Assembly (NCBI GenBank): GCA_016192075.1
Contig: JACPUU010000017.1
Location: 1-64,000 of the forward strand
Source of the DNA: Bacteroidota bacterium
GTDB taxonomy: Bacteria > Bacteroidota > Bacteroidia > Flavobacteriales_D > Crocinitomicaceae
Direction of reading: 5' to 3'
DNA: 64,000 nt
The position numbers and the translations under genes are program-made. Numbering within the stretch: the stretch's first letter is position 1; each line of letters begins with the position of its first letter. The notes below the pieces were generated by a model. The model saw only the letters and a program-made list of their open reading frames with translations. It did no database searches and was not told the DNA's origin. Below are positions 1-64,000 of the stretch, piece after piece.

Positions 1-838
1 AGGCGAATGCTTTTCGAGTGACCAGGTTGATGTAACGGTTAACCCGATGCCGGTAGTGAGTTTTGTAGGAGACAGCCTGATGGGTTGTGACCCGCTGACG
101 GTAAACTTCACCAACCAGACAATACCGGGTGGATCAAACTGTAGCTGGACCTTTGGAGATGGTAACAGCACAACAGGATGCACAACGGTATCAAACACAT
201 ACCTCAGTGCAGGTATCTACGATGTAACCCTGACTGTGACATCACTCGAGGGTTGTACCGCTTCGGCTACTTACAATGATTATATAACCATAATGGCGCA
301 GCCGGTTGCTGAGTTCACGTTCTCACCGCAAGAGGTTTCGGTAGGTGATCCAACTGTGATGTTTGCAAACTCATCGCAATTTGCAGATACCTATGAGTGG
401 AATTTTGGAGATGGAGGCGCTTCACTGCAGGAGAATCCGACACATACATTCCCGCAAACAGGTAATGTTACGTATGAAGTGATGTTGATTGCAACCAATT
501 CAGTTGGATGTGCTGATACAGCTACAGCAGAAGTTGATATTGTGGATGAGTTGATTTTCTATGTTCCAAATGTATTTACACCAGATGGAAATAACATTAA
601 CAACACATTCCTGCCGGTATTTACTTCCGGATTTGACATCTACGATTATCACCTGACCATTTTCAATCGTTGGGGAGAGGTAATGTTTGAGTCATACAAC
701 TCAACTGCAGGATGGAGCGGAACATACGGTGATCAGGGTCTTGTAGAAGATGGCGTATATGTGTGGCAAATTGAATTTGGTGACAACCGGTCAGACAAAC
801 GTCACAAATACCGCGGACACGTCACTGTTTTGAAATAG
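1..838 (+). CDS. PKD-domain protein with CHU_C type B sorting domain (3' end only)
   Basis: This is the C-terminal part of a secreted surface protein. The frame is open from base 2, so the true start lies left of the window and the internal Met at base 47 is not a credible start. Two PKD-type repeats are visible through their FGDG cores (TFGDGN and NFGDGG). They are followed by a C-terminal domain with VPNVFTPDGNN, FNRWGEVMFE, a GWSG-type turn and DGVYVWQI, which are hallmarks of the gliding-motility-associated CHU_C family (T9SS type B sorting domain). Known biology: such proteins cross the outer membrane through the type IX system and are kept at the cell surface. PKD modules are usually spacers or adhesion modules. 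The catalytic or binding part, if any, is outside the window. A hairpin terminator follows 27 bases after the stop. Confidence 0.9.
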   Translation, partial: GECFSSDQVDVTVNPMPVVSFVGDSLMGCDPLTVNFTNQTIPGGSNCSWTFGDGNSTTGCTTVSNTYLSAGIYDVTLTVTSLEGCTASATYNDYITIMAQPVAEFTFSPQEVSVGDPTVMFANSSQFADTYEWNFGDGGASLQENPTHTFPQTGNVTYEVMLIATNSVGCADTATAEVDIVDELIFYVPNVFTPDGNNINNTFLPVFTSGFDIYDYHLTIFNRWGEVMFESYNSTAGWSGTYGDQGLVEDGVYVWQIEFGDNRSDKRHKYRGHVTVLK

Positions 839-864
839 AATAACCGATTTAGGATTAGTAAACT

Positions 865-897
865 AAAAACCGACACTGAAAAGGGTCGGTTTTTTTG
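865..897 (+). terminator. Rho-independent terminator
   Basis: A stem of AAAACCGAC pairs with GTCGGTTTT around a 10-base loop and runs into a T tract. It sits just after the PKD/CHU_C gene and should end its transcript. Confidence 0.85.
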
Positions 898-1246
898 TTT
901 ATGAAAGAGGGCTCTGACCAATTAAATCAATATGAAGGTGATTGTGTGATTTGTGCCTGCATCGTCTTTGCGCTGCCGTCAGCTCTTATGCGGAACGCTG
1001 GTGCAAGTGTAAACTTCAGCGGTATACGAACAGCTGAGAAAGGTTGTCGGGAATGTTTATTTAGAAGAGATTTGAGAACACCGATAGCATGGATCTGCTG
1101 GTAAAAACGGCCATGTTTTCAATGGAGATTGATTGTAAATTTACGTCCACCGGCCTGCCCTTGAACAGGTAGATTTTTGGCGACGTTCATGCGTTTTGCA
1201 TTTTACGATTGATGATAGCTTCAATATTGATTTTTAAACAAAATTG
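898..1246. other. Intergenic stretch with no supported gene
   Basis: About 350 bases between the terminator and the next promoter. A 69-codon rightward open frame (895-1104) begins inside the T tract of the terminator. It is Cys/Trp-rich at its end and resembles nothing I recognise, so I do not call it. No tRNA-like or strong repeat structure was seen. Confidence 0.5.
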
Positions 1247-1280
1247 TTTGATACAATTCACCCGTGAGTCAATACATTTG
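1247..1280 (+). promoter_or_regulatory. Bacteroidota-type promoter (-33 TTTG, -7 TACATTTG)
   Basis: TACATTTG at 1273-1280 matches the TAnnTTTG -7 consensus of Bacteroidota. TTTG at 1247-1250 lies 22 bases upstream, in the expected range for the -33 element. The next start codon is at 1306. Confidence 0.6.
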
Positions 1281-1305
1281 ATGAGATTTTTTGATCCTGT
1301 TTTAG

Positions 1306-1647
1306 ATGGCATATTCTTTACCTCCTGATGCAAAACCAGGCCCTTTGAACCCGGCAAATGTTCCACCGGCGTTGAGACCTTTTATTCCACTTGCAGAAAA
1401 ATTTGGGATAGGTGATGATGGTTACCGTGATGAGTTGCTTTTCAGACTTGATATAAATGAACTGGAAGAACTCATTCAGGCATTTGATGAAATACCGCAG
1501 CATGTTTTGGATGCATGGTTAGTCGGGGAGGAGGCAAATTCACTTGCACCAACGCATGAATACGTAACATTCACATGTCTGACAATGTCTTATTACATGG
1601 CAAAAGTCCGGTTAAAAACAGCATTGAGTAGAATGCATTCTGAATAA
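1306..1647 (+). CDS. Small hypothetical protein (113 aa)
   Basis: I do not recognise this protein. It has a Pro-rich N-terminus (PPDAKPGPLNPANVPPALRP), no signal peptide or membrane segment, and a mostly helical acidic middle (ELEELIQAFDEIPQ). It therefore looks like a small cytoplasmic protein. Support that it is real: a good TAnnTTTG promoter 26 bases upstream, a strong terminator directly downstream, and no competing frame of similar quality. It is monocistronic, between a surface-protein gene and the convergent M43 protease gene. No function can be assigned. Confidence 0.65.
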   Translation: MAYSLPPDAKPGPLNPANVPPALRPFIPLAEKFGIGDDGYRDELLFRLDINELEELIQAFDEIPQHVLDAWLVGEEANSLAPTHEYVTFTCLTMSYYMAKVRLKTALSRMHSE

Positions 1648-1673
1648 ATACCATTGCTGTTTTTCAAAATAAA

Positions 1674-1703
1674 AAAGCCACCTGCTTTTTTGCAGGTGGC
1701 TTT
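1674..1703. terminator. Bidirectional terminator hairpin
   Basis: A perfect 12-bp stem, AAAGCCACCTGC with GCAGGTGGCTTT, surrounds a T6 loop and is flanked by an A tract on the left. It lies between the convergent 113-aa gene and the M43 protease gene and can serve both. Confidence 0.9.
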
Positions 1704-1726
1704 GTAAACAATGAATCAATTCTACA

Positions 1727-4699
1727 CTATTTGCGAACTACCAGTTTTTTGCTGATTTGTTCGTCTTCAGATTTGATAACGATGAAATAAACACCATCTG
1801 CTACTGAGTTCATATCAAACTCAAGGGTTTGGTTCTGAACGCCGGCATAGGTTCTCTGAATTACCTTTTCACCAACAATATTCACTACTTCAACAGTGAG
1901 ATCATGTGATTTTTTCAGATCAAATGTAATAGCAAATTTACCCGATGTAGGATTTGGATAAATGCTGAATGATTCTGCCAGGTTACCTTCAATACCTGAA
2001 TCATCAAATACGGTTAAGGTAACATCCAGCTCAGCTTCACAGCCACTTGCATCAAGTACATTGCAATAGTATGTGGTAGTCACAGTTGGTGCTACGTTTA
2101 CAGAGTTGGTTGTTCCAATCACGTTTACACCTTCATACCAGGTCCAGCTTACACCACCGGTTACTGTAAGTATAGTGTTTGTTGCCGGAGGAACAGTCGC
2201 ATCTGCTGTTATGGTTGGGTTAAACGTATTAATGTTTCCAACGCTGACAACACCGGTATCTTTACAGTTGTTGGCATCGGTTGTAATAACCGTATAATCA
2301 CCTGAAATTAAACCGGTATAAGTCCACCCGGTCTGGAATGTTGCACCGGAATTGATAGAGTAATCATAAGATCCGCCATCACCGCCAGTAGCAGTAATCA
2401 CAATTTGTCCGTCAGCAGCGGTGCAGGTTTCATCGGTAACTGTATAGTTGACACTCAAAGGCGGATTGACAACAAGGTTGTATACCGGTGACAAATCAGT
2501 TTGGCAAGATCCACTGGCTTCTAACTGAATGGTCCAGTTACCTTGTGTAAAGGTGTTGGTTGTCAGGTTGGCCTGGTCGTAGTAATAGTTATTTGTACCA
2601 TCACTGATATCCCAATAATAACTGCTGGTATTGGTTGAACCGTAACCGTTCATGGTCACGTCCATACCCTCACAGGTTTCTGTAACCGGGAAAGAAACAG
2701 ATGCAGTAGGCGCCGGGCCGTTTGATACCAGGGCGTCCATAATAATAGACGTATTTGGATTTCCGCTGAACAGGTTACTGGTCAGATACCAACCTACGCC
2801 GCCGGAAACAAATACACCTGCTGTGCCCGTGTTGGCACCCCCTACGCGGTCAGCAAAATCAGTAGTGGCAAACATAACGGTATCAAAAGAACCCGAATAG
2901 GTAAAGGTTGCAGAAATCCAGAACGTGCCTGTAACCGAAACCGGTGTTGTAAACTCAATTTCGTTCCAGAACCCTTCATTTAAGTCTGTCAATGGCATGG
3001 TGTGTGCAGTTCCAAGCAGCGCATTCGGGAGCCCCGTTCCGGTGTTGTGTGAGTATACTTTGAATGAAATGTTGGTAGCTGTTCCCATATCATCAATCTG
3101 GTAAATAGGCAAATAAACACCTCTTACCTGGGTAGGCGTAGCGGTTGTATATTTCTCAGCAACTTCCAGTACATTGTATGCACCGGTGTTCAGGCTTGTT
3201 GTTCCGGGATAATAACCAGACTCGCCTGTAACTTTATAAGCGGTCATATTAGCCTCTTCAGCCGGTGTGTAGTTGCGCAGCGTATCGCACGCAATGGCAC
3301 CGCCGCCGCTGGAAATTACGTTGATGTAATTGGTTTTTGTTTCACCGTCACTACCCACGCCGTTGGTGGCAGTTAAGGTAACGGTGTAGGTTCCGGTGTT
3401 GGCAAACTGGATGGTCGGATTCTGACTGGTTGCCGATGTGCTGTTGATGTATGTAACCCCGGCAGATGGTGTTACGCTCCAGCTCCAGGTTGTCGGGAAG
3501 TTTGTACTCAGGTCTGTAAAATTAACTGAACCACCCTGAATTACGGTTGTGATATCTGCTACAAAGTCTGCAACCGGTGGCACCGGGTTTACCGGATCAC
3601 AGGCATTGGATGAGTTCAGGGAGTTGCGTGAGCCGGTAAGTACCAATTGCATCAGGTTAGCCTGTTGCGTTGTAAACATAACGGTACAGTTTGAGTAATC
3701 CATGTAATTCTCATACTGCGTGTTTGTTCCCGGGCAGGTTTGCTGCAAGCCAGAGCAGGACAGTGCATAGTCAAATGACGGGCCGGCGGTGATCGGGGTG
3801 TCTGACAGACCATCATTTCCACTGGTGCAGCCAGTGCCATCTGTATCACCCCAGGTGTGTGATAATCCCAGGTAGTGGCCAATTTCATGGGTAAGTACGC
3901 GGTTAGACGGGTCAACCCCCAGGTTATAGTCAATGACAATACCATCAATGGATGCCGGTGGTAATGAAGAAACGGTAGGTTTGTAAGCATACCCGGCCAC
4001 ACCACTGGTGGCACCGTTGGTAATATCACAAATCCAGACGTTCAGATAGTTGTTCCGGTTCCAAACCGGGGTTCCGGTTCCGCCACCGGTGTCGTCTTTC
4101 ATTTTATTGGTTTCGCTATCTACATCATAATATCCTTCAGTGGTAGAAACCCGGTGAATTCCAAGTTCGGTGAGCTGATTACCCGATGGGTCACGCTGTG
4201 CAAGGCAAAAATCAATGTCTGCGTTGGCTGGTACAAAGCCTAAAGCGGTGCGCGCATTGACAACATCGGCATTTAGCATGTTAAAGTCTTCATTTACAGC
4301 ATCTAAAAGCGCGTAAATAGCCGATTGAGAAACGTTTTCAGCAGGGCTGGCAGGGTTGTAAACGACGTGAAAAATGATTGGAATGGTATATGTTGAACGG
4401 TCACCCCCATCAAACTCCTGGGCCATGATGGCTTGTTCCTGCTCCTCTTGCCGGTAACGTTCAGTAATGCCCTCGCTTTCCAGCCAATGATTGGTCATAG
4501 CATCGGTTAAACAATGCTCGCCGTCATGTTCATGATGAAAATGGGGTGATGCTGTTGGCAGGTAAGTGCTGGCAAATCCATGTGCCACGTTGCCCGCCGG
4601 CATACCGGTTTGCTGCTTAAGCTGCCCGAAAGACAGGGACGAAAATCCCAGGTAGAGCGCTGCTACAGCGAGTAGTTTGTAGCGTTTTTTCATGTTCAA
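1727..4699 (-). CDS. Secreted M43-family zinc metalloprotease with PKD and T9SS type A domains
   Basis: A secreted endopeptidase of 990 aa. Residues 1-25 form a signal peptide ending in FSSLSFGQ. The zinc site is HEIGHYLGLSH (H271, E272, H275, H281), the extended metzincin motif of pappalysin-like M43 proteases, and is followed by the usual Cys-rich SDTP segment. A PKD domain sits near residues 375-465. A region containing WNEIEFTTPVSVTG resembles a jelly-roll carbohydrate-binding module. The C-terminus has IYPNPTSGKFAI and ends SKKLVVRK, the T9SS type A sorting signature. Family knowledge suggests it degrades extracellular protein for nutrition. It is transcribed alone: a promoter lies just upstream and a bidirectional terminator just downstream. 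The exact substrate is unknown. Confidence 0.92.
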   Translation of the reverse strand: MNMKKRYKLLAVAALYLGFSSLSFGQLKQQTGMPAGNVAHGFASTYLPTASPHFHHEHDGEHCLTDAMTNHWLESEGITERYRQEEQEQAIMAQEFDGGDRSTYTIPIIFHVVYNPASPAENVSQSAIYALLDAVNEDFNMLNADVVNARTALGFVPANADIDFCLAQRDPSGNQLTELGIHRVSTTEGYYDVDSETNKMKDDTGGGTGTPVWNRNNYLNVWICDITNGATSGVAGYAYKPTVSSLPPASIDGIVIDYNLGVDPSNRVLTHEIGHYLGLSHTWGDTDGTGCTSGNDGLSDTPITAGPSFDYALSCSGLQQTCPGTNTQYENYMDYSNCTVMFTTQQANLMQLVLTGSRNSLNSSNACDPVNPVPPVADFVADITTVIQGGSVNFTDLSTNFPTTWSWSVTPSAGVTYINSTSATSQNPTIQFANTGTYTVTLTATNGVGSDGETKTNYINVISSGGGAIACDTLRNYTPAEEANMTAYKVTGESGYYPGTTSLNTGAYNVLEVAEKYTTATPTQVRGVYLPIYQIDDMGTATNISFKVYSHNTGTGLPNALLGTAHTMPLTDLNEGFWNEIEFTTPVSVTGTFWISATFTYSGSFDTVMFATTDFADRVGGANTGTAGVFVSGGVGWYLTSNLFSGNPNTSIIMDALVSNGPAPTASVSFPVTETCEGMDVTMNGYGSTNTSSYYWDISDGTNNYYYDQANLTTNTFTQGNWTIQLEASGSCQTDLSPVYNLVVNPPLSVNYTVTDETCTAADGQIVITATGGDGGSYDYSINSGATFQTGWTYTGLISGDYTVITTDANNCKDTGVVSVGNINTFNPTITADATVPPATNTILTVTGGVSWTWYEGVNVIGTTNSVNVAPTVTTTYYCNVLDASGCEAELDVTLTVFDDSGIEGNLAESFSIYPNPTSGKFAITFDLKKSHDLTVEVVNIVGEKVIQRTYAGVQNQTLEFDMNSVADGVYFIVIKSEDEQISKKLVVRK

Positions 4700-4717
4700 T
4701 AGTTTTTTGATTCAGAC

Positions 4718-4750
4718 GAAATGTAATGAATTTCATGGAGCTGACCAAGT
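4718..4750 (-). promoter_or_regulatory. Probable promoter of the M43 protease gene
   Basis: Read leftward, TACATTTC (4718-4725) matches TAnnTTTG except at the last base. A TTGG element lies about 20 bases further upstream (near 4746). The start codon follows 19 bases downstream. Confidence 0.4.
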
Positions 4751-4784
4751 AAATGAACAGGAGCAAAACAGAATTCAGAATGGC

Positions 4785-5480
4785 CTATGAAATTTTAACG
4801 GCTGTCTGGTAGAAATTATTGACACAGCCAATTACTTCATACTTGATATAAAAAGAACTGGTCCATTCCGTGAAGGCTTTGTATTCATGCATGGGAACAT
4901 TAAACTCATCAAAGAAGATGATGTCACCTTTTTTCAGGTAAGGGGTCATTAACGTCAAAACGTATAATGTTGCTGAATATAAATCAGCATCCATTTGAAT
5001 TACTTTGCGTTTTTGATTGGGATAAGTTGCCAGAAAGGGAAGAAGGGTTTGCTGAAAAAGGCCCTGGTAGAATTTGCAGCGCGCATCGTCCATTTGTGGG
5101 GGCTCATTGCCATTTGACATATCACCTGCTTTAAAGGGGCCCCAGTTTTCAGGAAGTCCGGTAAACGTATCAAATCCATGAAAGGATGAGTCAGGATTTT
5201 TTATTTCATTGGCCCACCACCTGAAGGAGCGGCCTTTTGAAACGCCAAATTCAAGATAATCAATATCACTTAATTGTTCGGTTTGAATCACATGTCTGAA
5301 CAAATCTTCACGTTTGTTATAATTGAGCCTGGAATTATAAAAGTCGCTGAACGGATTTTTTTTATGTGCATGAACAAAGCGTGAAAGCTGTGCCAGGTGA
5401 CCTAAAAAAAGAATGATCCTGGATGGAACAAGGTAGTGTAATCTTAAAACAAAAAAGAGGCCTTTTAATTTTCCGCGCAT
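4785..5480 (-). CDS. Class I SAM-dependent methyltransferase, TylF/macrocin-like
   Basis: A 231-aa protein with the motif I region YLEFGVSKGRS, then FHGFDTFTGLPENWG, a metal/SAM-loop motif VIQMDADLYSAT, and FFDEFNVP. Together these resemble the TylF/macrocin O-methyltransferase group of Rossmann methyltransferases, whose DxD-like DADL and FDEF residues bind a divalent metal. The likely role is O-methylation of a sugar or small metabolite; the acceptor cannot be read from sequence. A hydrophobic, basic N-terminus (VLRLHYLVPSRIILFLGHL) may associate with the membrane. It lies 75 bases downstream of the rluB-like gene on the same strand but is probably expressed separately, as no overlap or coupling is visible. 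Confidence 0.8.
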   Translation of the reverse strand: MRGKLKGLFFVLRLHYLVPSRIILFLGHLAQLSRFVHAHKKNPFSDFYNSRLNYNKREDLFRHVIQTEQLSDIDYLEFGVSKGRSFRWWANEIKNPDSSFHGFDTFTGLPENWGPFKAGDMSNGNEPPQMDDARCKFYQGLFQQTLLPFLATYPNQKRKVIQMDADLYSATLYVLTLMTPYLKKGDIIFFDEFNVPMHEYKAFTEWTSSFYIKYEVIGCVNNFYQTAVKIS

Positions 5481-5555
5481 AACAACTTAGTGGGGCTTCA
5501 AATATAGAAAACAAATAACAACTGGTGTGTCACAGGCAGTTTTCAAAAAGGGTGC

Positions 5556-6770
5556 TTAAAGCATTCGTAGAAAATTCACTTCCTCTTCTGTCAAATGGCG
5601 ATAGGTACCACGTGGAAGGTCCTTTTTGGTAAGCCCGGCAAACGAAACGCGATCAAGTTTTTTAACCACATGGCCCAGGGTTTCAAACATCCGCCGTACA
5701 ACGCGGTATTTGCCCGAGTGAATTTCTATACCCACTTCACGGTTTCGTGAATCTTTCAAAATCTCCACTTTATCTGCTTTAACAAATCCGCCGTCTTCCA
5801 GTTCAATGCCTTCAAGAAGAGCGTTTACCTGCTCATAGGTTACCGGTTCAATGGTTTCTACATGATAGAGTTTGCGCACTTCATAGCGCGGATGTGTCAG
5901 CTTTTTAGCAAGGTCACCGTCATTGGTGAAAAGTAATAATCCGGTCGTATTGCGGTCTAAACGACCCACCGGATAAATGCGTTCTTTGCAGGCTTTGGCC
6001 ACCAGCACCATCACGGTCTTACGATCCATGGGATCATCCATGGTAGTGATAAAGTCTTTGGGCTTGTTCAGCAGAACATATCTTTTTTTCTCAGCACGAA
6101 CGGTGCCTCCGTCATATTTCACTTCATCACCCGGTTTTACTTTATACCCCAGTTCGGTAATGATCTGACCATTGACTTTAACAAGTCCGGTCTGGATAAA
6201 AACATCGGCTTCACGGCGTGAGCAAATACCGGCGTTGGATAAGTATTTATTCAGGCGGATATTTTCTGAAAAAGAAGGCAGGGGATCACCTTTTGGTTTT
6301 TTAGGACCGAAGGCTGTTTTTGGATTGTATTTTTTATCACCGGCAAATTTCTTTTTGTCTTTGTCAAAAGCTGGTTTATCTGAAGTACTTTTTCTTTTGA
6401 ATGATTTTTCATCACCGGCTGATTCCCTCGCAGATTTAAATCCTGCCTTTGCAGGCCTTGAATCATCAAACTTAAAGGGCTTTTTTTTGTCGCGGTCAAA
6501 TGCAGGTTTTTCTGTTTTTGAGAAGCGTTTGGATGGTCTTGAATCGTCAGACTTAAAGGTTTTTTTTGTGTCCCGTTCAAAAGCAGGCTTATCTGATTTT
6601 GAAAAACGTTTTGAGGGTTTTGATTCGTCATTAAACGACTCATTTTTTGTGCGTGATTTACCGCCAAAATCTTTTTTTGGTGCACGTTTGGTATCCCCGC
6701 TGAATGATTTTTTTTTGGTGTCAGAAGACGAGCTTTTGTCGCTGCCTGAATATTTGCCTGGTTTGCGCAT
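5556..6770 (-). CDS. RsuA/RluB-family rRNA pseudouridine synthase with long basic N-terminal extension
   Basis: An enzyme that isomerises uridine to pseudouridine in rRNA. Residues about 165-225 form an S4 RNA-binding domain (IRLNKYLSNAGICSRREAD). The catalytic domain follows with the GRLDRNTTGLLLFTNDGDLA motif, whose Asp is the catalytic residue of the family. RluB-like proteins are normally about 240-300 aa. Here residues 1-165 are an added low-complexity, Lys/Ser/Asp-rich tail with imperfect repeats of the type KPAFDRDKKKPFK and DDSRPSKRFSK. Such tails are common on Bacteroidota RluB proteins and probably bind RNA. It is encoded downstream of kdsB on the same strand with a 71-base gap. Assignment to RluB rather than RsuA or RluF is by general similarity. 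Confidence 0.88.
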   Translation of the reverse strand: MRKPGKYSGSDKSSSSDTKKKSFSGDTKRAPKKDFGGKSRTKNESFNDESKPSKRFSKSDKPAFERDTKKTFKSDDSRPSKRFSKTEKPAFDRDKKKPFKFDDSRPAKAGFKSARESAGDEKSFKRKSTSDKPAFDKDKKKFAGDKKYNPKTAFGPKKPKGDPLPSFSENIRLNKYLSNAGICSRREADVFIQTGLVKVNGQIITELGYKVKPGDEVKYDGGTVRAEKKRYVLLNKPKDFITTMDDPMDRKTVMVLVAKACKERIYPVGRLDRNTTGLLLFTNDGDLAKKLTHPRYEVRKLYHVETIEPVTYEQVNALLEGIELEDGGFVKADKVEILKDSRNREVGIEIHSGKYRVVRRMFETLGHVVKKLDRVSFAGLTKKDLPRGTYRHLTEEEVNFLRML

Positions 6771-6841
6771 AATAGATAGTATGGAATCTTCCCGATTCGA
6801 TGAATTGGCTGCAAAGATAGTAAAAAGCGGTGGTACTGTGC

Positions 6842-7588
6842 TTAAAGATTCTCATTCAACGCCCTGATAACGGCAGTAACATCTTCAGGTGTATCTACAT
6901 TCGGGGTTTCAATGTGTGTTTCAACGGTGGCAATTTTATAGCCGTAAAACAACCAGCGCAGCTGCTCCAGCGATTCTGCCTTTTCAAGCTCAGTGGCTGG
7001 CAGTAACAACAGTTTTTTCAGCGTTTCAGTGCGCCAGGCATAAATGCCGATGTGTTTGAAGTAGGAAATTGATTCAGGCCAGTGCGTCAGGTGTTTTCCC
7101 TGCACAAAGGGTATTGCGCTGCGGCTGAAATAAAGTGCATTGCCGGCGTGATCAAGAACCACTTTGATACGGTTTTCATTTTCAATATCGGCAACATTAT
7201 GCAGGCGTTTTACAACGGTGCCAATTTCAACTTCGGGCCGGTTGAAAAGGTCCAGAACCGCATCAATTTGTTCCGGTTTTACGAGCGGTTCATCACCCTG
7301 AATGTTAATGACCACATCGTAACCGGTTTCTTTTGAGATCACCTCTCCGCAGCGCAGCGTGCCGTTTGCGTGATCTGTACTGGTCATGGTTGCTTTTCCG
7401 CCAAACGAAAGCACGTGGTGAAAAATGCGCTGATCGTCGGTTGCCACCACCACATCTGTGAGTAATGCTGATTTTTTGGCCTGTTCGTAAACACGCTGTA
7501 TCATTGACTTACCCGCAATGTCAACCAGGGGTTTGCCCGGAAAGCGTGATGACTGGTAGCGTGATGGTATAATGCCTAAAATTTTCAT
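6842..7588 (-). CDS. kdsB: 3-deoxy-manno-octulosonate cytidylyltransferase
   Basis: Activates Kdo as CMP-Kdo for lipopolysaccharide inner-core synthesis in the cytoplasm. The 248-aa length is typical. The N-terminus GIIPSRYQSSRFPGKPL is the nucleotide-binding signature of KdsB. Other family motifs are VVATDDQRI, NIQGDEPL, and HIGIYAWR before NVDTPEDV near the end. Presence of this gene implies a Kdo-containing LPS. A near-consensus -7 element (TACCTTTA, 7596-7603, leftward) sits 8 bases before the start codon, so a promoter of its own with a very short leader is possible. lepA lies 66 bases upstream on the same strand. Confidence 0.95.
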   Translation of the reverse strand: MKILGIIPSRYQSSRFPGKPLVDIAGKSMIQRVYEQAKKSALLTDVVVATDDQRIFHHVLSFGGKATMTSTDHANGTLRCGEVISKETGYDVVINIQGDEPLVKPEQIDAVLDLFNRPEVEIGTVVKRLHNVADIENENRIKVVLDHAGNALYFSRSAIPFVQGKHLTHWPESISYFKHIGIYAWRTETLKKLLLLPATELEKAESLEQLRWLFYGYKIATVETHIETPNVDTPEDVTAVIRALNENL

Positions 7589-7654
7589 TCAGGGTTAAAG
7601 GTAACGAGAAATTCAGAAACGGTTAACGCTAATGTGCGTCATGAAAACCATTGC

Positions 7655-9445
7655 TTAATCTAATTTAAGAACTGCCAGAAATGCCTCCTGCGGCACTTCT
7701 ACACTTCCAACCTGGCGCATGCGTTTTTTACCTTCTTTTTGTTTTTCAAGAAGTTTGCGTTTACGTGAAATATCACCGCCGTAACATTTGGCAGTAACGT
7801 CTTTACGCAATGCTTTTACGGTTTCACGCGCAATGATTTTGGCTCCAATGGCAGCCTGAATCGGAATTTCAAATTGTTGTCTCGGGATAAGCTCCTTCAA
7901 CTTGGTGCAGATTTTTTTACCCAGTTCAAAGGCATTGCTTCTGTGAACCAGTGCAGATAAGGCATCTACCTGTTCACTGTTCAATAAAATATCCAGTTTG
8001 ATCAAATCAGATTGTTTCATACCAATCGGAAAATAATCAAACGATGCATACCCTTTGGAGCATGATTTCAACTTATCGTAAAAGTCAAAAACAATCTCAC
8101 CCAAAGGCATTTCAAACGTAATTTCAACGCGGCTTTGGGTCAGGTATACCTGGTTTTTAAGTTCACCCCGTTTTTCAATACACAGGTTCATGATCTGACC
8201 TACATAGTCAGATTTGGTAATGATTTGTGCCTTGATATACGGTTCTTCAATGTATTCAATTTTTGACGGATCAGGCAATTCAGACGGGTTATTGACTACT
8301 ACTTTTTCAAGATTCTTAGTCAGGTAGGCATTGTAGGACACGTTTGGAACGGTGGTAATAACAGTCATGTTAAATTCACGCTCCAGCCGTTCCTGGATAA
8401 TTTCCATATGCAGCATTCCCAAAAATCCGCAGCGGAAACCAAAGCCCAGGGCTTGTGATGATTCGGGTTCAAAAACCAGGGATGCATCATTCAGTTTCAG
8501 TTTTTCAAGTGATGCACGCAGGTCTTCAAACTCATCTGTATCTACCGGGTATACACCGGCAAATACCATGGGTTTTACATCTTCAAATCCTTTAATGGCT
8601 TCTTTGCAGGGGTTGGCAACGGTGGTAATGGTGTCACCCACTTTTACCTCATTGGCTTCTTTGATGCCGGAAATGATGTAGCCCACATCGCCAGCTGATA
8701 CAGTTTTCCGGGGTTCCAGATCCATACGCAAAATGCCAACTTCATCAGCGCCGTAGCTTTTTTCAGTGGCAAAAAATTTAACAAGGTCACCTTTGTTTAT
8801 TTTGCCGTCCAGAATGCGGTAATAGGCAATAATTCCACGAAACGAATTGAATACCGAATCAAAGATCATGGCACGCAATGGTGCATTGGGATCACCTTTT
8901 GGAGCCGGAATACGCTCAATAATTGCGGAGAGAATTTTATCTACACCCAAACCGGTTTTTCCACTGGCAGGTATAATATCCAGTGGGCTGCAGCCAATCA
9001 GGTCTACAATCTGATCGGTTACTTCTTCAGGCATGGCACCCGGTAAGTCCATTTTATTCAGAATGGGTATAATGGTCAAATCGTTTTCCAGCGCCAGGTA
9101 CAGGTTTGAAATGGTTTGTGCCTGAATGCCCTGGGCGGCATCTACAATAAGCAGGGCGCCTTCACAGGCAGCAATTGAGCGGGAAACCTCGTATGAAAAA
9201 TCTACGTGGCCCGGTGTATCAATCAGGTTAAGTACATATTTTTTGCCATTGTACAGGTAATCCATTTGAATGGCGTGGCTTTTAATGGTAATGCCGCGTT
9301 CACGCTCCAGATCCATGTCATCAAGGGCCTGAGCCTGCATCTGGCGCTCTGAAATAGTATTGGTAGTCTGCAGCAAACGGTCTGCAAGTGTACTTTTCCC
9401 GTGGTCAATATGTGCAATGATGCAAAAATTCCTGATGTGATCCAT
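7655..9445 (-). CDS. lepA: Translation elongation factor 4 (LepA)
   Basis: A ribosome-associated GTPase that back-translocates or remodels stalled ribosomes. The 596-aa length is the family norm. The G domain starts at the N-terminus with [15 protein letters not shown] (G1), RGITIKSHA (G2), [12 protein letters not shown] (G3) and NKMDLPGA (G4). EF-G-like domains II-V follow, and the LepA-specific C-terminus is recognisable by the [19 protein letters not shown] stretch. The start is fixed by the [19 protein letters not shown]-terminus. The upstream -7 element is only 4 bases from the ATG, suggesting a leaderless or nearly leaderless message. It is divergent from metF. Confidence 0.97.
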
Positions 9446-9449
9446 GGTG

Positions 9450-9457
9450 CAAAATTA
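9450..9457 (-). promoter_or_regulatory. -7 promoter element of lepA
   Basis: Read leftward, TAATTTTG matches TAnnTTTG exactly. It ends 4 bases before the lepA ATG, so transcription should begin at or within a few bases of the start codon. No clear -33 TTG was found at the ideal distance. Confidence 0.5.
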
Positions 9458-9549
9458 ATCTCTTTTTTTGATTCTTCAATGTGGCTTCGCCGGACAGTTA
9501 ACGTTCAGCGGTGGTGCAGGGCCCGTTTTGGAATTTCGAATTTGGATTT

Positions 9550-9581
9550 TTGCCCGCCTGTCAGGGCCACCTGGCAGGCAA
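9550..9581. repeat. GC-rich palindromic element
   Basis: In the lepA-metF divergent region, TTGCCCGCCTGTCAGG is followed after GCCA by CCTGGCAGGCAA, an imperfect inverted repeat. It is much richer in GC than its surroundings. It is not followed by a T tract and so is not an ordinary terminator. It resembles small mobile palindromes and is similar in flavour to the CCTGCCTG/CAGACAGG hairpin inside the broken tRNA-Phe at 59350-59375. Confidence 0.4.
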
Positions 9582-9622
9582 GGAATTTCATGGCGGGCCC
9601 GGATTTATAATTGCATTCTTCT

Positions 9623-9630
9623 TATATTTG
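9623..9630 (+). promoter_or_regulatory. -7 promoter element of metF
   Basis: TATATTTG matches TAnnTTTG exactly, 33 bases before the metF ATG at 9664. Confidence 0.55.
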
Positions 9631-9663
9631 CGGCCCTATCAGAATCTTGAAAATCAGTCTCAA

Positions 9664-10617
9664 ATGAAAGTCATCGATCACATTAAAAACGCAAACGGAC
9701 AAACACTCTTCTCTTTTGAAATTCTGCCTCCGCTTAAAGGCACCAGCATACAGGCTATTTATGACGGAATTGACCCGTTGATGGAATTTGATCCCAAATT
9801 CATTAATGTCACCTATCACCGTGAAGAATATATTTATAAAACCCGTGAAAACGGCTTGCTGGAAAAAGTCAGTATCCGCAAACGCCCCGGTACGGTTGGT
9901 ATATGTGCCGCAATTATCAATAAGTACAAGGTAGATACCGTACCCCATTTGATTTGTGGTGGTTTCAGTAAAGAAGAAACTGAAAATGCGTTGATTGATT
10001 TACACTTTTTAGGCATTGACAATGTGCTTGCACTGCGTGGTGATGCCATTAAAACAGAAGCCAGTTTCAGACCACACAGTGAGGGGCACCAGTATGCCAA
10101 AAACCTGGTTAACCAGGTGGTGGAAATGAACCGCGGTAAATACATGATGGATGATGTTAACCTGGACCCTACCAATTTCTGCATTGGTGTTGCCGGTTAT
10201 CCTGAAAAGCATTTTGAAGCCATGAATCTGACATCAGACATGCATCACCTGAAAGAAAAGGTAGACGCCGGTGCCTCATACATTGTTACCCAAATGTTTT
10301 TTGACAATAAAAAATATTTTGATTTTGTTGATAAATGCCGCGCCGCCGGTATTCAGGTGCCAATTATACCAGGCTTAAAACCCATTCAGAACCTGAACCA
10401 CATTTCATTTTTGCCCAAATTTTTTCACATTGATTTTCCTGATTCCCTGGCGAATGAACTGATGAAATGTAAATCCAGCGCTGATGTAAATAAACTGGGA
10501 GTAGAATGGGGAATTCAACAGGCAAAAGAATTAAAGGCTGCCAATGTACCGTGTATTCACTTTTACACCATGAGTAAATCAGAATCAGTAAAAGCAATTG
10601 CGCGCGAAGTTTTTTAA
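9664..10617 (+). CDS. metF: 5,10-methylenetetrahydrofolate reductase
   Basis: A flavin-dependent TIM-barrel enzyme that reduces methylene-THF to methyl-THF, supplying methyl groups for methionine synthesis. From ATG 9664 (MKVIDHIKNANGQTLFSFEI) the product is 317 aa, as expected for MetF. Recognisable motifs are FSFEILPPLKG near the N-terminus (catalytic Glu), LRGD in DNVLALRGDA, GVAGYPEKH, and TQMFFDN. The frame stays open upstream to 9511, but that extension would be read through the palindromic intergenic region and the promoter, so 9664 is the better start. A lipoprotein gene follows 12 bases downstream, possibly co-transcribed. Confidence 0.95.
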   Translation: MKVIDHIKNANGQTLFSFEILPPLKGTSIQAIYDGIDPLMEFDPKFINVTYHREEYIYKTRENGLLEKVSIRKRPGTVGICAAIINKYKVDTVPHLICGGFSKEETENALIDLHFLGIDNVLALRGDAIKTEASFRPHSEGHQYAKNLVNQVVEMNRGKYMMDDVNLDPTNFCIGVAGYPEKHFEAMNLTSDMHHLKEKVDAGASYIVTQMFFDNKKYFDFVDKCRAAGIQVPIIPGLKPIQNLNHISFLPKFFHIDFPDSLANELMKCKSSADVNKLGVEWGIQQAKELKAANVPCIHFYTMSKSESVKAIAREVF

Positions 10618-10629
10618 AAATCAGTACAC

Positions 10630-11556
10630 ATGAAAATGCGTTTGAGTTTTATTGCGTTAATGGGTTCCCTGCTGGTACTTTCATGCACCAGTGGTGAAGA
10701 TCAGACAGGGGGTGAGCAAAAAGAATATTTTACAGATGACGCTGCAATTTCAGATTCAACAGACATTCATGCTGTTTTTTTGACAGATACGCTGAAAGAT
10801 TCACTGGCGCTTTATTTTTCTTCAGATCTCATTACAGAAATTGAAACCTATCTCACCCATTTTAATGTAGCTGACACAGACACGGCTTTCGAAAAATCGT
10901 ACCAGGAAGGAATTGCGCTATTGGCAAGTTTTGACGATGCATTTAAAAATCCGCAGACGGCGCATGTTAAAAAGCAGCTGCCTGAAGGTGAATGGGATAT
11001 TTTTCCAATTTACCAGGAACTGCAGCAGTTCAACGGCAAATTAGGTCCGCTTTATTTTGGCTGTGCAGCAGAATGTACCATGCTTGATTTTTTCTATGAT
11101 CTGACAATACTGCATGAAAAATCAAAACGTACCATTGGTAAATCAGATGATGCATTTATGCACCTGCTGATGGCTGTTGAAGGCGATTACGGGTATGCCG
11201 GTTTTCTTGATTTTAAGGTGTGGGATATTCAATATTGGGATTACGGCGGGTCACACCGGCTGGGTGATGGAATTATGTTGAATGTTGTAAACCTGCTGAT
11301 CGATTACAAAAAAAAGTACACGCTTTTTGCTGACGTGATTGCCCTGATTCACGCAGACGTTTTTGAGACCCTGGCAGCACCGCATGCGTATGAATTTTCG
11401 GTAGAAGAAGTGCTGGCTGAATACACCAAAATTTTCAAACTGAATTATTTTGAGGGTGAAGAACTCAAAGCCATTCGTGCGCAATACGATCACATCAAAG
11501 CACATTCTGAAGAATACCAGTTTAACTGTGAAGAGGGCAATTGCACGTTTGGATAA
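10630..11556 (+). CDS. Hypothetical lipoprotein (308 aa)
   Basis: The N-terminus MKMRLSFIALMGSLLVLSCTSG is a signal peptide with a lipobox (LVLSC), so this should be a lipoprotein anchored at Cys19. The rest is a soluble, mainly helical, acidic region with a conserved-looking FGCAAECTMLDFFYD segment and four Cys residues after the anchor (CAAEC and a terminal CEEGNC), which could form disulfides in the periplasm. I do not recognise a family. It starts 12 bases after metF stops and ends 37 bases before the next gene. This is compatible with a metF-lipoprotein-beta-barrel transcript but does not indicate shared function. Confidence 0.75.
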   Translation: MKMRLSFIALMGSLLVLSCTSGEDQTGGEQKEYFTDDAAISDSTDIHAVFLTDTLKDSLALYFSSDLITEIETYLTHFNVADTDTAFEKSYQEGIALLASFDDAFKNPQTAHVKKQLPEGEWDIFPIYQELQQFNGKLGPLYFGCAAECTMLDFFYDLTILHEKSKRTIGKSDDAFMHLLMAVEGDYGYAGFLDFKVWDIQYWDYGGSHRLGDGIMLNVVNLLIDYKKKYTLFADVIALIHADVFETLAAPHAYEFSVEEVLAEYTKIFKLNYFEGEELKAIRAQYDHIKAHSEEYQFNCEEGNCTFG

Positions 11557-11593
11557 AGTGTAAGGAACAACAATCCGGTTCGACAAACGAATC

Positions 11594-12379
11594 ATGCGCG
11601 TATTTATTCTGACCCTTTTTTTCTCCACCGCCGCCTTTTCTCAAGGCCCGGTAGATGGGTTTTTCAAAGGCCGTGGAAACCTTGATCTTGCTTTGTCAGG
11701 CGCCTATCAGCACTCCGGCAAATTCTATGACGGAATAGCTGCATTCAACTATACACGTAACCTTTATTCGCTGAGTTTGTATGGTGAATATGGTGTAACA
11801 GATTCCTGGGATGTAATTGGCAACGTTCCGTTCATTAATGGTCAGTTTCAGGATGCATCGGTATTTGTAAAACACCGTATTGGCGTGCCTTTTTCGTTTG
11901 GTGTTTTCAGCCTGATTCCGGCTGCCGGTATTTCGTTTCCGTTATCAAATTATCAAACAGAGGCCAGTCAGTCAATCGGGCAAAGGGCCACCCAATTTCA
12001 GCCCAAACTGGTAATGCAGCTGGATGGTTTGAAAGGCCTTTTTTTCCAGATTCAGGGCGGGTATAACCTGGCGTTAAATCCGGTGCCGTCATCCATACCG
12101 GTTTCTGCAAAAATTGGAATTTACCGTCAAAAATTCTATGCTGATGCCTGGTTTGATTATCAAAAAGGAGTGGGTGGAAAAGCCTGGCACGTAGACCCCA
12201 TTTCATCATTCCGTGAATTGTTTGTGACCTATGCAAAAATAGGAGGCGCTTTTTATTATGGTTTCAAACCCAAATATGGTGTTTTTGTAAACGGGTCGTA
12301 CATTTTAACGGGAGTCAATATTGGAAAAGCGTATACCGTTGGTGCCGGTTTTGTCTATAAGTTTGGCCTGGTTCAATAA
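11594..12379 (+). CDS. Probable outer-membrane beta-barrel protein (261 aa)
   Basis: An N-terminal signal peptide (MRVFILTLFFSTAAFSQ) is followed by alternating hydrophobic/polar segments such as LYSLSLYGEYGV, FFQIQGGYNLAL, GAFYYGFKPKYGVFVNGSYIL and YTVGAGFVYKFGLVQ, ending in an aromatic-rich strand. This is the usual pattern of an 8-12-stranded outer-membrane barrel. The protein may belong to the broad group of Bacteroidota proteins annotated as outer-membrane or transporter-like, but no specific substrate can be inferred. It follows the lipoprotein gene by 37 bases and converges on hflX with a 5-base gap. Confidence 0.7.
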   Translation: MRVFILTLFFSTAAFSQGPVDGFFKGRGNLDLALSGAYQHSGKFYDGIAAFNYTRNLYSLSLYGEYGVTDSWDVIGNVPFINGQFQDASVFVKHRIGVPFSFGVFSLIPAAGISFPLSNYQTEASQSIGQRATQFQPKLVMQLDGLKGLFFQIQGGYNLALNPVPSSIPVSAKIGIYRQKFYADAWFDYQKGVGGKAWHVDPISSFRELFVTYAKIGGAFYYGFKPKYGVFVNGSYILTGVNIGKAYTVGAGFVYKFGLVQ

Positions 12380-12384
12380 ACCGG

Positions 12385-13674
12385 TTAATAGAGAAAATTG
12401 TGATACGGATACCGGATCTGGAAAACACGTTTTGCCTCTTTATAAATCAGCGCTTTTAATTCGTCAATGTTTGTTTTTTCAGTGGCTGAAATAAAAATGC
12501 AGTGATCACCTCCCAGCTTTGCCATCCAGGTATTTTTAAGTTCTTCCAGGGCGAATTTTTTTCCGTCCGGATGAAAACCAATATCTTCTGGTTTTGGATC
12601 ATAGGCATCTACTTTGTTAAACACCACAATCATGGGTTTGTCAGTGCCTTTGGGCCTTACCGGCTCGTTATTATTTTTTGGGGCGGCAGCTAATTTCTTT
12701 TTTCTGCTGGTGTAATCTTCGGGCTTTTTTGGTTTTTCTTTTTCTTCAATTTCAGCAATGGTTTCATTCACCACGCGGTAGTGCTCTTCAAAATTGGGAT
12801 GTGAAATATCAACCACGTGAATCAGAATATCGGCTTCACGCACTTCATCCAGCGTTGATTTAAAAGATTCAATAAGTTGGGTTGGCAGTTTGCGAATAAA
12901 CCCAACCGTGTCTGAAAGCAAAAACGGGAGGTTGTCAATCACCACTTTGCGCACGGTGGTGTCAAGCGTTGCAAATAATTTGTTTTCAGCAAAAACATCG
13001 GATTTGCTTAGCAAATTCATCAACGTTGATTTACCAACGTTGGTGTATCCCACCAGCGCTAAGCGCACAAGCTGACCACGGTTGCTGCGTTGTGACGCCA
13101 TTTGCTTGTCAATTTTGTCAAGACGTTCTTTCAGCAATGCAATTTTTTCTTTGATAACCTGCCGGTCACTTTCAATTTGGGTTTCACCGGGTCCGCGCAT
13201 TCCCACACCGGCTTTCTGACGGTCAAGGTGTGTCCACATCCGCGTCAGGCGCGGCATAATGTATTCAAGTTGCGCCAGTTCAACCTGTGTTTGAGCATGC
13301 GCTGTGCGTGCACGGCCCGCAAATATGTCAAGTATCAGGTTATTACGGTCCAGAATTTTAATTTCCAGCTCGCGCTCAATGTTCCGCAATTGAGATGGAG
13401 AGAGCTCGTCATCAAAAATGGCAACATCAATTTTTTGTTCAGTAATGTAGGCTTTGATCTCTTCCATTTTACCCGAACCGATATAGGTTTTTGGATTGGG
13501 GCGATCAATGCGCTGCAGGAATTTTTTTTTGGTGATAACACCCGCAGTCTCGGCCAGAAAGGCCAGTTCGTCAATATACTCTTTGGTCATTTCCTCTGTC
13601 TGATCAGCGGTAATAACGCCCACCAGTATGCAGGTTTCAGGAACCGCAGCCGTTGATTTAGATTTCTCCTCCAT
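12385..13674 (-). CDS. hflX: Ribosome-associated GTPase HflX
   Basis: A GTPase that splits or rescues ribosomes, especially under heat or antibiotic stress. The 429-aa product has the HflX N-terminal domain (FLQRIDRPNPKTYIGSGK, FDDELSPSQLRNIE), the family motif GPGETQIESDRQ, and a G domain with GYTNVGKSTLMN (G1), DTVGFIRKLPTQL (G3) and FNKVD (G4). A charged insertion (EEKEKPKKPEDYTSRKKKLA and onward) splits the G domain between G3 and G4, a modest lineage-specific feature. The 5' end overlaps nothing. The neighbouring 145-aa membrane protein lies 23 bases upstream on the same strand, so the two may share a transcript. Confidence 0.95.
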   Translation of the reverse strand: MEEKSKSTAAVPETCILVGVITADQTEEMTKEYIDELAFLAETAGVITKKKFLQRIDRPNPKTYIGSGKMEEIKAYITEQKIDVAIFDDELSPSQLRNIERELEIKILDRNNLILDIFAGRARTAHAQTQVELAQLEYIMPRLTRMWTHLDRQKAGVGMRGPGETQIESDRQVIKEKIALLKERLDKIDKQMASQRSNRGQLVRLALVGYTNVGKSTLMNLLSKSDVFAENKLFATLDTTVRKVVIDNLPFLLSDTVGFIRKLPTQLIESFKSTLDEVREADILIHVVDISHPNFEEHYRVVNETIAEIEEKEKPKKPEDYTSRKKKLAAAPKNNNEPVRPKGTDKPMIVVFNKVDAYDPKPEDIGFHPDGKKFALEELKNTWMAKLGGDHCIFISATEKTNIDELKALIYKEAKRVFQIRYPYHNFLY

Positions 13675-13697
13675 ATCCTCTCACCGGTTTAAATGAA

Positions 13698-14135
13698 TTA
13701 AAACCAATTGTTCCCCCAACCTCTGAATGGCCACGGAATAGTTGCCAGTATAAGCACCAATGAAATAAAATAAAACCAGAAAATCTTTTTGAATTTAGCG
13801 GTAGAATCAACCAGTTTTTTGGCTTTGCTGTAACCTACGGTAAGCAGTATAAATGCCAGTGTCATTCCAAAAATATGTTCAATGGCAAAAAAGCGCAAGG
13901 CTGAATCTTTCATCATCCCTGGTACAAAAGCCACCCGGGGTGACATAAAGTACATGATCAAACCAACGGTCCACTGAATATGAAATGCAATCATAGCAAA
14001 CAGGGCAATTTTTTTATCACCATTTGTGAATTCTTTTTTACCTCTCCATCCCGAAAAGGATTTAAAAATTGCCGCCAGTAAGAGAATTAATACCACCCAT
14101 CTCCATCCCGAGTGTAAATGAACTAATATCTGCAT
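13698..14135 (-). CDS. Small four-helix membrane protein, cytochrome-b-like in appearance
   Basis: A 145-aa integral membrane protein with about four transmembrane segments: near residues 12-24, 42-62, 85-103 and 120-138. The first segment is preceded by LVHLHSGWRWVV, and a histidine recurs in FAMIAFHIQWTVG and RFFAIEHIFGM. Regularly spaced membrane histidines suggest possible haem ligation, and such proteins are sometimes labelled cytochrome B in Bacteroidota; I treat that as unproven. It is divergent from the amidohydrolase gene and immediately upstream of hflX. Confidence 0.7.
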   Translation of the reverse strand: MQILVHLHSGWRWVVLILLLAAIFKSFSGWRGKKEFTNGDKKIALFAMIAFHIQWTVGLIMYFMSPRVAFVPGMMKDSALRFFAIEHIFGMTLAFILLTVGYSKAKKLVDSTAKFKKIFWFYFISLVLILATIPWPFRGWGNNWF

Positions 14136-14182
14136 AATTGATTATTTTTGACAAATGTAGTTTTTAATCCTGAGCCCTGCTT

Positions 14183-17100
14183 ATGCTTGATCGTATTTTT
14201 TGGCTGACCTTTTTTTTCGTTTTTTCCCTGGGTTCAACCGCGCAGGAAATTGAGCCTGAAAACGGGGTTCATGATCCGCACAATACCATTTACGTACTTC
14301 AAAATGCCAAACTGGTAATCAGTCCTGACCTTACCATTCCACGCGGTACACTGGTGGTGCAGAATGGGGTTATTCTAAGTGCCGGTATTGATTTCATAGT
14401 TCCGTCTACCGCAGTAAAAATTGACCTGGAAGGGTTCACCATTTACCCGTCATTCATTGATATTTATTCCGGTTCGGGTGTTGCCAACCCGGTGTATCCG
14501 GCCGGTGGCTGGGGCCCACAGCTGGGAACCCTGAAAGAAGGACCTTTTTACTGGAACCAGTCAATACACCCTGAAACAAATGCTTTTGAACTGTTTAAGG
14601 AAACCGAATTTAAAGATAAAAAAGACTATCTCGAGCAGGGTTTCGGTGCCGTTTCAACCCACCAGGGAGATGGTATTTTGCGCGGAACAGCTGTGCTTGT
14701 TTCACTCTCTGATAACCCAACGGTTGACAATGTGATAAAGGCTGAGGCGGCCAGTCACTATTCTTTTTCCAAAGGCAGTTCCAATCAAACCTACCCGTCT
14801 TCACAAATGGGTATTATTGCATTGATCCGCCAGTTTTTTTACGATGCCAAATGGTATGAATCACTTATTGAGCCAACCAAAGACAATGTTTCATTGCGTG
14901 AAGGACTTGCCAATTTGAAATTGCCGCAGATTTTTGGTGTTTCAGATAAACTTGAAATTTTAAGAGCAGTAAAACTTGCCGGTGAATTTAATATTCGCCT
15001 CGTGGTAAAAGGGGGCGGAGATGAGTATGAAATGATTCGTGAGGTGAAAGCAACGAATACAGATCTTATTGTACCGGTAAATTTTCCTGAGCCCTATGAT
15101 ATGACTGATCCGTATTTGTCACGCTATGTATCGCTGGCTGATTTAAAAGCGTGGGAAATGAGACCCTACAACGCCTACATTTTGTTTAAGAATAAAATCC
15201 GGTTTGCGTTTACGGCAGATGGGCTGAAAAAGAAAAGCCAGTTTTTGACCAACATCCGCAAGTCAGTTAAACACGGTCTTCCAAAAGAAGAAGCGCTGCG
15301 TGCGCTCACTGAAAATCCGGCAAAATTTTTAGGCCTTGAAAACAAACTGGGCACACTTGAAAAAGGAAAACTGGCCAATTTTCTGGTAGTGAAAGGCGAC
15401 CTTTTTGAAGACGGTGAGATTTATGAAAACTGGACCAAAGGAGATCGCAAACGCTTTAAAAATGTGAGTTTACCTGATTACCGCGGACAATACACCCTCA
15501 CATTAAACGGTACCATCTATGATTTTTCAATCACCGGGTCGCATGAAAAACCAAGTGCTGAATTGTCTGCCTACAAATTTGTCAAAGATTCAAAAACTGG
15601 CTCTACCACAATTGACACCATCAAAGTAAAACCTGAATTTGTTGTGAATGATTTGCAGGTAAGTATGATGTTTGACCTGCACGACGGGGCGATTGAAGGG
15701 CTGGTTCAGTTAAACGGATCATTCTATCCCAAACTGGGTATTATGGAGGGCACCGGCACATTGCCAAATGGTACCTGGACCAAGTGGGCTGCTAACCGGG
15801 GTGATAAATTCAAAGAGAAAGACAAAGGCGATAAATTCAAAGCGGATACTTCAGCCGTTCAAAACATCCGTTATCCAAACATGGCGTATGGCTTTGATAC
15901 CTTACCCGTCAAAAAATCATACTATATCAAAAACGCTACACTCTGGACCAATGAAGCAGAAGGTGTTATCCGCAATGCAAATCTCATCATCCAGGATGGA
16001 AAAATAAAATCAGTAAACGGTACCTCGTCTGTGCCGGGCGGCGCCATAACCATTGATGCAACCGGTAAACATGTAACCTGCGGTATTATTGATGAACATT
16101 CACACATTGCCATCAGTAAAGGCGTTAACGAGGGCGGACAATCGGTTTCGGCTGAGGTGTCTATTGCCGATGTGGTGCGCAACGATGATATTAATATTTA
16201 CCGCCAGCTTTCAGGTGGTGTAACTGCCGCACAATTGCTGCACGGGTCTGCAAATGCTATTGGCGGACAGTCTGCCCTGATTAAATTAAAATGGGGTTAT
16301 TCACCTGAAGAAATGCTGATTGACAGCGCTGATGGATTTATCAAATGTGCCCTGGGTGAAAATGTCAAACAATCCAACTGGGGTGAGAGCAATGTTGTTC
16401 GTTATCCGCAAACACGTATGGGGGTAGAGCAGACTTTTTACGATGCGTTTATCCGCGCCAGAGAATACAAAAAAGCGTGGGAAACCTATTACAGCAGTTC
16501 TGAACGCCAGCAGGGAAAAATGGAGCCTCCGCGCCGTGACCTGGAGTTGGATGTATTGTGTGAAATTTTAGATCACAAACGCTTTATCACCTGCCATTCG
16601 TACGTTCAAAGTGAAATCAACATGCTGATGCACGTCGGTGATTCTATGGGTTTCACGGTAAACACATTTACACACATCCTGGAAGGGTACAAGGTTGCTG
16701 ATAAAATGAAAGCACACGGCGCCGGCGCATCTACATTTGCTGACTGGTGGGCCTACAAATTTGAAGTGAATGAGGCCATACCCTACAACGCTGCCATTCT
16801 AGATCAAATGGGAATTGTAACAGCAATTAATTCAGACGATGCCGAGATGGGCAGACGACTAAACCAGGAGGCAGCCAAGGTGGTAAAATACGGCGGCGTT
16901 TCTGAAGAAAATGCCTGGAAAATGGTAACACTGAATCCGGCAAAATTGCTTCACCTTGATCACCGCATGGGAAGTTTGAAAGAAGGTAAAGATGCTGATA
17001 TTGTAATATGGTCAGACAGTCCGCTTTCAATTAATGCCCGGGTTGAAAAAACATTCATTGACGGTATTTTATTTTATGACCTGGCACAAAGTTACCGCAT

Positions 17101-17260
17101 GCATCAGCGTGACCAGGAAGATCGCAAGCGAATTATCGGGCTGATGAATGAGGCCAGAAATGGCGGAGCAGAAATGCAAAAACCGGCCATGCGAAAACAC
17201 CTGTTGTACCATTGTGATACCATTGGAGAAGAGGGCGAGGGCAGTCATGAACATGAATAG
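14183..17260 (+). CDS. Secreted two-domain amidohydrolase-family protein
   Basis: A 1025-aa protein with a signal peptide (through LGSTAQ) and two tandem amidohydrolase (metallo-dependent hydrolase) domains. In the second domain (about residues 590-1000) the metal ligands look intact: GIIDEHSHIA supplies HxH, ITCHSY and TFTHILEGY supply further His, and AINSDDAE supplies the Asp. In the first domain (about 40-420) the equivalent of HxH reads FIDIYSGSG and no ligand histidines are seen, although the C-terminal NPAKFLGL and GTLEKGKLANFLV motifs remain. The first domain is therefore probably a pseudoenzyme. The substrate is unknown; imidazolonepropionase-like or peptidase-like activity is typical of secreted relatives. 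The next gene encodes a third, also degenerate, domain. Confidence 0.88.
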   Translation: MLDRIFWLTFFFVFSLGSTAQEIEPENGVHDPHNTIYVLQNAKLVISPDLTIPRGTLVVQNGVILSAGIDFIVPSTAVKIDLEGFTIYPSFIDIYSGSGVANPVYPAGGWGPQLGTLKEGPFYWNQSIHPETNAFELFKETEFKDKKDYLEQGFGAVSTHQGDGILRGTAVLVSLSDNPTVDNVIKAEAASHYSFSKGSSNQTYPSSQMGIIALIRQFFYDAKWYESLIEPTKDNVSLREGLANLKLPQIFGVSDKLEILRAVKLAGEFNIRLVVKGGGDEYEMIREVKATNTDLIVPVNFPEPYDMTDPYLSRYVSLADLKAWEMRPYNAYILFKNKIRFAFTADGLKKKSQFLTNIRKSVKHGLPKEEALRALTENPAKFLGLENKLGTLEKGKLANFLVVKGDLFEDGEIYENWTKGDRKRFKNVSLPDYRGQYTLTLNGTIYDFSITGSHEKPSAELSAYKFVKDSKTGSTTIDTIKVKPEFVVNDLQVSMMFDLHDGAIEGLVQLNGSFYPKLGIMEGTGTLPNGTWTKWAANRGDKFKEKDKGDKFKADTSAVQNIRYPNMAYGFDTLPVKKSYYIKNATLWTNEAEGVIRNANLIIQDGKIKSVNGTSSVPGGAITIDATGKHVTCGIIDEHSHIAISKGVNEGGQSVSAEVSIADVVRNDDINIYRQLSGGVTAAQLLHGSANAIGGQSALIKLKWGYSPEEMLIDSADGFIKCALGENVKQSNWGESNVVRYPQTRMGVEQTFYDAFIRAREYKKAWETYYSSSERQQGKMEPPRRDLELDVLCEILDHKRFITCHSYVQSEINMLMHVGDSMGFTVNTFTHILEGYKVADKMKAHGAGASTFADWWAYKFEVNEAIPYNAAILDQMGIVTAINSDDAEMGRRLNQEAAKVVKYGGVSEENAWKMVTLNPAKLLHLDHRMGSLKEGKDADIVIWSDSPLSINARVEKTFIDGILFYDLAQSYRMHQRDQEDRKRIIGLMNEARNGGAEMQKPAMRKHLLYHCDTIGEEGEGSHEHE

Positions 17261-17355
17261 CGGGAAGAGCAAAGTGTTGAATAAAATTAGTGTTGGGAAT
17301 GAAAATCAAAATTACGAAAGAAGCCTTTTTGCCTCTTTCCTAAAAAAATAAACGC

Positions 17356-18675
17356 ATGAAGAAAAACATACTACTGATTGTACTCACGCTGTTGTTCGCT
17401 CCTGCATTTTCCCAGGTTCCGTCGCCGCTGGTGCAGAAACACAAAACCATTCTGCTGCAAAACGGTGCAGCGCATATTGGCAACGGTGAATTTTTGTCAA
17501 CTGCCAGTATAGGTATTGCAGACGGAAAAATTCTCTTTGTCAAAAACACACTCACCTATGAACTCGTAAAATCAGAGTGGGATACGATCATTGATCTCAA
17601 CGGGCAGCATGTTTACCCGGGTTTTATTGCGCCCAATGTTACCGCCGGCCTCACTGAGATTGATGCTGTACGTTCAACCCGTGACTTTAATGAAACCGGT
17701 GAATTTAATCCCAATGTGCGGGCGCTGATTGCCTTTAATACGGATTCTAAAATTCTCTACACCATTCGCACCAACGGTGTTTTAATGACACAGGCAACAC
17801 CGCGTGGTGGCATTATTTCAGGCACCTCTTCCGTTATGGCGCTGGATGGCTGGAACTGGGAAGACGCCGTTTACAAAACAGATGACGGCATTCACCTTAA
17901 CTGGCCTGAAAAATACAACCGTTATGGCTGGTGGGCTGAACCCGGCGGAAACAATTCCAATGAAAATTACACCAACGTTAAAAACCAGATCTGGGATTTT
18001 TTCGAGCGTGCACGGGGGTATGTTATGGAAAAATTTCCCGATGAATCGGATCTGAAATTAGAAGCCATGCGTCATATTTTTAACGGTGAGCAGCGCCTTT
18101 TCATACACGTGGATTATGCCCCTGAAATGAATGATGTGGTGGATTTTGCACGTCATTTTGAAATTAAATTTCCGGTTATTGTAGGCGGTTACGATGCACC
18201 CCTGATTGCTGACCGTTTGAAAGAAAATAAATTTACCATAGTGTTGAATCGTCCGCATGCCTTGCCCGAATTTGAAGATGATTTCACCTTTCAGTATTAT
18301 GAGCTGCCGTATAAATTACATGAGGCCGGCATTTTATTCTGCATCAGTTCAGCCGGTGATATGGAAGCCATGAATACCCGCAACCTGCCTTTTCTGGCCG
18401 GTACAGCGCGCGCCTATGGTATGAGTGAAGAAGATGCCATTGCCACCATCAGCTTAAACACCGCCAGAATTTTTGGAATGGATGACCAGGTTGGTTCACT
18501 CGAGGCCGGTAAAGATGCTACCCTTTTTGTATCACAGGGTGATGCGCTGGATATGCGCACCAACAACGTTACCTTTGCCATGATTCGCGGCAATTACCTT
18601 GATCTCACCAACCACCAGAAAGAGCTGTATGAAAAGTACTGCAAAAAGTATGGGTTGACGGTAGATGAATATTAA
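17356..18675 (+). CDS. Secreted amidohydrolase-family protein, degenerate metal site
   Basis: A 439-aa protein with a signal peptide (APAFSQ). It keeps the amidohydrolase scaffold: an N-terminal strand LQNGAAHIGNG, a TARAYGMSEEDAIATISLNTARIFGM segment and the closing GSLEAGKDATLFV. Where the family has PGxxDxHxH, this protein reads PGFIAPNVTAGL, so the HxH ligands are absent. FIHVD keeps one later histidine. It lies 95 bases downstream of the two-domain amidohydrolase on the same strand. Pairs like this are common in Bacteroidota; I infer that the two proteins form a complex in which only one domain of three is fully metal-competent. Confidence 0.85.
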   Translation: MKKNILLIVLTLLFAPAFSQVPSPLVQKHKTILLQNGAAHIGNGEFLSTASIGIADGKILFVKNTLTYELVKSEWDTIIDLNGQHVYPGFIAPNVTAGLTEIDAVRSTRDFNETGEFNPNVRALIAFNTDSKILYTIRTNGVLMTQATPRGGIISGTSSVMALDGWNWEDAVYKTDDGIHLNWPEKYNRYGWWAEPGGNNSNENYTNVKNQIWDFFERARGYVMEKFPDESDLKLEAMRHIFNGEQRLFIHVDYAPEMNDVVDFARHFEIKFPVIVGGYDAPLIADRLKENKFTIVLNRPHALPEFEDDFTFQYYELPYKLHEAGILFCISSAGDMEAMNTRNLPFLAGTARAYGMSEEDAIATISLNTARIFGMDDQVGSLEAGKDATLFVSQGDALDMRTNNVTFAMIRGNYLDLTNHQKELYEKYCKKYGLTVDEY

Positions 18676-18712
18676 TCATCTTAAAAAACAAAGGTGTGCT
18701 GACGCAGCCGGT

Positions 18713-19150
18713 TTACTTTTTTTGTACTCGTTTGGCAATCCAGTAATCACAGCTTATTTTTCCGCCTCCCTGGATAAAGAGTACCAACAGCATTATAAAA
18801 TAATACAACGCAATTTCATACCCCTTTTCTGACACACTGAAATGTGGCCAGTGAACAGTAAAAATAGCGACCAGCATAGTAATCATGGCGGGTAAGGCAA
18901 TAAAACGCACACCTAAACCCAGTGGCAGCAGAATAATGACCAGAATTTCAGTCGTTGTTGCAAGGTATGCATTAAAGGTTGGCAACGGAATTCCGAGTTT
19001 GGTAAAATAGGCAATGGTGCCGTCAAAATGCTCAATTTTCTTCATCGTGGGGCCATAAAAGCCAACGGCCAGAACCAGCCGCAATGCCAGCAGGTAAATA
19101 AAATCCAGTTTAGAAAGTTTAGCTGTGAAGTTGAAGTAGCGGGTTTTCAT
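18713..19150 (-). CDS. DoxX-family membrane protein
   Basis: A 145-aa protein with about four membrane segments (DFIYLLALRLVLAVGFYG, LATTTEILVIILLPLG, FIALPAMITMLVAIFTVHW, LYYFIMLLVLFIQGGG). The arrangement and the FYGPTMKKIEHFDGTIAYFTKLGIP stretch match the DoxX/DoxD-like family, where a first helix is followed by a short amphipathic loop with a conserved Gly-Pro. Family members are linked to redox or sulfur metabolism in the inner membrane, but this one cannot be assigned a substrate. It is convergent with the amidohydrolase pair and is the last core-like gene before the island. Confidence 0.75.
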   Translation of the reverse strand: MKTRYFNFTAKLSKLDFIYLLALRLVLAVGFYGPTMKKIEHFDGTIAYFTKLGIPLPTFNAYLATTTEILVIILLPLGLGVRFIALPAMITMLVAIFTVHWPHFSVSEKGYEIALYYFIMLLVLFIQGGGKISCDYWIAKRVQKK

Positions 19151-19820
19151 AGGATGGATCTTTTTAAGTGTTAAACTACAAAATTTTGATTTGTCAGGTA
19201 GTCGGCTGAGTTGCCCGTGACTTACAATGGCAGTGATTTTTTTTGCTAACAGGCAGTTAATTCCTACCTCCGCGTGCTTGGTTTAATGCAGCCACAGGGC
19301 AAAGAGTATGATTCTTGTAGCTGCTAAATTTTATTGGGATTGAACGTGTCTCATATGCAATATTTGATCTATTCCACATACAATAGTCCATTAGACAGCC
19401 TTCACAAAATCTAAGGTAGAACAAAGCAATTAGGTTGAAAATAAGCCCAAATCAGGCTGTTGATAGAGGATTATTGCTGTAATCAAAGTTGCAAGTAAAA
19501 GTTCATTCTAAGCCATAAAAAAAGACTCTCAGTTTCCTGAAAGTCTTAATTTAAGTGGAATGCCAAGGTCAGTTGTCGACCCTTTTATCCGAATCCCTGC
19601 GTTATTTCGAAGATTTTCTGCCCACAAATGTACGGTAATGTTTAGAATTGCTTTTTGATGCTGGTTTGAAGCAATGGCTGGCCGGAATTTGGGCTTTGCT
19701 TTCGATTTGTGAGGATTATTGTGGGCGAGTTGGGAAAATGGTTGGATTCTCGGACTTTAGGATTTAACTCGGATTAAACGTAAATTCTAAGTAAAGATGG
19801 GGTCGACTAGAAGAAATAAA
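19151..19820. other. Left edge of the island, mostly non-coding
   Basis: About 670 bases without a supported gene. It holds one leftward terminator (19514-19547). It also holds a leftward open frame with no start codon (roughly 19739 down to about 19534) whose translation would end in LGIPLKLRLSGN; this may be a remnant of a protein C-terminus. Base composition shifts to AT-rich to the right of here. No tRNA or integrase gene was found at this edge. Confidence 0.5.
19514..19547 (-). terminator. Terminator of the island operon
   Basis: Read leftward, AAGACTTTCAG and CTGAGAGTCTT pair around a GAAA loop with one mismatch, followed by a T7 tract. It is the first strong terminator downstream of the eleven-gene operon. 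The A-run copy on the plus strand reads CATAAAAAAAG, identical to an 11-mer at the island's right edge (35881-35891). Confidence 0.75.
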
Positions 19821-21245
19821 TTAAGGCATTTCATTTAATCCTTTAAATTCAAGTACCCCTTGGCCGTACCAGCAAAATTGATTGTCCTTATTTGCTGAAA
19901 TCTCAAAAATTCGCCATGGTTTCTTTTGACAAATTTCTGAATGAGATTTTCTTAGGGACAAATTGCAACAGTGATAAAAGGGGCATTTATGTTCGTCTTT
20001 AGCTTCAACTTGTGATGTTCCCAAAAATCTCTGGTGTTTTTTGTGGTAGTGATCGTAGCTAAGCAGCGCCTTTAGCGCCTGACTGGTATCTTCATCAAGT
20101 GTGGTTCCAAGAAAATCTCTCATAAATTCATCTTCATCTGAGAAAATATACATGAAATCACAAATTTGAATTATATCCAATAGATCACGGTGTCTGTTTT
20201 CAAAAACCAAGTCCACTTCAAAAGTTGGATTTTTAATTCTTTCATCATAAAGAAACTTGGTTTTTTCAGACAAAAAAGAGAATGCCCTTGTTAGCTGTTT
20301 ACGTCCTTTGAAAATATTCTTGTACTCTTCTTGCGCATCCAAAAAATCCACTCTTTTCTGGAATAACATTTTGCCGGCTTCTTCTTTTAAGAGGTTTACA
20401 CTTGTTGTTTGGTTTAGACCGGATTCATATTCCTTCTTTACTTTTTTAAGAAATGTGATAAAAGTTCTTCCACAATCAATGTATTGAAGCGAAAGGACAG
20501 CCAACGACAGAAATGTTCTTTTCTCCACCTCCGGAAAAATAAAGATTGCCAGCTGCCTTAAAACTGTATATTCAGTTGCCTTTTGATTGTCATCAATTTT
20601 ATCCCACCCTTTGACATTCCTTTCAGCCTCACGATCCAATTCATAGGCTATTCCTTCGTAAATGAAAAATTTTCCAAAACTTAATTTGCCAATGAATACG
20701 GATCCATTAAACCCTTTGAACTCAATTATTGGAACATTGATTTCAATGGAAGTAAAGTCATGGCCATGAGGAAAACTAACTTCTTGCTTATCATATCTGA
20801 TATTAATGGGTTCAACAAATTTCCCTCCATTCAACACATCGGCTCCGCTTCCACTAATAGCGCCTTGTGTTGCTATTATTTTTACGAGATTCTCCCGTTG
20901 CTTCTTGTCAGTTACACCAAAAGATTCCGCTGATTTCAAATCGGGATTAAAGTTATGCGTGAAAATGCTCTTACTACTCAGGTCTAAAGCAATGTTCGCG
21001 TTCCCAATAACCGTGCTTAATTCGTGGAGATAATGAATGTATTCATGAAACAGCGCGGCAAAATTGCGTTGTTGCAACTGAATTTGTTTTTCACTTGTTA
21101 AGTTCCAGTTTTCATCGGTTAAATCATATTCCGCCTTTTTCTGATTTGTAACGATTGTGAAATAGTATTCGCCTAAAAAATAGGTACCCCATTCAAACTG
21201 CTTTTTGAGTTTTTCAATTTGTTGTATGATATTCTGATCAATCAC
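19821..21245 (-). CDS. Putative gluzincin-like HExxH protein, last gene of the defence operon
   Basis: An unrecognised 474-aa protein. Residues 67-71 read HEYIH within FHEYIHYLHELSTV, a zinc-protease HExxH motif on a predicted helix. About 125 residues later YEGIAYELDREAER (Glu197) resembles the EG[IL]A helix that supplies the third zinc ligand in gluzincins. A Cys cluster follows near the C-terminus (C421, C426, C427, C439), possibly a metal-binding knuckle. No signal peptide or membrane helix is seen, so it is probably cytoplasmic. It starts with GTG and overlaps the stop codon of the preceding membrane-protein gene as GTGA, which implies translational coupling and a functional partnership. 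Protease activity is inferred from motifs only; a structural or non-catalytic role is possible. Confidence 0.65.
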   Translation of the reverse strand: MIDQNIIQQIEKLKKQFEWGTYFLGEYYFTIVTNQKKAEYDLTDENWNLTSEKQIQLQQRNFAALFHEYIHYLHELSTVIGNANIALDLSSKSIFTHNFNPDLKSAESFGVTDKKQRENLVKIIATQGAISGSGADVLNGGKFVEPINIRYDKQEVSFPHGHDFTSIEINVPIIEFKGFNGSVFIGKLSFGKFFIYEGIAYELDREAERNVKGWDKIDDNQKATEYTVLRQLAIFIFPEVEKRTFLSLAVLSLQYIDCGRTFITFLKKVKKEYESGLNQTTSVNLLKEEAGKMLFQKRVDFLDAQEEYKNIFKGRKQLTRAFSFLSEKTKFLYDERIKNPTFEVDLVFENRHRDLLDIIQICDFMYIFSDEDEFMRDFLGTTLDEDTSQALKALLSYDHYHKKHQRFLGTSQVEAKDEHKCPFYHCCNLSLRKSHSEICQKKPWRIFEISANKDNQFCWYGQGVLEFKGLNEMP

Positions 21246-21937
21246 GGCAATTCCTTTCTATTTGCTATACTCCTTTTTAAAAGTCTTGTAGAGGAGTTAT
21301 AACTTTTAACAAACGCATTTATCAAATGCAGATTTTTTAAAAGCACGTAGTACATTAATAAGATGAAAACGGAGGTGATTATTAGCGACCCAAGGACAAT
21401 GCCAAGTATCCAAAAAAGAAGGTTGGCGTCCCATGTAATAATAGCTGTTGTTAAGCCAAGAATCAAAAGTCCAATGGCGCTTTTCCATATAGCAATTGTT
21501 TTTCTCCATTTCTTTTCATGTTCTTCAGAAGTTCCGCCAACTTCATCTAATTGATCCAGTTCTTCAATGGAAATGAAGTTTAACCAAACAAGAATGCTGA
21601 ATACCGAATGGATGAACTTTGTCAGTTCCCTTTCATCTCCCTTTTCCAGTTGAATGGATAAATCGGCTTCATTCTTTCGTATCCATCTATTCAAATACCA
21701 TTCTACTAGGAATCCTATACCTTTGTAGAATACATAAGTCACTACTACTTGTAACGCGGCATAAGTGGATAAATAATACCTTTCACTTTTATTCCAAATA
21801 GACTCGACAAGATCTACCTGTGTTAATTCTTTTAAAATATAGTAACTGATATGCGCAACCAGAAACAGCTGAGCCATGTTGGCAACCCATTTCAACCAAT
21901 TATCATATACATATTTTTTAACTTTGCTCATATTCAT
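21242..21937 (-). CDS. Hypothetical multi-pass membrane protein of the defence operon
   Basis: A 231-aa protein with four or five hydrophobic segments: about 20-37 (MAQLFLVAHISYYILKEL), 53-78, possibly 105-121, and a long pair 150-200 (SAIGLLILGLTTAIITW and FWILGIVLGSLIITSVFILL). The intervening loop is acidic (EELDQLDEVGGTSEEHEKKW). I recognise no family. It begins 1 base after the YgjP-like gene ends, and its TGA overlaps the GTG of the next gene. Membrane proteins paired with proteases or nucleases are frequent abortive-infection effectors in known defence systems; that role here is inference from context. Confidence 0.65.
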   Translation of the reverse strand: MNMSKVKKYVYDNWLKWVANMAQLFLVAHISYYILKELTQVDLVESIWNKSERYYLSTYAALQVVVTYVFYKGIGFLVEWYLNRWIRKNEADLSIQLEKGDERELTKFIHSVFSILVWLNFISIEELDQLDEVGGTSEEHEKKWRKTIAIWKSAIGLLILGLTTAIITWDANLLFWILGIVLGSLIITSVFILLMYYVLLKNLHLINAFVKSYNSSTRLLKRSIANRKELP

Positions 21938-21938
21938 A

Positions 21939-22682
21939 CTATCTATAATCCTTCTCCAATTTCATTTTCCTTTTTTCCCAATCTGGCAAATACTTTGTAA
22001 GCAAATTGTAAAAGCGGTTATTGTGCTTTAAATATTTAAGATGACAAATTTCATGTACAATTACGTAATCGATACAATCTACGGGAACACGGATGAGTTC
22101 AGAATTTAGAATCAAATTGCCCTTTTCTGTACAGCTTCCCCATCGCATTTGCATTTTGCGAACAATAATCGCGTTGAAATAAATTTTTTCATTCTTGATA
22201 ATAGACTGCCACCGTTCGAAGCGATTTTTAAGTAATTCATTGGCATGATTTTTAAACCATGAATCAAGGAGATTTTTAATTATTCCTTTTTTGGATTTGT
22301 CTGGAACGGTTACCAGAAAAAATTTGCCGGATAGTTTTACACTTTCTATCCCCTTCAAAACTCTTAAGCGATATCGTCTGCCAAGAAAATAAAAAGTTTC
22401 ACCACTAACATATTCAGGAGTCCATGTTGGTCTATCCAGTGAAGCATATTTCCTCTTTTGTTTCTGAATCCAGCCAGCCTTCTTTTCGACCTTTGTCATG
22501 ACTTTCTTTAACTCGCAATTAGCCGGAGCGGTCACTTTTACGGTTTGGTCAGGATAAACGCTTATACCAAGGGTTCTTCTCGCTGAATAATTTAGCGAAA
22601 ACTGAATGGTAGAATTACCGTACTGTATTTCAAATTCTGTTTCAGTCTTCATAAACGTTTTTTGCGATTCGAATAATGTCAC
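21939..22682 (-). CDS. YgjP-like (DUF45, M48-type) metallopeptidase
   Basis: A 247-aa protein of the YgjP/WLM-related family often found beside type I restriction genes. Key features are VRKMQMRWGSC (conserved MxxRWGSC), then VIVHEICHLKYLKHNNRFY, in which H210, E211, H214 and H220 form the zinc site, and the family's terminal PDWEKRK. The annotated start overlaps hsdR by 41 bases; the internal ATG at 22652 (MKTETEFEIQYG) would shorten that to 11 bases and is equally plausible. In type I loci this protein has no proven role; protease or nucleotide-processing functions have been proposed for relatives. It is followed 1 base later by the membrane-protein gene. Confidence 0.85.
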   Translation of the reverse strand: MTLFESQKTFMKTETEFEIQYGNSTIQFSLNYSARRTLGISVYPDQTVKVTAPANCELKKVMTKVEKKAGWIQKQKRKYASLDRPTWTPEYVSGETFYFLGRRYRLRVLKGIESVKLSGKFFLVTVPDKSKKGIIKNLLDSWFKNHANELLKNRFERWQSIIKNEKIYFNAIIVRKMQMRWGSCTEKGNLILNSELIRVPVDCIDYVIVHEICHLKYLKHNNRFYNLLTKYLPDWEKRKMKLEKDYR

Positions 22683-25600
22683 TTAGAATAGCGTCAAGCT
22701 GATCAAAATTAATTTCAACACCTACCTCGCGCTGGCTGTCCAGGATATAATCTTCAATTTCGTTTTGCATGTGCTTCTGCACATCTTCATTTCGTTTCCA
22801 ATCCCGTATCATTAACTTGGTAAGTATTGCATCAATACCAACACCCACCTGAGCGAGTTTATCTTTTACATCTGCTGAATCAGATCCGGCTATTTTCTCT
22901 TTAATTACTCCATAAAACGCCCTTGCTTCGGGTTTTCCATCCAATACGGTTGGGGTTCCTTCCATTCGGCCATGGGCAAAATTGTTACGGATGTTCATGA
23001 TACTTGCAAGGTACTGTGCTTCACTCATTCGTTTTTCCCTAAAACTCTTAATTGCATCATCAATCAATTGCGAAAACTTTTTAAAGAAAACTGGATCTTC
23101 ATCCATTTTAACACTGATCACTTGTTTCATTCGATGCGCGATGGCATCGGCCTTTGACGCCACGGATCCGGTTACACGTTCTACCTCTTTCTTGAATACT
23201 TCTTCATCAAAAATATTGAGCGGTGAAGTAATTACTTCAATTCCTTCAGCGCCAACATAGGTATCCAATAATTTTTTTACACGCACTTCGTATTCTTTGT
23301 AATTAAGTGCTTCTGCATAGCGCAATGAAATCGAATTCTTAAGATTCTGGAAGAATTTTAAATCGCCAATAAATGTTTTTCCGCGTTCCTCTGAATAAAT
23401 TTTATAGAATTCATCAGACGAAAGTGCCAGTTGCAAGTTTTTTGCAAACAGAATTAATTTTTCATTGAACAAATCCCGAATGTCTTTTGGAGCCAAATGC
23501 CGCTCCATAGCTTCAATGTCTTTTTTATTGGAGACTTCTTTAAATACATCCCACAATTCATTGTGCCGTTGTGCCAGTTTTTTTACTTCATCAGATGTAT
23601 TGGTAATTGTTCCCTCAAGATCATTCAAATCATACCCTTCTAATTCCTGATACTCGGTGAGTGCTTTATCCAGTTTTCCTAAAATGCCAACATAATCTAT
23701 GATATGTCCGAAGTCTTTTCCTTCATGCAGGCGGTTTACCCTTGCTATGGCTTGTAGTAAACCGTGATCCTGTAAATGGCGGGCGATGTAAAGAATGGAA
23801 CAGCGCGGTGCATCAAAGCCAGTTAAGAGCTTACTTACAACAATGAGTATTTCCACATCTTCGCTGTCAGACTTAAATTGTTCGATGATGCGTTCTTCAT
23901 ACTGTTCAATAGGTTCGTTTTTGGTAATCTTATTCCAGAATTTTTGAACTTCGCTGCTTGGGTCTTCATCAACCTCCTCATGATCTTCGCGTGAATCGGG
24001 TGAAGAAATGATAACAGCCGTATTGACTTTCAATTTTGGATTGGTTTGTTGCTCAAACAATTTATGGTATTCAATAGCCGTTGCCCGAAGTGGCACAGCT
24101 AACATGGCTTTAAATCCGCTTCCTTTCCAGTTATCACAATAGTGTTTGGATATGTCATAAACAATCTCTTCAATAACCTGTTGTGATTTGTATATTTCCT
24201 GTATGGATGATCCTTTGCGTTTCAGGTTAGCCGTTTGATATTCTGTCAAAGGTTCTGCCAAACGATCAAAGCCTTTATCTAACTGTGATTGATTCACGGT
24301 TAATTTTGCAGCCCTTCCTTCATACAACAAGGGAACTACGGCCTGATCTTCTACAGCTTTTTTGATGGAGTAGGTGGGTAATATAAAACCGCCAAACTTT
24401 TTTGCAGTACTTTTATCGTTCTTCAACAATGGTGTTCCTGTAAAACCAATGTAACAGGCTTTGGGTAAAACCCGTTTCATTTTAGCATGAGTAGAACCAT
24501 ATTGACTCCGATGACTTTCATCTACCAATACAAAGATATTCTCCGACTCGTTTTTAAATTCCTTACGGTTTAAGGCTGATTCAAACTTATCAATTACCGT
24601 AGTGATAATTTCTATTCCACGATCATTCACCAAATCCATTAAATGGCCACCTGATTTGGCACGCTCCGGTGTTTTACCGCAGTTGTGAAAGGTGTTAAAG
24701 ATTTGTTTATCCAAATCAACACGGTCGGTAACGATGATTACACGCGGATTGGTAATTGATTTTTCCAACGCAATGCATTTTGCCAGCATTACCATAGTCA
24801 GCGATTTTCCGCTACCCTGTGTATGCCAAATTACACCACCTTTGCGCTGACCATCTGCACTTAGTTCCTTGATCCGGTCAATGGTGTTTTTGATGGTAAA
24901 ATATTGCTGATAACGAGCGGTTTTTTTGATCCGTGCATCGTACAAGGTAAATTTGAAAACCAATTCCATTAAACGCTCCGGACGGCATAAACAGTAAAGC
25001 ATTCGATCCTGTTCTGTTGGCAACCTATCTTCCGATGCGACTTCTTTGTTTTTTGCTTTTAGAATGGCTGCAACGGCTTTTTCAATATCACCCTCTTCTT
25101 TCCAATAACTCCAGAATTTAGGTTTGGCATCAATGGTTCCGTATTTTACTTCGTTGGGCTGAATGGCCAACAACAATTGTGCAAAATGAAAAAGCTTTGG
25201 AATTCCGGATTCCTTGCCTTGGTTGCGGATATGCTGAGAAATACTCTCATCAATGGAAGAATTCTTATCTCTTCGCTTATTCTCCAATACCGCAAAGGGT
25301 ATTCCATTTACAAATAAAACCAAATCAGGTCGTCTTGTTTCGTTGATTCCTTCTACAACAAACTCATCCGTAACATGAAAGGTATTATTGGAAATATTAT
25401 CCCAGTCAATAAACTTCAGCGTAAAACTCTTTTTGTCTCCTTGTATGGTTTCTTCAAAGCTTTTACCTAGCGTAAGTAAATCATAGATTTTTTCACTGGT
25501 GCGCAACAAACCTTCATCAGGCACATTTTTTAAGACATGAATGGCCGAATGAATATTACCATCTGAAAATTTATGGGTGTTTCCCTTATATTCAAATGAA

Positions 25601-25767
25601 TTTATGGATTTCAATTGTTGCTCTAAAATTTGCTCCAATACAACGCTTGACCCAATATTGTTGCGTTGTACAATGGTTTCCTCTGGCGAAATATATTTCC
25701 AGCCTAACTTACGAAGTAAACTTAGGGCAGGTATTTGGGAGTCTGATTGTTCCTGATAGTTTGTCAT
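22642..25767 (-). CDS. hsdR: Type I restriction enzyme, R subunit (HsdR)
   Basis: The motor and nuclease subunit of a type I restriction-modification enzyme, which translocates and cuts DNA lacking the host methylation. In the 1041-aa product the PD-(D/E)xK nuclease lies near the N-terminus (RRPDLV at 145-150, then LENK at 161-164). The helicase domain follows with Walker A HTQGSGKS (about 315-322), DRVDLDKQI, DESH (416-419), GFTGTPL and the late motif QAIARVNRLHEGK. The length is normal. The ATG overlaps the HNH gene stop as ATGA. hsdR is therefore separated from hsdS by the ATPase/HNH pair, an unusual order for type I operons. Confidence 0.95.
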   Translation of the reverse strand: MTNYQEQSDSQIPALSLLRKLGWKYISPEETIVQRNNIGSSVVLEQILEQQLKSINSFEYKGNTHKFSDGNIHSAIHVLKNVPDEGLLRTSEKIYDLLTLGKSFEETIQGDKKSFTLKFIDWDNISNNTFHVTDEFVVEGINETRRPDLVLFVNGIPFAVLENKRRDKNSSIDESISQHIRNQGKESGIPKLFHFAQLLLAIQPNEVKYGTIDAKPKFWSYWKEEGDIEKAVAAILKAKNKEVASEDRLPTEQDRMLYCLCRPERLMELVFKFTLYDARIKKTARYQQYFTIKNTIDRIKELSADGQRKGGVIWHTQGSGKSLTMVMLAKCIALEKSITNPRVIIVTDRVDLDKQIFNTFHNCGKTPERAKSGGHLMDLVNDRGIEIITTVIDKFESALNRKEFKNESENIFVLVDESHRSQYGSTHAKMKRVLPKACYIGFTGTPLLKNDKSTAKKFGGFILPTYSIKKAVEDQAVVPLLYEGRAAKLTVNQSQLDKGFDRLAEPLTEYQTANLKRKGSSIQEIYKSQQVIEEIVYDISKHYCDNWKGSGFKAMLAVPLRATAIEYHKLFEQQTNPKLKVNTAVIISSPDSREDHEEVDEDPSSEVQKFWNKITKNEPIEQYEERIIEQFKSDSEDVEILIVVSKLLTGFDAPRCSILYIARHLQDHGLLQAIARVNRLHEGKDFGHIIDYVGILGKLDKALTEYQELEGYDLNDLEGTITNTSDEVKKLAQRHNELWDVFKEVSNKKDIEAMERHLAPKDIRDLFNEKLILFAKNLQLALSSDEFYKIYSEERGKTFIGDLKFFQNLKNSISLRYAEALNYKEYEVRVKKLLDTYVGAEGIEVITSPLNIFDEEVFKKEVERVTGSVASKADAIAHRMKQVISVKMDEDPVFFKKFSQLIDDAIKSFREKRMSEAQYLASIMNIRNNFAHGRMEGTPTVLDGKPEARAFYGVIKEKIAGSDSADVKDKLAQVGVGIDAILTKLMIRDWKRNEDVQKHMQNEIEDYILDSQREVGVEINFDQLDAILSDIIRIAKNVYED

Positions 25768-26714
25768 GGTAACTGAAATAATGGAGGTTCTTTTTTTATT
25801 TTATCTGCCAATGCTGTTTTAAATGCATCAAACAAAACAGATCTAAGATTTTTATTTTCCTTTTTTGTGAGAACTTTTTGTGCAACAATCGAATCGAAAT
25901 TCAGATAAATATACTTCCACAATAGCGAAAATTCTTTTGGATTATCATCCTTAAGAACTTCTAATACTCGACTAATTGCCTCCTTGCTGTCGGACCTATT
26001 TTTGTACTTTCCCCATGAAATAAAAACAGCCAAACTTATTTTTTCGCCAAGATTTTCAATCACCTCATTTCGCTTATCATTAAGATCAGGTCGATCTATT
26101 CCGCAGTCTGCAATTGTTTGCTTAGCTCGCTTGCTGTCTTTTACCGGACTAGGAAAACCATTTTTATCGAATTCAATGTATTTTAATGGATTGAAGTCTT
26201 TTTCTTCGGGATTTAATAAAAGTGGTTTTTCCAAGAGGTTTAGTTCCGAAAATAATTTGACCTGATCGGTAATTCCAGAAATATTCTTGAATGAAGAGTC
26301 ATCGACATGTATCAACTCAACGGGAAATTTAGATCCCTTATGCCCCTCATTACAATCTCCACATACATAAATAAGATTTGTCCATTCATATCCTAACCAA
26401 TAATAACCAGGATGGTCGGTTCCTAAAACGGAGTCCTTTGGACGGTAATGATCAACTGAGAAATTGTCGCCATATCTTTCACAAAACGCACAATTGTATT
26501 TATACAATGATCTTAATTGATAGAAGGGACTTGCAGGACTGTTCTTATTGCCGCGATACCAGTATACACTATGCTTTTTTTTAGCAAGTTTTGGTTTAGT
26601 TTTAACCTTCTTTCTGTTAGTAATTATTGTTTCGAGATGATTCTCACAATTTTTATTACCTAGATGTACTGGGGCTGTTCCTTTTTCAATTTTTTTCATT
26701 GAATTTAATTTCAT
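25764..26714 (-). CDS. HNH nuclease, PtuB/TIGR02646-like
   Basis: A 316-aa HNH endonuclease. The zinc finger and active site read NCAFCER (C75, C78), DHYRPK (88-93) and VCGDCNEGHKG (C118, C121, His125). The DHYRPK form and the downstream KKIEKGxxP-like N-terminus resemble the family that pairs with an ATPase in Septu (PtuAB) and retron-Septu systems. The first ATG gives a 29-base overlap with the ATPase gene; an internal ATG at 26699 (MKKIEKGTAP) fits the family N-terminus better. Its stop overlaps the hsdR start as ATGA. I infer a DNA- or RNA-cutting effector controlled by the ATPase. No reverse transcriptase gene is present, so it is not a retron. Confidence 0.82.
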   Translation of the reverse strand: MKLNSMKKIEKGTAPVHLGNKNCENHLETIITNRKKVKTKPKLAKKKHSVYWYRGNKNSPASPFYQLRSLYKYNCAFCERYGDNFSVDHYRPKDSVLGTDHPGYYWLGYEWTNLIYVCGDCNEGHKGSKFPVELIHVDDSSFKNISGITDQVKLFSELNLLEKPLLLNPEEKDFNPLKYIEFDKNGFPSPVKDSKRAKQTIADCGIDRPDLNDKRNEVIENLGEKISLAVFISWGKYKNRSDSKEAISRVLEVLKDDNPKEFSLLWKYIYLNFDSIVAQKVLTKKENKNLRSVLFDAFKTALADKIKKEPPLFQLP

Positions 26715-28578
26715 TGATTTTTCTTTTCAGTACTTTATTGAATACCTCTTCTTCGTAATCAACTTTGGAAGTAAATCCAACGTTCACATCAAAAGAAGCG
26801 GGGAGAATATCCCTGAAACCGAATAACGGTGAGGTTAAAACTGAATTTGGTGTGAGTCGCTTAATCTCAACTTCAAATGGTTCTATCTTCGAAGTAAAAT
26901 ATTCGTCTTTGAAGGCTCTTAGAAAAAGTGTCCGGGAAGGATCCTTTATTCCAAGTAGCGGAATTGGGCTGTGACAGGTTGCAATAAATTGAATATTTGG
27001 AAACATTTCTGAAAGAATGTTGGTGATTTGCCATTGCCATTTTGGATGTATATGCGCATCCAACTCATCAATCAAAACAATGCCTGTAAAATTAGCTGGA
27101 TCGGGAAATTCATCAGTACTATGATATTGAATAAAACGGATAATCAGATCTCCAACCATTGTCAGGATACTCTTATTTCCAGTAGACAATTTTTTAAATT
27201 CCAGTTCAGTCCGATTTTTGTCTCCCAATACATAAAGCACTTTGTCTTCAAGCGTTTTGTGTATAACCTTAAAGTCAACTAATTCTGGGAGTAAACCCTG
27301 ATTTAGTTTTTCCTCCTCTGATCCAAGAAATATTTCTTTAATATTTTTTATTAACTCATCATAAAAGCCTTCTTGATTTGCAGCGATGTGCATTGTTGAA
27401 AGTTTCTTCTCACCTGTTTTTCGTTCTAAAGAATCTATTCTCGCCTTAAGCGACCAATCTATCAGGGCGGATTCAAGACTTAGGATTCTGGGAGTCGATT
27501 CCGGCTCAAACAAACTTAACGTCTTATTTTTATCGTTACTATTTAAATTGAAGTTTTCATTTTCAAAGCGGTTCGAACTATAACAAATAAACTCTTTAAT
27601 TTCTTGAAAGGATTTGCTCAATTTATGCTTGTCAATTTTATTCCTTTTGATCACTCCATTATCAAAGAACTCGGTTCTGATTAATGCACCTGATTTATTA
27701 ATAATGCGGTCTTCATCATAATTACCTTTCATTGAAAGTGCAATTGCTTCTAAAAATGATGTCTTTCCCGATCCGTTCTCACCTGTTACAAAAATCCATT
27801 GCTTGTTCTTCGGAATATTTATTTTTGATATATCCTTCAGATTTTTGTATTCCTTGATTTCAATTGAATTTATTCTTATAGGAATTTCATTAAGATTTTG
27901 TTTTGCTTGTTGTAATATTTCAATATGGCGGCTTTCTGTTGTTCCTGATAATACATATTCATCTGCGCTCTTTTTACTTGAACTTGTTTGCAGTAGCCGA
28001 ATAAATTCAGCTCTGTGCTTTTCGATTTTTTTATACAGTTTTTCAAAATCAGTTTTATCAATAAAACCAAATCGGTTTGTTTCATCTGAAGGAACATAAT
28101 ATTTCAACCACTTACGAAGAAGGACGTCAATTGTCTTTTTTTCAATACGGATCAGTTTATCCAAAACGGATTCAATGTTCTGTTCGCTCCATTTGTACTT
28201 AAGTTCCTTATAATAATTTTTATCTTCAAATGTGGCTTTAGGATTATCTGGTTGACTACTCTTGTAACTTTTATCTTTTCCTACAAAATATTTCTCGAAA
28301 AAATCAGTTTTTTCTTTTGAGTCTTTTGCTGAAAGCAATATATAGACCGCATGATCTTCAGCAGTAAAAAAAAAGGAAATATTGGGCGTTTTATTCTTCC
28401 AATCGCTACCATCCCAAAACGATAGAGCCAGGTAATTTTCGGTTCCATGAAACCAAAAACCTTCACTTAAACGGTTGTACCTGTTGGATCTTCGCAACCT
28501 GAAGGTGAATTCAGTATCTTTCCATTTTTTTGATGTTAGATACGTAAAAATTCTATCGTGCAATTTTTGAGTTATCAT
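26686..28578 (-). CDS. ABC-type AAA ATPase, PtuA-like, with extra N-terminal region
   Basis: A 630-aa cytoplasmic ATPase. The ABC/SMC-like core occupies about residues 235-560: Walker A GENGSGKTS (266-274), signature KLSTGNKS (463-470), Walker B IVLIDELDAHIHP (500-512) and the H-loop ATCHSP. These match the overload/RecF-like ATPases that partner HNH nucleases in Septu. Residues 1-230, beginning with a Trp/Phe-rich segment (EFTFRLRRSNR, GFWFHGTENY), lack an assignable domain and make this longer than a typical PtuA. The next gene, encoding the HNH nuclease, overlaps it. It starts 5 bases after hsdS ends. Likely role: sensor/regulator of the HNH nuclease. Confidence 0.85.
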   Translation of the reverse strand: MITQKLHDRIFTYLTSKKWKDTEFTFRLRRSNRYNRLSEGFWFHGTENYLALSFWDGSDWKNKTPNISFFFTAEDHAVYILLSAKDSKEKTDFFEKYFVGKDKSYKSSQPDNPKATFEDKNYYKELKYKWSEQNIESVLDKLIRIEKKTIDVLLRKWLKYYVPSDETNRFGFIDKTDFEKLYKKIEKHRAEFIRLLQTSSSKKSADEYVLSGTTESRHIEILQQAKQNLNEIPIRINSIEIKEYKNLKDISKINIPKNKQWIFVTGENGSGKTSFLEAIALSMKGNYDEDRIINKSGALIRTEFFDNGVIKRNKIDKHKLSKSFQEIKEFICYSSNRFENENFNLNSNDKNKTLSLFEPESTPRILSLESALIDWSLKARIDSLERKTGEKKLSTMHIAANQEGFYDELIKNIKEIFLGSEEEKLNQGLLPELVDFKVIHKTLEDKVLYVLGDKNRTELEFKKLSTGNKSILTMVGDLIIRFIQYHSTDEFPDPANFTGIVLIDELDAHIHPKWQWQITNILSEMFPNIQFIATCHSPIPLLGIKDPSRTLFLRAFKDEYFTSKIEPFEVEIKRLTPNSVLTSPLFGFRDILPASFDVNVGFTSKVDYEEEVFNKVLKRKINEIKFNEKN

Positions 28579-28583
28579 GTTGA

Positions 28584-29882
28584 TTATTTAACTTTAACTC
28601 GTTTTTTTCCTGATAGCAACTGTTGCATCAATCCTTCTTTTTGTTTCCTCAATTTCTCAAGGCCTGAATTAAGACCAATGATTTCATCATCACACATCGA
28701 TAGTAGTCTGACGATCTTGTCCTGCTCATTTATGTTCTTTGTAAACGAAATCTCGAACTTTTCGAATTCTTCTCTTGACAAATATGCTATTGTAGTCCCT
28801 GAAGAAATTTTATTCAAGTTTTTTGAATTAAACGACATCTGATAATAAATAAACTCGTCTTTTACATTTTTCATGGGGACTAACCCTATGAATGTCTGAT
28901 TCGTAACCAATTCGGTTTTTGTAATCGCACAAACTCCGAGATAAGCACTACAAGAAACTAACACGGTTCCAATAGGATATACTTTCAAGTTCATTTCTTT
29001 CACAGTTCCTTTCGATACACCTTGTCTTGTTTTCGACTCATATAAATATTTCCCATTGAAATCTTCAATTCGGCACCATGGTATATTGCCTGATAAATCA
29101 ACAGGTTTGTCCCGCATTGGAACAATAAATTCCGACACAATATCTCTCAATGGTAATTTGATCCACTTCTCCTTCTTAAACTCCTTAAACCTTACTTCAC
29201 CAGTAAGTAATTTTTGCATGAGGCCCTTTTTCAGTTTTTCTTTGGCATCAATTAGTTTTTGGGTTTGTGCAATGGCCTTATCCCAGGTTTGAAGAATGGT
29301 GGCTATTTTGCGTTGTTCGGGGAGAGGGGGGAGAATAATATTTATATCCATTAGAACATCACGAGTTATTCCGCTTATTGATGTTCCCTGATTCAATTGT
29401 GACAATCTATTCTTATTATAATCCAAAAATCTGAATAGGAAATCGGAAGTAATGTACCTATCATTTACTTCAACTCCGGTTATATCCTGGCTAATGGCAA
29501 CATCAAATGGGGCAATAGTCATTTTACCTACTCCGGTTCGCGTAACAATTAATAGGGAGCCTTGAGGGATTAGATTAGTAGAACTGTTTTTCAAAGCATC
29601 TTTGCTAATATAACGTCTAATAGAGCTTATTTTTTGATCTCCAAAATCTGCTCCGGTAATCCAAGGAATTTTACCGTTCCAGAAATTAGTGTTCTTTGTG
29701 GAAGGGGTACCTCCGTTTGTAAACTTTACACAAATGTTTCCAAGTCGCGTAACTAACCAATCAGCAGGAATCATCCCAATGCCAGTCTGAATATATTTTT
29801 CTTCTTTTTTACTCATTTCAATTGAAAAACTTCGTTCATTTGAACCATTTTCCGGCTTCAGAAAAATGGTTTTCCTCATCAT
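28584..29882 (-). CDS. hsdS: Type I restriction enzyme, specificity subunit (HsdS)
   Basis: The DNA-recognition subunit that guides methylation and restriction. The 432-aa protein has two target-recognition domains. The first contains VKFTNGGTPSTKNTNFWNG and IPWITGADF; the second starts near KLPLRDIVSEFIVP. Each is followed by a conserved helix (PLPEQRKIATILQTWDKAI, then INEQDKIVRLLSMCDDEI), the coiled-coil spacers that bind HsdM. Its ATG overlaps the rhuM stop by 4 bases (ATGA). The N-terminal 25 residues before MSKKEEKY are atypical, so a later start at MSKKEEKYIQTGIG is possible. The target sequence cannot be read from the protein. Confidence 0.93.
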   Translation of the reverse strand: MMRKTIFLKPENGSNERSFSIEMSKKEEKYIQTGIGMIPADWLVTRLGNICVKFTNGGTPSTKNTNFWNGKIPWITGADFGDQKISSIRRYISKDALKNSSTNLIPQGSLLIVTRTGVGKMTIAPFDVAISQDITGVEVNDRYITSDFLFRFLDYNKNRLSQLNQGTSISGITRDVLMDINIILPPLPEQRKIATILQTWDKAIAQTQKLIDAKEKLKKGLMQKLLTGEVRFKEFKKEKWIKLPLRDIVSEFIVPMRDKPVDLSGNIPWCRIEDFNGKYLYESKTRQGVSKGTVKEMNLKVYPIGTVLVSCSAYLGVCAITKTELVTNQTFIGLVPMKNVKDEFIYYQMSFNSKNLNKISSGTTIAYLSREEFEKFEISFTKNINEQDKIVRLLSMCDDEIIGLNSGLEKLRKQKEGLMQQLLSGKKRVKVK

Positions 29883-30898
29883 TTTTTCTTTCTGCCAGCA
29901 GGGCGGGCAGGTTTTGGTTTTGGTAATTTTTTACTTTCCTTTTCCAGGTGTTCGATAAAATGTTTTTCAGCTTCGCTAATGTCGCTTTTTGTCAAGGCCT
30001 TGAATTTTTCGTATTCGGCATGTGCTTTATCCAAAGCGCGTTGATGACTAATTGTCCCGGCATTATCAAGTATTTCATTACCGGTCATCTTCAGAAAATC
30101 ATCCAAACGTGCAATCCAATCTTTCATGTACATCGGCTTGCGGTTTAGTGCTTGTAATTCTGCCAACTCCAGATAGGCAGTCACCATTCGGTTAAGCATA
30201 TTCAACTCCGGCTCGGTCAGGTAATTTTTGGCAACTTCCGTTTCCTGCCTTGTTGGTTTTATACCTTTAAAACTGGTAAGGCCTAAATTGGGTTTTGAAG
30301 CGTCAATGCGCTTATAAATAATTTCAGCTGCCGTATTGCCATGTGCTGCCCAGTGCATTTTATTTTGCACAGTTTGAAAAAACAATATAGATACTTCATG
30401 TTTTGGATCGTAATCAATACTGGTAGAATATATATCCAGCACCTTACGCCAAAATACTTTTTCACTGCTTCGTATATCGCGAATACGGGCAAGTAATTCG
30501 TCAAAATAATTACCCCCTCCGGCCTGTTTCAGCAGTTCATCGTTCATGGTAAACCCCTTTACCAGGTATTCTTTGAGGCGCGTTGTTGCCCATTGGCGGA
30601 ACCTGGTACCCTGCTGACTTTTAACCCTGTAACCCACGGATATGATCACATCCAGATTGTAGAAATTGGTGGGTTTGGTAGAAAAATCGGAATTTCCGAT
30701 TTTTCTCATAGACGACTGTACATCAATCTCTTGCTCGGCATAAATGTTCAAAATATGCTCATTTATGGTGGAGCGGGACTTTTGATATAATGCCGCAATT
30801 TGTTCAATGGTTAACCAAACCGTTTCATCTTCCAAACGGGTTTCAATCTTGATTTTCCCGTCTTCGGTTTGGTACATCAATATATTACTTTCAGCCAT
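29879..30898 (-). CDS. rhuM: RhuM-family protein
   Basis: A 339-aa protein of the RhuM family, named after a gene on Salmonella pathogenicity island 3. The N-terminal domain has VWLTIEQIAALYQKSRSTINEHI, a winged-helix-like segment, and NLDVIISVGYRVKSQQGTRFRQWAT, the family signature. The C-terminal half is helical, with EHLEKESKKLPKPKPARPAGRKKK as a basic tail. RhuM genes recur inside type I restriction operons, where they have no established biochemical role; regulation or DNA binding is suspected. It lies 9 bases after hsdM and overlaps hsdS by 4 bases. Confidence 0.88.
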   Translation of the reverse strand: MAESNILMYQTEDGKIKIETRLEDETVWLTIEQIAALYQKSRSTINEHILNIYAEQEIDVQSSMRKIGNSDFSTKPTNFYNLDVIISVGYRVKSQQGTRFRQWATTRLKEYLVKGFTMNDELLKQAGGGNYFDELLARIRDIRSSEKVFWRKVLDIYSTSIDYDPKHEVSILFFQTVQNKMHWAAHGNTAAEIIYKRIDASKPNLGLTSFKGIKPTRQETEVAKNYLTEPELNMLNRMVTAYLELAELQALNRKPMYMKDWIARLDDFLKMTGNEILDNAGTISHQRALDKAHAEYEKFKALTKSDISEAEKHFIEHLEKESKKLPKPKPARPAGRKKK

Positions 30899-30907
30899 GG
30901 GGTAATT

Positions 30908-32428
30908 TTAAAATCCTAATTCATTTAAATACTGATCCATTTCTTTGCGCACTACGGCAAGCTGTTTTTCAAGCCCTACAATCTCTTTTCGAACGGCTTT
31001 GATATCAACGGCCTCTTCGGCTTCAAATGTGTCCACATAACGCGGAATATTCAGATTAAAATCGTTTTTTTCGATTTCCTCCATAGTGGCGCGGTGCGCG
31101 TATTTTTCAATGTCCTTGAATTTTTTAAATGCATCCACAATTTTTTTGATGTGTGGATCGCGCAATTTGTTTTGTCGTTTACCGCTTTCGTATTCTTTGC
31201 TGGCATCAATGAATAGTACATCCTTCGTCTTTTTCCCTTTATTAAAAATAAGAATGGCAGCCGGAATACTGGTTCCAAAAAAGAGATTTGCAGGTAAACC
31301 AATTACAGCCTCCAGTAAGTTTTCACGAATTAATTTTTCGCGTATGGCTTGCTCGGTACTTCCCCTGAAGAGCACTCCATTCGGAACAATAACACCAACC
31401 TTACCCGTTTTTTCAGAAGCAGTTTCAATCATGTGAAGAATAAATGCATAATCACCTTTTGTTTTTGGAGGGATACCGCGCAGAAATCGTTTGTATGGAT
31501 CACTTGCTGCATGTTCATGTCCCCACTTGTCCAATGAAAACGGTGGATTTGCAGCAACAATGTCAAAACGCATAAGGTGATCCCCTTCAATAAGTCGCGG
31601 GCTGTTGATGGTATCGTCCCATTCAATATGTGCAGCATCCATTTCATGCAAGAACATGTTCATTTTTGCCAATGCCCAGGTTCCGCCATTGCTCTCTTGT
31701 CCGTATAAGGAACAGTCGCGGATATGTGTATTGGGTTTGAACGGCACTTGTTCTGCAACTGTAATGAGCAAAGAACCCGAACCACATGCCGGGTCACAAA
31801 TACGATCTCCAGCTTTAGGGGCAAGAAGTTTGGCCAATAGAACCGACACTTCGTGTGGCGTGTAAAACTCACCTCCTTTTTTACCTGCATCAGAAGCAAA
31901 TTTTTCAATCAGATACATGTAAGCACTTCCGATAATATCTTCGCTACCGATGACGGATGGACGAAAATTCAACTCCGGTTTATTGAAATCATCAATCAGA
32001 TTTTTTAACCTGCGGTTACGATCCTTTGTATTCCCGAGTTTTTCGGAATTGAAATCGATATCACGAAAAACACCGGCCAGTTTGGACTTGTTTTCGTCTT
32101 CAATCTTTTCCATGATTTTATTGATGCGACCACCGATATCGGAATCGTTTTTATGCTCAACTATTGTTTCAAAGGTGCAATCATCAGACAGCACAAATCG
32201 CTCACGACTCATTTTTCTTTTAATCAACGCTTCATCCTTCCCATGGATTTTTTTGTATTGATCATACTTATCGTTCCACACATCACTCAGGTATTTCAGG
32301 AACAAAAAATTCAACAGGTAATTTTTGTAGTCAGAGGAATCTAGGGCTCCCCGAAAGCTATCGCAAGCACCCCATAATGTTGCGTTGATTTGTTCCTGTG
32401 ATGGTTTGGTATGTTTAGTGTCTGCCAT
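30908..32428 (-). CDS. hsdM: Type I restriction enzyme, methyltransferase subunit (HsdM)
   Basis: The N6-adenine methyltransferase subunit. The 506-aa product has the HsdM N-terminal helical domain (LWGACDSFRGALDSSDYKNYLL), the family motif GGEFYTPHEV, SAM-binding motif I CDPACGSGSLLI (211-222) and the catalytic motif IV NPPF (294-297, ANPPFSLDKWG). The length is normal and all key residues are present, so methylation should be functional. Upstream, the 67-aa gene is only 3 bases away; downstream, rhuM begins 9 bases later. It probably modifies the island's own recognition site with both HsdS and, possibly, the half-specificity protein. Confidence 0.96.
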   Translation of the reverse strand: MADTKHTKPSQEQINATLWGACDSFRGALDSSDYKNYLLNFLFLKYLSDVWNDKYDQYKKIHGKDEALIKRKMSRERFVLSDDCTFETIVEHKNDSDIGGRINKIMEKIEDENKSKLAGVFRDIDFNSEKLGNTKDRNRRLKNLIDDFNKPELNFRPSVIGSEDIIGSAYMYLIEKFASDAGKKGGEFYTPHEVSVLLAKLLAPKAGDRICDPACGSGSLLITVAEQVPFKPNTHIRDCSLYGQESNGGTWALAKMNMFLHEMDAAHIEWDDTINSPRLIEGDHLMRFDIVAANPPFSLDKWGHEHAASDPYKRFLRGIPPKTKGDYAFILHMIETASEKTGKVGVIVPNGVLFRGSTEQAIREKLIRENLLEAVIGLPANLFFGTSIPAAILIFNKGKKTKDVLFIDASKEYESGKRQNKLRDPHIKKIVDAFKKFKDIEKYAHRATMEEIEKNDFNLNIPRYVDTFEAEEAVDIKAVRKEIVGLEKQLAVVRKEMDQYLNELGF

Positions 32429-32431
32429 AAA

Positions 32432-32635
32432 TTATTTTTTAACTAATGATTGGTTCCAGTTGCTTCTCCAATTGCCTACTTCAGTTAGTATTGCTGCTAA
32501 AAGTTGAGCTGAATTATCTGCACATCGTGCATTATAGTAGTTAATGAACATTTCCATATTTTCCTTCGCATTTAATCCAGTATCCTTTTTGAACTGTTCC
32601 ATGTATGCGTTAAAGTTGTTTTGTATTTTATACAT
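32432..32635 (-). CDS. Small hypothetical protein (67 aa) between half-S and hsdM
   Basis: A 67-aa, probably helical protein (YKIQNNFNAYMEQFKKD, then ENMEMFINYYNARCADN, ending NWNQSLVKK) with no signal peptide. I do not recognise it. Spacing of 5 bases from the upstream gene and 3 bases from hsdM supports real translation. Small accessory proteins in restriction operons can be controllers, anti-restriction or chaperone-like factors; the sequence does not distinguish these. Confidence 0.6.
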   Translation of the reverse strand: MYKIQNNFNAYMEQFKKDTGLNAKENMEMFINYYNARCADNSAQLLAAILTEVGNWRSNWNQSLVKK

Positions 32636-32640
32636 AAGTT

Positions 32641-33582
32641 TTAGTTTGCTTTTTTATAAATCGTATTACCAGAATTATCAATGAGAGTTATACTTTCAAT
32701 TTCATCATGTTGAACTGCATTTAGAATTTCATTTTCTTTTTGTTGCTGTGAAAGTTCCACACCATTCCAATCCCTGAGTCTCGACATTTCGATAAATAGC
32801 CATTTGTCCGCAACAGGAAATTGCACACTTGATCCATCCGGTTTTTCAATTTTCTTAGGAGCAGTTAACAGGTTGTTGAATGTGCATACTACCTCAGATA
32901 ATTTTTTGTCATGGCCTTTCACTGATACCGGATGTTTAAACTTCACCATAGCTCGGTAATAATTACTTTGCATCATTATATCATACCAGTCATTCAAATC
33001 ATTGGGATTAAAGACGAGCTGATGTGTGTTAACCTGATCAATCATTGCGCTATAAAATTTATTTTTCCTTTCAATCATTTGCATTGTTATTTGTTTTTCC
33101 CTTTCCCATAGTCCCATAATTGCTATTACTCTTTGCTGGTGCATTACATCCGGAACATTTAGTTCCAGGTTATCTACCTCAGACTTATTCAGATTAAGAA
33201 CGGCTGTACCTTCCTTTTTCTTTTCAAGTTGCTGGCTACCACTACCATGATTTAAAAACAGCGCAAGCCATGGTGCAAGAACACTTTTTGTAGTAACGCG
33301 AATAATTAAGAAAACAGAAACGGCTGCTGCTGTGACATCCTCATTAAATATGTAGGCAAATGTTTTTCCACCTTTTGCCATCAAAAGGATGTCGCCCTTT
33401 TGTAAAACCTGATGTGATGGAAGAAGAGCCGTTTTTATTTTGTGACACGTTGAAAAATCAATTCCCTTTTCAGGATGAACGTTCATATATTGAATTAATA
33501 AACACTCACCAGATGGATCATTTTCCACACGCCCCCTTACCGTTAGTCCCGTAAAAATATCAGCACAATCTTTCAAAAACAT
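32641..33582 (-). CDS. Half-size HsdS-like specificity protein with extra C-terminal region
   Basis: A 313-aa protein. Residues 1-190 look like one target-recognition domain plus one coiled coil of HsdS: LLIQYMNVHPEKG, QVLQKGDILLMAKG, LNLNKSEVDNLELNVPD, then QQRVIAIMGLWEREKQI followed by a helix. A normal HsdS has two such halves. Residues about 195-313 are different (DWYDIMMQSNYYRAMVKFKHP, then a DKWLFIEMSRLRDWNG segment and a terminal ITLIDNSGNTIYKKAN) and are not part of any HsdS I recognise. It is the first gene of the operon. It may dimerise to act as an alternative specificity subunit or act as a regulator; this is inference. Confidence 0.7.
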   Translation of the reverse strand: MFLKDCADIFTGLTVRGRVENDPSGECLLIQYMNVHPEKGIDFSTCHKIKTALLPSHQVLQKGDILLMAKGGKTFAYIFNEDVTAAAVSVFLIIRVTTKSVLAPWLALFLNHGSGSQQLEKKKEGTAVLNLNKSEVDNLELNVPDVMHQQRVIAIMGLWEREKQITMQMIERKNKFYSAMIDQVNTHQLVFNPNDLNDWYDIMMQSNYYRAMVKFKHPVSVKGHDKKLSEVVCTFNNLLTAPKKIEKPDGSSVQFPVADKWLFIEMSRLRDWNGVELSQQQKENEILNAVQHDEIESITLIDNSGNTIYKKAN

Positions 33583-33919
33583 AATCAGAGTTTGTTTACA
33601 GAGGTTTAGACGTGAAGGTAGATGAAAAGTTGCGTGATTTCATGCAGAATTTTTTTACAGACCGCCATAAATAAATTTATATATCTGTATTACAATACTT
33701 TAACGTTTTAAAATAATTCAAATATTTTTTAGAGGCCAAAATTTGGTTGAGATGATTAGAGATTTGGAAAAAGACTTACTTTACAGTTTAATTAATTGTA
33801 TTTCAATTATTTGATTCGAAATCCGTGATTATCTTGCGGTTTCGCACTAGTTTTCCTTCATTAAAAGTAGGCAGGCCATTTTTTCACCAAAAAACGACCA
33901 ACCGTTTCATCAAACATTC

Positions 33920-33942
33920 GGCAATATACAGGTGCTATTGCC
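33920..33942. promoter_or_regulatory. Inverted repeat, possible operator
   Basis: GGCAATA and TATTGCC form a perfect 7-bp inverted repeat separated by 9 bases, giving a centre spacing suited to a dimeric DNA-binding protein. It sits 25 bases left of the phased array. Confidence 0.4.
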
Positions 33943-33967
33943 AAATATTTGCGTTCAGCCCATAACC

Positions 33968-34049
33968 ATCACATCCCAATCACATCAAATTGCATTAGCA
34001 TCGCATCAAATCACATTGCAATCACATACCTATCGCATCGCTATCACAT
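33968..34049. repeat. Eight heptamers (ATCRCAT type) phased at 10-11 bp
   Basis: Copies start at 33968, 33979, 33989, 34000, 34010, 34021, 34032 and 34043. Five are ATCACAT, two ATCGCAT and one ATTGCAT. Steps are 11, 10, 11, 10, 11, 11 and 11 bases, mean 10.7, close to one DNA turn, so all copies face the same side of the helix. This resembles an iteron or cooperative-binding array. Confidence 0.75.
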
Positions 34050-34344
34050 TCATATAAACCGACATTTCGCGACAATAATCTGCAAGAACAGGCAATAAAA
34101 ATCAGCCCAAAGCAAGAACTGGAAAGCTCATTTTGACCCCGCGGTAATTTCGGTCATTACCAAGGAAAAAATGCAAAATAGCCCCGTTTCCGGCCTTATT
34201 GGGACGTGTATGTAGTATTCCTTTTACACGTGCAAGTTTATTCGGGTATTTATCTGCTAAAATCGGCCTAAATACGCCAATTTTCATTGGTAAACCGGAG
34301 GCCGTTGCACAGGAATTGATGAACTTAAAGAAAAGCGTTTTACT

Positions 34345-36001
<1,657 letters not shown>

Positions 36002-36008
36002 TCTTTTT

Positions 36009-36100
36009 ACCCAACGTAGCTTTGGCGAAGTTGGGTGTTTTTCCTAACCATACCTTGGCGAATTGGGTATTTTAACCCAAATTTGCTTCGGTGAAGTCGG
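36009..36100. repeat. Cluster of REP-like palindromic repeats upstream of tRNA-Ala
   Basis: Three related units built on CTTTGGCGAAGTTGGGT, CTTGGCGAATTGGGT and GCTTCGGTGAAGTCGGT occur within about 90 bases. The first forms a hairpin ACCCAAC...GTTGGGT (36009-36036), and the middle region adds TTGGGT...ACCCAA. They lie between the tRNA and its likely promoter, so they would be in the tRNA precursor transcript. Confidence 0.6.
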
Positions 36101-36137
36101 TTTCTGATGGTCGTCTGGCTTAGACGATTTCAGGGTG

Positions 36138-36145
36138 CAAAGTTA
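36138..36145 (-). promoter_or_regulatory. Probable -7 element for tRNA-Ala
   Basis: Read leftward, TAACTTTG matches TAnnTTTG. It lies 136 bases before the tRNA 5' end with no gene in between, which would place the palindromic repeats in a long 5' leader. Confidence 0.4.
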
Positions 36146-36217
36146 TACTTTTTGAGAGAAACTGGTTTGTCCCAATGCTATTTTTTGTTCAAAAAAGGTA
36201 AAAGGCTCTTTAGGCAC

Positions 36218-36586
36218 TCACTTCCCCTTCTTCTTTTTAACCGGCTTTGGATTCGCCAGTTTGGAAAGATCCTGCTGCATTTTAGCAACATTTTTAGCCA
36301 GTTCGTTGACCATTTTGGTTAACACCTCTACATCTTCTTTGGCAGCAAAACCATATTGCGGGGCTTGTTCAGATGCCAGGTTCAGTTTGGTTTGGTAACA
36401 GGCAAAAAAATCATACTTCAGTACGGTGCTGATTTTTTGAAGCTGGTCGGTGGCAATGGATTCTTTTTCAAAAATTTTGTAAACACCGGCACGCGTCAGG
36501 TTAATGCGTCGCGCCAGTTCAACAGCCGTCATGGGTGAACCATCCAGAACCTCTTTAATCTTTTTGCCTATGTGAACCTTTGACAT
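36218..36586 (-). CDS. XRE-type helix-turn-helix regulator with coiled-coil tail
   Basis: A 122-aa DNA-binding protein. Residues 1-65 form an HTH fold (IGKKIKEVLDGSPMTAVELARRINLTRAGVYKIFEKESIATDQLQKI). Residues 80-110 are a heptad-rich helix (VEVLTKMVNELAKNVAKMQQDL), probably for oligomerisation, and the C-terminus is a Lys-rich tail (PKPVKKKKGK). It is transcribed leftward toward the tRNA-Ala and stands alone. Its position just outside the island leaves open whether it regulates the island, the adjacent SPOR gene, or an unrelated target. Confidence 0.82.
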   Translation of the reverse strand: MSKVHIGKKIKEVLDGSPMTAVELARRINLTRAGVYKIFEKESIATDQLQKISTVLKYDFFACYQTKLNLASEQAPQYGFAAKEDVEVLTKMVNELAKNVAKMQQDLSKLANPKPVKKKKGK

Positions 36587-36783
36587 AATTGCAAAATTCA
36601 GGCTTTTTAAGTCCCGGCGCCTGAACTCGTGAATACCATTGGTTTACAAAATGTATCGTATATGGATACATATCTGGTTCTTTCTATCCGTTATGCACAA
36701 ACCTGTTTTTCTGCTTTATCGCATCTGAATGGTTTTACCCGAAACATCACGCTCCCTTTTACCGTATGATAGGGTAAAATGCC

Positions 36784-36791
36784 TATCTTTG
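36784..36791 (+). promoter_or_regulatory. -7 promoter element of the SPOR gene
   Basis: TATCTTTG matches TAnnTTTG exactly, 11 bases before the ATG at 36803. This makes the upstream ATG at 36779, which precedes the element, an unlikely start and predicts a leader of only a few bases. Confidence 0.6.
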
Positions 36792-36802
36792 TAGCCCCAC
36801 CT

Positions 36803-37996
36803 ATGCAACTGGAACACCACATAGCCAACCTGCTGAAACATCACAACTGCGTGATTGTTCCGGAATTTGGCGGATTCATAGCCAATTATGAATCAGCATG
36901 GATTAACCGTTCACGGGCTGTCATTTATCCGCCGTACAAACAAATTCTGTTTAACGGCAGCCTGACACAGAATGATGGTTTACTGGCCAATGAACTGGTA
37001 TTGAAAAGCGCTGTTTCATACACAGCGGCATTAGACCGCATTGCTGCCCAGGTAAAAGAGTGGCGCAAACAGCTCGATGAAGGACAGCGTATTGAACTGG
37101 ACGAAATTGGTTTCTTGTTTTTACAAAATAACCAGGTTATTTTTGAGCAGAACCGCGAGGTGAATTTACTGCTGCAGGCATACGGCCTGAAACAGGTGGC
37201 GTTCATTAATTTTGCTGCAAAATCAAATATGCAGGCTGTTAAAGCAGAACGTATCCCAACCGTGACAACGGTGACGGAAAAAACAGCTGAAAAAGAAATT
37301 GTTCAGACACCTGAAGTGGTTGTTGCCGATACCCCTGAAAAGGAGAAAGAAACACCGGTTATTGCGCTGAATACGGCTGAAGAAATTGAAACGCTTACTG
37401 CTGAATCAGGTGACCCGAAAGTGATTCCGATCTACCGTGAAAAAAAGCCGCGTAATTACAAATACGCACTGGCCGCTGCAGCCGTTCTTCCAATTATGTT
37501 TTACGCATACTGGATTCCGATGAAAACAGATTTTCTGAACACCGGTAAAATTCAGATGAGTGACTTTAACCCATTCCGTCAGCAGGCAACAGATGTGTAT
37601 GAGAAACGGCAACCGGTTTTCAACATGGACCTTACCAATGACTGGGAATCGTGGGAACAACTGACGGCTGCATTGCCCGATCATGTGGCCGTTTATAACC
37701 TGGAGCTGACCGATGAAATTTACATTCCTGTTCGTTTGAAAGAAGATACCGAAAACACCGGCGCATTTAATCAGGCCGGTTCGTTTCACCTGATTGCAGG
37801 TTGTTTTTCAGTTGAATCCAATGCCAATAACTTTGTAAAACAGCTGACTGAAAAAGGATACGCAGCCGGAATTGTGGATCACAAAAACGGACTTTACCGG
37901 GTCAGTGCCGGTTCGTTTGCTGCTGAAACCGAGGCTGAATCAGCCCTGGATAAATTCAAAAACGAAGGTTTTTCTGGCTGGATTTTGAAACACTGA
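36803..37996 (+). CDS. HU-CCDC81 / SPOR-domain cell-division or envelope protein
   Basis: From ATG 36803 (MQLEHHIANLLKHHNCVIVPEFGG) the product is 397 aa. Residues 1-130 match the tandem HU-CCDC81 domain of Bacteroidota (VPEFGGFIANYES, NDGLLANELVL, DEIGFLFLQNNQVIFE), a putative nucleic-acid or protein-binding fold on the cytoplasmic side. A Glu/Thr-rich linker follows. One membrane helix (YALAAAAVLPIMFYAYWIP) precedes a periplasmic segment and a C-terminal SPOR domain (GSFHLIAGCFSVESNANNFVKQL, LYRVSAGSF) that binds denuded peptidoglycan at division sites. Together these suggest a linker between the nucleoid or cytoplasm and septal wall. Confidence 0.85.
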   Translation: MQLEHHIANLLKHHNCVIVPEFGGFIANYESAWINRSRAVIYPPYKQILFNGSLTQNDGLLANELVLKSAVSYTAALDRIAAQVKEWRKQLDEGQRIELDEIGFLFLQNNQVIFEQNREVNLLLQAYGLKQVAFINFAAKSNMQAVKAERIPTVTTVTEKTAEKEIVQTPEVVVADTPEKEKETPVIALNTAEEIETLTAESGDPKVIPIYREKKPRNYKYALAAAAVLPIMFYAYWIPMKTDFLNTGKIQMSDFNPFRQQATDVYEKRQPVFNMDLTNDWESWEQLTAALPDHVAVYNLELTDEIYIPVRLKEDTENTGAFNQAGSFHLIAGCFSVESNANNFVKQLTEKGYAAGIVDHKNGLYRVSAGSFAAETEAESALDKFKNEGFSGWILKH

Positions 37997-38060
37997 TTTT
38001 CCGTTTGTCTTTCTTTTTGTGCATTTATCCACTGAAATGGTTCAGATAGCCCTATTTTGG

Positions 38061-38091
38061 TTTGGTTATCAGGCATCAATTGCTAATTTTA
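38061..38091 (+). promoter_or_regulatory. Promoter of the C1 peptidase gene
   Basis: TTTG at 38061-38064 and TAATTTTA at 38084-38091 (one mismatch to TAnnTTTG) are 19 bases apart. The start codon is 22 bases downstream. Confidence 0.5.
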
Positions 38092-38113
38092 CAAAAAACC
38101 AATTTGGAGTACC

Positions 38114-39331
38114 ATGAAGAAACTCACTGTTATCTGTGCCATTCTGTTCTCAACCGGAATTTTTGCGCAGGAATTCACAACCAACACCGAAGGGAGTGAA
38201 TACAAATTTGAAAAAATTATTCACCTGGATGCCACACCTGTTCAGTCACAGGGATGGACCGGTACCTGCTGGAGTTTTTCAGCCCTGTCTTTTTTTGAAT
38301 CAGAAATAAAACGGCTTGGAAAAGGTGATCATGTATTGGCCGAGATGTATATTGTCTACCAGGCCTACCTTGGAAAAGCTGAAAAATACATTCGCACCGA
38401 CGGCAACACCAATTTTGATGAAGGCGGTGCTTTCCATGATATTCCATGGGTAATTTCACGTTTTGGAATTGTACCCAATGAAATTTTTACCGGTTTGAAT
38501 TATGGTTTGAAAGGCCATAATCACTCAGAGCTTACAGCCGTATTAAAAGGTGCTGTAAACGGTTTACTGGAACACCGCAAGGACCTTGGAGAAAACGAAG
38601 CACTTACCACTGCCTGGCCGGATGCCGTACGTGGAATTTTGAATTCATACCTGGGATATGTACCTGAAAATGTAGAAGAGTTTAAATTCAAATACAACGG
38701 CAAAGACTATAACCCGCTTACGTTCCGTGATGAACTGGGATTAAACATGAGTGATTATCATTCACTGACCTCTTTTACCAATCATGAATTGTACAAAGAG
38801 TGCCGTTTGGAAATTGCAGACAACTGGGTTTGGGATAAATCATACAACGTTACCATGGATGACCTTTGGGCCGCTGCTGAATATTCCCTGACACAGGGAT
38901 ATACCTTTGCCTGGGCTGCAGATGTTTCTGAAGATTATTTTGATTTCAGAAATTCCATTGCACTGGTACCAAAAGATAAATCAACCATTTATGTTGACGG
39001 TGAAAACAACAAGAATTTCTCCGATGCCGGTTCACAGAAAAAAGCATCGTGTTTTACCACACCAACCGAAGAAGATGCAATTACGGCTGAAATGCGTCAG
39101 CTGGCGTATGACAACAAACGTACAACCGATGACCACGGAATGCACGCCGTTGGTTTGTATAAAGATGCCAACGGAAAAAAATGGATTCTGATTAAAAATT
39201 CATGGGGAACATCCAACGATTGTGATGGATACATGTTCATTTCAGAGCAGTATTTCAAATATAAAACTATCAATATCTACCTGCACCAGGAAGCTATTCC
39301 AAAAGACCTGAAAAAGAAAATAGGCTTGTAG
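38114..39331 (+). CDS. Secreted C1-family cysteine peptidase (bleomycin hydrolase-like)
   Basis: A 405-aa papain-fold peptidase. The signal peptide ends at GIFAQ. The catalytic Cys lies in GWTGTCWSFSALSF (Q-x-C-W region), the His in DDHGMHAVGLY and the Asn in ILIKNSWGTSNDCDGYMFIS. The arrangement and the large insertion between Cys and His resemble the C1B aminopeptidase C/bleomycin hydrolase group. Unlike cytoplasmic PepC, this one is exported. It stands alone, with its own promoter and a terminator 20 bases downstream. The likely role is peptide trimming in the periplasm or medium. Confidence 0.88.
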   Translation: MKKLTVICAILFSTGIFAQEFTTNTEGSEYKFEKIIHLDATPVQSQGWTGTCWSFSALSFFESEIKRLGKGDHVLAEMYIVYQAYLGKAEKYIRTDGNTNFDEGGAFHDIPWVISRFGIVPNEIFTGLNYGLKGHNHSELTAVLKGAVNGLLEHRKDLGENEALTTAWPDAVRGILNSYLGYVPENVEEFKFKYNGKDYNPLTFRDELGLNMSDYHSLTSFTNHELYKECRLEIADNWVWDKSYNVTMDDLWAAAEYSLTQGYTFAWAADVSEDYFDFRNSIALVPKDKSTIYVDGENNKNFSDAGSQKKASCFTTPTEEDAITAEMRQLAYDNKRTTDDHGMHAVGLYKDANGKKWILIKNSWGTSNDCDGYMFISEQYFKYKTINIYLHQEAIPKDLKKKIGL

Positions 39332-39351
39332 TTTTTAGCTAATCAAATTTG

Positions 39352-39388
39352 AAAAGGTCTGTCACTATGTGGCGGACCTTTTTTTTAT
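39352..39388 (+). terminator. Terminator of the C1 peptidase gene
   Basis: AAGGTCTG pairs with CGGACCTT around an 11-base loop and is followed by an eight-base T tract. Confidence 0.8.
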
Positions 39389-39870
39389 GGAACACAGATG
39401 ACGCTGATTGCTTAAGATAAAAGATGATTCGATTCAGGTAAATCAAATGTACTTTCTCATCCGAACAATATTTTGCGGGAACAGATCCTAAAAATCATAT
39501 TGGATCTGTGTTATCAACGCTCTATCAAATCAATTCTTCATAAGCATAGGAACACAGATAACGCTGATTGCTTAAGATAAAAGATGATTCGATTCAGGTA
39601 AATCAGATGCACGTTCTCATCCGAACAATATTTTGCGGGAACAGATCCTAAAAAAAATCATATTAGATCTGTGTTATCAGCGTTCTATCAAATCAATTCT
39701 TCACGAGCATAGGAACACAGATGACGCTGATTGCTTAAGATAAAAGATGATTCGATTCAGATAAATCAGAAGCACGTTCTCATCCGAACAGGATTTTGCG
39801 GGAACAGATCCTAAAAATTATATTGGATCTGTGTTATCAGCGTTCTATCAAATCAATTCTTTACAAGCTT
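39389..39870. repeat. Three tandem copies of a ~160-bp repeat
   Basis: Units begin with GGAACACAGATRACGCTGAT at 39389, 39549 and 39712, with steps of 160 and 163 bases. They are nearly identical, including a CATCCGAACA segment and TTTTGCGGGAACAGATCC. Each ends with GATCTGTGTTATCARCG and ATCAATTCTT. Start and end segments are related as partial inverted repeats (AACACAGAT/ATCTGTGTT). The third copy runs into the stop codon of the GH18 gene at 39853. The stretch has no open frame of interest. Confidence 0.85.
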
Positions 39871-42800
39871 AGATTGTATTTGACTGTCTCCCTGAATCAA
39901 CGTAAGCGTATAAATTCCACGGCTGAGTGATTGTGAAAGATCCAGAACAAGGTTAGAAGAAACCGGAACAATTTGTTTGCTTATTACAAGTCTCCCCGAT
40001 TGATCGTATACTAAAATCGTACACGGCGCATCAGGAATAACTCCCTTAATAAAAATCTGATCGATAAACGGATTTGGGTAAATCTGAACAGCGTTTTTTT
40101 CTTCAGATAGAGCAGCCACATCAATCACGTCCACCAACTGATAAATTGTATCATTCGGGCACAAATCATTTTCTGCAACCAGCATCACCGAATACGTTCC
40201 GGATGTGCCGTAATCATTCCACGGATTAGAATCGACAGACGTATTTCCATCACCAAAATCCCAGAAATAAGACGATGCGTTGGTTGAATTATTGGTAAAA
40301 AAGATTGCTGCATTGGGCCAGATAGCCGGTGAATTGGAACTGAAATCAGCCAGGGGTGCCTGTGCAACATTGATGGTAATAAACTGAGTGGTGGTATTGG
40401 TATCAGTGCCCTCAATGGCATGTAGTGTTACTTCAAAAGAACCGGAACTGGTATATGAAACAACCGGGTTAATAGCCGTACTTGTTGCCGGTGTACCGTT
40501 TTCAAATTCCCAGAAATACGAACTGGCATTGGTAGATGTATTGGTAAACTGAACGGCTTCTCCATTGCACACCACCACACTGGCAGGTGCTGAAAAACCA
40601 GCCGTTGGCGGAATTGTACCCGATTGTAAAGTCTGCCCGTCTGATGAAAGAACTACAGTTTCCAGGCCCGCACCATCAATAGCTTTCACTGAAACAAAAT
40701 AAACCTGACCCAGTGAAAGAGACAAACCAGTTTCTGTAAATGCAGTGATGAGTCCGTTGTCTGTCCACGCTACCACATCGCTGACTCCGGCCGTAGTTCC
40801 AACAGCATACCAATAGGCTACAACAGCTGAATGCGGATCAGTTGTAGCTGCCCAGTTGGCAGAAATTTGTGAGGCGGTTGTAAAAAAATCATCGTCTCCG
40901 GCGTTGCCGTCGTTTACAAATGGAATGGCAACAGGTGCTGTCCAGTCGATATTCACCAGGTGCTGATCAACTACTGAAAAATTAGCCGCAGCATCCAGGT
41001 TGATTGAACTGATTCTTGCTGCCGGTGTCAGCGGATCGGGATTCTGATACCGCACTTCATCAGCGGCACTTCCAATTGTAATGGTTTCGGTTGCGGTGCG
41101 GCTTTTGTAAACGGTCAGATTATCGTAAATTCCGAGTGCATTTCCGGTGCGGGGTGAAATGGTAGTTCCACCACTCAGCGGAGAAGGATCAGTCCACTCA
41201 GATACCAGCACATTGTCCAGAAATGCTTTGATGGTTCCCGTAGCCGGATCAACATAAATTTTAAAATCATAGGTCACATTCGGGTCAACAATCACATCAT
41301 CATCGGTCATTAAAACAATACTGTTTGCTACTGATTTATAAATCTGGCATTTGTTCTGATCAGCCCTCCAGTAAACCATGTATGAATCACCCCGCTGATC
41401 AAGCGTTGCATCACTGCAGAAAAAATGAAGTCCGGCCCGGCGGTTGGTTCCTGCACCGTTAATCTGGCCCTGCCAGTGATAGAGATATGCATGTTGATCG
41501 TCTTGCAAAAGTGCTGCATGAATGTTTGAATTGGCAACCGTTTCATCGGTGTGTTGAAGTGCTCCTGAATTCAAAATCCAGGTACCGGTTTGAGAGGTCC
41601 AATCCGGGTGAATAACGGTACCTGAAAATTCATCGGTAAAAAATCCAAAATCGGTATTGGAACGCCATTCTGTTCCCTCAAAATCAGCTACAGTGTAGAA
41701 TTTTTCAGCAATGCTGATATTGTCTGTATCGGTAAAATCAGCTGTGAAATCTGTTGTTTGCCAGGTACCGGTTGTGCTGACAGCCGTGACCGGAGGTGTT
41801 GCATCTGTCACGCAGGCGTAGGTAGCATTAAAGCCGGATGACACCGTAGAAATATCTGACGTAAACCGAAATGTAACAACACCGGAACTGGTGCTGAAAT
41901 TACCCGGAGAATTGGTGCCGGTATACGTTCCGATCAGGGGTGATGCCGTAGAGGGCCCGTCGTAGATGTATAAATAATCGTAATTCAGTTCCACGTCAAA
42001 TGATGAAAACGAAACATCAATGCTGGTTGCCGCAGGCGGAGCAATGGTCCAGGTATAATCTTCGTTGTTGTAATAATCGCGGGTGGGTCCGCCAAAATCA
42101 TGAATCATGCCGCTGCAGGAATCGCTGTAACATTCGGTCATAAAATCACTGATGGCGGTCCACATTTCAGTATAACCATCATCGTACCCAAGGGCCCATA
42201 TTCCAATACCGGCAATGCCGGCTGTATTGACATGCTGCAGTCTTTTCCGGAATGCATCTTCCAGCGGAATGTAACACTGCTTATTTCCGCTGCTGTTAAA
42301 GGTAAAAATGTCGGTGTAGCTGTCGGTATCCCAGGTGTGATTGCCGGTTGAATAATTGCCGGATGTATTGGTCATCACGTATTCATAAGTTCGCGCAACC
42401 CCGGTTCCGGTAGTGGAAGACGGAATGGTTAGACTGCTGGTTGGCCACTCGTAACCGTAATAGGGCAAACCCATCACCAGTTTGCTTTTAGGACAGCCTG
42501 CATCTACATAATCGGTAATGGTTTTTGAAAGTGTTACGTTGTAGGTAGATCCGAAATGATACAGCGGATCATTGGGCCCCGTTGTGCTGCTGCCCTGGTA
42601 ATAGTAAGCATAACCCATTACAATGTAGTTGTCTACTTCAGGCTCCATGATTGAAAAATTGAAGACATTGCTCCAGTCGACGGCATACAAAACGGTACTG
42701 ACTTCTGAACCCGGAATGGCAGTGTGCATCTGGTTACTCAGGTCAACCATAAAATTGGCAAAGTTGGTGGTCTGGCTGGATGGCAAACCCTCAAAATCAA

Positions 42801-43308
42801 TATTGACCCCGTGTGCTCCACGCGTCTGAACCAGGTTAATGAGGTTGTCAATCAGGTTTTGTTTTGCCGTGCTGTTTGTCAGAAACGTGGTGAGATCACT
42901 GCTTCCAAAAAGTGTAACACAAAGCGTTACTTTAACCCCGTTTGCCAAAGCTGCATCTACTGCTGTTGAAGTAGCCCAGCCATGTGTGGTAAGTGGTCCG
43001 CCGGTAGATGGATTCACCTCATACGAGAAAAACGAAAAATGCGTGAGCAGTGACCAATCGTAATTGTTATACGCTGATCCTACCCAATACGGATGCCAGC
43101 CATAGACTATTTTAGTGGGTGTACAGCCCACTTTGGGTTGTATTACATTGTGAATTTCTGTGTTTACATTTTCTTCGTACCACGCTGTGGTATGACCGAG
43201 TGAATTGTAATATTCCAATTGCTGCTGATGAATAGAAACAGAATCCTGCGCGGCCAGTTTCAAACCAAAAAAACACATCACAAATACACTCAACCGAATC
43301 ATGCTCAA
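39853..43308 (-). CDS. Secreted GH18 chitinase-like protein with CUB, PKD and T9SS type A domains
   Basis: A 1151-aa exported protein. A signal peptide (through GLKLAAQ) precedes a GH18 TIM barrel (about 62-390; IVYGWHPYWVG, then HGVNIDFEG). The family DGxDxDxE motif here reads HGVNIDFE: Asp171 and the catalytic acid Glu173 are kept, the two earlier acidic positions are not. A CUB domain follows (IHDFGGPTRDYYNNEDYTW). Next comes a concanavalin-like lectin module (YLYHWQGQINGAG), a fibronectin-like region, two PKD domains (FWEFENGTPATS, FWDFGDGNTSVDS) and a T9SS type A tail (VQIYPNPFIDQI). It probably acts on chitin or a related beta-1,4-glycan outside the cell; weak or absent catalysis is possible. 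Its stop lies in the third copy of the tandem repeat. Confidence 0.88.
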   Translation of the reverse strand: MSMIRLSVFVMCFFGLKLAAQDSVSIHQQQLEYYNSLGHTTAWYEENVNTEIHNVIQPKVGCTPTKIVYGWHPYWVGSAYNNYDWSLLTHFSFFSYEVNPSTGGPLTTHGWATSTAVDAALANGVKVTLCVTLFGSSDLTTFLTNSTAKQNLIDNLINLVQTRGAHGVNIDFEGLPSSQTTNFANFMVDLSNQMHTAIPGSEVSTVLYAVDWSNVFNFSIMEPEVDNYIVMGYAYYYQGSSTTGPNDPLYHFGSTYNVTLSKTITDYVDAGCPKSKLVMGLPYYGYEWPTSSLTIPSSTTGTGVARTYEYVMTNTSGNYSTGNHTWDTDSYTDIFTFNSSGNKQCYIPLEDAFRKRLQHVNTAGIAGIGIWALGYDDGYTEMWTAISDFMTECYSDSCSGMIHDFGGPTRDYYNNEDYTWTIAPPAATSIDVSFSSFDVELNYDYLYIYDGPSTASPLIGTYTGTNSPGNFSTSSGVVTFRFTSDISTVSSGFNATYACVTDATPPVTAVSTTGTWQTTDFTADFTDTDNISIAEKFYTVADFEGTEWRSNTDFGFFTDEFSGTVIHPDWTSQTGTWILNSGALQHTDETVANSNIHAALLQDDQHAYLYHWQGQINGAGTNRRAGLHFFCSDATLDQRGDSYMVYWRADQNKCQIYKSVANSIVLMTDDDVIVDPNVTYDFKIYVDPATGTIKAFLDNVLVSEWTDPSPLSGGTTISPRTGNALGIYDNLTVYKSRTATETITIGSAADEVRYQNPDPLTPAARISSINLDAAANFSVVDQHLVNIDWTAPVAIPFVNDGNAGDDDFFTTASQISANWAATTDPHSAVVAYWYAVGTTAGVSDVVAWTDNGLITAFTETGLSLSLGQVYFVSVKAIDGAGLETVVLSSDGQTLQSGTIPPTAGFSAPASVVVCNGEAVQFTNTSTNASSYFWEFENGTPATSTAINPVVSYTSSGSFEVTLHAIEGTDTNTTTQFITINVAQAPLADFSSNSPAIWPNAAIFFTNNSTNASSYFWDFGDGNTSVDSNPWNDYGTSGTYSVMLVAENDLCPNDTIYQLVDVIDVAALSEEKNAVQIYPNPFIDQIFIKGVIPDAPCTILVYDQSGRLVISKQIVPVSSNLVLDLSQSLSRGIYTLTLIQGDSQIQSKLVKN

Positions 43309-43421
43309 ACTTTTAGAGACCCCAAAGATAGGGATTTATCCGGCAGATCAGGCACTCCGGCAGTTGCTGATTTTTTTAAGACCATGCTTAAAAGGATTTA
43401 GTGCAGCAATTTTTTTTGCGT

Positions 43422-43565
43422 CTTAACCGCAGAGAATAATGCAGAGGCTTTCGCAGAGAGCCGCTGAGCTGTATGTGCGGATTTTTCTCTGCTAACTCGG
43501 CGCCTTCTCAGCGGTTAAGAAATTAGTTGCCACCAATACCGCCGTTTTTTAACCGCAGAGAATTA
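43422..43565. repeat. Long inverted repeat with AACCGCAGAG motif
   Basis: CTTAACCGC (43422) and GCGGTTAAG (43511-43519) are the ends of an imperfect 98-base palindrome with internal GCAGAG-type repeats. A partial second copy, TTAACCGCAGAGAATTA, starts at 43549. It lies between the GH18 and HAD genes, has no T tract and looks like a dispersed intergenic repeat of this lineage. Confidence 0.7.
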
Positions 43566-43642
43566 CCTTTAGACTTGTCCCCAGAATAATACTTTGTAAA
43601 TTACTGAAGAACCAGGGAATATGCAAAGATCCGCCCGGTAAA

Positions 43643-44299
43643 TTAACGCCACAATGAATGCAATTCTTCCAGGTTTATTTCCTGCAACGAGGGCAGAATT
43701 TTATCAGCAATAATCAGGCGCTGATCATACTGGTGTGATTTTTCAGGCACAGCTACAACCTTCATGCGGGCTGCCTTTCCGGCTAAAACACCATTAAACG
43801 AATCTTCAATCACCAGGCATTCGGTTGGGTGAATCGCCAATTTGGACGCAGTAGTTAAAAATACCGCGGGATGAGGTTTTCCAAAAGTTTCAAATTCGGC
43901 CGAATGCACCTCATCAAAGTAGCGGTCTAATTTTAGTTTTTCCACAACGGCATGAATAATACGCTGGTACGATGATGTAGCCAATGCAATTTTATAACCC
44001 GCATTTTTGAACAATTCCAGCGACTCATAAACACCTGGCAGCGCCTTGCCCTGCGCATAAATTTCACGTATCAGAATGTCTACAATATCGTCTCCGACTT
44101 CATCCAGTGTTTTGTTGTTCCAGGCAGCTTTTTTGTGCCAGAGCCGCACCACTTCATCAATCCGGAGTCCCACTGTTTCTTCACAATCGGTTTGGGTCAG
44201 GTTAATTCCAACTTTTCCAAATCCTTCAATTTCGGCTATTTTCCACAAGGGTTCTGAGTCAATCAGAACGCCGTCCATGTCAAAGATGACTGCTTTCAT
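43643..44299 (-). CDS. HAD-superfamily sugar-phosphate phosphatase (YniC/beta-PGM-like)
   Basis: A 218-aa cytoplasmic phosphatase. Motif I is FDMDGVLIDSEP (nucleophile Asp), motif II ALATSSY, motif III GKPHPAVF and motif IV VIEDSFNGVLAG. The cap domain type and DSEPLW fit the 2-deoxyglucose-6-phosphatase/hexitol phosphatase branch of subfamily I rather than phosphoglycolate phosphatase. It begins immediately after the upstream secreted-protein gene ends, with no spacing, so the two are probably translated from one message. The substrate is not certain. Confidence 0.88.
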   Translation of the reverse strand: MKAVIFDMDGVLIDSEPLWKIAEIEGFGKVGINLTQTDCEETVGLRIDEVVRLWHKKAAWNNKTLDEVGDDIVDILIREIYAQGKALPGVYESLELFKNAGYKIALATSSYQRIIHAVVEKLKLDRYFDEVHSAEFETFGKPHPAVFLTTASKLAIHPTECLVIEDSFNGVLAGKAARMKVVAVPEKSHQYDQRLIIADKILPSLQEINLEELHSLWR

Positions 44300-45157
44300 T
44301 TATTCTTTTAGTTTCACTTCATATACGTTTCCTCCGCCTAAACCCTTGCGGTATTCATCAGTCATATACCAGCTGTTTTTTCCTTTAAAACAAACGGCTT
44401 CCCGTTGCCTTACCAGGTTGAGCTGGTATGATTTGAGCGTACCGTTCCAGAATTGATTTCCGGTAAAACCACTAATGAGATAAAGCCGCGAATAAGTGAG
44501 CAATGCCACTACATTGTATTTCTCAGAATAGTCAGCCGCGGTAACAGAACAAAAACGCCAGTCGGTTGAACAGAGTTGAACAGATCCGATTTTTTTGGCA
44601 ACGTGATCACCTGCTTTATCCGGAATGACATAGATGTTGGTAATTCCGCTGAAAGGCTCAGTGCGGCATTTGGTAAACAGGTAAAGGCTGTCATTTTTCC
44701 AGAAAAAAGCCTCACAGTCAAAATTCAGTTCTGTTTTGGAAGGCGGAAATTTCGTTTGATCTTCATACGAAAACGTAATTTTTTTTGGTTTGGTTTTATC
44801 TTTTTCCAGGAAATCTTTCGGTAAAATAAAAATCTGGCAGGTCTCCCGCTTGTTCAGGTTGTTGCCAAAATCACCAATGTAGATGCGTCCTTTATCATCC
44901 TGCGCCAGATCTTCCCAGTCGTTATTTTTGGTGTCTTCCAGTTCAATGGTTTTGTATCCGCCGGTTTTGATATCGAAAACATAAATTTCAGCTTTGTTAC
45001 CACCGTCGTTATGCGTAATCAGGTACTTGTCATCGTAAAAAACAAGGCCTGATGTTTCATACATTTTCTCAGGCAATTCTGCTATTTTTTTCATGCTCAG
45101 CTGTGAAAAAACAGTGAGTGAAAGAGAGAAGAGTGCGAAGAGGAAAAGCAGTTTCAT
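44300..45157 (-). CDS. Secreted beta-propeller-like hypothetical protein
   Basis: A 285-aa protein with a signal peptide (LFSLSLTVFSQ). Repeated strand segments such as SGLVFYDDKYLITHNDGGNKAEIYVFD, NNDWEDLAQDDKGRIYIGDFGNN and FSYEDQTKFP suggest a propeller similar to the SdiA-regulated or lipoprotein-associated propellers. The DLAQD and IGDFGNN motifs recur in such proteins from Bacteroidota. There is no enzymatic motif. It abuts the HAD phosphatase gene (stop directly followed by ATG). Function is unknown. Confidence 0.72.
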   Translation of the reverse strand: MKLLFLFALFSLSLTVFSQLSMKKIAELPEKMYETSGLVFYDDKYLITHNDGGNKAEIYVFDIKTGGYKTIELEDTKNNDWEDLAQDDKGRIYIGDFGNNLNKRETCQIFILPKDFLEKDKTKPKKITFSYEDQTKFPPSKTELNFDCEAFFWKNDSLYLFTKCRTEPFSGITNIYVIPDKAGDHVAKKIGSVQLCSTDWRFCSVTAADYSEKYNVVALLTYSRLYLISGFTGNQFWNGTLKSYQLNLVRQREAVCFKGKNSWYMTDEYRKGLGGGNVYEVKLKE

Positions 45158-45245
45158 GCGATAAAAATACGAAATAGAAGTACGGGGGACGACGTTCAGC
45201 GTGCAAAGTTTTGGATCAGCTGAATTTACCCGTTTCTACCACCCT

Positions 45246-45253
45246 TAACTTTG
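45246..45253 (+). promoter_or_regulatory. -7 promoter element of the sigma/anti-sigma operon
   Basis: TAACTTTG matches TAnnTTTG exactly, 59 bases before the ATG at 45313. A -33 element at the usual distance was not seen, consistent with an alternative or weak promoter. Confidence 0.45.
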
Positions 45254-45312
45254 TATTTTGACTTTTTAGGGTTACCTTTTCTGCGTTGTTACATCTTGGA
45301 AAAATCAATGGC

Positions 45313-45912
45313 ATGAACGAAGCTAAAATTATTGATCTTATTCAATGCGGCCGGCAGGAAAAAGCCTTTGCCCGCCTGTATCGGTTTTACCCCGGGGTAG
45401 AAAAACACATTTGCATCAATTCAGGGTCTAAAGACGAAGCCCTGGATATTTTCCAGGATGCCCTGGTGATACTTTACCGCAAAGTCACTGAATCAAAGCC
45501 TGACAACGGCACCTTTAGTTGTGAGGGTTACCTGGTAACTACCTGCAAACTTTTGTGGAGCAATGAACTCCGCAAGAAAAAGGTGCGCACCGGCAGTGAG
45601 ACAGGACTTGAAAACCTGCGCTTTGAAGATGAAATTCAGGGCCAGCTTGAAAAAGAATATAAACTTAAAACCATCGAAAATGTTTTGCTAAAGCTGGGAG
45701 AAAAATGCAGAACCATACTCGAGCAATTCTATTTCAGATCACTTTCCATGGAACACATTGCCCGGCAATTTGGATTCAAAACCGTTGAATCAGCCAAAGT
45801 TCAGAAATACAAGTGCATTGAAACCGCACGCAAAATGGCTTTGGAGAACAAAATGTTGAACGAATCCACCTTCAATGAATTTGCAGTGGATCTTAAAACG
45901 GAACGGTTATGA
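45313..45912 (+). CDS. ECF-type sigma factor
   Basis: From ATG 45313 (MNEAKIIDLIQCGRQEKAF) the product is 199 aa. Region 2 includes ALDIFQDALVILYRKV, equivalent to the core-binding and -10 contact helices; region 4 includes RSLSMEHIARQFGFKTVESAKVQKYKCIETAR, the HTH that contacts the -35 box. The linker is rich in charge (SETGLENLRFEDEIQGQLEKEYKL). An upstream ATG at 45286 adds nine weakly plausible residues. The stop overlaps the start of the next gene as ATGA, the classic sigma/anti-sigma arrangement. Likely autoregulated; target genes not identifiable. Confidence 0.88.
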   Translation: MNEAKIIDLIQCGRQEKAFARLYRFYPGVEKHICINSGSKDEALDIFQDALVILYRKVTESKPDNGTFSCEGYLVTTCKLLWSNELRKKKVRTGSETGLENLRFEDEIQGQLEKEYKLKTIENVLLKLGEKCRTILEQFYFRSLSMEHIARQFGFKTVESAKVQKYKCIETARKMALENKMLNESTFNEFAVDLKTERL

Positions 45913-46976
45913 GAATTGAATTGTCAGTCATTGAAAAAATAGAACAGTATCTTATGGGCACCTTATCACCTCAGGATAAATCAGCTTTTGAACAGCAGAT
46001 TCAGCAGCACGCAGCATTGAAAGACCAGGTTGATTTTCAACAGCAATTGCTGCGCGGAATTCAGAGCCTGGCGCTCAAAAAATCAGCTTCGGTAGCCTAT
46101 GCAACCTATAAATTCAGGCGGCTACTGATTGCGTTGAGTTTTGCAGCAGTTTTGATTTCAGCACTTTTGCTGAGCCTGTATTTTATTCCAAAAAAATCAG
46201 ATTCAGGGTTGAATGTGAATGAACCGCTGCAGACAGCAGGTTCTTCAGAGACAATAGCAATAAACGACACCAGCGGATACGTAGCAGAGATTAGTTTAAC
46301 CGGAGAAAATGAATCAGGTTCAACCACAGTAATTCATTCAACGCAAAAAAAGACAGTGGTGCCGGCTGACACTGGTGTTGAACCAGTAGTAACCAATCAG
46401 GGCACAGAACAAATTGAGAGCCGGAATACCGTTGATGAGCGTGCACTTATTCAGACTCCTGATCCGGTTGCAGCCGTAGAATCTGATGATGTATTATGCG
46501 AATGGGTGATTACACAAAACACATCCAAAGCAGAACTAAAAAAAATTGGGGAAGAAATTCAGGCCGCCGATGGCGGATTTAAAGTCAGGGAAATTCGTTA
46601 CAAGGGTGATTTGCTGGTACACATTGCGTTTACAGTTTCCAATGCCAGCGGTGAGGTCTATTACGGTTCGCCTGAACTGGGTGAGAGTGGCAAGGTCTGT
46701 ATCCGCTTTATGAATCCGGGTATTTCTGCCGGTTGGTGCGGTGATGATATGAATTACAGGCATGATGTTGATTCAACAAGTGATCAGGGCATGTTGCAAG
46801 GTTCTGTAAACAGTTGGGCGATTGAAGCTAAAAATCGTTTGAGTGAAAACAGGAATCAGTCTGAATTATCGGTTGAGGCAAAGCCTGACAAGCCAAAGCG
46901 CAAGCGGTTTTTTAAGCAGATTGAAAAATTTTATTCAGGCCAGAAACGAGCCAACACTAAAGAACGGAGGCGTTAA
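45909..46976 (+). CDS. Single-pass anti-sigma-like protein
   Basis: A 355-aa protein, with a short cytoplasmic part (MRIELSVIEKIEQYLMGTLSPQDKSAFEQQI) that resembles the N-terminal zinc-less anti-sigma domains of Bacteroidota. One membrane helix follows (LLIALSFAAVLISALLLSLYFI, about 71-92), then a periplasmic Ser/Thr-rich region and a C-terminal domain (DVLCEWVITQNTSKAELKKIG). It overlaps the sigma gene by 4 bases, so it most likely holds the sigma factor at the membrane until a signal arrives. The periplasmic domain is unfamiliar. It ends 4 bases inside the convergent flippase-like gene. Confidence 0.78.
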   Translation: MRIELSVIEKIEQYLMGTLSPQDKSAFEQQIQQHAALKDQVDFQQQLLRGIQSLALKKSASVAYATYKFRRLLIALSFAAVLISALLLSLYFIPKKSDSGLNVNEPLQTAGSSETIAINDTSGYVAEISLTGENESGSTTVIHSTQKKTVVPADTGVEPVVTNQGTEQIESRNTVDERALIQTPDPVAAVESDDVLCEWVITQNTSKAELKKIGEEIQAADGGFKVREIRYKGDLLVHIAFTVSNASGEVYYGSPELGESGKVCIRFMNPGISAGWCGDDMNYRHDVDSTSDQGMLQGSVNSWAIEAKNRLSENRNQSELSVEAKPDKPKRKRFFKQIEKFYSGQKRANTKERRR

Positions 46977-48031
46977 TCGTGCTGGTTAGCCTCTTTACTT
47001 TTCTGCAGCCAGCGCGGCAAAAGAATGCTGCCTATGAGTAAATAAGGATAGTAAGAGATTAACCGCCACAGAAATGCAAGACTTAAAGCCAGTGTGCCGT
47101 TTTTGATAAAATCAGAAAGCAATTCACTGAAAAGATATTCAGCCATACCACTTCCGCCGGGAGTTGGGGTAACCAACATTACCAGCCACATCACCAGTTG
47201 ACGGCCCAGTATAATGGCGTTGTCAAAAAGTCCAGTCTGAATAAACGCCAGCAGCACAAAATTAATTACCAGGTAACGCGATGTCCACGACCAGATAGTA
47301 ACGGCCATGAGTTTAAACCAGAAAAAAAGAGGTTTGCCCTTGAGCTCACGTGATGCGGTTTCAATATCCAGCGCAAATTTCTCGGCCTTGTGCGTGCGGC
47401 GTTTCAGAATGGGTAAGCGGTAAATAAATTTAGCCAGGTTTCCAAACAGCCGGGGATAGACAAAAATGCTGGACAGCAGCAGCAGGTTAATGGCAGTCAG
47501 AATGCTGTATCCGATCCAGAAAATAGTCATGCCGCCTGCGCGCATGGATTCCAGCCCGGCCGGAAAAAGTGTTTCTGCAGAAATAAATAAAAACAAAACC
47601 GGCAGCAGCAGTATGTAAAAAAAGTTGTCCAGAATGGCGGTGATTATAACCAGTGCGGTTGATTTGCCCAGTGGAATTTTTTCGCGCTCCAGTATAAACA
47701 TGGCAACTGCTGCACCGCCAACAACGCCAGGGGTTACCGCTGATGCAAATTCCCACAGCATAATCACATTAAAACGCTGTTTCCAGTTCAAAAGGTTGTC
47801 GGTTAGTATACCTATGCGGAACATATAGGCAAGGTCACGGAAAACCATCATCAGAATGGCAAGCAGCAAAAACAAAATGGAAAGCGGTGTAAACGAAATC
47901 AGGCTCCAGTTAATTTCACTATGGGAATATTCGTTGTAAAAAAGTACTGCGGAAAGCCCTACACAAATCAGCAACACCACAACTATTCTGCGGTAACTGA
48001 GTAAACCTGAAACTTCTGGTTTGGCTGACAT
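46973..48031 (-). CDS. LPG-synthase-type membrane protein (YbhN/UPF0104 family)
   Basis: From ATG 48031 (MSAKPEVSGLLSYRRIVVVLL) the product is 352 aa with about eight membrane segments. The family motifs WEFASAVTPGVVGG and MLVTPTPGGSGMAEYLF, two conserved Pro/Gly turns, are clear. Members correspond to the membrane part of lysylphosphatidylglycerol synthase/flippase and are widespread; most are annotated as hypothetical with a suspected role in lipid transport. An earlier in-frame ATG (48085) would add 18 residues lacking family features. It lies 62 bases after the OmpA-like gene on the same strand and may be co-transcribed. Confidence 0.82.
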   Translation of the reverse strand: MSAKPEVSGLLSYRRIVVVLLICVGLSAVLFYNEYSHSEINWSLISFTPLSILFLLLAILMMVFRDLAYMFRIGILTDNLLNWKQRFNVIMLWEFASAVTPGVVGGAAVAMFILEREKIPLGKSTALVIITAILDNFFYILLLPVLFLFISAETLFPAGLESMRAGGMTIFWIGYSILTAINLLLLSSIFVYPRLFGNLAKFIYRLPILKRRTHKAEKFALDIETASRELKGKPLFFWFKLMAVTIWSWTSRYLVINFVLLAFIQTGLFDNAIILGRQLVMWLVMLVTPTPGGSGMAEYLFSELLSDFIKNGTLALSLAFLWRLISYYPYLLIGSILLPRWLQKSKEANQHD

Positions 48032-48093
48032 GAAATGAGTGACGTTGAATCTTAAAATTAGTGAATTGCCGTGAACTAAAAGCACGGGGCAGA

Positions 48094-49803
48094 TTAATCA
48101 CTTACAAATTCAATTTCAATGCGGCGGTTAATATCACGGCCCCATTTATAACGATTGGGCGCAATTGGATTTTGTGACCCCCAGCCCTTGTACATTAACC
48201 GGTTTGCAGCAATGCCGTTGGCAATTAAATAATCGTAAACGGCTTTAGCCCGCTCTTCAGAAAGAACCAGGTTGTTGTCTTCAACGCCGCTTGCATCGGT
48301 ATATCCGTTGATGCTGATTTTGACATGTTTGTGATGTTTCAGATACGCCACCAGGTGATCCAGGTTTTCTTTGCCGTAACCAGAATCAGGCAGGGTTGCC
48401 ATACTGGATGGAAAATTTAGCGAGTCAATAATAAAAACACTCCCTAGGTCATTGCTGCCCTGGTTTGCAAAGAAATACGTCAGGTATGTTTTTTTCAGTT
48501 TTTCTTCATCCACCACGTTGGCATTCTGATAGACAGATTCATCCACAAGCTGATTGCCGCCATGCACCGTTTTGTTGATTACTTTGATCTCAATGCGCCG
48601 GTTTCCTTCGCGGGTTGATTTGTATTTGTTGCTGTAGATGGGTTTCTCAGGGCCATATCCTTTGTATGAAATGCGTTCGGCCGGGTATCCTTTTGAAATC
48701 AGAAAATCATAAATGTATTTGGCGCGTTGTGCTGACAATGAAACATTTTCTGAATAACTGCCCGAGTTGTCTGTATAACCGCCAATTTCAACAACCAGGT
48801 TGGGGTCAATATCCAGCGCCTGCATCAGGTAAAGAATGTCCGGGTTGGTTCCAATTCCGGTAAAAGTGGTTTTGCCCGGTGAAAATGTTACGTTGTAAAG
48901 TACAATCTGCGAACCCACCGGAATGGCTTCAGGCACAACCACCAGGTGTTCAATTTCAATGTGCAGCTGGCTGCTGTCAATATACTCCGGCATTGGCGGG
49001 CAAAGGCATTTTTGCAGCGAGTCTGAAATCATAAATTCAGGGTACGGTGTAAATTCCTTGATGCGCTCACGCTGCTCCTGGTAACGCGGGCTGGTATTTG
49101 CACCATCAGTACCAAGGTCCCAATAATTGACAGCATTCCAGTCAGAGTATGCGCAAAACTGTTTGAGCATAACCGCTGATACATAACCAGAGGCATGCCA
49201 GCCGTTCCAGCAATGAATGTATACCGGACCTACTTCCGGATTCGTAGCAGACAAATAGGTCATTTCAAGAATTTTGTAAATGTGGGTGGAATCGTAATAA
49301 TCAAGCTGCTGATACTTCAGCGCATTCCATGATGAGTCAATGCAGGAGCAGGTGTCACCCACCGGGTAGCCTTCAAAATTATGACGGTAGAGGTAAACAG
49401 AATTCGAAAATCCTTCTTCACATAAATTGTGTAGCCCGTCAACCGGCAGCGGATTCTGGTTATCCCGTTTTTCAGTTTCATGGTAATAGTTGTTGGCACC
49501 CCCGCGGTAAGCCACACCGTGTAAAACCGGCCGCATGTTGCGTGTACCATACAGGCTGTCAAAACCCATGCCTTTGTTGTCGGTGATTTTGTACATTAAA
49601 TCTTTTTCACCGTAACGGTTAATGTAATATTGCGGATTTAATTCAAGCTGCGGGTGAATGGCAAAAAGCGAATCGTAATTGATTTTAGAACCAGCCGGAA
49701 CAATGACATACGTTTCCAGTCCTATTTTAACGGTATCCATTTGGGCAAAAGAACCAATGCCAAACGCCCAAATTGCTATGACTGTTGTTATAAAACGTTT
49801 CAT
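48094..49803 (-). CDS. Outer-membrane protein with phosphatase-like N-terminal region and two OmpA domains
   Basis: From ATG 49803 (MKRFITTVIAIWAFGIGSFAQ, a signal peptide) the product is 569 aa. Residues 30-250 include GPVYIHCWNGWHASGYVSA: an HCxxGxx-A-SG variant of the protein tyrosine phosphatase P-loop, HCX5R, with Cys198 kept and the Arg replaced by Ala204. Nearby VAYRGGANNYY and VDGLHNLCEEGF fit a dual-specificity-phosphatase fold, so this may be an inactive phosphatase domain. Two OmpA peptidoglycan-binding domains follow (YTDNSGSYSENVSLSAQRAKYI and NGYTDASGVEDNNLVLSEERAK). The combination is unusual. Possible roles are peptidoglycan anchoring plus a binding or sensing domain. Confidence 0.78.
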   Translation of the reverse strand: MKRFITTVIAIWAFGIGSFAQMDTVKIGLETYVIVPAGSKINYDSLFAIHPQLELNPQYYINRYGEKDLMYKITDNKGMGFDSLYGTRNMRPVLHGVAYRGGANNYYHETEKRDNQNPLPVDGLHNLCEEGFSNSVYLYRHNFEGYPVGDTCSCIDSSWNALKYQQLDYYDSTHIYKILEMTYLSATNPEVGPVYIHCWNGWHASGYVSAVMLKQFCAYSDWNAVNYWDLGTDGANTSPRYQEQRERIKEFTPYPEFMISDSLQKCLCPPMPEYIDSSQLHIEIEHLVVVPEAIPVGSQIVLYNVTFSPGKTTFTGIGTNPDILYLMQALDIDPNLVVEIGGYTDNSGSYSENVSLSAQRAKYIYDFLISKGYPAERISYKGYGPEKPIYSNKYKSTREGNRRIEIKVINKTVHGGNQLVDESVYQNANVVDEEKLKKTYLTYFFANQGSNDLGSVFIIDSLNFPSSMATLPDSGYGKENLDHLVAYLKHHKHVKISINGYTDASGVEDNNLVLSEERAKAVYDYLIANGIAANRLMYKGWGSQNPIAPNRYKWGRDINRRIEIEFVSD

Positions 49804-49948
49804 CCCTGTAAATTTACAATACAAGAACGAGGCCAGATGCTAAAAGAACCTCAAGTTTTTCACAGTCTTTTTTTTGTAAGCCCCCTGCAATTATCCGGCG
49901 GTGTTGCCTGAGTGTTTGCCTGGGGTGCATTTGATGGCTGTAACCGAA

Positions 49949-49996
49949 ATGCTGCATTTAACTTATTTTAAGATTGTTATCTTTACAATGCAGCAT
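49949..49996 (+). promoter_or_regulatory. Putative promoter/operator of the 844-aa gene
   Basis: ATGCTGCAT (49949-49957) and ATGCAGCAT (49988-49996) are inverted copies and each is itself palindromic around its central base. Between them lies TATCTTTA (49978-49985), one mismatch from TAnnTTTG. The gene starts at 50005. Confidence 0.5.
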
Positions 49997-50004
49997 TCTA
50001 CAAA

Positions 50005-52539
50005 ATGAAAAATTACCTGGTCAGTTTATTGTGCTTTTTGAGCGTTGCGGCTTTTGGGCAATTGCCTGAGAAACTTAAGTACGATGGTTTGTTCTATTCG
50101 TATGACTCTTCTACGGTTCTCATTTTTGCCGGAAAAAAGGCCTCGGTTTATGACCTGGTGAATTCAAACTATGTGGTGCCGCCTACCAAAAATGAAATCA
50201 TCGATTTTTCACATTCCAATAATTATGCTGAGATTGATGCAAAAACCGGGAAATTAACCATTCACCTGGTAGAAGGCGGGCGTTACACCCGGGTTTATGG
50301 TGATACAACGGTGTGTTATGTCGGGTATACCAATCCTGCTAACGGGAATTCCTGGGTTGATTATAACGGAAAAATTCTGAATCTGAACAACGACAGCATT
50401 TCTCAAAAAACAGCCACTACATTTGACTGGTCACAATTCAGGATTGAAAAAATCAGGGAAGGTATTTATATCATCACCAGCTTTGAAAAAGGAGTATTTA
50501 ATGAATCAGGAGTTGTTGACCTGATCAAAAATGAGTGGCTGATTTATCCCTTTTACCAGCAATGTTTTCTGCTCAATGATTTTCTTTTTTGTTTGAACGG
50601 AACAGAAAAGAAACCGTGGTTTGATAACCGGGATGGAATTACGGACGTTCAGTTTCTTTGTTACTACGATGTGTATGAAATGAGAGCCGATGGTGTCAAG
50701 CTTTGGTACAATGTCTCAGTAGAACCAGATACTGCTTTTTTGGAGCATATACTGGGAGTTGATTACGTACGTGCAGCTGACAATTCATCTTATTATGTGA
50801 CAGAAAAAGAAGGGAAAATGGGTTTTGTCAGGTTTAGTTTGTTTGAAGACAGGATGTGTAAAAATCCTGTATTTGAATTTAGATCTTTTATTGAACCCAC
50901 TGCAGATTTTGTTTATTACGAGCCGTATTTTTCAAAACTTGTAACCGTATCTAAAGGGACAGATCCAAAGCTACAACTCTTTCATGTAACAGATTCACTC
51001 GTTCTTTTGGCAGATGATCCGGCAATTGTTCATTATAACTGGGAAAACAATTATTCAAACATTGTAGAATCAATTTCTACAGCGCAGAATCATTTTACGA
51101 TTGTTCCTGATTCTGCAGGATCCGTTCGCATGGAATTGTCTCCTGAAAAGAGAAGCTATTCACCTTATGGAATCGGGGTTCATTTTGTAAATGATTCCCT
51201 GCTTCATTTGTCCAATGCTTTTCCGGGGTATGGTTTGGTTCTAATTAGAAGCAGGAGTTTTCCGGATGAAGACTCTGTTGGTGCCGATGGTTCCATTCTT
51301 TATACCTACCGTGATACCCCCTTTGGAAAAAGCGGCATCTATAATCTGAATACACTTGATTGGCTCATAGACCCTATATACGACCAAATTTATACGGGTT
51401 CAGGCAGGTTTATGTGTTCTGATCTGATGAATCAGTTCTCTTGTTTTGATTCATTGGGCAACCTGGAATTTTCCGGTGTCAGCGGCGGTGAGGTTTATCA
51501 AAACCCGGAGTATTTGAAATGGCTGGCTCCCTATAAAAATCCAAAACAGCTTTTTGAAGCGCCCAACGGATTCTGGCATCACCGTCAGTTAGACAAGGCA
51601 AACCGGGCATATTACGTAGAACTTTCAAACGGACTGGCGCTGTATAAACCCGGGGAATATGATTTCCGGAATGAGTTCCCCAACATCACCGGGGAATTTG
51701 TACACCATAATCCGTCCCTGCAATTCACATTTGTTTTGGACCATGATTCAATCCGTCTTTTGAAAGACGGACAAACGTATGCGGTGAGCCGGCAGTATGG
51801 AAAAATCAGCTATGTTCAGCCGGATCAGTCTGGTGATCCTGCGGCAGATTATGTGCTGGAGCTAATTGAAAAAACAGATACCCTGGTACTTGGAAATTAC
51901 CTGCCCGGTTACTATTCATACACATTGGCCAGTATAGAATTAAAGAATGATTTAATACTGGTAAACGACCACACAACCCAGGTACTAAATGCCTGTGTTG
52001 AATGCTATGATGAGAAACTTGGGTTTATCAATTACAGCGAATCGCATTTTGAATCAGAGAACTCGTCAGTGTGGAAAAAAAACGGTGCTGCCTGGCAAAA
52101 AATATCACCCTATTATGCAACCATAGAACAGATCCGTAACGGTTGGTTCATTGCTTCGTCGGGCCATTTTTATAAAGAATTTGAGGTTTCCGGAAGTCCG
52201 GAAGGAACGGAAGTAATTGATCTGCCGGCACGGTATTTTTTACTCGACTCCAGCCTCCGCGCAATTCCTTTTCTTGATTATTTTGATTTTGCGCATATTG
52301 AAGATTTAGGCTTTGGCATTAAAATAAAACTGGATACCGGTTATTATTTTTTTGTGACCTATTCAGGTATTGCTGTGACCGATGCCAGCTGGCATCATTT
52401 CGAACTTGAAAACGGAAAACTGAAAGCCATTCTGCATACTACCTTTATGTATGATGAGCATGGAGATCCGGTTTTAGATGAATTCGGGCTTCCGGTTGAG
52501 GCAACAACAGAAACGGTAAAATATTTTAAATTGCCGTAA
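50005..52539 (+). CDS. Secreted hypothetical protein with WG-like repeats (844 aa)
   Basis: A signal peptide (LLCFLSVAAFGQ) is followed by a long, strand-rich, aromatic protein. Segments such as GIYNLNTLDWLIDPIYDQIYTGSGRF, KMGFVRFSLFEDRMCKNPVFEF and GLALYKPGEYDFRNEFPNITG resemble loosely conserved WG-type beta-propeller repeats, but no repeat is regular enough to assign confidently. There is no T9SS sorting signal at the C-terminus, which ends TVKYFKLP. It stands alone, with a possible operator-flanked promoter and a perfect 42-bp palindrome after it. Function unknown. Confidence 0.75.
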   Translation: MKNYLVSLLCFLSVAAFGQLPEKLKYDGLFYSYDSSTVLIFAGKKASVYDLVNSNYVVPPTKNEIIDFSHSNNYAEIDAKTGKLTIHLVEGGRYTRVYGDTTVCYVGYTNPANGNSWVDYNGKILNLNNDSISQKTATTFDWSQFRIEKIREGIYIITSFEKGVFNESGVVDLIKNEWLIYPFYQQCFLLNDFLFCLNGTEKKPWFDNRDGITDVQFLCYYDVYEMRADGVKLWYNVSVEPDTAFLEHILGVDYVRAADNSSYYVTEKEGKMGFVRFSLFEDRMCKNPVFEFRSFIEPTADFVYYEPYFSKLVTVSKGTDPKLQLFHVTDSLVLLADDPAIVHYNWENNYSNIVESISTAQNHFTIVPDSAGSVRMELSPEKRSYSPYGIGVHFVNDSLLHLSNAFPGYGLVLIRSRSFPDEDSVGADGSILYTYRDTPFGKSGIYNLNTLDWLIDPIYDQIYTGSGRFMCSDLMNQFSCFDSLGNLEFSGVSGGEVYQNPEYLKWLAPYKNPKQLFEAPNGFWHHRQLDKANRAYYVELSNGLALYKPGEYDFRNEFPNITGEFVHHNPSLQFTFVLDHDSIRLLKDGQTYAVSRQYGKISYVQPDQSGDPAADYVLELIEKTDTLVLGNYLPGYYSYTLASIELKNDLILVNDHTTQVLNACVECYDEKLGFINYSESHFESENSSVWKKNGAAWQKISPYYATIEQIRNGWFIASSGHFYKEFEVSGSPEGTEVIDLPARYFLLDSSLRAIPFLDYFDFAHIEDLGFGIKIKLDTGYYFFVTYSGIAVTDASWHHFELENGKLKAILHTTFMYDEHGDPVLDEFGLPVEATTETVKYFKLP

Positions 52540-52541
52540 CG

Positions 52542-52583
52542 TTTTTTTGTAGGATGGACTCGCGAGTCCATCCTACAAAAAAA
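52542..52583. terminator. Perfect 42-bp palindrome, bidirectional terminator
   Basis: T7-GTAGGATGGACTCG is followed directly by its reverse complement ending in A7, with no unpaired loop base required. It lies between the convergent 844-aa gene and ribE. The inner 28-bp sequence looks like a dispersed palindromic element, but the flanking T/A tracts make it a good terminator in both directions. Confidence 0.8.
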
Positions 52584-52584
52584 T

Positions 52585-53163
52585 TCATTTCCCCAAAATC
52601 CGTTTTACGTACTTGCCAATAATATCAAATTCCAGGTTCACCAATGACCCCACTTTGATTGCATGAAAATTGGTATGTTCAATGGTATATGGAATGATGT
52701 GAACGGAGAACAATTTATCTTCAGATCTGACAACGGTTAATGAAACACCATTCACGGTAATAGAACCTTTTGGCACGGTCACATCATCGTAATCGTATTT
52801 AAAAACAAATTCGGTGCTGCCACCCAGGTCGTTTATTTCAATACAGGTTCCGGTAGTATCAATATGGCCTTGAACAATGTGTCCGTCAAGCCTTGAACCC
52901 ACTTGTGTGCATCGCTCAACATTCACCGCGTCGCCTGTTTTCAGATGTCTCAGGTTGGTCCGTTTCAGGGTTTCGTCAATGGCGGTGAGTGTGTATTGAT
53001 TTCCGCTGATAGCTACCACCGTCAGGCAGCAGCCATTGTGCGCAACACTTTGATCTATTTTTAACTCATGCGCAAACGGGCAGGAAAAAGTAAAGTGAAC
53101 ATTGGTTTTATCCGTTTCAATTTTTTCAACGCGTGCAAGCGCTTCTATAATTCCGGTGAACAT
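52585..53163 (-). CDS. ribE: Riboflavin synthase, alpha subunit
   Basis: Catalyses dismutation of two 6,7-dimethyl-8-ribityllumazines to riboflavin in the cytoplasm. The 192-aa length is standard for this two-lobed enzyme. Each lobe has the lumazine-binding repeat: MFTGIIEALARVEKIE, NGCCLTVVAI and NVERCTQ in the first; DGHIVQGHIDTTG and VNGVSLTVVRSEDKLFSVHIIPYT in the second. It starts directly after the stop codon of the upstream secreted-protein gene (53164), leaving no intergenic base on the coding strand, so the two are probably co-translated. No FMN riboswitch was seen. Confidence 0.96.
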   Translation of the reverse strand: MFTGIIEALARVEKIETDKTNVHFTFSCPFAHELKIDQSVAHNGCCLTVVAISGNQYTLTAIDETLKRTNLRHLKTGDAVNVERCTQVGSRLDGHIVQGHIDTTGTCIEINDLGGSTEFVFKYDYDDVTVPKGSITVNGVSLTVVRSEDKLFSVHIIPYTIEHTNFHAIKVGSLVNLEFDIIGKYVKRILGK

Positions 53164-55785
53164 TTAGTGTGAATTGATGATTTGAATATTTCCCTGGAAA
53201 GACCGTGGAACAAGGCCTTCCAGTTTTATTTCATAAACGGTTACGGCATAAAAATAAACGCCGTCATTGAGTTTTTTTCCCGATTCCCGATCTGTTCCAT
53301 CCCAGTTGATGTACGGATCGGTTGTTTCAAAAACCAGATCGCCCCAGCGGTTAAATATTTTGAGGTCAATGCTGTCTACAAATTTAAACGGCAGCAGCGG
53401 GTGGTAAATATCGTTGACTGAATTTTCATCGGGTGTAAATACATTTGGCAGCTCGTAATAACCGTCACAATTATCTATGCATACCTTGTTGGATGGCACA
53501 CTTTCGTTGTTATACTGAACCGAATCAAGTGCCGTTACATAATAACATCCGGCAATACTGCCACGGTCTTTGTGCACATAAAAGGTATCCAGGTCTGATG
53601 AAAAACTGGCAAGCAGTGTTAGTGAATCACCGGAGAAGGGGGCAAAATACAAGTTGTACCGTGTCACATCATCTGCGCAGGAATTGTTTGGATTGGTCCA
53701 GCTGATGTAGGTTTCTTCCAGGTCACAGTTTCCGTCAATTGTAGCTACCGGCGCACAGGGTGCTGTTAAATCAACCGGTGATGCACAAGCCTCTTGTGAC
53801 CAGTTGATGATTGGGTTCACAATACCTGATGACGTATACTGTCCGATTGTTTTTATTTTGTAACAATACTGAAGGCCGTTTACCAGGCCGGTATCGGTGT
53901 ATCCCATAGAGCCGGTTGTGCCTATTAAGGTAAAAACACCACTGCCGGTGGGTGTTTCGCGGTAAATTTCATAACTGTAATTGGCCCATGGAATTTCTTC
54001 AATCCAGGAGATTCCAATCTGATTATCGTTGGGTGTAAGCGTAATGAAAATGGATGACGCCTCCATCGATGAACCAATAAGCAGGTTGTCACTGTAAAGT
54101 TCAACACGGTAGGTATAAGGTATGGTTTCAGTATTTAATGTGACATCGGTAAAAACAGTGTCATCATTAACAATAGAAGGCATTTGCGGGGTGGTTAATA
54201 TCAGTGTTTCAGTGCCGCCGCCGTAGTTATCTGAGCGGTACAATTTGTAATTATACGGCCCGGGATAGAGTGCTGTATTCAGTTCTTTCGGATACGACCA
54301 TAAAATAGAATCCTTGCCTGTGCCGGTGGCCGTTTCATAAACAGAAACATGCGTCATTACCGGAATTTCAAAGTTGAGGTGCTCACAATCCTGCAATGAC
54401 ACACAACTTTCCACACCGCTTGCATTGACTGCTGTTACCAGGTAGCAGTATTCGTTACCGACAATCAGTTCACTGTTATCTACGTATGAATTGGTGGTTG
54501 ATGAGCCTATTAAAACATAGCCCATAGCGGCAGGAGTTCCGGCAGCACAGCAATTATCAGGAGTGGTGGTGCTGTCAAGACTGCGGTATATGTTGTATTT
54601 TGTAATGCCGTTGCAGCCTGATGCATCCCAGTTTAAGGTCATGGCATTTCCGGTTGGTGTTACCACCAGATTTGTAACCGGTGGAATGTTTACTTTAATG
54701 CGGAATGTGCTCAGATCAGCCAGCTGAACACCGGGATCATTGTCTTCAGCATGAACAATAATGGGGTAGCTGGTATTGGACGCATTGTCACAATCAGGCT
54801 GCCACACAAAAAATCCGCTGACTGAATTGGCAGATGATTCTTCAGCAAACGATGCCGGATTGTTGTCCAGGTGAAAAACGGCCCCGGTAGCATAAATGGT
54901 AACAACGTCCCCGGCATCCGGATCAGTTGCAATAAATTCGATAGAAACCGCATCGCCTGCAAATACACAGGTGTCTGCGTGATCTGCAATTTCCGGTGCA
55001 TTATTGTCACAGGCCTGCACTGTCAACTGCATGTCCTGCACCACAGCACCAACGTAAAACCCGTTGCGCCATTCTGATATTTTGATTGCCATGTTATACT
55101 CACCCGGCACGGCAGGCGAGTCCCAGCAAAGCGTTCCGGTGATGGGGTCAATGCTTAAATTTCCACCTCCTACGATGTCGGGGTAATTGTAAATAGCGGG
55201 AATGCTCATTTCAAGACAATCTTCACCGCGGCAAGGGACCAGTGAATAACTCAGGCTGTCTCCATCAGGATCATATGCTGACAGGTTGTAACAATAAAGC
55301 TGACTCAAACAGGCAAATTCAGGGCAGGGACAATCTTCAATCACCAGGGAATTGTTGGGTGTGCCAATAAACGGTGAAATAATAAGTTCTGTCTGAATGC
55401 AAAAAACCTTGTCAACCGAATTGCTGATATTAACCACACCGGCATTGCGGTTGGGATCTTCAATACTGATGATGTAAGACGACGGACCGGTATAGGTGTG
55501 AACACCAATATAGGTGTTTATCTGAACGTCATAGGGCGTAATAAGATCAATGTTGGTGCGCTGAATGGTATCAGATGAACCGTCACCGTATTGAATTTCA
55601 AGTTCAGGCCGGTCAGCCTCACTGCTTGATTTGGTGCAGGTGGTAACGGTAAACTCATAAGTGGTTCCATAGAGATGCCTGTACCGGATCGTGCCCGAAC
55701 GGTTGTGCGTGGCATAAGCGCTGACAGAAATCAACAGAACTGCCGCCGTATAAATGATTCTCTTAATTAAACTCACCTGTAACAA
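53164..55785 (-). CDS. Secreted FN3-repeat protein with CHU_C type B sorting domain
   Basis: A signal peptide (TAAVLLISVSAYAT) precedes an 873-aa surface protein. Residues 30-260 form a cadherin/Ig-like N-terminal module with CLSQLYCYNLSAYDPDGDSLSYSL and PITGTLCWDSPAVPGEY, typical of large Bacteroidota gliding-associated proteins. About four fibronectin type III modules follow, recognisable by KYNIYRSLDST, YNYKLYRSDNYGG, YSYEIYRETPTGSG and RYNLYFAPFSG. The C-terminus has LPNVFTPDENSVND, LKIFNRWGDLVFETTDPYINWDGTD and DGVYFYAVTVYE, a CHU_C type B T9SS sorting domain. It probably functions in adhesion. It directly precedes ribE. Confidence 0.9.
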   Translation of the reverse strand: MLQVSLIKRIIYTAAVLLISVSAYATHNRSGTIRYRHLYGTTYEFTVTTCTKSSSEADRPELEIQYGDGSSDTIQRTNIDLITPYDVQINTYIGVHTYTGPSSYIISIEDPNRNAGVVNISNSVDKVFCIQTELIISPFIGTPNNSLVIEDCPCPEFACLSQLYCYNLSAYDPDGDSLSYSLVPCRGEDCLEMSIPAIYNYPDIVGGGNLSIDPITGTLCWDSPAVPGEYNMAIKISEWRNGFYVGAVVQDMQLTVQACDNNAPEIADHADTCVFAGDAVSIEFIATDPDAGDVVTIYATGAVFHLDNNPASFAEESSANSVSGFFVWQPDCDNASNTSYPIIVHAEDNDPGVQLADLSTFRIKVNIPPVTNLVVTPTGNAMTLNWDASGCNGITKYNIYRSLDSTTTPDNCCAAGTPAAMGYVLIGSSTTNSYVDNSELIVGNEYCYLVTAVNASGVESCVSLQDCEHLNFEIPVMTHVSVYETATGTGKDSILWSYPKELNTALYPGPYNYKLYRSDNYGGGTETLILTTPQMPSIVNDDTVFTDVTLNTETIPYTYRVELYSDNLLIGSSMEASSIFITLTPNDNQIGISWIEEIPWANYSYEIYRETPTGSGVFTLIGTTGSMGYTDTGLVNGLQYCYKIKTIGQYTSSGIVNPIINWSQEACASPVDLTAPCAPVATIDGNCDLEETYISWTNPNNSCADDVTRYNLYFAPFSGDSLTLLASFSSDLDTFYVHKDRGSIAGCYYVTALDSVQYNNESVPSNKVCIDNCDGYYELPNVFTPDENSVNDIYHPLLPFKFVDSIDLKIFNRWGDLVFETTDPYINWDGTDRESGKKLNDGVYFYAVTVYEIKLEGLVPRSFQGNIQIINSH

Positions 55786-56011
55786 ATTTACGAAACTTGG
55801 CGGATTTGATGAAATCAGGCCGCTTTACCTATCGTACCGCTATAGAAGACGTGTAAACGGGGTGAATGGTTTAAGGAGATGATATATACATTTAGTGTAT
55901 TTCAGGGTAACTATGACCACATAGAGGTCTCCCGGTACATTCGGAAAAAACTTGTAAATTCGGTTCCAGAAAAATTGGAACATAATTTTTCAACCATACA
56001 CCCATAAAACC

Positions 56012-57046
56012 ATGAAAATAAAACTACTTCTCGCGTTCATTTCTTTCAATTCAATAATGATAAATGCGCAAATAAATTACGTTTTGGATTTTAATGGAAC
56101 GTCAGATTATGTGAATCTTGGAAATAGTGCTGCTACTGATATAAGAAGTGTTGAGTTTTGGTTTAGACCTGATGTAAATATCTCTTCTTCGATATCAGAC
56201 CAAAGTTATGCGTTGATTGGAAGAAATGATGCTACACAGTTAAAGGAATTTGGGTTTTTAATACGTGGTTCTGAATTTTCAAGTGGAAGAGGTCGGTTGA
56301 ATTTCTACATGTCAAACAACGGCAGCTACTACGATTTACTCTCTAATGATAGTTCCTGGGTTGCCGGAACCTGGTATCATGTATGTGGTACTATTGATGC
56401 GGTAAACGGAATGAAGCTATACATTAATGGTGTTCAGCAGACAATAACCAACCCTTACAATGCTGCCATACCCCCTGCCAGTGAGATTACTACTCTGGGC
56501 CGGTGGGGAGATTTATCAATGCGCTATTTTCCTGGCAAAATGGACGAAGTAAGATTTTGGAACAGAACTCTTTTACAACCTGAGATAGCTGACAAAATGT
56601 GCTATTGGCTAGTTCCGGCGAATGAAACAGGTCTTGTTGGCTACTGGAAAATGAACGAAGGCAGTGGCTCTGTTATTGCTGATTCAAGCCCCGCTTCAAA
56701 TGATGGGGCTCTGATGGGGGCAGTTTTTATTCAGGATACTGTTTGCTTCAGTGGTTATTTAGGAACTCCTGATGAATATACTGCCGATGCTAAAATTGCA
56801 GTTTATCCAAATCCTGCTTCTTCGAGTGTAACTGTTAATTGCAGCAATGGATTAAACGGGACCAACATAACAATTTACAATGCAATTGGACAGCCTGTAA
56901 AATATTTTGAAGGTGTAACGGGAGGCTCGTTTACCATTGCACTCGATGATTTGGCTTGCGGCATTTATTATATTCGTGTTGCTCAGTCAGGAATTATAAT
57001 CGCCACTGAAAAATTGGTAATTGCGGACAACCAGGGGCATTTCTGA
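56012..57046 (+). CDS. Secreted LamG-domain protein with T9SS type A tail
   Basis: A 344-aa exported protein. After the signal peptide (FISFNSIMINAQ) residues 20-245 form a concanavalin-like LamG module: VLDFNGTSDYVNLGNSA, VEFWFRPDVN, GTWYHVCGTIDAVNGMKLYINGV and VRFWNRTLLQPEI. The C-terminal 80 residues contain IAVYPNPASSSVTVNCSNG, DLACGIYYIRV and EKLVIA, the type A sorting domain. It likely binds carbohydrate at the surface. It stands alone with a terminator 68 bases after the stop. Codon and base composition are slightly more AT-rich than for its neighbours. Confidence 0.88.
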   Translation: MKIKLLLAFISFNSIMINAQINYVLDFNGTSDYVNLGNSAATDIRSVEFWFRPDVNISSSISDQSYALIGRNDATQLKEFGFLIRGSEFSSGRGRLNFYMSNNGSYYDLLSNDSSWVAGTWYHVCGTIDAVNGMKLYINGVQQTITNPYNAAIPPASEITTLGRWGDLSMRYFPGKMDEVRFWNRTLLQPEIADKMCYWLVPANETGLVGYWKMNEGSGSVIADSSPASNDGALMGAVFIQDTVCFSGYLGTPDEYTADAKIAVYPNPASSSVTVNCSNGLNGTNITIYNAIGQPVKYFEGVTGGSFTIALDDLACGIYYIRVAQSGIIIATEKLVIADNQGHF

Positions 57047-57113
57047 AATTTTACTGCTGAGGTAAATTCGGATTCCGTTTTTTTCAGTTTTCTCTGAAAA
57101 AATTTTCTTTGTG

Positions 57114-57141
57114 ACCTGGTAGGTGTTTTCACCAGGTTTTT
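57114..57141 (+). terminator. Terminator of the LamG gene
   Basis: ACCTGGT and ACCAGGT form a 7-bp stem around a 10-base loop, followed by a T5 tract. Confidence 0.7.
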
Positions 57142-57379
57142 GCTTAAATCCAGCAGTTAAGTTCGGATTATATTTGCACTATTCACAGCAGACCGATACT
57201 CAGAATTCGATCGAAATTAGTATGCTTTTAGAGTGATGTAGCGGTGAGTTAAATATTAACAAACCATGAATTCAATAAATAACGCAAATAGCTCAACGAA
57301 TTGAGGCTATATCTCAACCTTCGGGTATTTACTTTTTGAACCACAGGGCTTATCTTTGTAAGGAGTTTAGAATTTCAGT
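57142..57379 (+). promoter_or_regulatory. Upstream region of the 69-aa gene with two TAnnTTTG elements
   Basis: TATATTTG occurs at 57169-57176 and TATCTTTG at 57351-57358. The second is 22 bases before the ATG at 57380 and is the likely promoter; the first leads into about 170 bases that contain no convincing gene. Confidence 0.5.
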
Positions 57380-57589
57380 ATGGCTGACAAAAATACTTTG
57401 ACAAAAAGTAATTTGGAAAATGCCGGCAGAGAGAAACTGAGAAAGGACGCTTTTACAAATTACATTTCCGCTGCCACTTTTTTAGGTGGATCTACTTGTA
57501 CCAAAATCAATTCCCTGAAAAAAACAGGGCAAACAAAACTACTTGTTTATTACTGTACCGGTTCTGCAGGTTTACTGCCTGCTGAATAG
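57380..57589 (+). CDS. Small hypothetical protein (69 aa)
   Basis: A 69-residue polar, Lys/Asn/Thr-rich protein (ADKNTLTKSNLENAGREKLR, then TFLGGSTCTKINSLKKTG). It has no signal peptide. Its claim to be real rests on a perfect TATCTTTG element 22 bases upstream. I recognise no family; it is 75 bases before the fatty-acid hydroxylase gene. A leader transcript for that gene is an alternative. Confidence 0.4.
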   Translation: MADKNTLTKSNLENAGREKLRKDAFTNYISAATFLGGSTCTKINSLKKTGQTKLLVYYCTGSAGLLPAE

Positions 57590-57664
57590 CGTTTGCATAT
57601 ACCGGTCGTTGACCCGGAACGGCCCTAATAAAACATACATACACCTATCAAACACACATTGTCT

Positions 57665-58306
57665 ATGGAAGCAATTATCAAACCGAATGAAAACGCCCCT
57701 GAACTTTTTAAAAGTAAATTTCTCAACAAACTTACCTGGTCACACCCGGCCTTGATTTTTTCACTGTATGCATTAATCTCTGCCGTTCTGATTTATGTTG
57801 GAACAATCCATTTTGAGTTACACACAAACACGGTCATGATACTGTCTTTAACCGGTCTTTTTTCATGGACCCTGGGCGAATATTTAATGCACCGGTTTCT
57901 CTACCATGAAATTTCGAATGCCGGCTATGACAAGGGAGTAAGGTATATCTTTCACGGTATCCATCACCGGTATCCGAATGACGCATCAAAAGTGGTTTTG
58001 CCGCCGCTGCCGTCACTTTTGATTGCAGCCGTTTTCTTTCTTGTTTTCTACGTGCTTATGGGCCGGTATGCATTGGCCTTTGGTCCCGGATTTATGATGG
58101 GTTATTCAGTGTATATGTGGGTGCATTATGCGGTGCATAAATACCCCTCACCCAAACGTTTCAACTTCTGGTGGAAACATCACAACATTCACCATTTTCA
58201 ACAACACGACCGCGCATTTGGAGTAAGCACTCCCATTTGGGATTATGTTTTTGGCACCATGCCTGAACCGAATAGAAAGACAATTAAGATTGTGTTGAAG
58301 AAATAG
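57665..58306 (+). CDS. Fatty acid hydroxylase / sterol desaturase-superfamily protein
   Basis: An integral membrane di-iron oxygenase of 213 aa (start ATG 57665; a TTG two codons upstream is less likely). Membrane segments near 30-45, 55-75, 115-150 frame a histidine-rich active site: HRFLYH, HGIHHRYP, HYAVHK, HHNIHHFQQH. The spacing matches the FA2H/Scs7-like fatty acid 2-hydroxylase branch. The likely reaction is hydroxylation of a fatty acyl chain, perhaps in sphingolipid or sulfonolipid synthesis, which several Bacteroidota use for gliding or envelope lipids. It has no clear operon partner; a DUF5655-like gene starts 37 bases after its stop. Confidence 0.9.
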   Translation: MEAIIKPNENAPELFKSKFLNKLTWSHPALIFSLYALISAVLIYVGTIHFELHTNTVMILSLTGLFSWTLGEYLMHRFLYHEISNAGYDKGVRYIFHGIHHRYPNDASKVVLPPLPSLLIAAVFFLVFYVLMGRYALAFGPGFMMGYSVYMWVHYAVHKYPSPKRFNFWWKHHNIHHFQQHDRAFGVSTPIWDYVFGTMPEPNRKTIKIVLKK

Positions 58307-58343
58307 TGCGGAATACAATACCTTTGAAATACTAAAAAAGCAC

Positions 58344-58697
58344 ATGGAACACAATTCGGGAATTGAAAAATTTCTTGCGGGCAAATCTGCCCATACACTG
58401 ATGCTGTTTGAACACTTTACCAGGTGTTTTGAAAAGATTGGCCCTATCGTTATGGAGCCTACCAAAACCATGATTGGAATTTCCAATGAGCACCGGCGCA
58501 TTGCCTGGATCACACAATTGGGAAAAAACTTTATTCATGTTGTATTTCCGTTTGACCAGCCGTATGAAGACAATCTCTGTTTTCAGAAAGTGGGCGAGGT
58601 ATCCGGCAAACAGTTCAATCACCATTTCAGAATGCTGCAAACCGAAGATGTAAATGAAGAGGTTTTGACGTTTATGAAAATGGCTTATGGGAGGTGA
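58344..58697 (+). CDS. DUF5655-like protein
   Basis: A 117-aa soluble protein. IEKFLAGKSAHTLMLFEHFTRC, followed by PTKTMIGISN and FIHVVFPFDQPYEDNL, resembles the DUF5655 fold found in many Bacteroidota. It has no catalytic motif or signal peptide. It lies 37 bases after the hydroxylase gene on the same strand and is probably cotranscribed. A copied tRNA terminator (58781-58816) lies downstream and could end the transcript. Confidence 0.7.
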   Translation: MEHNSGIEKFLAGKSAHTLMLFEHFTRCFEKIGPIVMEPTKTMIGISNEHRRIAWITQLGKNFIHVVFPFDQPYEDNLCFQKVGEVSGKQFNHHFRMLQTEDVNEEVLTFMKMAYGR

Positions 58698-58780
58698 GAT
58701 TAACTAAAATTTTACCTGATTTTTTCAATCCCACAGGTTTTGTACTTGATCCAAGAATATGTATACAAAATGGGCCATCC

Positions 58781-58845
58781 CAAAAAAAAACGAGATAGGA
58801 TCGCTATCTCGTTTTTTTGGGTGGATGGAAAGAATCCCTGCCTGA
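58781..58845. repeat. Copy of the tRNA-Phe terminator and decayed tRNA-Phe 3' end
   Basis: Bases 58781-58816 are identical over 36 positions to 59178-59213, the terminator and spacer beside intact tRNA-Phe. The following GGTGGATGGAAAGAATC resembles the antisense tRNA 3' end GGTGATGGACGGAATC. Identity then fades. It also offers a terminator hairpin (stem CGAGATAG/CTATCTCG with A/T flanks) for the convergent flanking genes. Confidence 0.7.
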
Positions 58846-58905
58846 CTACTTCAAGCCTATCTGTTATCACAGACAAATATGCAGACAGAGAATCACCTTT
58901 GATTT

Positions 58906-59160
58906 TCAAAGAATTCTTTTTTTCCTAAGAAAGTTTTTCCCGGCTGTGGACTTTAAATATTTCTCCCGCTTTCTGGCTTCAGTTGAAGGACCAGTAAATT
59001 CTGTATAAATTAACTCCCAGGGTACAAATGATTGCGTGAATTTAGACTTACCGGAATTGTGTTGTTTCAATCGCGATTCGATGTTTGTTGCCATTCCGAC
59101 GTAGATGGTTCCGGATGATAAACTCCTTAACACATAAACATAAAATCCCTTCTCCTCCAT
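58906..59160 (-). CDS. GIY-YIG nuclease-family protein
   Basis: An 84-aa minimal GIY-YIG domain of the YhbQ/UPF0213 type. YVYVLRS and TIYVGMATNIESRLKQHN carry the GIY-YIG strands and the conserved Arg; WELIYTEFTG, then ARKREKYLKS supplies the later conserved residues, and FLRKKRIL the basic C-terminus. Single-domain proteins of this kind are common and often found next to tRNA genes in Bacteroidota. It lies between two copies of the tRNA-Phe flank (58781-58816 and 59178-59213), which suggests arrival by recombination at the tRNA. DNA cutting activity is inferred from family membership. Confidence 0.88.
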   Translation of the reverse strand: MEEKGFYVYVLRSLSSGTIYVGMATNIESRLKQHNSGKSKFTQSFVPWELIYTEFTGPSTEARKREKYLKSTAGKNFLRKKRIL

Positions 59161-59178
59161 AAAAGTTCAAATAAATGC

Positions 59179-59208
59179 AAAAAAAAACGAGATAGGATCG
59201 CTATCTCG
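59179..59208 (-). terminator. Terminator of tRNA-Phe
   Basis: Read leftward, an 8-bp stem CGAGATAG/CTATCTCG with a 5-base loop is followed by T9. It begins 7 bases after the tRNA 3' end. Confidence 0.85.
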
Positions 59209-59215
59209 TTTTTCG

Positions 59216-59288
59216 TGGTGATGGACGGAATCGAACCGCCGACACAAGGATTTTCAGTCCTTTGCTCTACCGACTGAGCTACATCACC
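59216..59288 (-). tRNA. tRNA-Phe (GAA)
   Basis: A 73-base gene read leftward. The acceptor GGTGATG pairs perfectly with CATCACC; the D arm is GCTC/GAGC; the anticodon stem AAGGA/TCCTT encloses CTGAAAA with anticodon GAA; the T arm GGCGG-TTCGATT-CCGTC is standard. The discriminator is A and CCA is not encoded. A terminator follows. Confidence 0.96.
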
Positions 59289-59330
59289 AATATGTCAAAT
59301 TCGTTTTATTCTCTATTTCAAATCTTAGCG

Positions 59331-59447
59331 ATCGAACCGCCGACACAAGCCTGCCTGTTTGTATCGGCAGACAGGGATTTTCAGTCCTTTGCTCCTTGTC
59401 TGATTGATTTTTAAAAATCGATCAGATACCGACTGAGCTACATCACC
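59331..59447 (-). pseudogene. tRNA-Phe pseudogene with two palindromic insertions
   Basis: Segments identical to the intact gene appear in order but are broken up. Read on the plus strand: ATCGAACCGCCGACACAAG, a 26-base insertion (59350-59375), GATTTTCAGTCCTTTGCTC, a 32-base insertion (59395-59426), then TACCGACTGAGCTACATCACC. The acceptor 3' strand is lost and replaced by unrelated sequence. The first insertion is a hairpin CCTGCCTG/CAGACAGG; the second is a near-perfect palindrome (TCTGATTGATTTTT/AAAAATCGATCAGA). They fall in the anticodon stem and the D arm, so it cannot fold as tRNA. Confidence 0.85.
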
Positions 59448-59558
59448 AACGCAATTTTGTGGGGGCAAAGATATAAATCAAATCTTAAATCAAATAAAAT
59501 TCAGTCTTTTTTTTCACAGAATTACCGGTCTTATCCAGATTCTCAGCAACTTTGCAGC

Positions 59559-60287
59559 ATGAATCTGGTAATCGATCAGGGAAATACTGCCGTCAAACTT
59601 GGTTTATTTGACCAAAATCAGCTGGTGCAAAAAGCCATTTTTCTGAATGACGAACTTGGTTTTGCGCAACTATGGCTGCAATCTAAGGTGCTGGAACCGG
59701 TTCACGTTATGGTTTGCAGTGTGGTAGCACATGAATTTGAATTAAGTGCCGTTCCGGCGCTGTCTTTTTTCAGGCTTGATTCATCGTTGGCGCTGCCTAT
59801 TAAAAATAAGTACCGCACACCTGAAACGCTTGGCAAAGACCGGCTCTCAAACGCTGTTGGCGCCTGGAAACAAAACCCTTCCAAAAATTCACTGGTGGTT
59901 GATTTAGGTACCTGCATTAAATACGACCTGGTTTCGGCTGAAGGTAGTTACCTGGGAGGAGCAATCAGCCCGGGGCTTGAAATGCGTTTTAAGGCTCTGC
60001 ATGAATTTACAGATAAACTACCACTGCTGGAAACCAGCACCCCGGCTGATGATTACGGGACAGATACAACCTCAAGCATAGCCGCCGGTGTTAAGCAGGG
60101 AATGATTCATGAAATAAATGGGTTCATTGAACGTTATTCCCTTCAGCTGGATGACTTAACAATTTTTATGACCGGTGGTGATTTGAAGTATTTTGATAAA
60201 GCCTTTAAAAACCGCATATTTGCGCTCCCGGATTTAACACTGATCGGATTAAATGAAATTCTACAACATAATATTCAACAGAAATAG
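59559..60287 (+). CDS. coaX: Type III pantothenate kinase
   Basis: Phosphorylates pantothenate, the first step of coenzyme A synthesis, in the cytoplasm. From ATG 59559 (MNLVIDQGNTAVKLGLFDQ) the product is 242 aa, the usual CoaX size. The N-terminal DQGNTAVK phosphate-binding motif, then PETLGKDRLSNAVGAW, VVDLGTCIKYDLV and GGAISPGLEMRFKALHE, are diagnostic of the type III enzymes. The frame is open further upstream, but that part would be non-coding. CAACTTTG just 4 bases before the ATG is one mismatch from the -7 consensus. Its end overlaps the next gene by 35 bases. In Bacteroidota coaX commonly heads a cluster with lptC. Confidence 0.95.
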   Translation: MNLVIDQGNTAVKLGLFDQNQLVQKAIFLNDELGFAQLWLQSKVLEPVHVMVCSVVAHEFELSAVPALSFFRLDSSLALPIKNKYRTPETLGKDRLSNAVGAWKQNPSKNSLVVDLGTCIKYDLVSAEGSYLGGAISPGLEMRFKALHEFTDKLPLLETSTPADDYGTDTTSSIAAGVKQGMIHEINGFIERYSLQLDDLTIFMTGGDLKYFDKAFKNRIFALPDLTLIGLNEILQHNIQQK

Positions 60288-61692
60288 CGCAGCTTTTTTT
60301 CTGATCATCCTGTTTCATGGTAACATGCAGGCCCAAAAAGGGACCCAATCACCGTATAGTGTTTTTGGAATCGGAGAGCTCAACCAGGGACAATATGCTG
60401 CTTTTGCCGCCATGGGTGGAATTTCAGTGGCAAATTCTGACTCCACTATTGCCAGCAATGCTAATCCGGCCATGTATGCATACCTTCAACGATACCGGCC
60501 GGTGTTACAGGTTGGGTTGAATGGGCGGTATTCCAATTTTAGTACTGCTACCAATTCCACCACCCAGCAGTATTTAGGTCTCAACCAGTTTCAGCTGGCT
60601 TTGCCCATCAAAAAAAACTGGGGGGCAACCTTTGGTTTTTTACCGTATTCATTTACCGGTTACACCATTACCAATTATGATGTTGACGGTGAGGATACCC
60701 TCAGTCAGTCCATCAACGAGGGTTCAGGTGCCATTACCCGTTTTTTTGTAGGGGTTGGTTACAAACCGGTGAACAAATCATACCTTGATACCAATTTTTC
60801 GAAAAGAGATACTTCGTATACCATTAAAACACATATTTTTTCGCTGGGTGCCAATGGCAATTTTTTGTTTGGCTCCTCTACCAAAACACAGTCTTTTGAG
60901 TTTCTGACCAATGTGGCTTCGTACAATTCAAGGGTCAACTCTGCATTGCGCCTGTCTGATTTTTCGGCTGATTTTGGAGTGAATTACCAGTATTATTTCA
61001 GACCAGCCCATACGGATACCCTCACCAACGGTTCAATTTCAATTGGCTTAACCTATGCGCCTGGTTTTCAGTTAAGAGCTTACCAGGACTTATTTTCACA
61101 CAATTACCTGGGTAGTTTTTACGGCGGGTCATACACCTATATTTATGATACGGTTGAATTTGTCACCGACTATAAAGGGGCTGTCTATATTCCGGAGCAA
61201 TATAAACTTGGTGCAGAATATCGCATAGGCTGGAAACCATCACGGAAAGGAGAACGGCTGCTGCGCATTGGCGCTGAGGTAAATTTCCAAAAATGGTCGG
61301 CCTATCATGAAAATTTCGGATCAGATTTCTACCCGACTTATTATAAAGACCGTCTGGGACTTGGTTTTGGAATTGAATACAGCCCTGTTATCGGCAATGA
61401 CCCTTCAATCAGTATTTTATCACGTACCAATTACCGGATAGGGTTTAATTATACCCAAACTGAACTTCGCGTTAACAATACAGATCTGACCAACTATGGC
61501 ATGACTTTTGGACTTGGAATACCAGTGAATGTGAATTCAACCAATACAAGCATTAACTTTGGAGCTTCGTTTGGGAATATGGGCACCACCGCCAATGGTT
61601 TAATAAATGAAAAATACGTTGGTTTTTATTTCGGCCTGTCCATTATTCCAGATAGAAATGAGCTTTGGTTTGTGAAACGGAAATACGATTAG
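60253..61692 (+). CDS. Outer-membrane beta-barrel protein
   Basis: A 479-aa protein with a signal peptide (AAFFLIILFHGNMQAQ) and the N-terminal hatch-like segment GTQSPYSVFGIGELNQGQYAAFAAMGGISVANSDSTI that resembles FadL/PorV-like Bacteroidota barrels. Strand-like segments follow (LQVGLNGRYSNF, WGATFGFLPYSFTGY, ISIGLTYAPGF, RIGFNYTQTEL, FGASFGNMG) and the protein ends with FGLSIIPDRNELWFVKRKYD. It overlaps coaX by 35 bases, so its ribosome entry lies within the coaX reading frame. No substrate can be inferred, but the position between coaX and the LPS export gene lptC is a conserved arrangement. Confidence 0.82.
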   Translation: MKFYNIIFNRNSAAFFLIILFHGNMQAQKGTQSPYSVFGIGELNQGQYAAFAAMGGISVANSDSTIASNANPAMYAYLQRYRPVLQVGLNGRYSNFSTATNSTTQQYLGLNQFQLALPIKKNWGATFGFLPYSFTGYTITNYDVDGEDTLSQSINEGSGAITRFFVGVGYKPVNKSYLDTNFSKRDTSYTIKTHIFSLGANGNFLFGSSTKTQSFEFLTNVASYNSRVNSALRLSDFSADFGVNYQYYFRPAHTDTLTNGSISIGLTYAPGFQLRAYQDLFSHNYLGSFYGGSYTYIYDTVEFVTDYKGAVYIPEQYKLGAEYRIGWKPSRKGERLLRIGAEVNFQKWSAYHENFGSDFYPTYYKDRLGLGFGIEYSPVIGNDPSISILSRTNYRIGFNYTQTELRVNNTDLTNYGMTFGLGIPVNVNSTNTSINFGASFGNMGTTANGLINEKYVGFYFGLSIIPDRNELWFVKRKYD

Positions 61693-61717
61693 AATAAAGA
61701 TTAAAACCTCAAATACA

Positions 61718-63037
61718 ATGAAACTTAAACAACTTTTTCTCGCACTGGTTCTGGCAGTTATTGCCGGTGTCAATTTGAATGCGCAGACAGATACAACCGA
61801 TGAGTGCGGTAAATACAAAAGCTTATATTATCAGTACCTTAAACAGAAAATGTACCGTGATGCCATGAATTTTTGGATGACTGCGGCAGAGAAATGCGGG
61901 CCTGAGGGAATGGACAGAAGATTTTTGTCAAATGGTCGTGCCGGTTACCTGGAACTCTGGAAAGCAGAGACAGATGTTACTAAAAAAGCAGGCCTGCGGG
62001 ACTCTATTTACTGGATTTATGAGAAGTTGATTGTGGCAGACCCAGATGGTGCTGCAGACTGGAAAGGGAAATACGCCACCATGCTGATGAGTGAAGATGA
62101 TAAACGATTTGACAAAATCGATTCACTTTATAAAGAAAGTGTGCATGTTATGAAAGACAAATCAGAACCGGTATACATCCGCCAGTATTTCAAACACCTG
62201 ATCACAAACCGATTCAATAATGCTCCGGCTGATAAAAAAGAAGAGGTGCGTTTGTATGTGATTGATGAATACCTGAAACTTTCTGAATACTGCGCTGGGG
62301 GTGCTGCGGCAAAACGCGCTGCTGCTGATGAAGAAGGAGCTAAAAAATACGATGAGGCCCAGGAGTTTCTGGACAAATATTTTATTCAGATTGTGAATGA
62401 CTGTGCCATGCTTACCGGTGTTGTAGACAAAAAATTAACAGCATTGCCGCAAGATAAAACCGCAAAAGCAGACAAGGTAAAATCATACATCAGTCTGCTT
62501 GATAAGAAAAAATGCCAGTCTACCGAAACATACGGTAAACTCATGGATACCCTGATTACGTTAGATCCAACTGCTGAAGCCTATTTTCTAACCGGTAAAT
62601 ATTACCTGGAAAATAACAATGAAAGCAAAGCAGTGGATTATTTTCAGAAAGCGGTAGACCTTGAAGGTACCGGTGCAAACAAAGATAAATACATCTTTTC
62701 GCTGGCAGATGCACAGTATAAAGCCAAACGATTCAGTGCCGCTTTCAGAACAGCCAAATTGGTAGAAGGTGAGCTCAAAGGTAAGGCCATGATTATTTGT
62801 GGAAACGCCATTGCAGCATCTGCTAACGGCTGTGGAGAAACAACCTTTGAGCGCAAAGCAAATTACTGGCTGGCAAATGATTATTACCGCAAGGCAGCTG
62901 CCCTGGGTGAAGATGTAAGCACCGGAAAATTCCTTGACAACGCACCAGATGCAACCGAATGTTTTAATGAAGGTATTGCAAACGGATCTTCACATTACTG
63001 CACCTGCTGGGGTGAAAGCACAACTGTCAGATATTAG
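61718..63037 (+). CDS. Secreted TPR-type protein
   Basis: A 439-aa exported protein. After the signal peptide (AVIAGVNLNAQ), helical pairs such as LYYQYLKQKMYRDAMNFWMTAAEKCG, AYFLTGKYYLENNNESKAVDYFQKAVDLEG and YIFSLADAQYKAKRFSAAFRTAKLVEG fit tetratricopeptide repeats. Two Cys near the N-terminus and a C-terminal SSHYCTCWGEST could be disulfide-bonded. It ends with TAG whose last base is the G of the next gene's GTG start. Probably a periplasmic scaffold; its partner is unknown. Confidence 0.8.
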   Translation: MKLKQLFLALVLAVIAGVNLNAQTDTTDECGKYKSLYYQYLKQKMYRDAMNFWMTAAEKCGPEGMDRRFLSNGRAGYLELWKAETDVTKKAGLRDSIYWIYEKLIVADPDGAADWKGKYATMLMSEDDKRFDKIDSLYKESVHVMKDKSEPVYIRQYFKHLITNRFNNAPADKKEEVRLYVIDEYLKLSEYCAGGAAAKRAAADEEGAKKYDEAQEFLDKYFIQIVNDCAMLTGVVDKKLTALPQDKTAKADKVKSYISLLDKKKCQSTETYGKLMDTLITLDPTAEAYFLTGKYYLENNNESKAVDYFQKAVDLEGTGANKDKYIFSLADAQYKAKRFSAAFRTAKLVEGELKGKAMIICGNAIAASANGCGETTFERKANYWLANDYYRKAAALGEDVSTGKFLDNAPDATECFNEGIANGSSHYCTCWGESTTVRY

Positions 63038-63600
63038 TGAAACTGAAATTTCAAATACTCACAAAACTCATTCCTGCCACACTTCTGGCGGGAATGTTTT
63101 TTTCATGTGAGAATGATCTGGAAAATATCAAACTGGTTACCGCAACAGATGAGTCACCGGACCAGGTGGTGAATAATGTTCACACCATGTATTCTGATAC
63201 CGGGGTGGTGCGGTTTGAAATTATTGCCACCCGTATGGAAACCTTTTCAGTACCGGATAAAAAAACCATTTTCAAAAACGGGTTCCAGGTGAATTTTTAT
63301 AAAAGCAAAGATTCCATTGAGTCAACGCTCACGGCAGATTATGCTGAAATGATGGAAGGGTCCAATTCACTTTTTGCCCGGAATAAGGTAATTTTTACGA
63401 ACTTTGAAAAAAAACAGACACTGAAAACAGAAGAACTTTACTGGGATCAGGAGTTAAAACGAATCCGTACCGAAAAGGCGTTTGAAATTGTTGGTGAAAA
63501 CAGCTATGTAAGCGGTTACGGAATGGATGCAAACGAAACATTCAGCGAGTATAACACCCATAAGGTGACAGCTGAATGGAAAAACGAAACAAAGAAATGA
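63037..63600 (+). CDS. lptC: LPS export periplasmic protein LptC
   Basis: A 187-aa component of the Lpt bridge that carries lipopolysaccharide from the inner to the outer membrane. It starts with GTG at 63037. The hydrophobic N-terminus followed by FFSCENDLENIK suggests either a lipoprotein (lipobox FFSC) or a membrane anchor. The beta-jellyroll pattern, HTMYSDTGVVRFEI, then TIFKNGFQVNFYKSKDSIESTLTADYAE and SNSLFARNKVIFTN, is typical of LptC/OstA-like folds. Together with kdsB it supports LPS synthesis. It overlaps the TPR gene by 1 base and the following small gene as ATGA. Confidence 0.9.
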   Translation: MKLKFQILTKLIPATLLAGMFFSCENDLENIKLVTATDESPDQVVNNVHTMYSDTGVVRFEIIATRMETFSVPDKKTIFKNGFQVNFYKSKDSIESTLTADYAEMMEGSNSLFARNKVIFTNFEKKQTLKTEELYWDQELKRIRTEKAFEIVGENSYVSGYGMDANETFSEYNTHKVTAEWKNETKK

Positions 63601-63824
63601 ACTTAGCAAAACTTAACCGAACACTCGAAATTTTCTGGTGGTGGATGGCCGGCATTACATTTGTAATGGTGGTGATTTTTTCAATTACAGACGGTCTTGA
63701 CAAATGGTCGTTCTTTTTTCTGGCGCCGCTGATTGCAGTACTGGCTGCCCTTGTTCGCCGCTTTGCCGCCAAAAAACTGGCTAAAAGTCAAGCGTTCAGA
63801 GATGAACAGGCTAAGAATAACTAG
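63597..63824 (+). CDS. Small two-helix membrane protein
   Basis: From ATG 63597 (MNLAKLNRTLEIFWWWMAG) the product is 75 aa with two membrane segments (FWWWMAGITFVMVVIFSIT and WSFFFLAPLIAVLAALVRRF) and a basic C-terminus. The start overlaps the lptC stop (ATGA), which is better than the upstream ATG at 63576. It is probably the last gene of the coaX-lptC transcript. It resembles small proteins often found after lptC in Bacteroidota; function unknown. Confidence 0.75.
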   Translation: MNLAKLNRTLEIFWWWMAGITFVMVVIFSITDGLDKWSFFFLAPLIAVLAALVRRFAAKKLAKSQAFRDEQAKNN

Positions 63825-63839
63825 TTTTTAGCTCTCCCC

Positions 63840-64000
63840 TTATTTCTGTTTTAACCCCACTGAAAATACTTTGGCTTCACGGCCAACTTCAGTGAACAGG
63901 TACATGGTTGAGGTGCTGATTGCATTGCTCTCTTTGGCGCGCAGCATAAACGGATTTTCCAGGCCAATCAAAGGTCCGCGTGCTACAGGCCCGGTGGTAT
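63840..64000 (-). CDS. 3' end of an unidentified gene
   Basis: A leftward open frame enters from the right edge and stops with TAA at 63840-63842. The last residues read NAISTSTMYLFTEVGREAKV and end LKQK, with an upstream PVARGPLIGLENPF. About 52 codons are visible and no family is recognised. The region converges with the lptC cluster. Confidence 0.6.
   Translation of the reverse strand, partial: TTGPVARGPLIGLENPFMLRAKESNAISTSTMYLFTEVGREAKVFSVGLKQK

Follow-up and report, generated by a model that had tools for sequence, protein, structure and literature searches.

The window analysed here, a 64,000-nucleotide stretch of contig JACPUU010000017.1 from a member of the Crocinitomicaceae (Bacteroidota), contains a defence-carrying island that is bounded by a tRNA gene and includes, between its integrase gene and its defence operon, an array of eight near-identical heptamers (Table 1). 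The integrase has the features of tRNA-targeting serine integrases, i.e. Resolvase and Recombinase domains and a gene whose 3′ end lies at the 3′ end of a tRNA gene. Its reading frame is broken in the window, whereas it is intact in relatives, and the small ORF conserved upstream of the integrase in relatives is absent from the window island. The tRNA gene was the sole match in an Rfam scan of positions 32000–37000, in which no RNA element was found at the array. The far attachment end was not located, since no 12-base stretch of the tRNA region recurs to its left within the window. A second copy of the integrase is encoded on contig 5 of the same genome, with a weaker phased array ~1.5 kb upstream. 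Elsewhere in the window, positions 25764–28578 contain an ATPase gene with a sub-threshold match to PtuA and, on the same strand, a gene for a 316-aa protein, both adjoining type I restriction genes; the region is possibly a Septu-like unit, in which the 316-aa protein, judged by eye, may be an HNH nuclease. A repeat of ~160 bp is present in three tandem copies (92% matching) at positions 39389–39872.

Table 1. Positions of the heptamer array and the surrounding features in the window
Feature	Position	Strand	Basis or remark
First gene of the divergent defence operon, HsdS-like	32641..33582	−	Outside the unit conserved with the array
ATYRCAT heptamer array, eight units	33968..34049	+	Chain score, shuffles, sister comparison
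Leader homologous to the two sister leaders, ending where the sisters' small ORF starts	34050..34344	+	Alignment
Possible degenerate continuation of the array (GACAT, GACAA, TGCAA, GGCAA at 10-bp steps)	34061..34095	+	Weak, by eye
TAATTTCG, at the place of the sisters' TAnnTTTG box	34145..34152	+	Leader comparison
Large serine integrase, Resolvase and Recombinase domains	34345..35505	+	Frame breaks in an A-run near 35475
ORF with the C-terminal part of the integrase in another frame, ending inside the tRNA gene	35378..35995	+	
tRNA-Ala (ggc), island boundary and presumed attachment site	35925..36001	−	Same arrangement in most relatives

The eight units start at 33968, 33979, 33989, 34000, 34010, 34021, 34032, and 34043 and read, in this order, ATCACAT, ATCACAT, ATTGCAT, ATCGCAT, ATCACAT, ATCACAT, ATCGCAT, and ATCACAT; seven of them match ATCRCAT exactly, the exception being the third. 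The steps between them are 11, 10, 11, 10, 11, 11, and 11 bp (mean, 10.71). The first-pass annotation had described eight ATCRCAT-type heptamers at steps of 10 or 11 bases, a description confirmed by these coordinates as well as by the chain score and shuffled controls given below. It had also placed all of the sites on one face of the DNA, which holds approximately, since the rotational drift across the whole array is only ~1.5 bp, or roughly 50 degrees, at 10.5 bp per turn. Phasing was quantified by scoring chains of near-identical heptamers spaced at 10 or 11 bp, the score and its thresholds having been chosen in this analysis. The array scored 25.5, whereas the 300-bp tiles of the window have a 99th percentile of 8.9; no other tile, and no shuffle among 2,080 controls, approached the score of the array. 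The longest chain of seven-base words was 9 at the array and did not exceed 5 in any of 300 dinucleotide shuffles or in any other window tile. ATCRCAT itself is not enriched in the window (26 matches observed and 21 expected), indicating that what is exceptional is the clustering and phasing of the motif, and a pattern scan of the 4.65-Mb genome found such an array only once. Since only 10/11-bp steps were allowed, the mean of 10.55 across all arrays scored in this study does not count as independent evidence. A bend had also been considered in the first pass; an intrinsic one was rejected, as the curvature predicted from wedge values is 10 degrees at the array compared with a shuffle mean of 24.5. 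Protein-induced bending is possible.

When 395 genomes of the class were scanned with the motif alone (ATYRCATN{3,4}ATYRCATN{3,4}ATYRCAT), the genome of the window and five others matched. Three of these five matches (L112, L113, and L115) look like perfect tandem repeats or short runs. The other two matches lie in sister elements, G173 (L124) and G141 (L125), where arrays of eight to nine units immediately precede a small ORF of 75 aa and an integrase gene; the integrase is 69 and 71% identical to the window integrase, respectively, and its gene is located at a tRNA-Leu gene. The cargo of both is unrelated to that of the window island, comprising metal efflux genes in G173 and HNH-like, helicase-like, and methyltransferase-like genes in G141, and in an all-against-all comparison the integrase was the only protein common to the window island and the sisters. 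The cargo gene beside the array is co-directional with the integrase in both sisters, and there is thus no divergent defence promoter there. The location between a recombinase and a divergent defence operon, as originally described, therefore applies to the window island but not to the two sisters. It had been proposed to look for the array in related islands, where we find it kept with the integrase, whereas the defence operon is not kept and the cargo is entirely different. Of the binders that had been suggested, RhuM and the 67-aa protein lack counterparts in both array-bearing sister islands, and the XRE protein is encoded on the far side of the tRNA boundary, at 36218. Judged by these sequence comparisons, the array is part of the integration module and not of the defence operon.

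The steps of the G173 array (11, 10, 11, 10, 11, 11, and 11 bp) are exactly those of the window array, and those of the G141 array are 11, 11, 10, 10, 11, 11, 11, and 11 bp. Over the three elements, identity is 83% in the heptamers, a figure raised in part by the units being copies of one motif, and 39% in spacers of equal length; positions 2, 6, and 7 of ATYRCAT (T, A, and T) are invariant in 24 units. In these three elements, the contrast between heptamers and spacers, together with the nearly fixed steps, argues for selection on the sites and on their rotational phase. A leader of about 250 bp downstream of the array is also conserved among them, and a TAnnTTTG box of the Bacteroidota −7 type occurs once on the plus strand in each sister leader. 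This box, with TAATTTCG as its equivalent in the window, is likely the −7 element of the promoter of the integrase operon. The G141 element (L125, L169, and L170; contig 1, ~138 to 176 kb) also carries genes for an amidase, an endolysin-like protein, an ATPase, a D12 methylase, and several unknown proteins; it may represent a virus-like element, perhaps a tailless one, that relies on the same integrase.

Phased chains were scored in 104 non-redundant integrase upstream regions. Scores of at least 11 were reached in 25% of the regions, compared with 3.7% of shuffles, and scores of at least 13 in 13.5 and 0.5%, respectively. Steps of 10/11 bp yielded 24 loci, whereas the control step pairs from 13/14 to 16/17 yielded only 1 to 5, and high scores were concentrated within 1.5 kb upstream of the integrase. 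The unit sequence varies by locus, e.g. AACGSAA-type in L002, TTTTCAA in L023/L024, and AAGTGGG in L062. The AACGSAA-type arrays of L002 contain 18 and 7 copies; the 18-unit array (4752–4988) is located inside a Zn-finger-like gene, and a second array of the same motif follows just after. In the L013–L027 clade, one array (ATTTGC/ATTTAGA) is kept in most members while others come and go, and no convincing phased array was found in the close relatives L003 and L004. A 373-kb host sample was used as background, and its one strong match (L162) looks like a low-complexity coding repeat. Viral contigs contained 22 matches to the motif pattern, mostly simple repeats such as (ATCAC)n, and none of these was accompanied by a winged helix-turn-helix (wHTH) or integrase gene; an 11-bp array in one viral contig (L244) was set aside as unrelated. 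The motif alone is not specific. No report of such arrays in Bacteroidota serine-integrase islands was found in the open-access papers searched.

The 3′ ends of the relatives' integrase genes mostly abut the 3′ end of an opposite-strand tRNA gene (Ala, Pro, Arg, Phe, Met, Glu, Val, or Leu) or tmRNA gene, which places the recombination site at the tRNA, ~1.9 kb from the array in the window. Throughout this large serine integrase family (window 34345–36001; L002–L081), genes end at or inside the 3′ ends of many tRNA genes and of the tmRNA gene. Sites in tRNA genes are typical of tyrosine integrases, and the target range of these serine integrases therefore deserves its own study. Directly upstream of the integrase, an ORF of 60–90 aa is conserved in most relatives (e.g. 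L013, 5768–5998; L124, 9399–9626), often overlapping the integrase start. No Pfam, NCBIfam, or fold match was found for this small ORF, and its product is predicted to form a two-helix hairpin, a model that does not suggest an obvious DNA binder. It was rejected in that role, having no match to a DNA-binding family or fold, and is a candidate directionality factor.

Apart from the integration module, the two sisters share a 70-aa wHTH protein (89% identical), an XRE-ImmA fusion (84%), and fragments of one ATPase. In the fusion, the XRE regulator and the ImmA peptidase form a single protein of 349 aa, and the wHTH protein is encoded next to it in both elements. Among 28 wHTH neighbourhoods chosen blind to arrays, 11 (39%) contain a phased array with a score of at least 12; the frequency was 0.9% in shuffles and 0–4% at control periods, and 3 of 112 host pieces reached this score. 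When 20 larger neighbourhoods were examined, a wHTH gene was located no more than 1 kb away from 13 of their 14 arrays (P 3e-9). The typical layout consists of XRE-ImmA, wHTH, one to three arrays of differing sequence, and a second wHTH; in L203, L205, L207, L212, L218, and others, the paired small wHTH genes are ~1–2 kb apart, with several differing arrays between them. In L221, the reverse complement of the motif (ATGYGAT) adjoins a wHTH gene and precedes another integrase operon. No array was found inside the wHTH modules of G173 and G141 themselves. Many members of this family match Pfam DUF4248 weakly. The matches of the candidate wHTH protein to HTH_17 and MerR_1 are weak (below cut-off), its predicted structure is a helix-turn-helix with a wing (pLDDT 80), and its top Foldseek matches, RacA (E 0.19) and BldC (E 0.34), are not significant. 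No member of the family was found in the window's own genome, and the search of viral contigs found no relative. The family is also absent from the array-bearing genomes of L002, L013, L020, L023, L028, L040, L058, and L074; other binders must serve the arrays of these eight genomes, and the proposal that one wHTH family binds all arrays was rejected as a universal rule.

BldC and the recombination directionality factors (RDFs) Apl, Xis, and Cox bind head to tail and cooperatively to direct repeats one turn apart (PMC5859096, PMC7498355, PMC11963761). The array resembles the sites of Apl (phage 186) and of Xis/Cox-type RDFs, which consist of five to seven direct repeats with 10–11 bp spacing at att and a promoter switch, and whose small cooperative proteins serve as both excisionase and regulator (PMC7498355). 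However, the elements encoding these proteins possess tyrosine integrases and sites that flank att, whereas the present case involves a serine integrase and an array ~1.9 kb from the tRNA site; the motif and the protein family also differ. BldC of Streptomyces, a MerR-like wHTH protein of 68 aa and thus similar in size to the ~70-aa candidate, forms head-to-tail oligomers with protections one helical turn apart (PMC5859096). It is, however, a chromosomal developmental regulator, to which the candidate has no significant sequence or fold score. The features of RDF/BldC-type operators found here are direct repeats spaced by about one turn (10–11 bp) and, in the three elements compared, a selected motif and phase with free spacers. 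In ICEBs1-type elements, which are controlled by ImmR/ImmA-Xis, an XRE regulator and an ImmA/IrrE peptidase are encoded beside a small excisionase-like wHTH gene. The sisters have the same combination of XRE/ImmA and a small wHTH, but with the XRE and peptidase parts fused, a serine integrase, and phased-array operators.

Because related islands with different cargo keep the array at identical or nearly identical spacing, it is most likely a docking strip for a small, chain-forming mobility regulator. The explanation that we favour, and consider fairly probable, is that the array is a multi-site operator of the integration module for a small head-to-tail regulator of the wHTH type, present in the window probably as a relic or else as a site served in trans. 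The protomers, one on each ATYRCAT heptamer, would bind cooperatively in a head-to-tail row on one side of the helix and would switch the putative promoter just downstream (~34145), from which the small ORF and the serine integrase would be transcribed. The best candidate for the regulator would be the 70–90 aa BldC/excisionase-like wHTH protein encoded beside XRE-ImmA in both sisters. A cooperative operator had already been proposed in the first pass, and it is supported by the conserved heptamers, the free spacers, the preserved helical steps, and the position upstream of the putative promoter. The array, its retention with the integrase next to different cargo, its conserved phasing, the recurrence of such arrays, and their clustering near wHTH genes are observed; we infer the binding, its cooperativity, and the direction of regulation, and likewise the identity of the binder and the relic status. 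Points against this reading are the absence of the wHTH family from the window's genome and from the eight array-bearing genomes named above, the sisters' wHTH modules without an array inside them, the close relatives L003 and L004 without a convincing array, and the non-significant Foldseek ranking of BldC. With the small ORF missing, the integrase broken, and no wHTH gene in the genome, the simplest view is that the window array is a relic, which is probably the case unless a trans-acting factor serves it.

That the same operator of the integration module is bound by another protein, whether the integrase, the product of the small ORF, a host factor, or another regulator encoded by the element, is a real possibility though not a probable one. 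The integrase and, except in the window, the small ORF are the sole genes common to all array-bearing islands, and several array-bearing genomes are without the wHTH family. Moreover, MerR-like or Zn-finger genes adjoin arrays in L074, L065, and L002, the 18-unit array of the last being inside such a gene. Against the small ORF protein stands its predicted hairpin fold without a DNA-binding match, and in the L013–L027 clade near-identical integrases and small ORFs are paired with changing arrays. A host factor is disfavoured by the single occurrence of the motif as an array in the host genome, unlike the sites of a global host regulator.

An iteron-like, recombination, or transfer site, whether an accessory att, a replication or transfer origin, or a parC-like partition site, is very unlikely. 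Phased direct repeats at 10–11 bp are typical of parC. They are also typical of excisionase sites near att (PMC7498355), but the attachment site here is at the tRNA, and a non-exhaustive search of the window and the two sisters recognised no gene for replication, partition, or transfer next to the array. The recombination site envisaged in the first pass is likewise not supported, as this integrase family recombines at tRNA/tmRNA 3′ ends, ~1.9 kb away. We consider it highly improbable that the divergent defence operon, which starts at 33582, is controlled by the array; the operon and the integrase do share the intergenic region that holds the array, 386 bp upstream of the operon's first gene, but the sisters keep array and integrase with unrelated, co-directional cargo and have no divergent promoter. 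Chance, minisatellite slippage, or intrinsically curved DNA with no dedicated binder, for which the perfect tandem repeats of L112, L113, and L115 and the (ATCAC)n runs of viral contigs might be cited, is scarcely credible and already largely refuted, as the mixed 10/11 steps are kept between genomes while spacers diverge, the shuffle and tile controls were negative, and predicted curvature is not above that of shuffles.

Alongside the favoured reading of an operator for a small wHTH-type regulator, it is conceivable, though unlikely, that the cargo islands are satellites of virus-like elements with the same integrase and that the array lets the helper's wHTH protein control excision in trans; if so, the rapid turnover of array sequences would track the helper's regulator. 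Phased direct-repeat operators have so far been known from a few tyrosine-integrase phages and from BldC. Here, phased arrays recur upstream of the integrase in a Bacteroidota family of tRNA-targeting serine-integrase islands and beside XRE-ImmA/wHTH modules, and their sequences diverge quickly while the helical spacing stays. The results also point to a possible function for a protein family with many weak matches to Pfam DUF4248. The motif, the protein, and the sister elements together provide a cheap and concrete handle on the mobility switching of defence-carrying islands.
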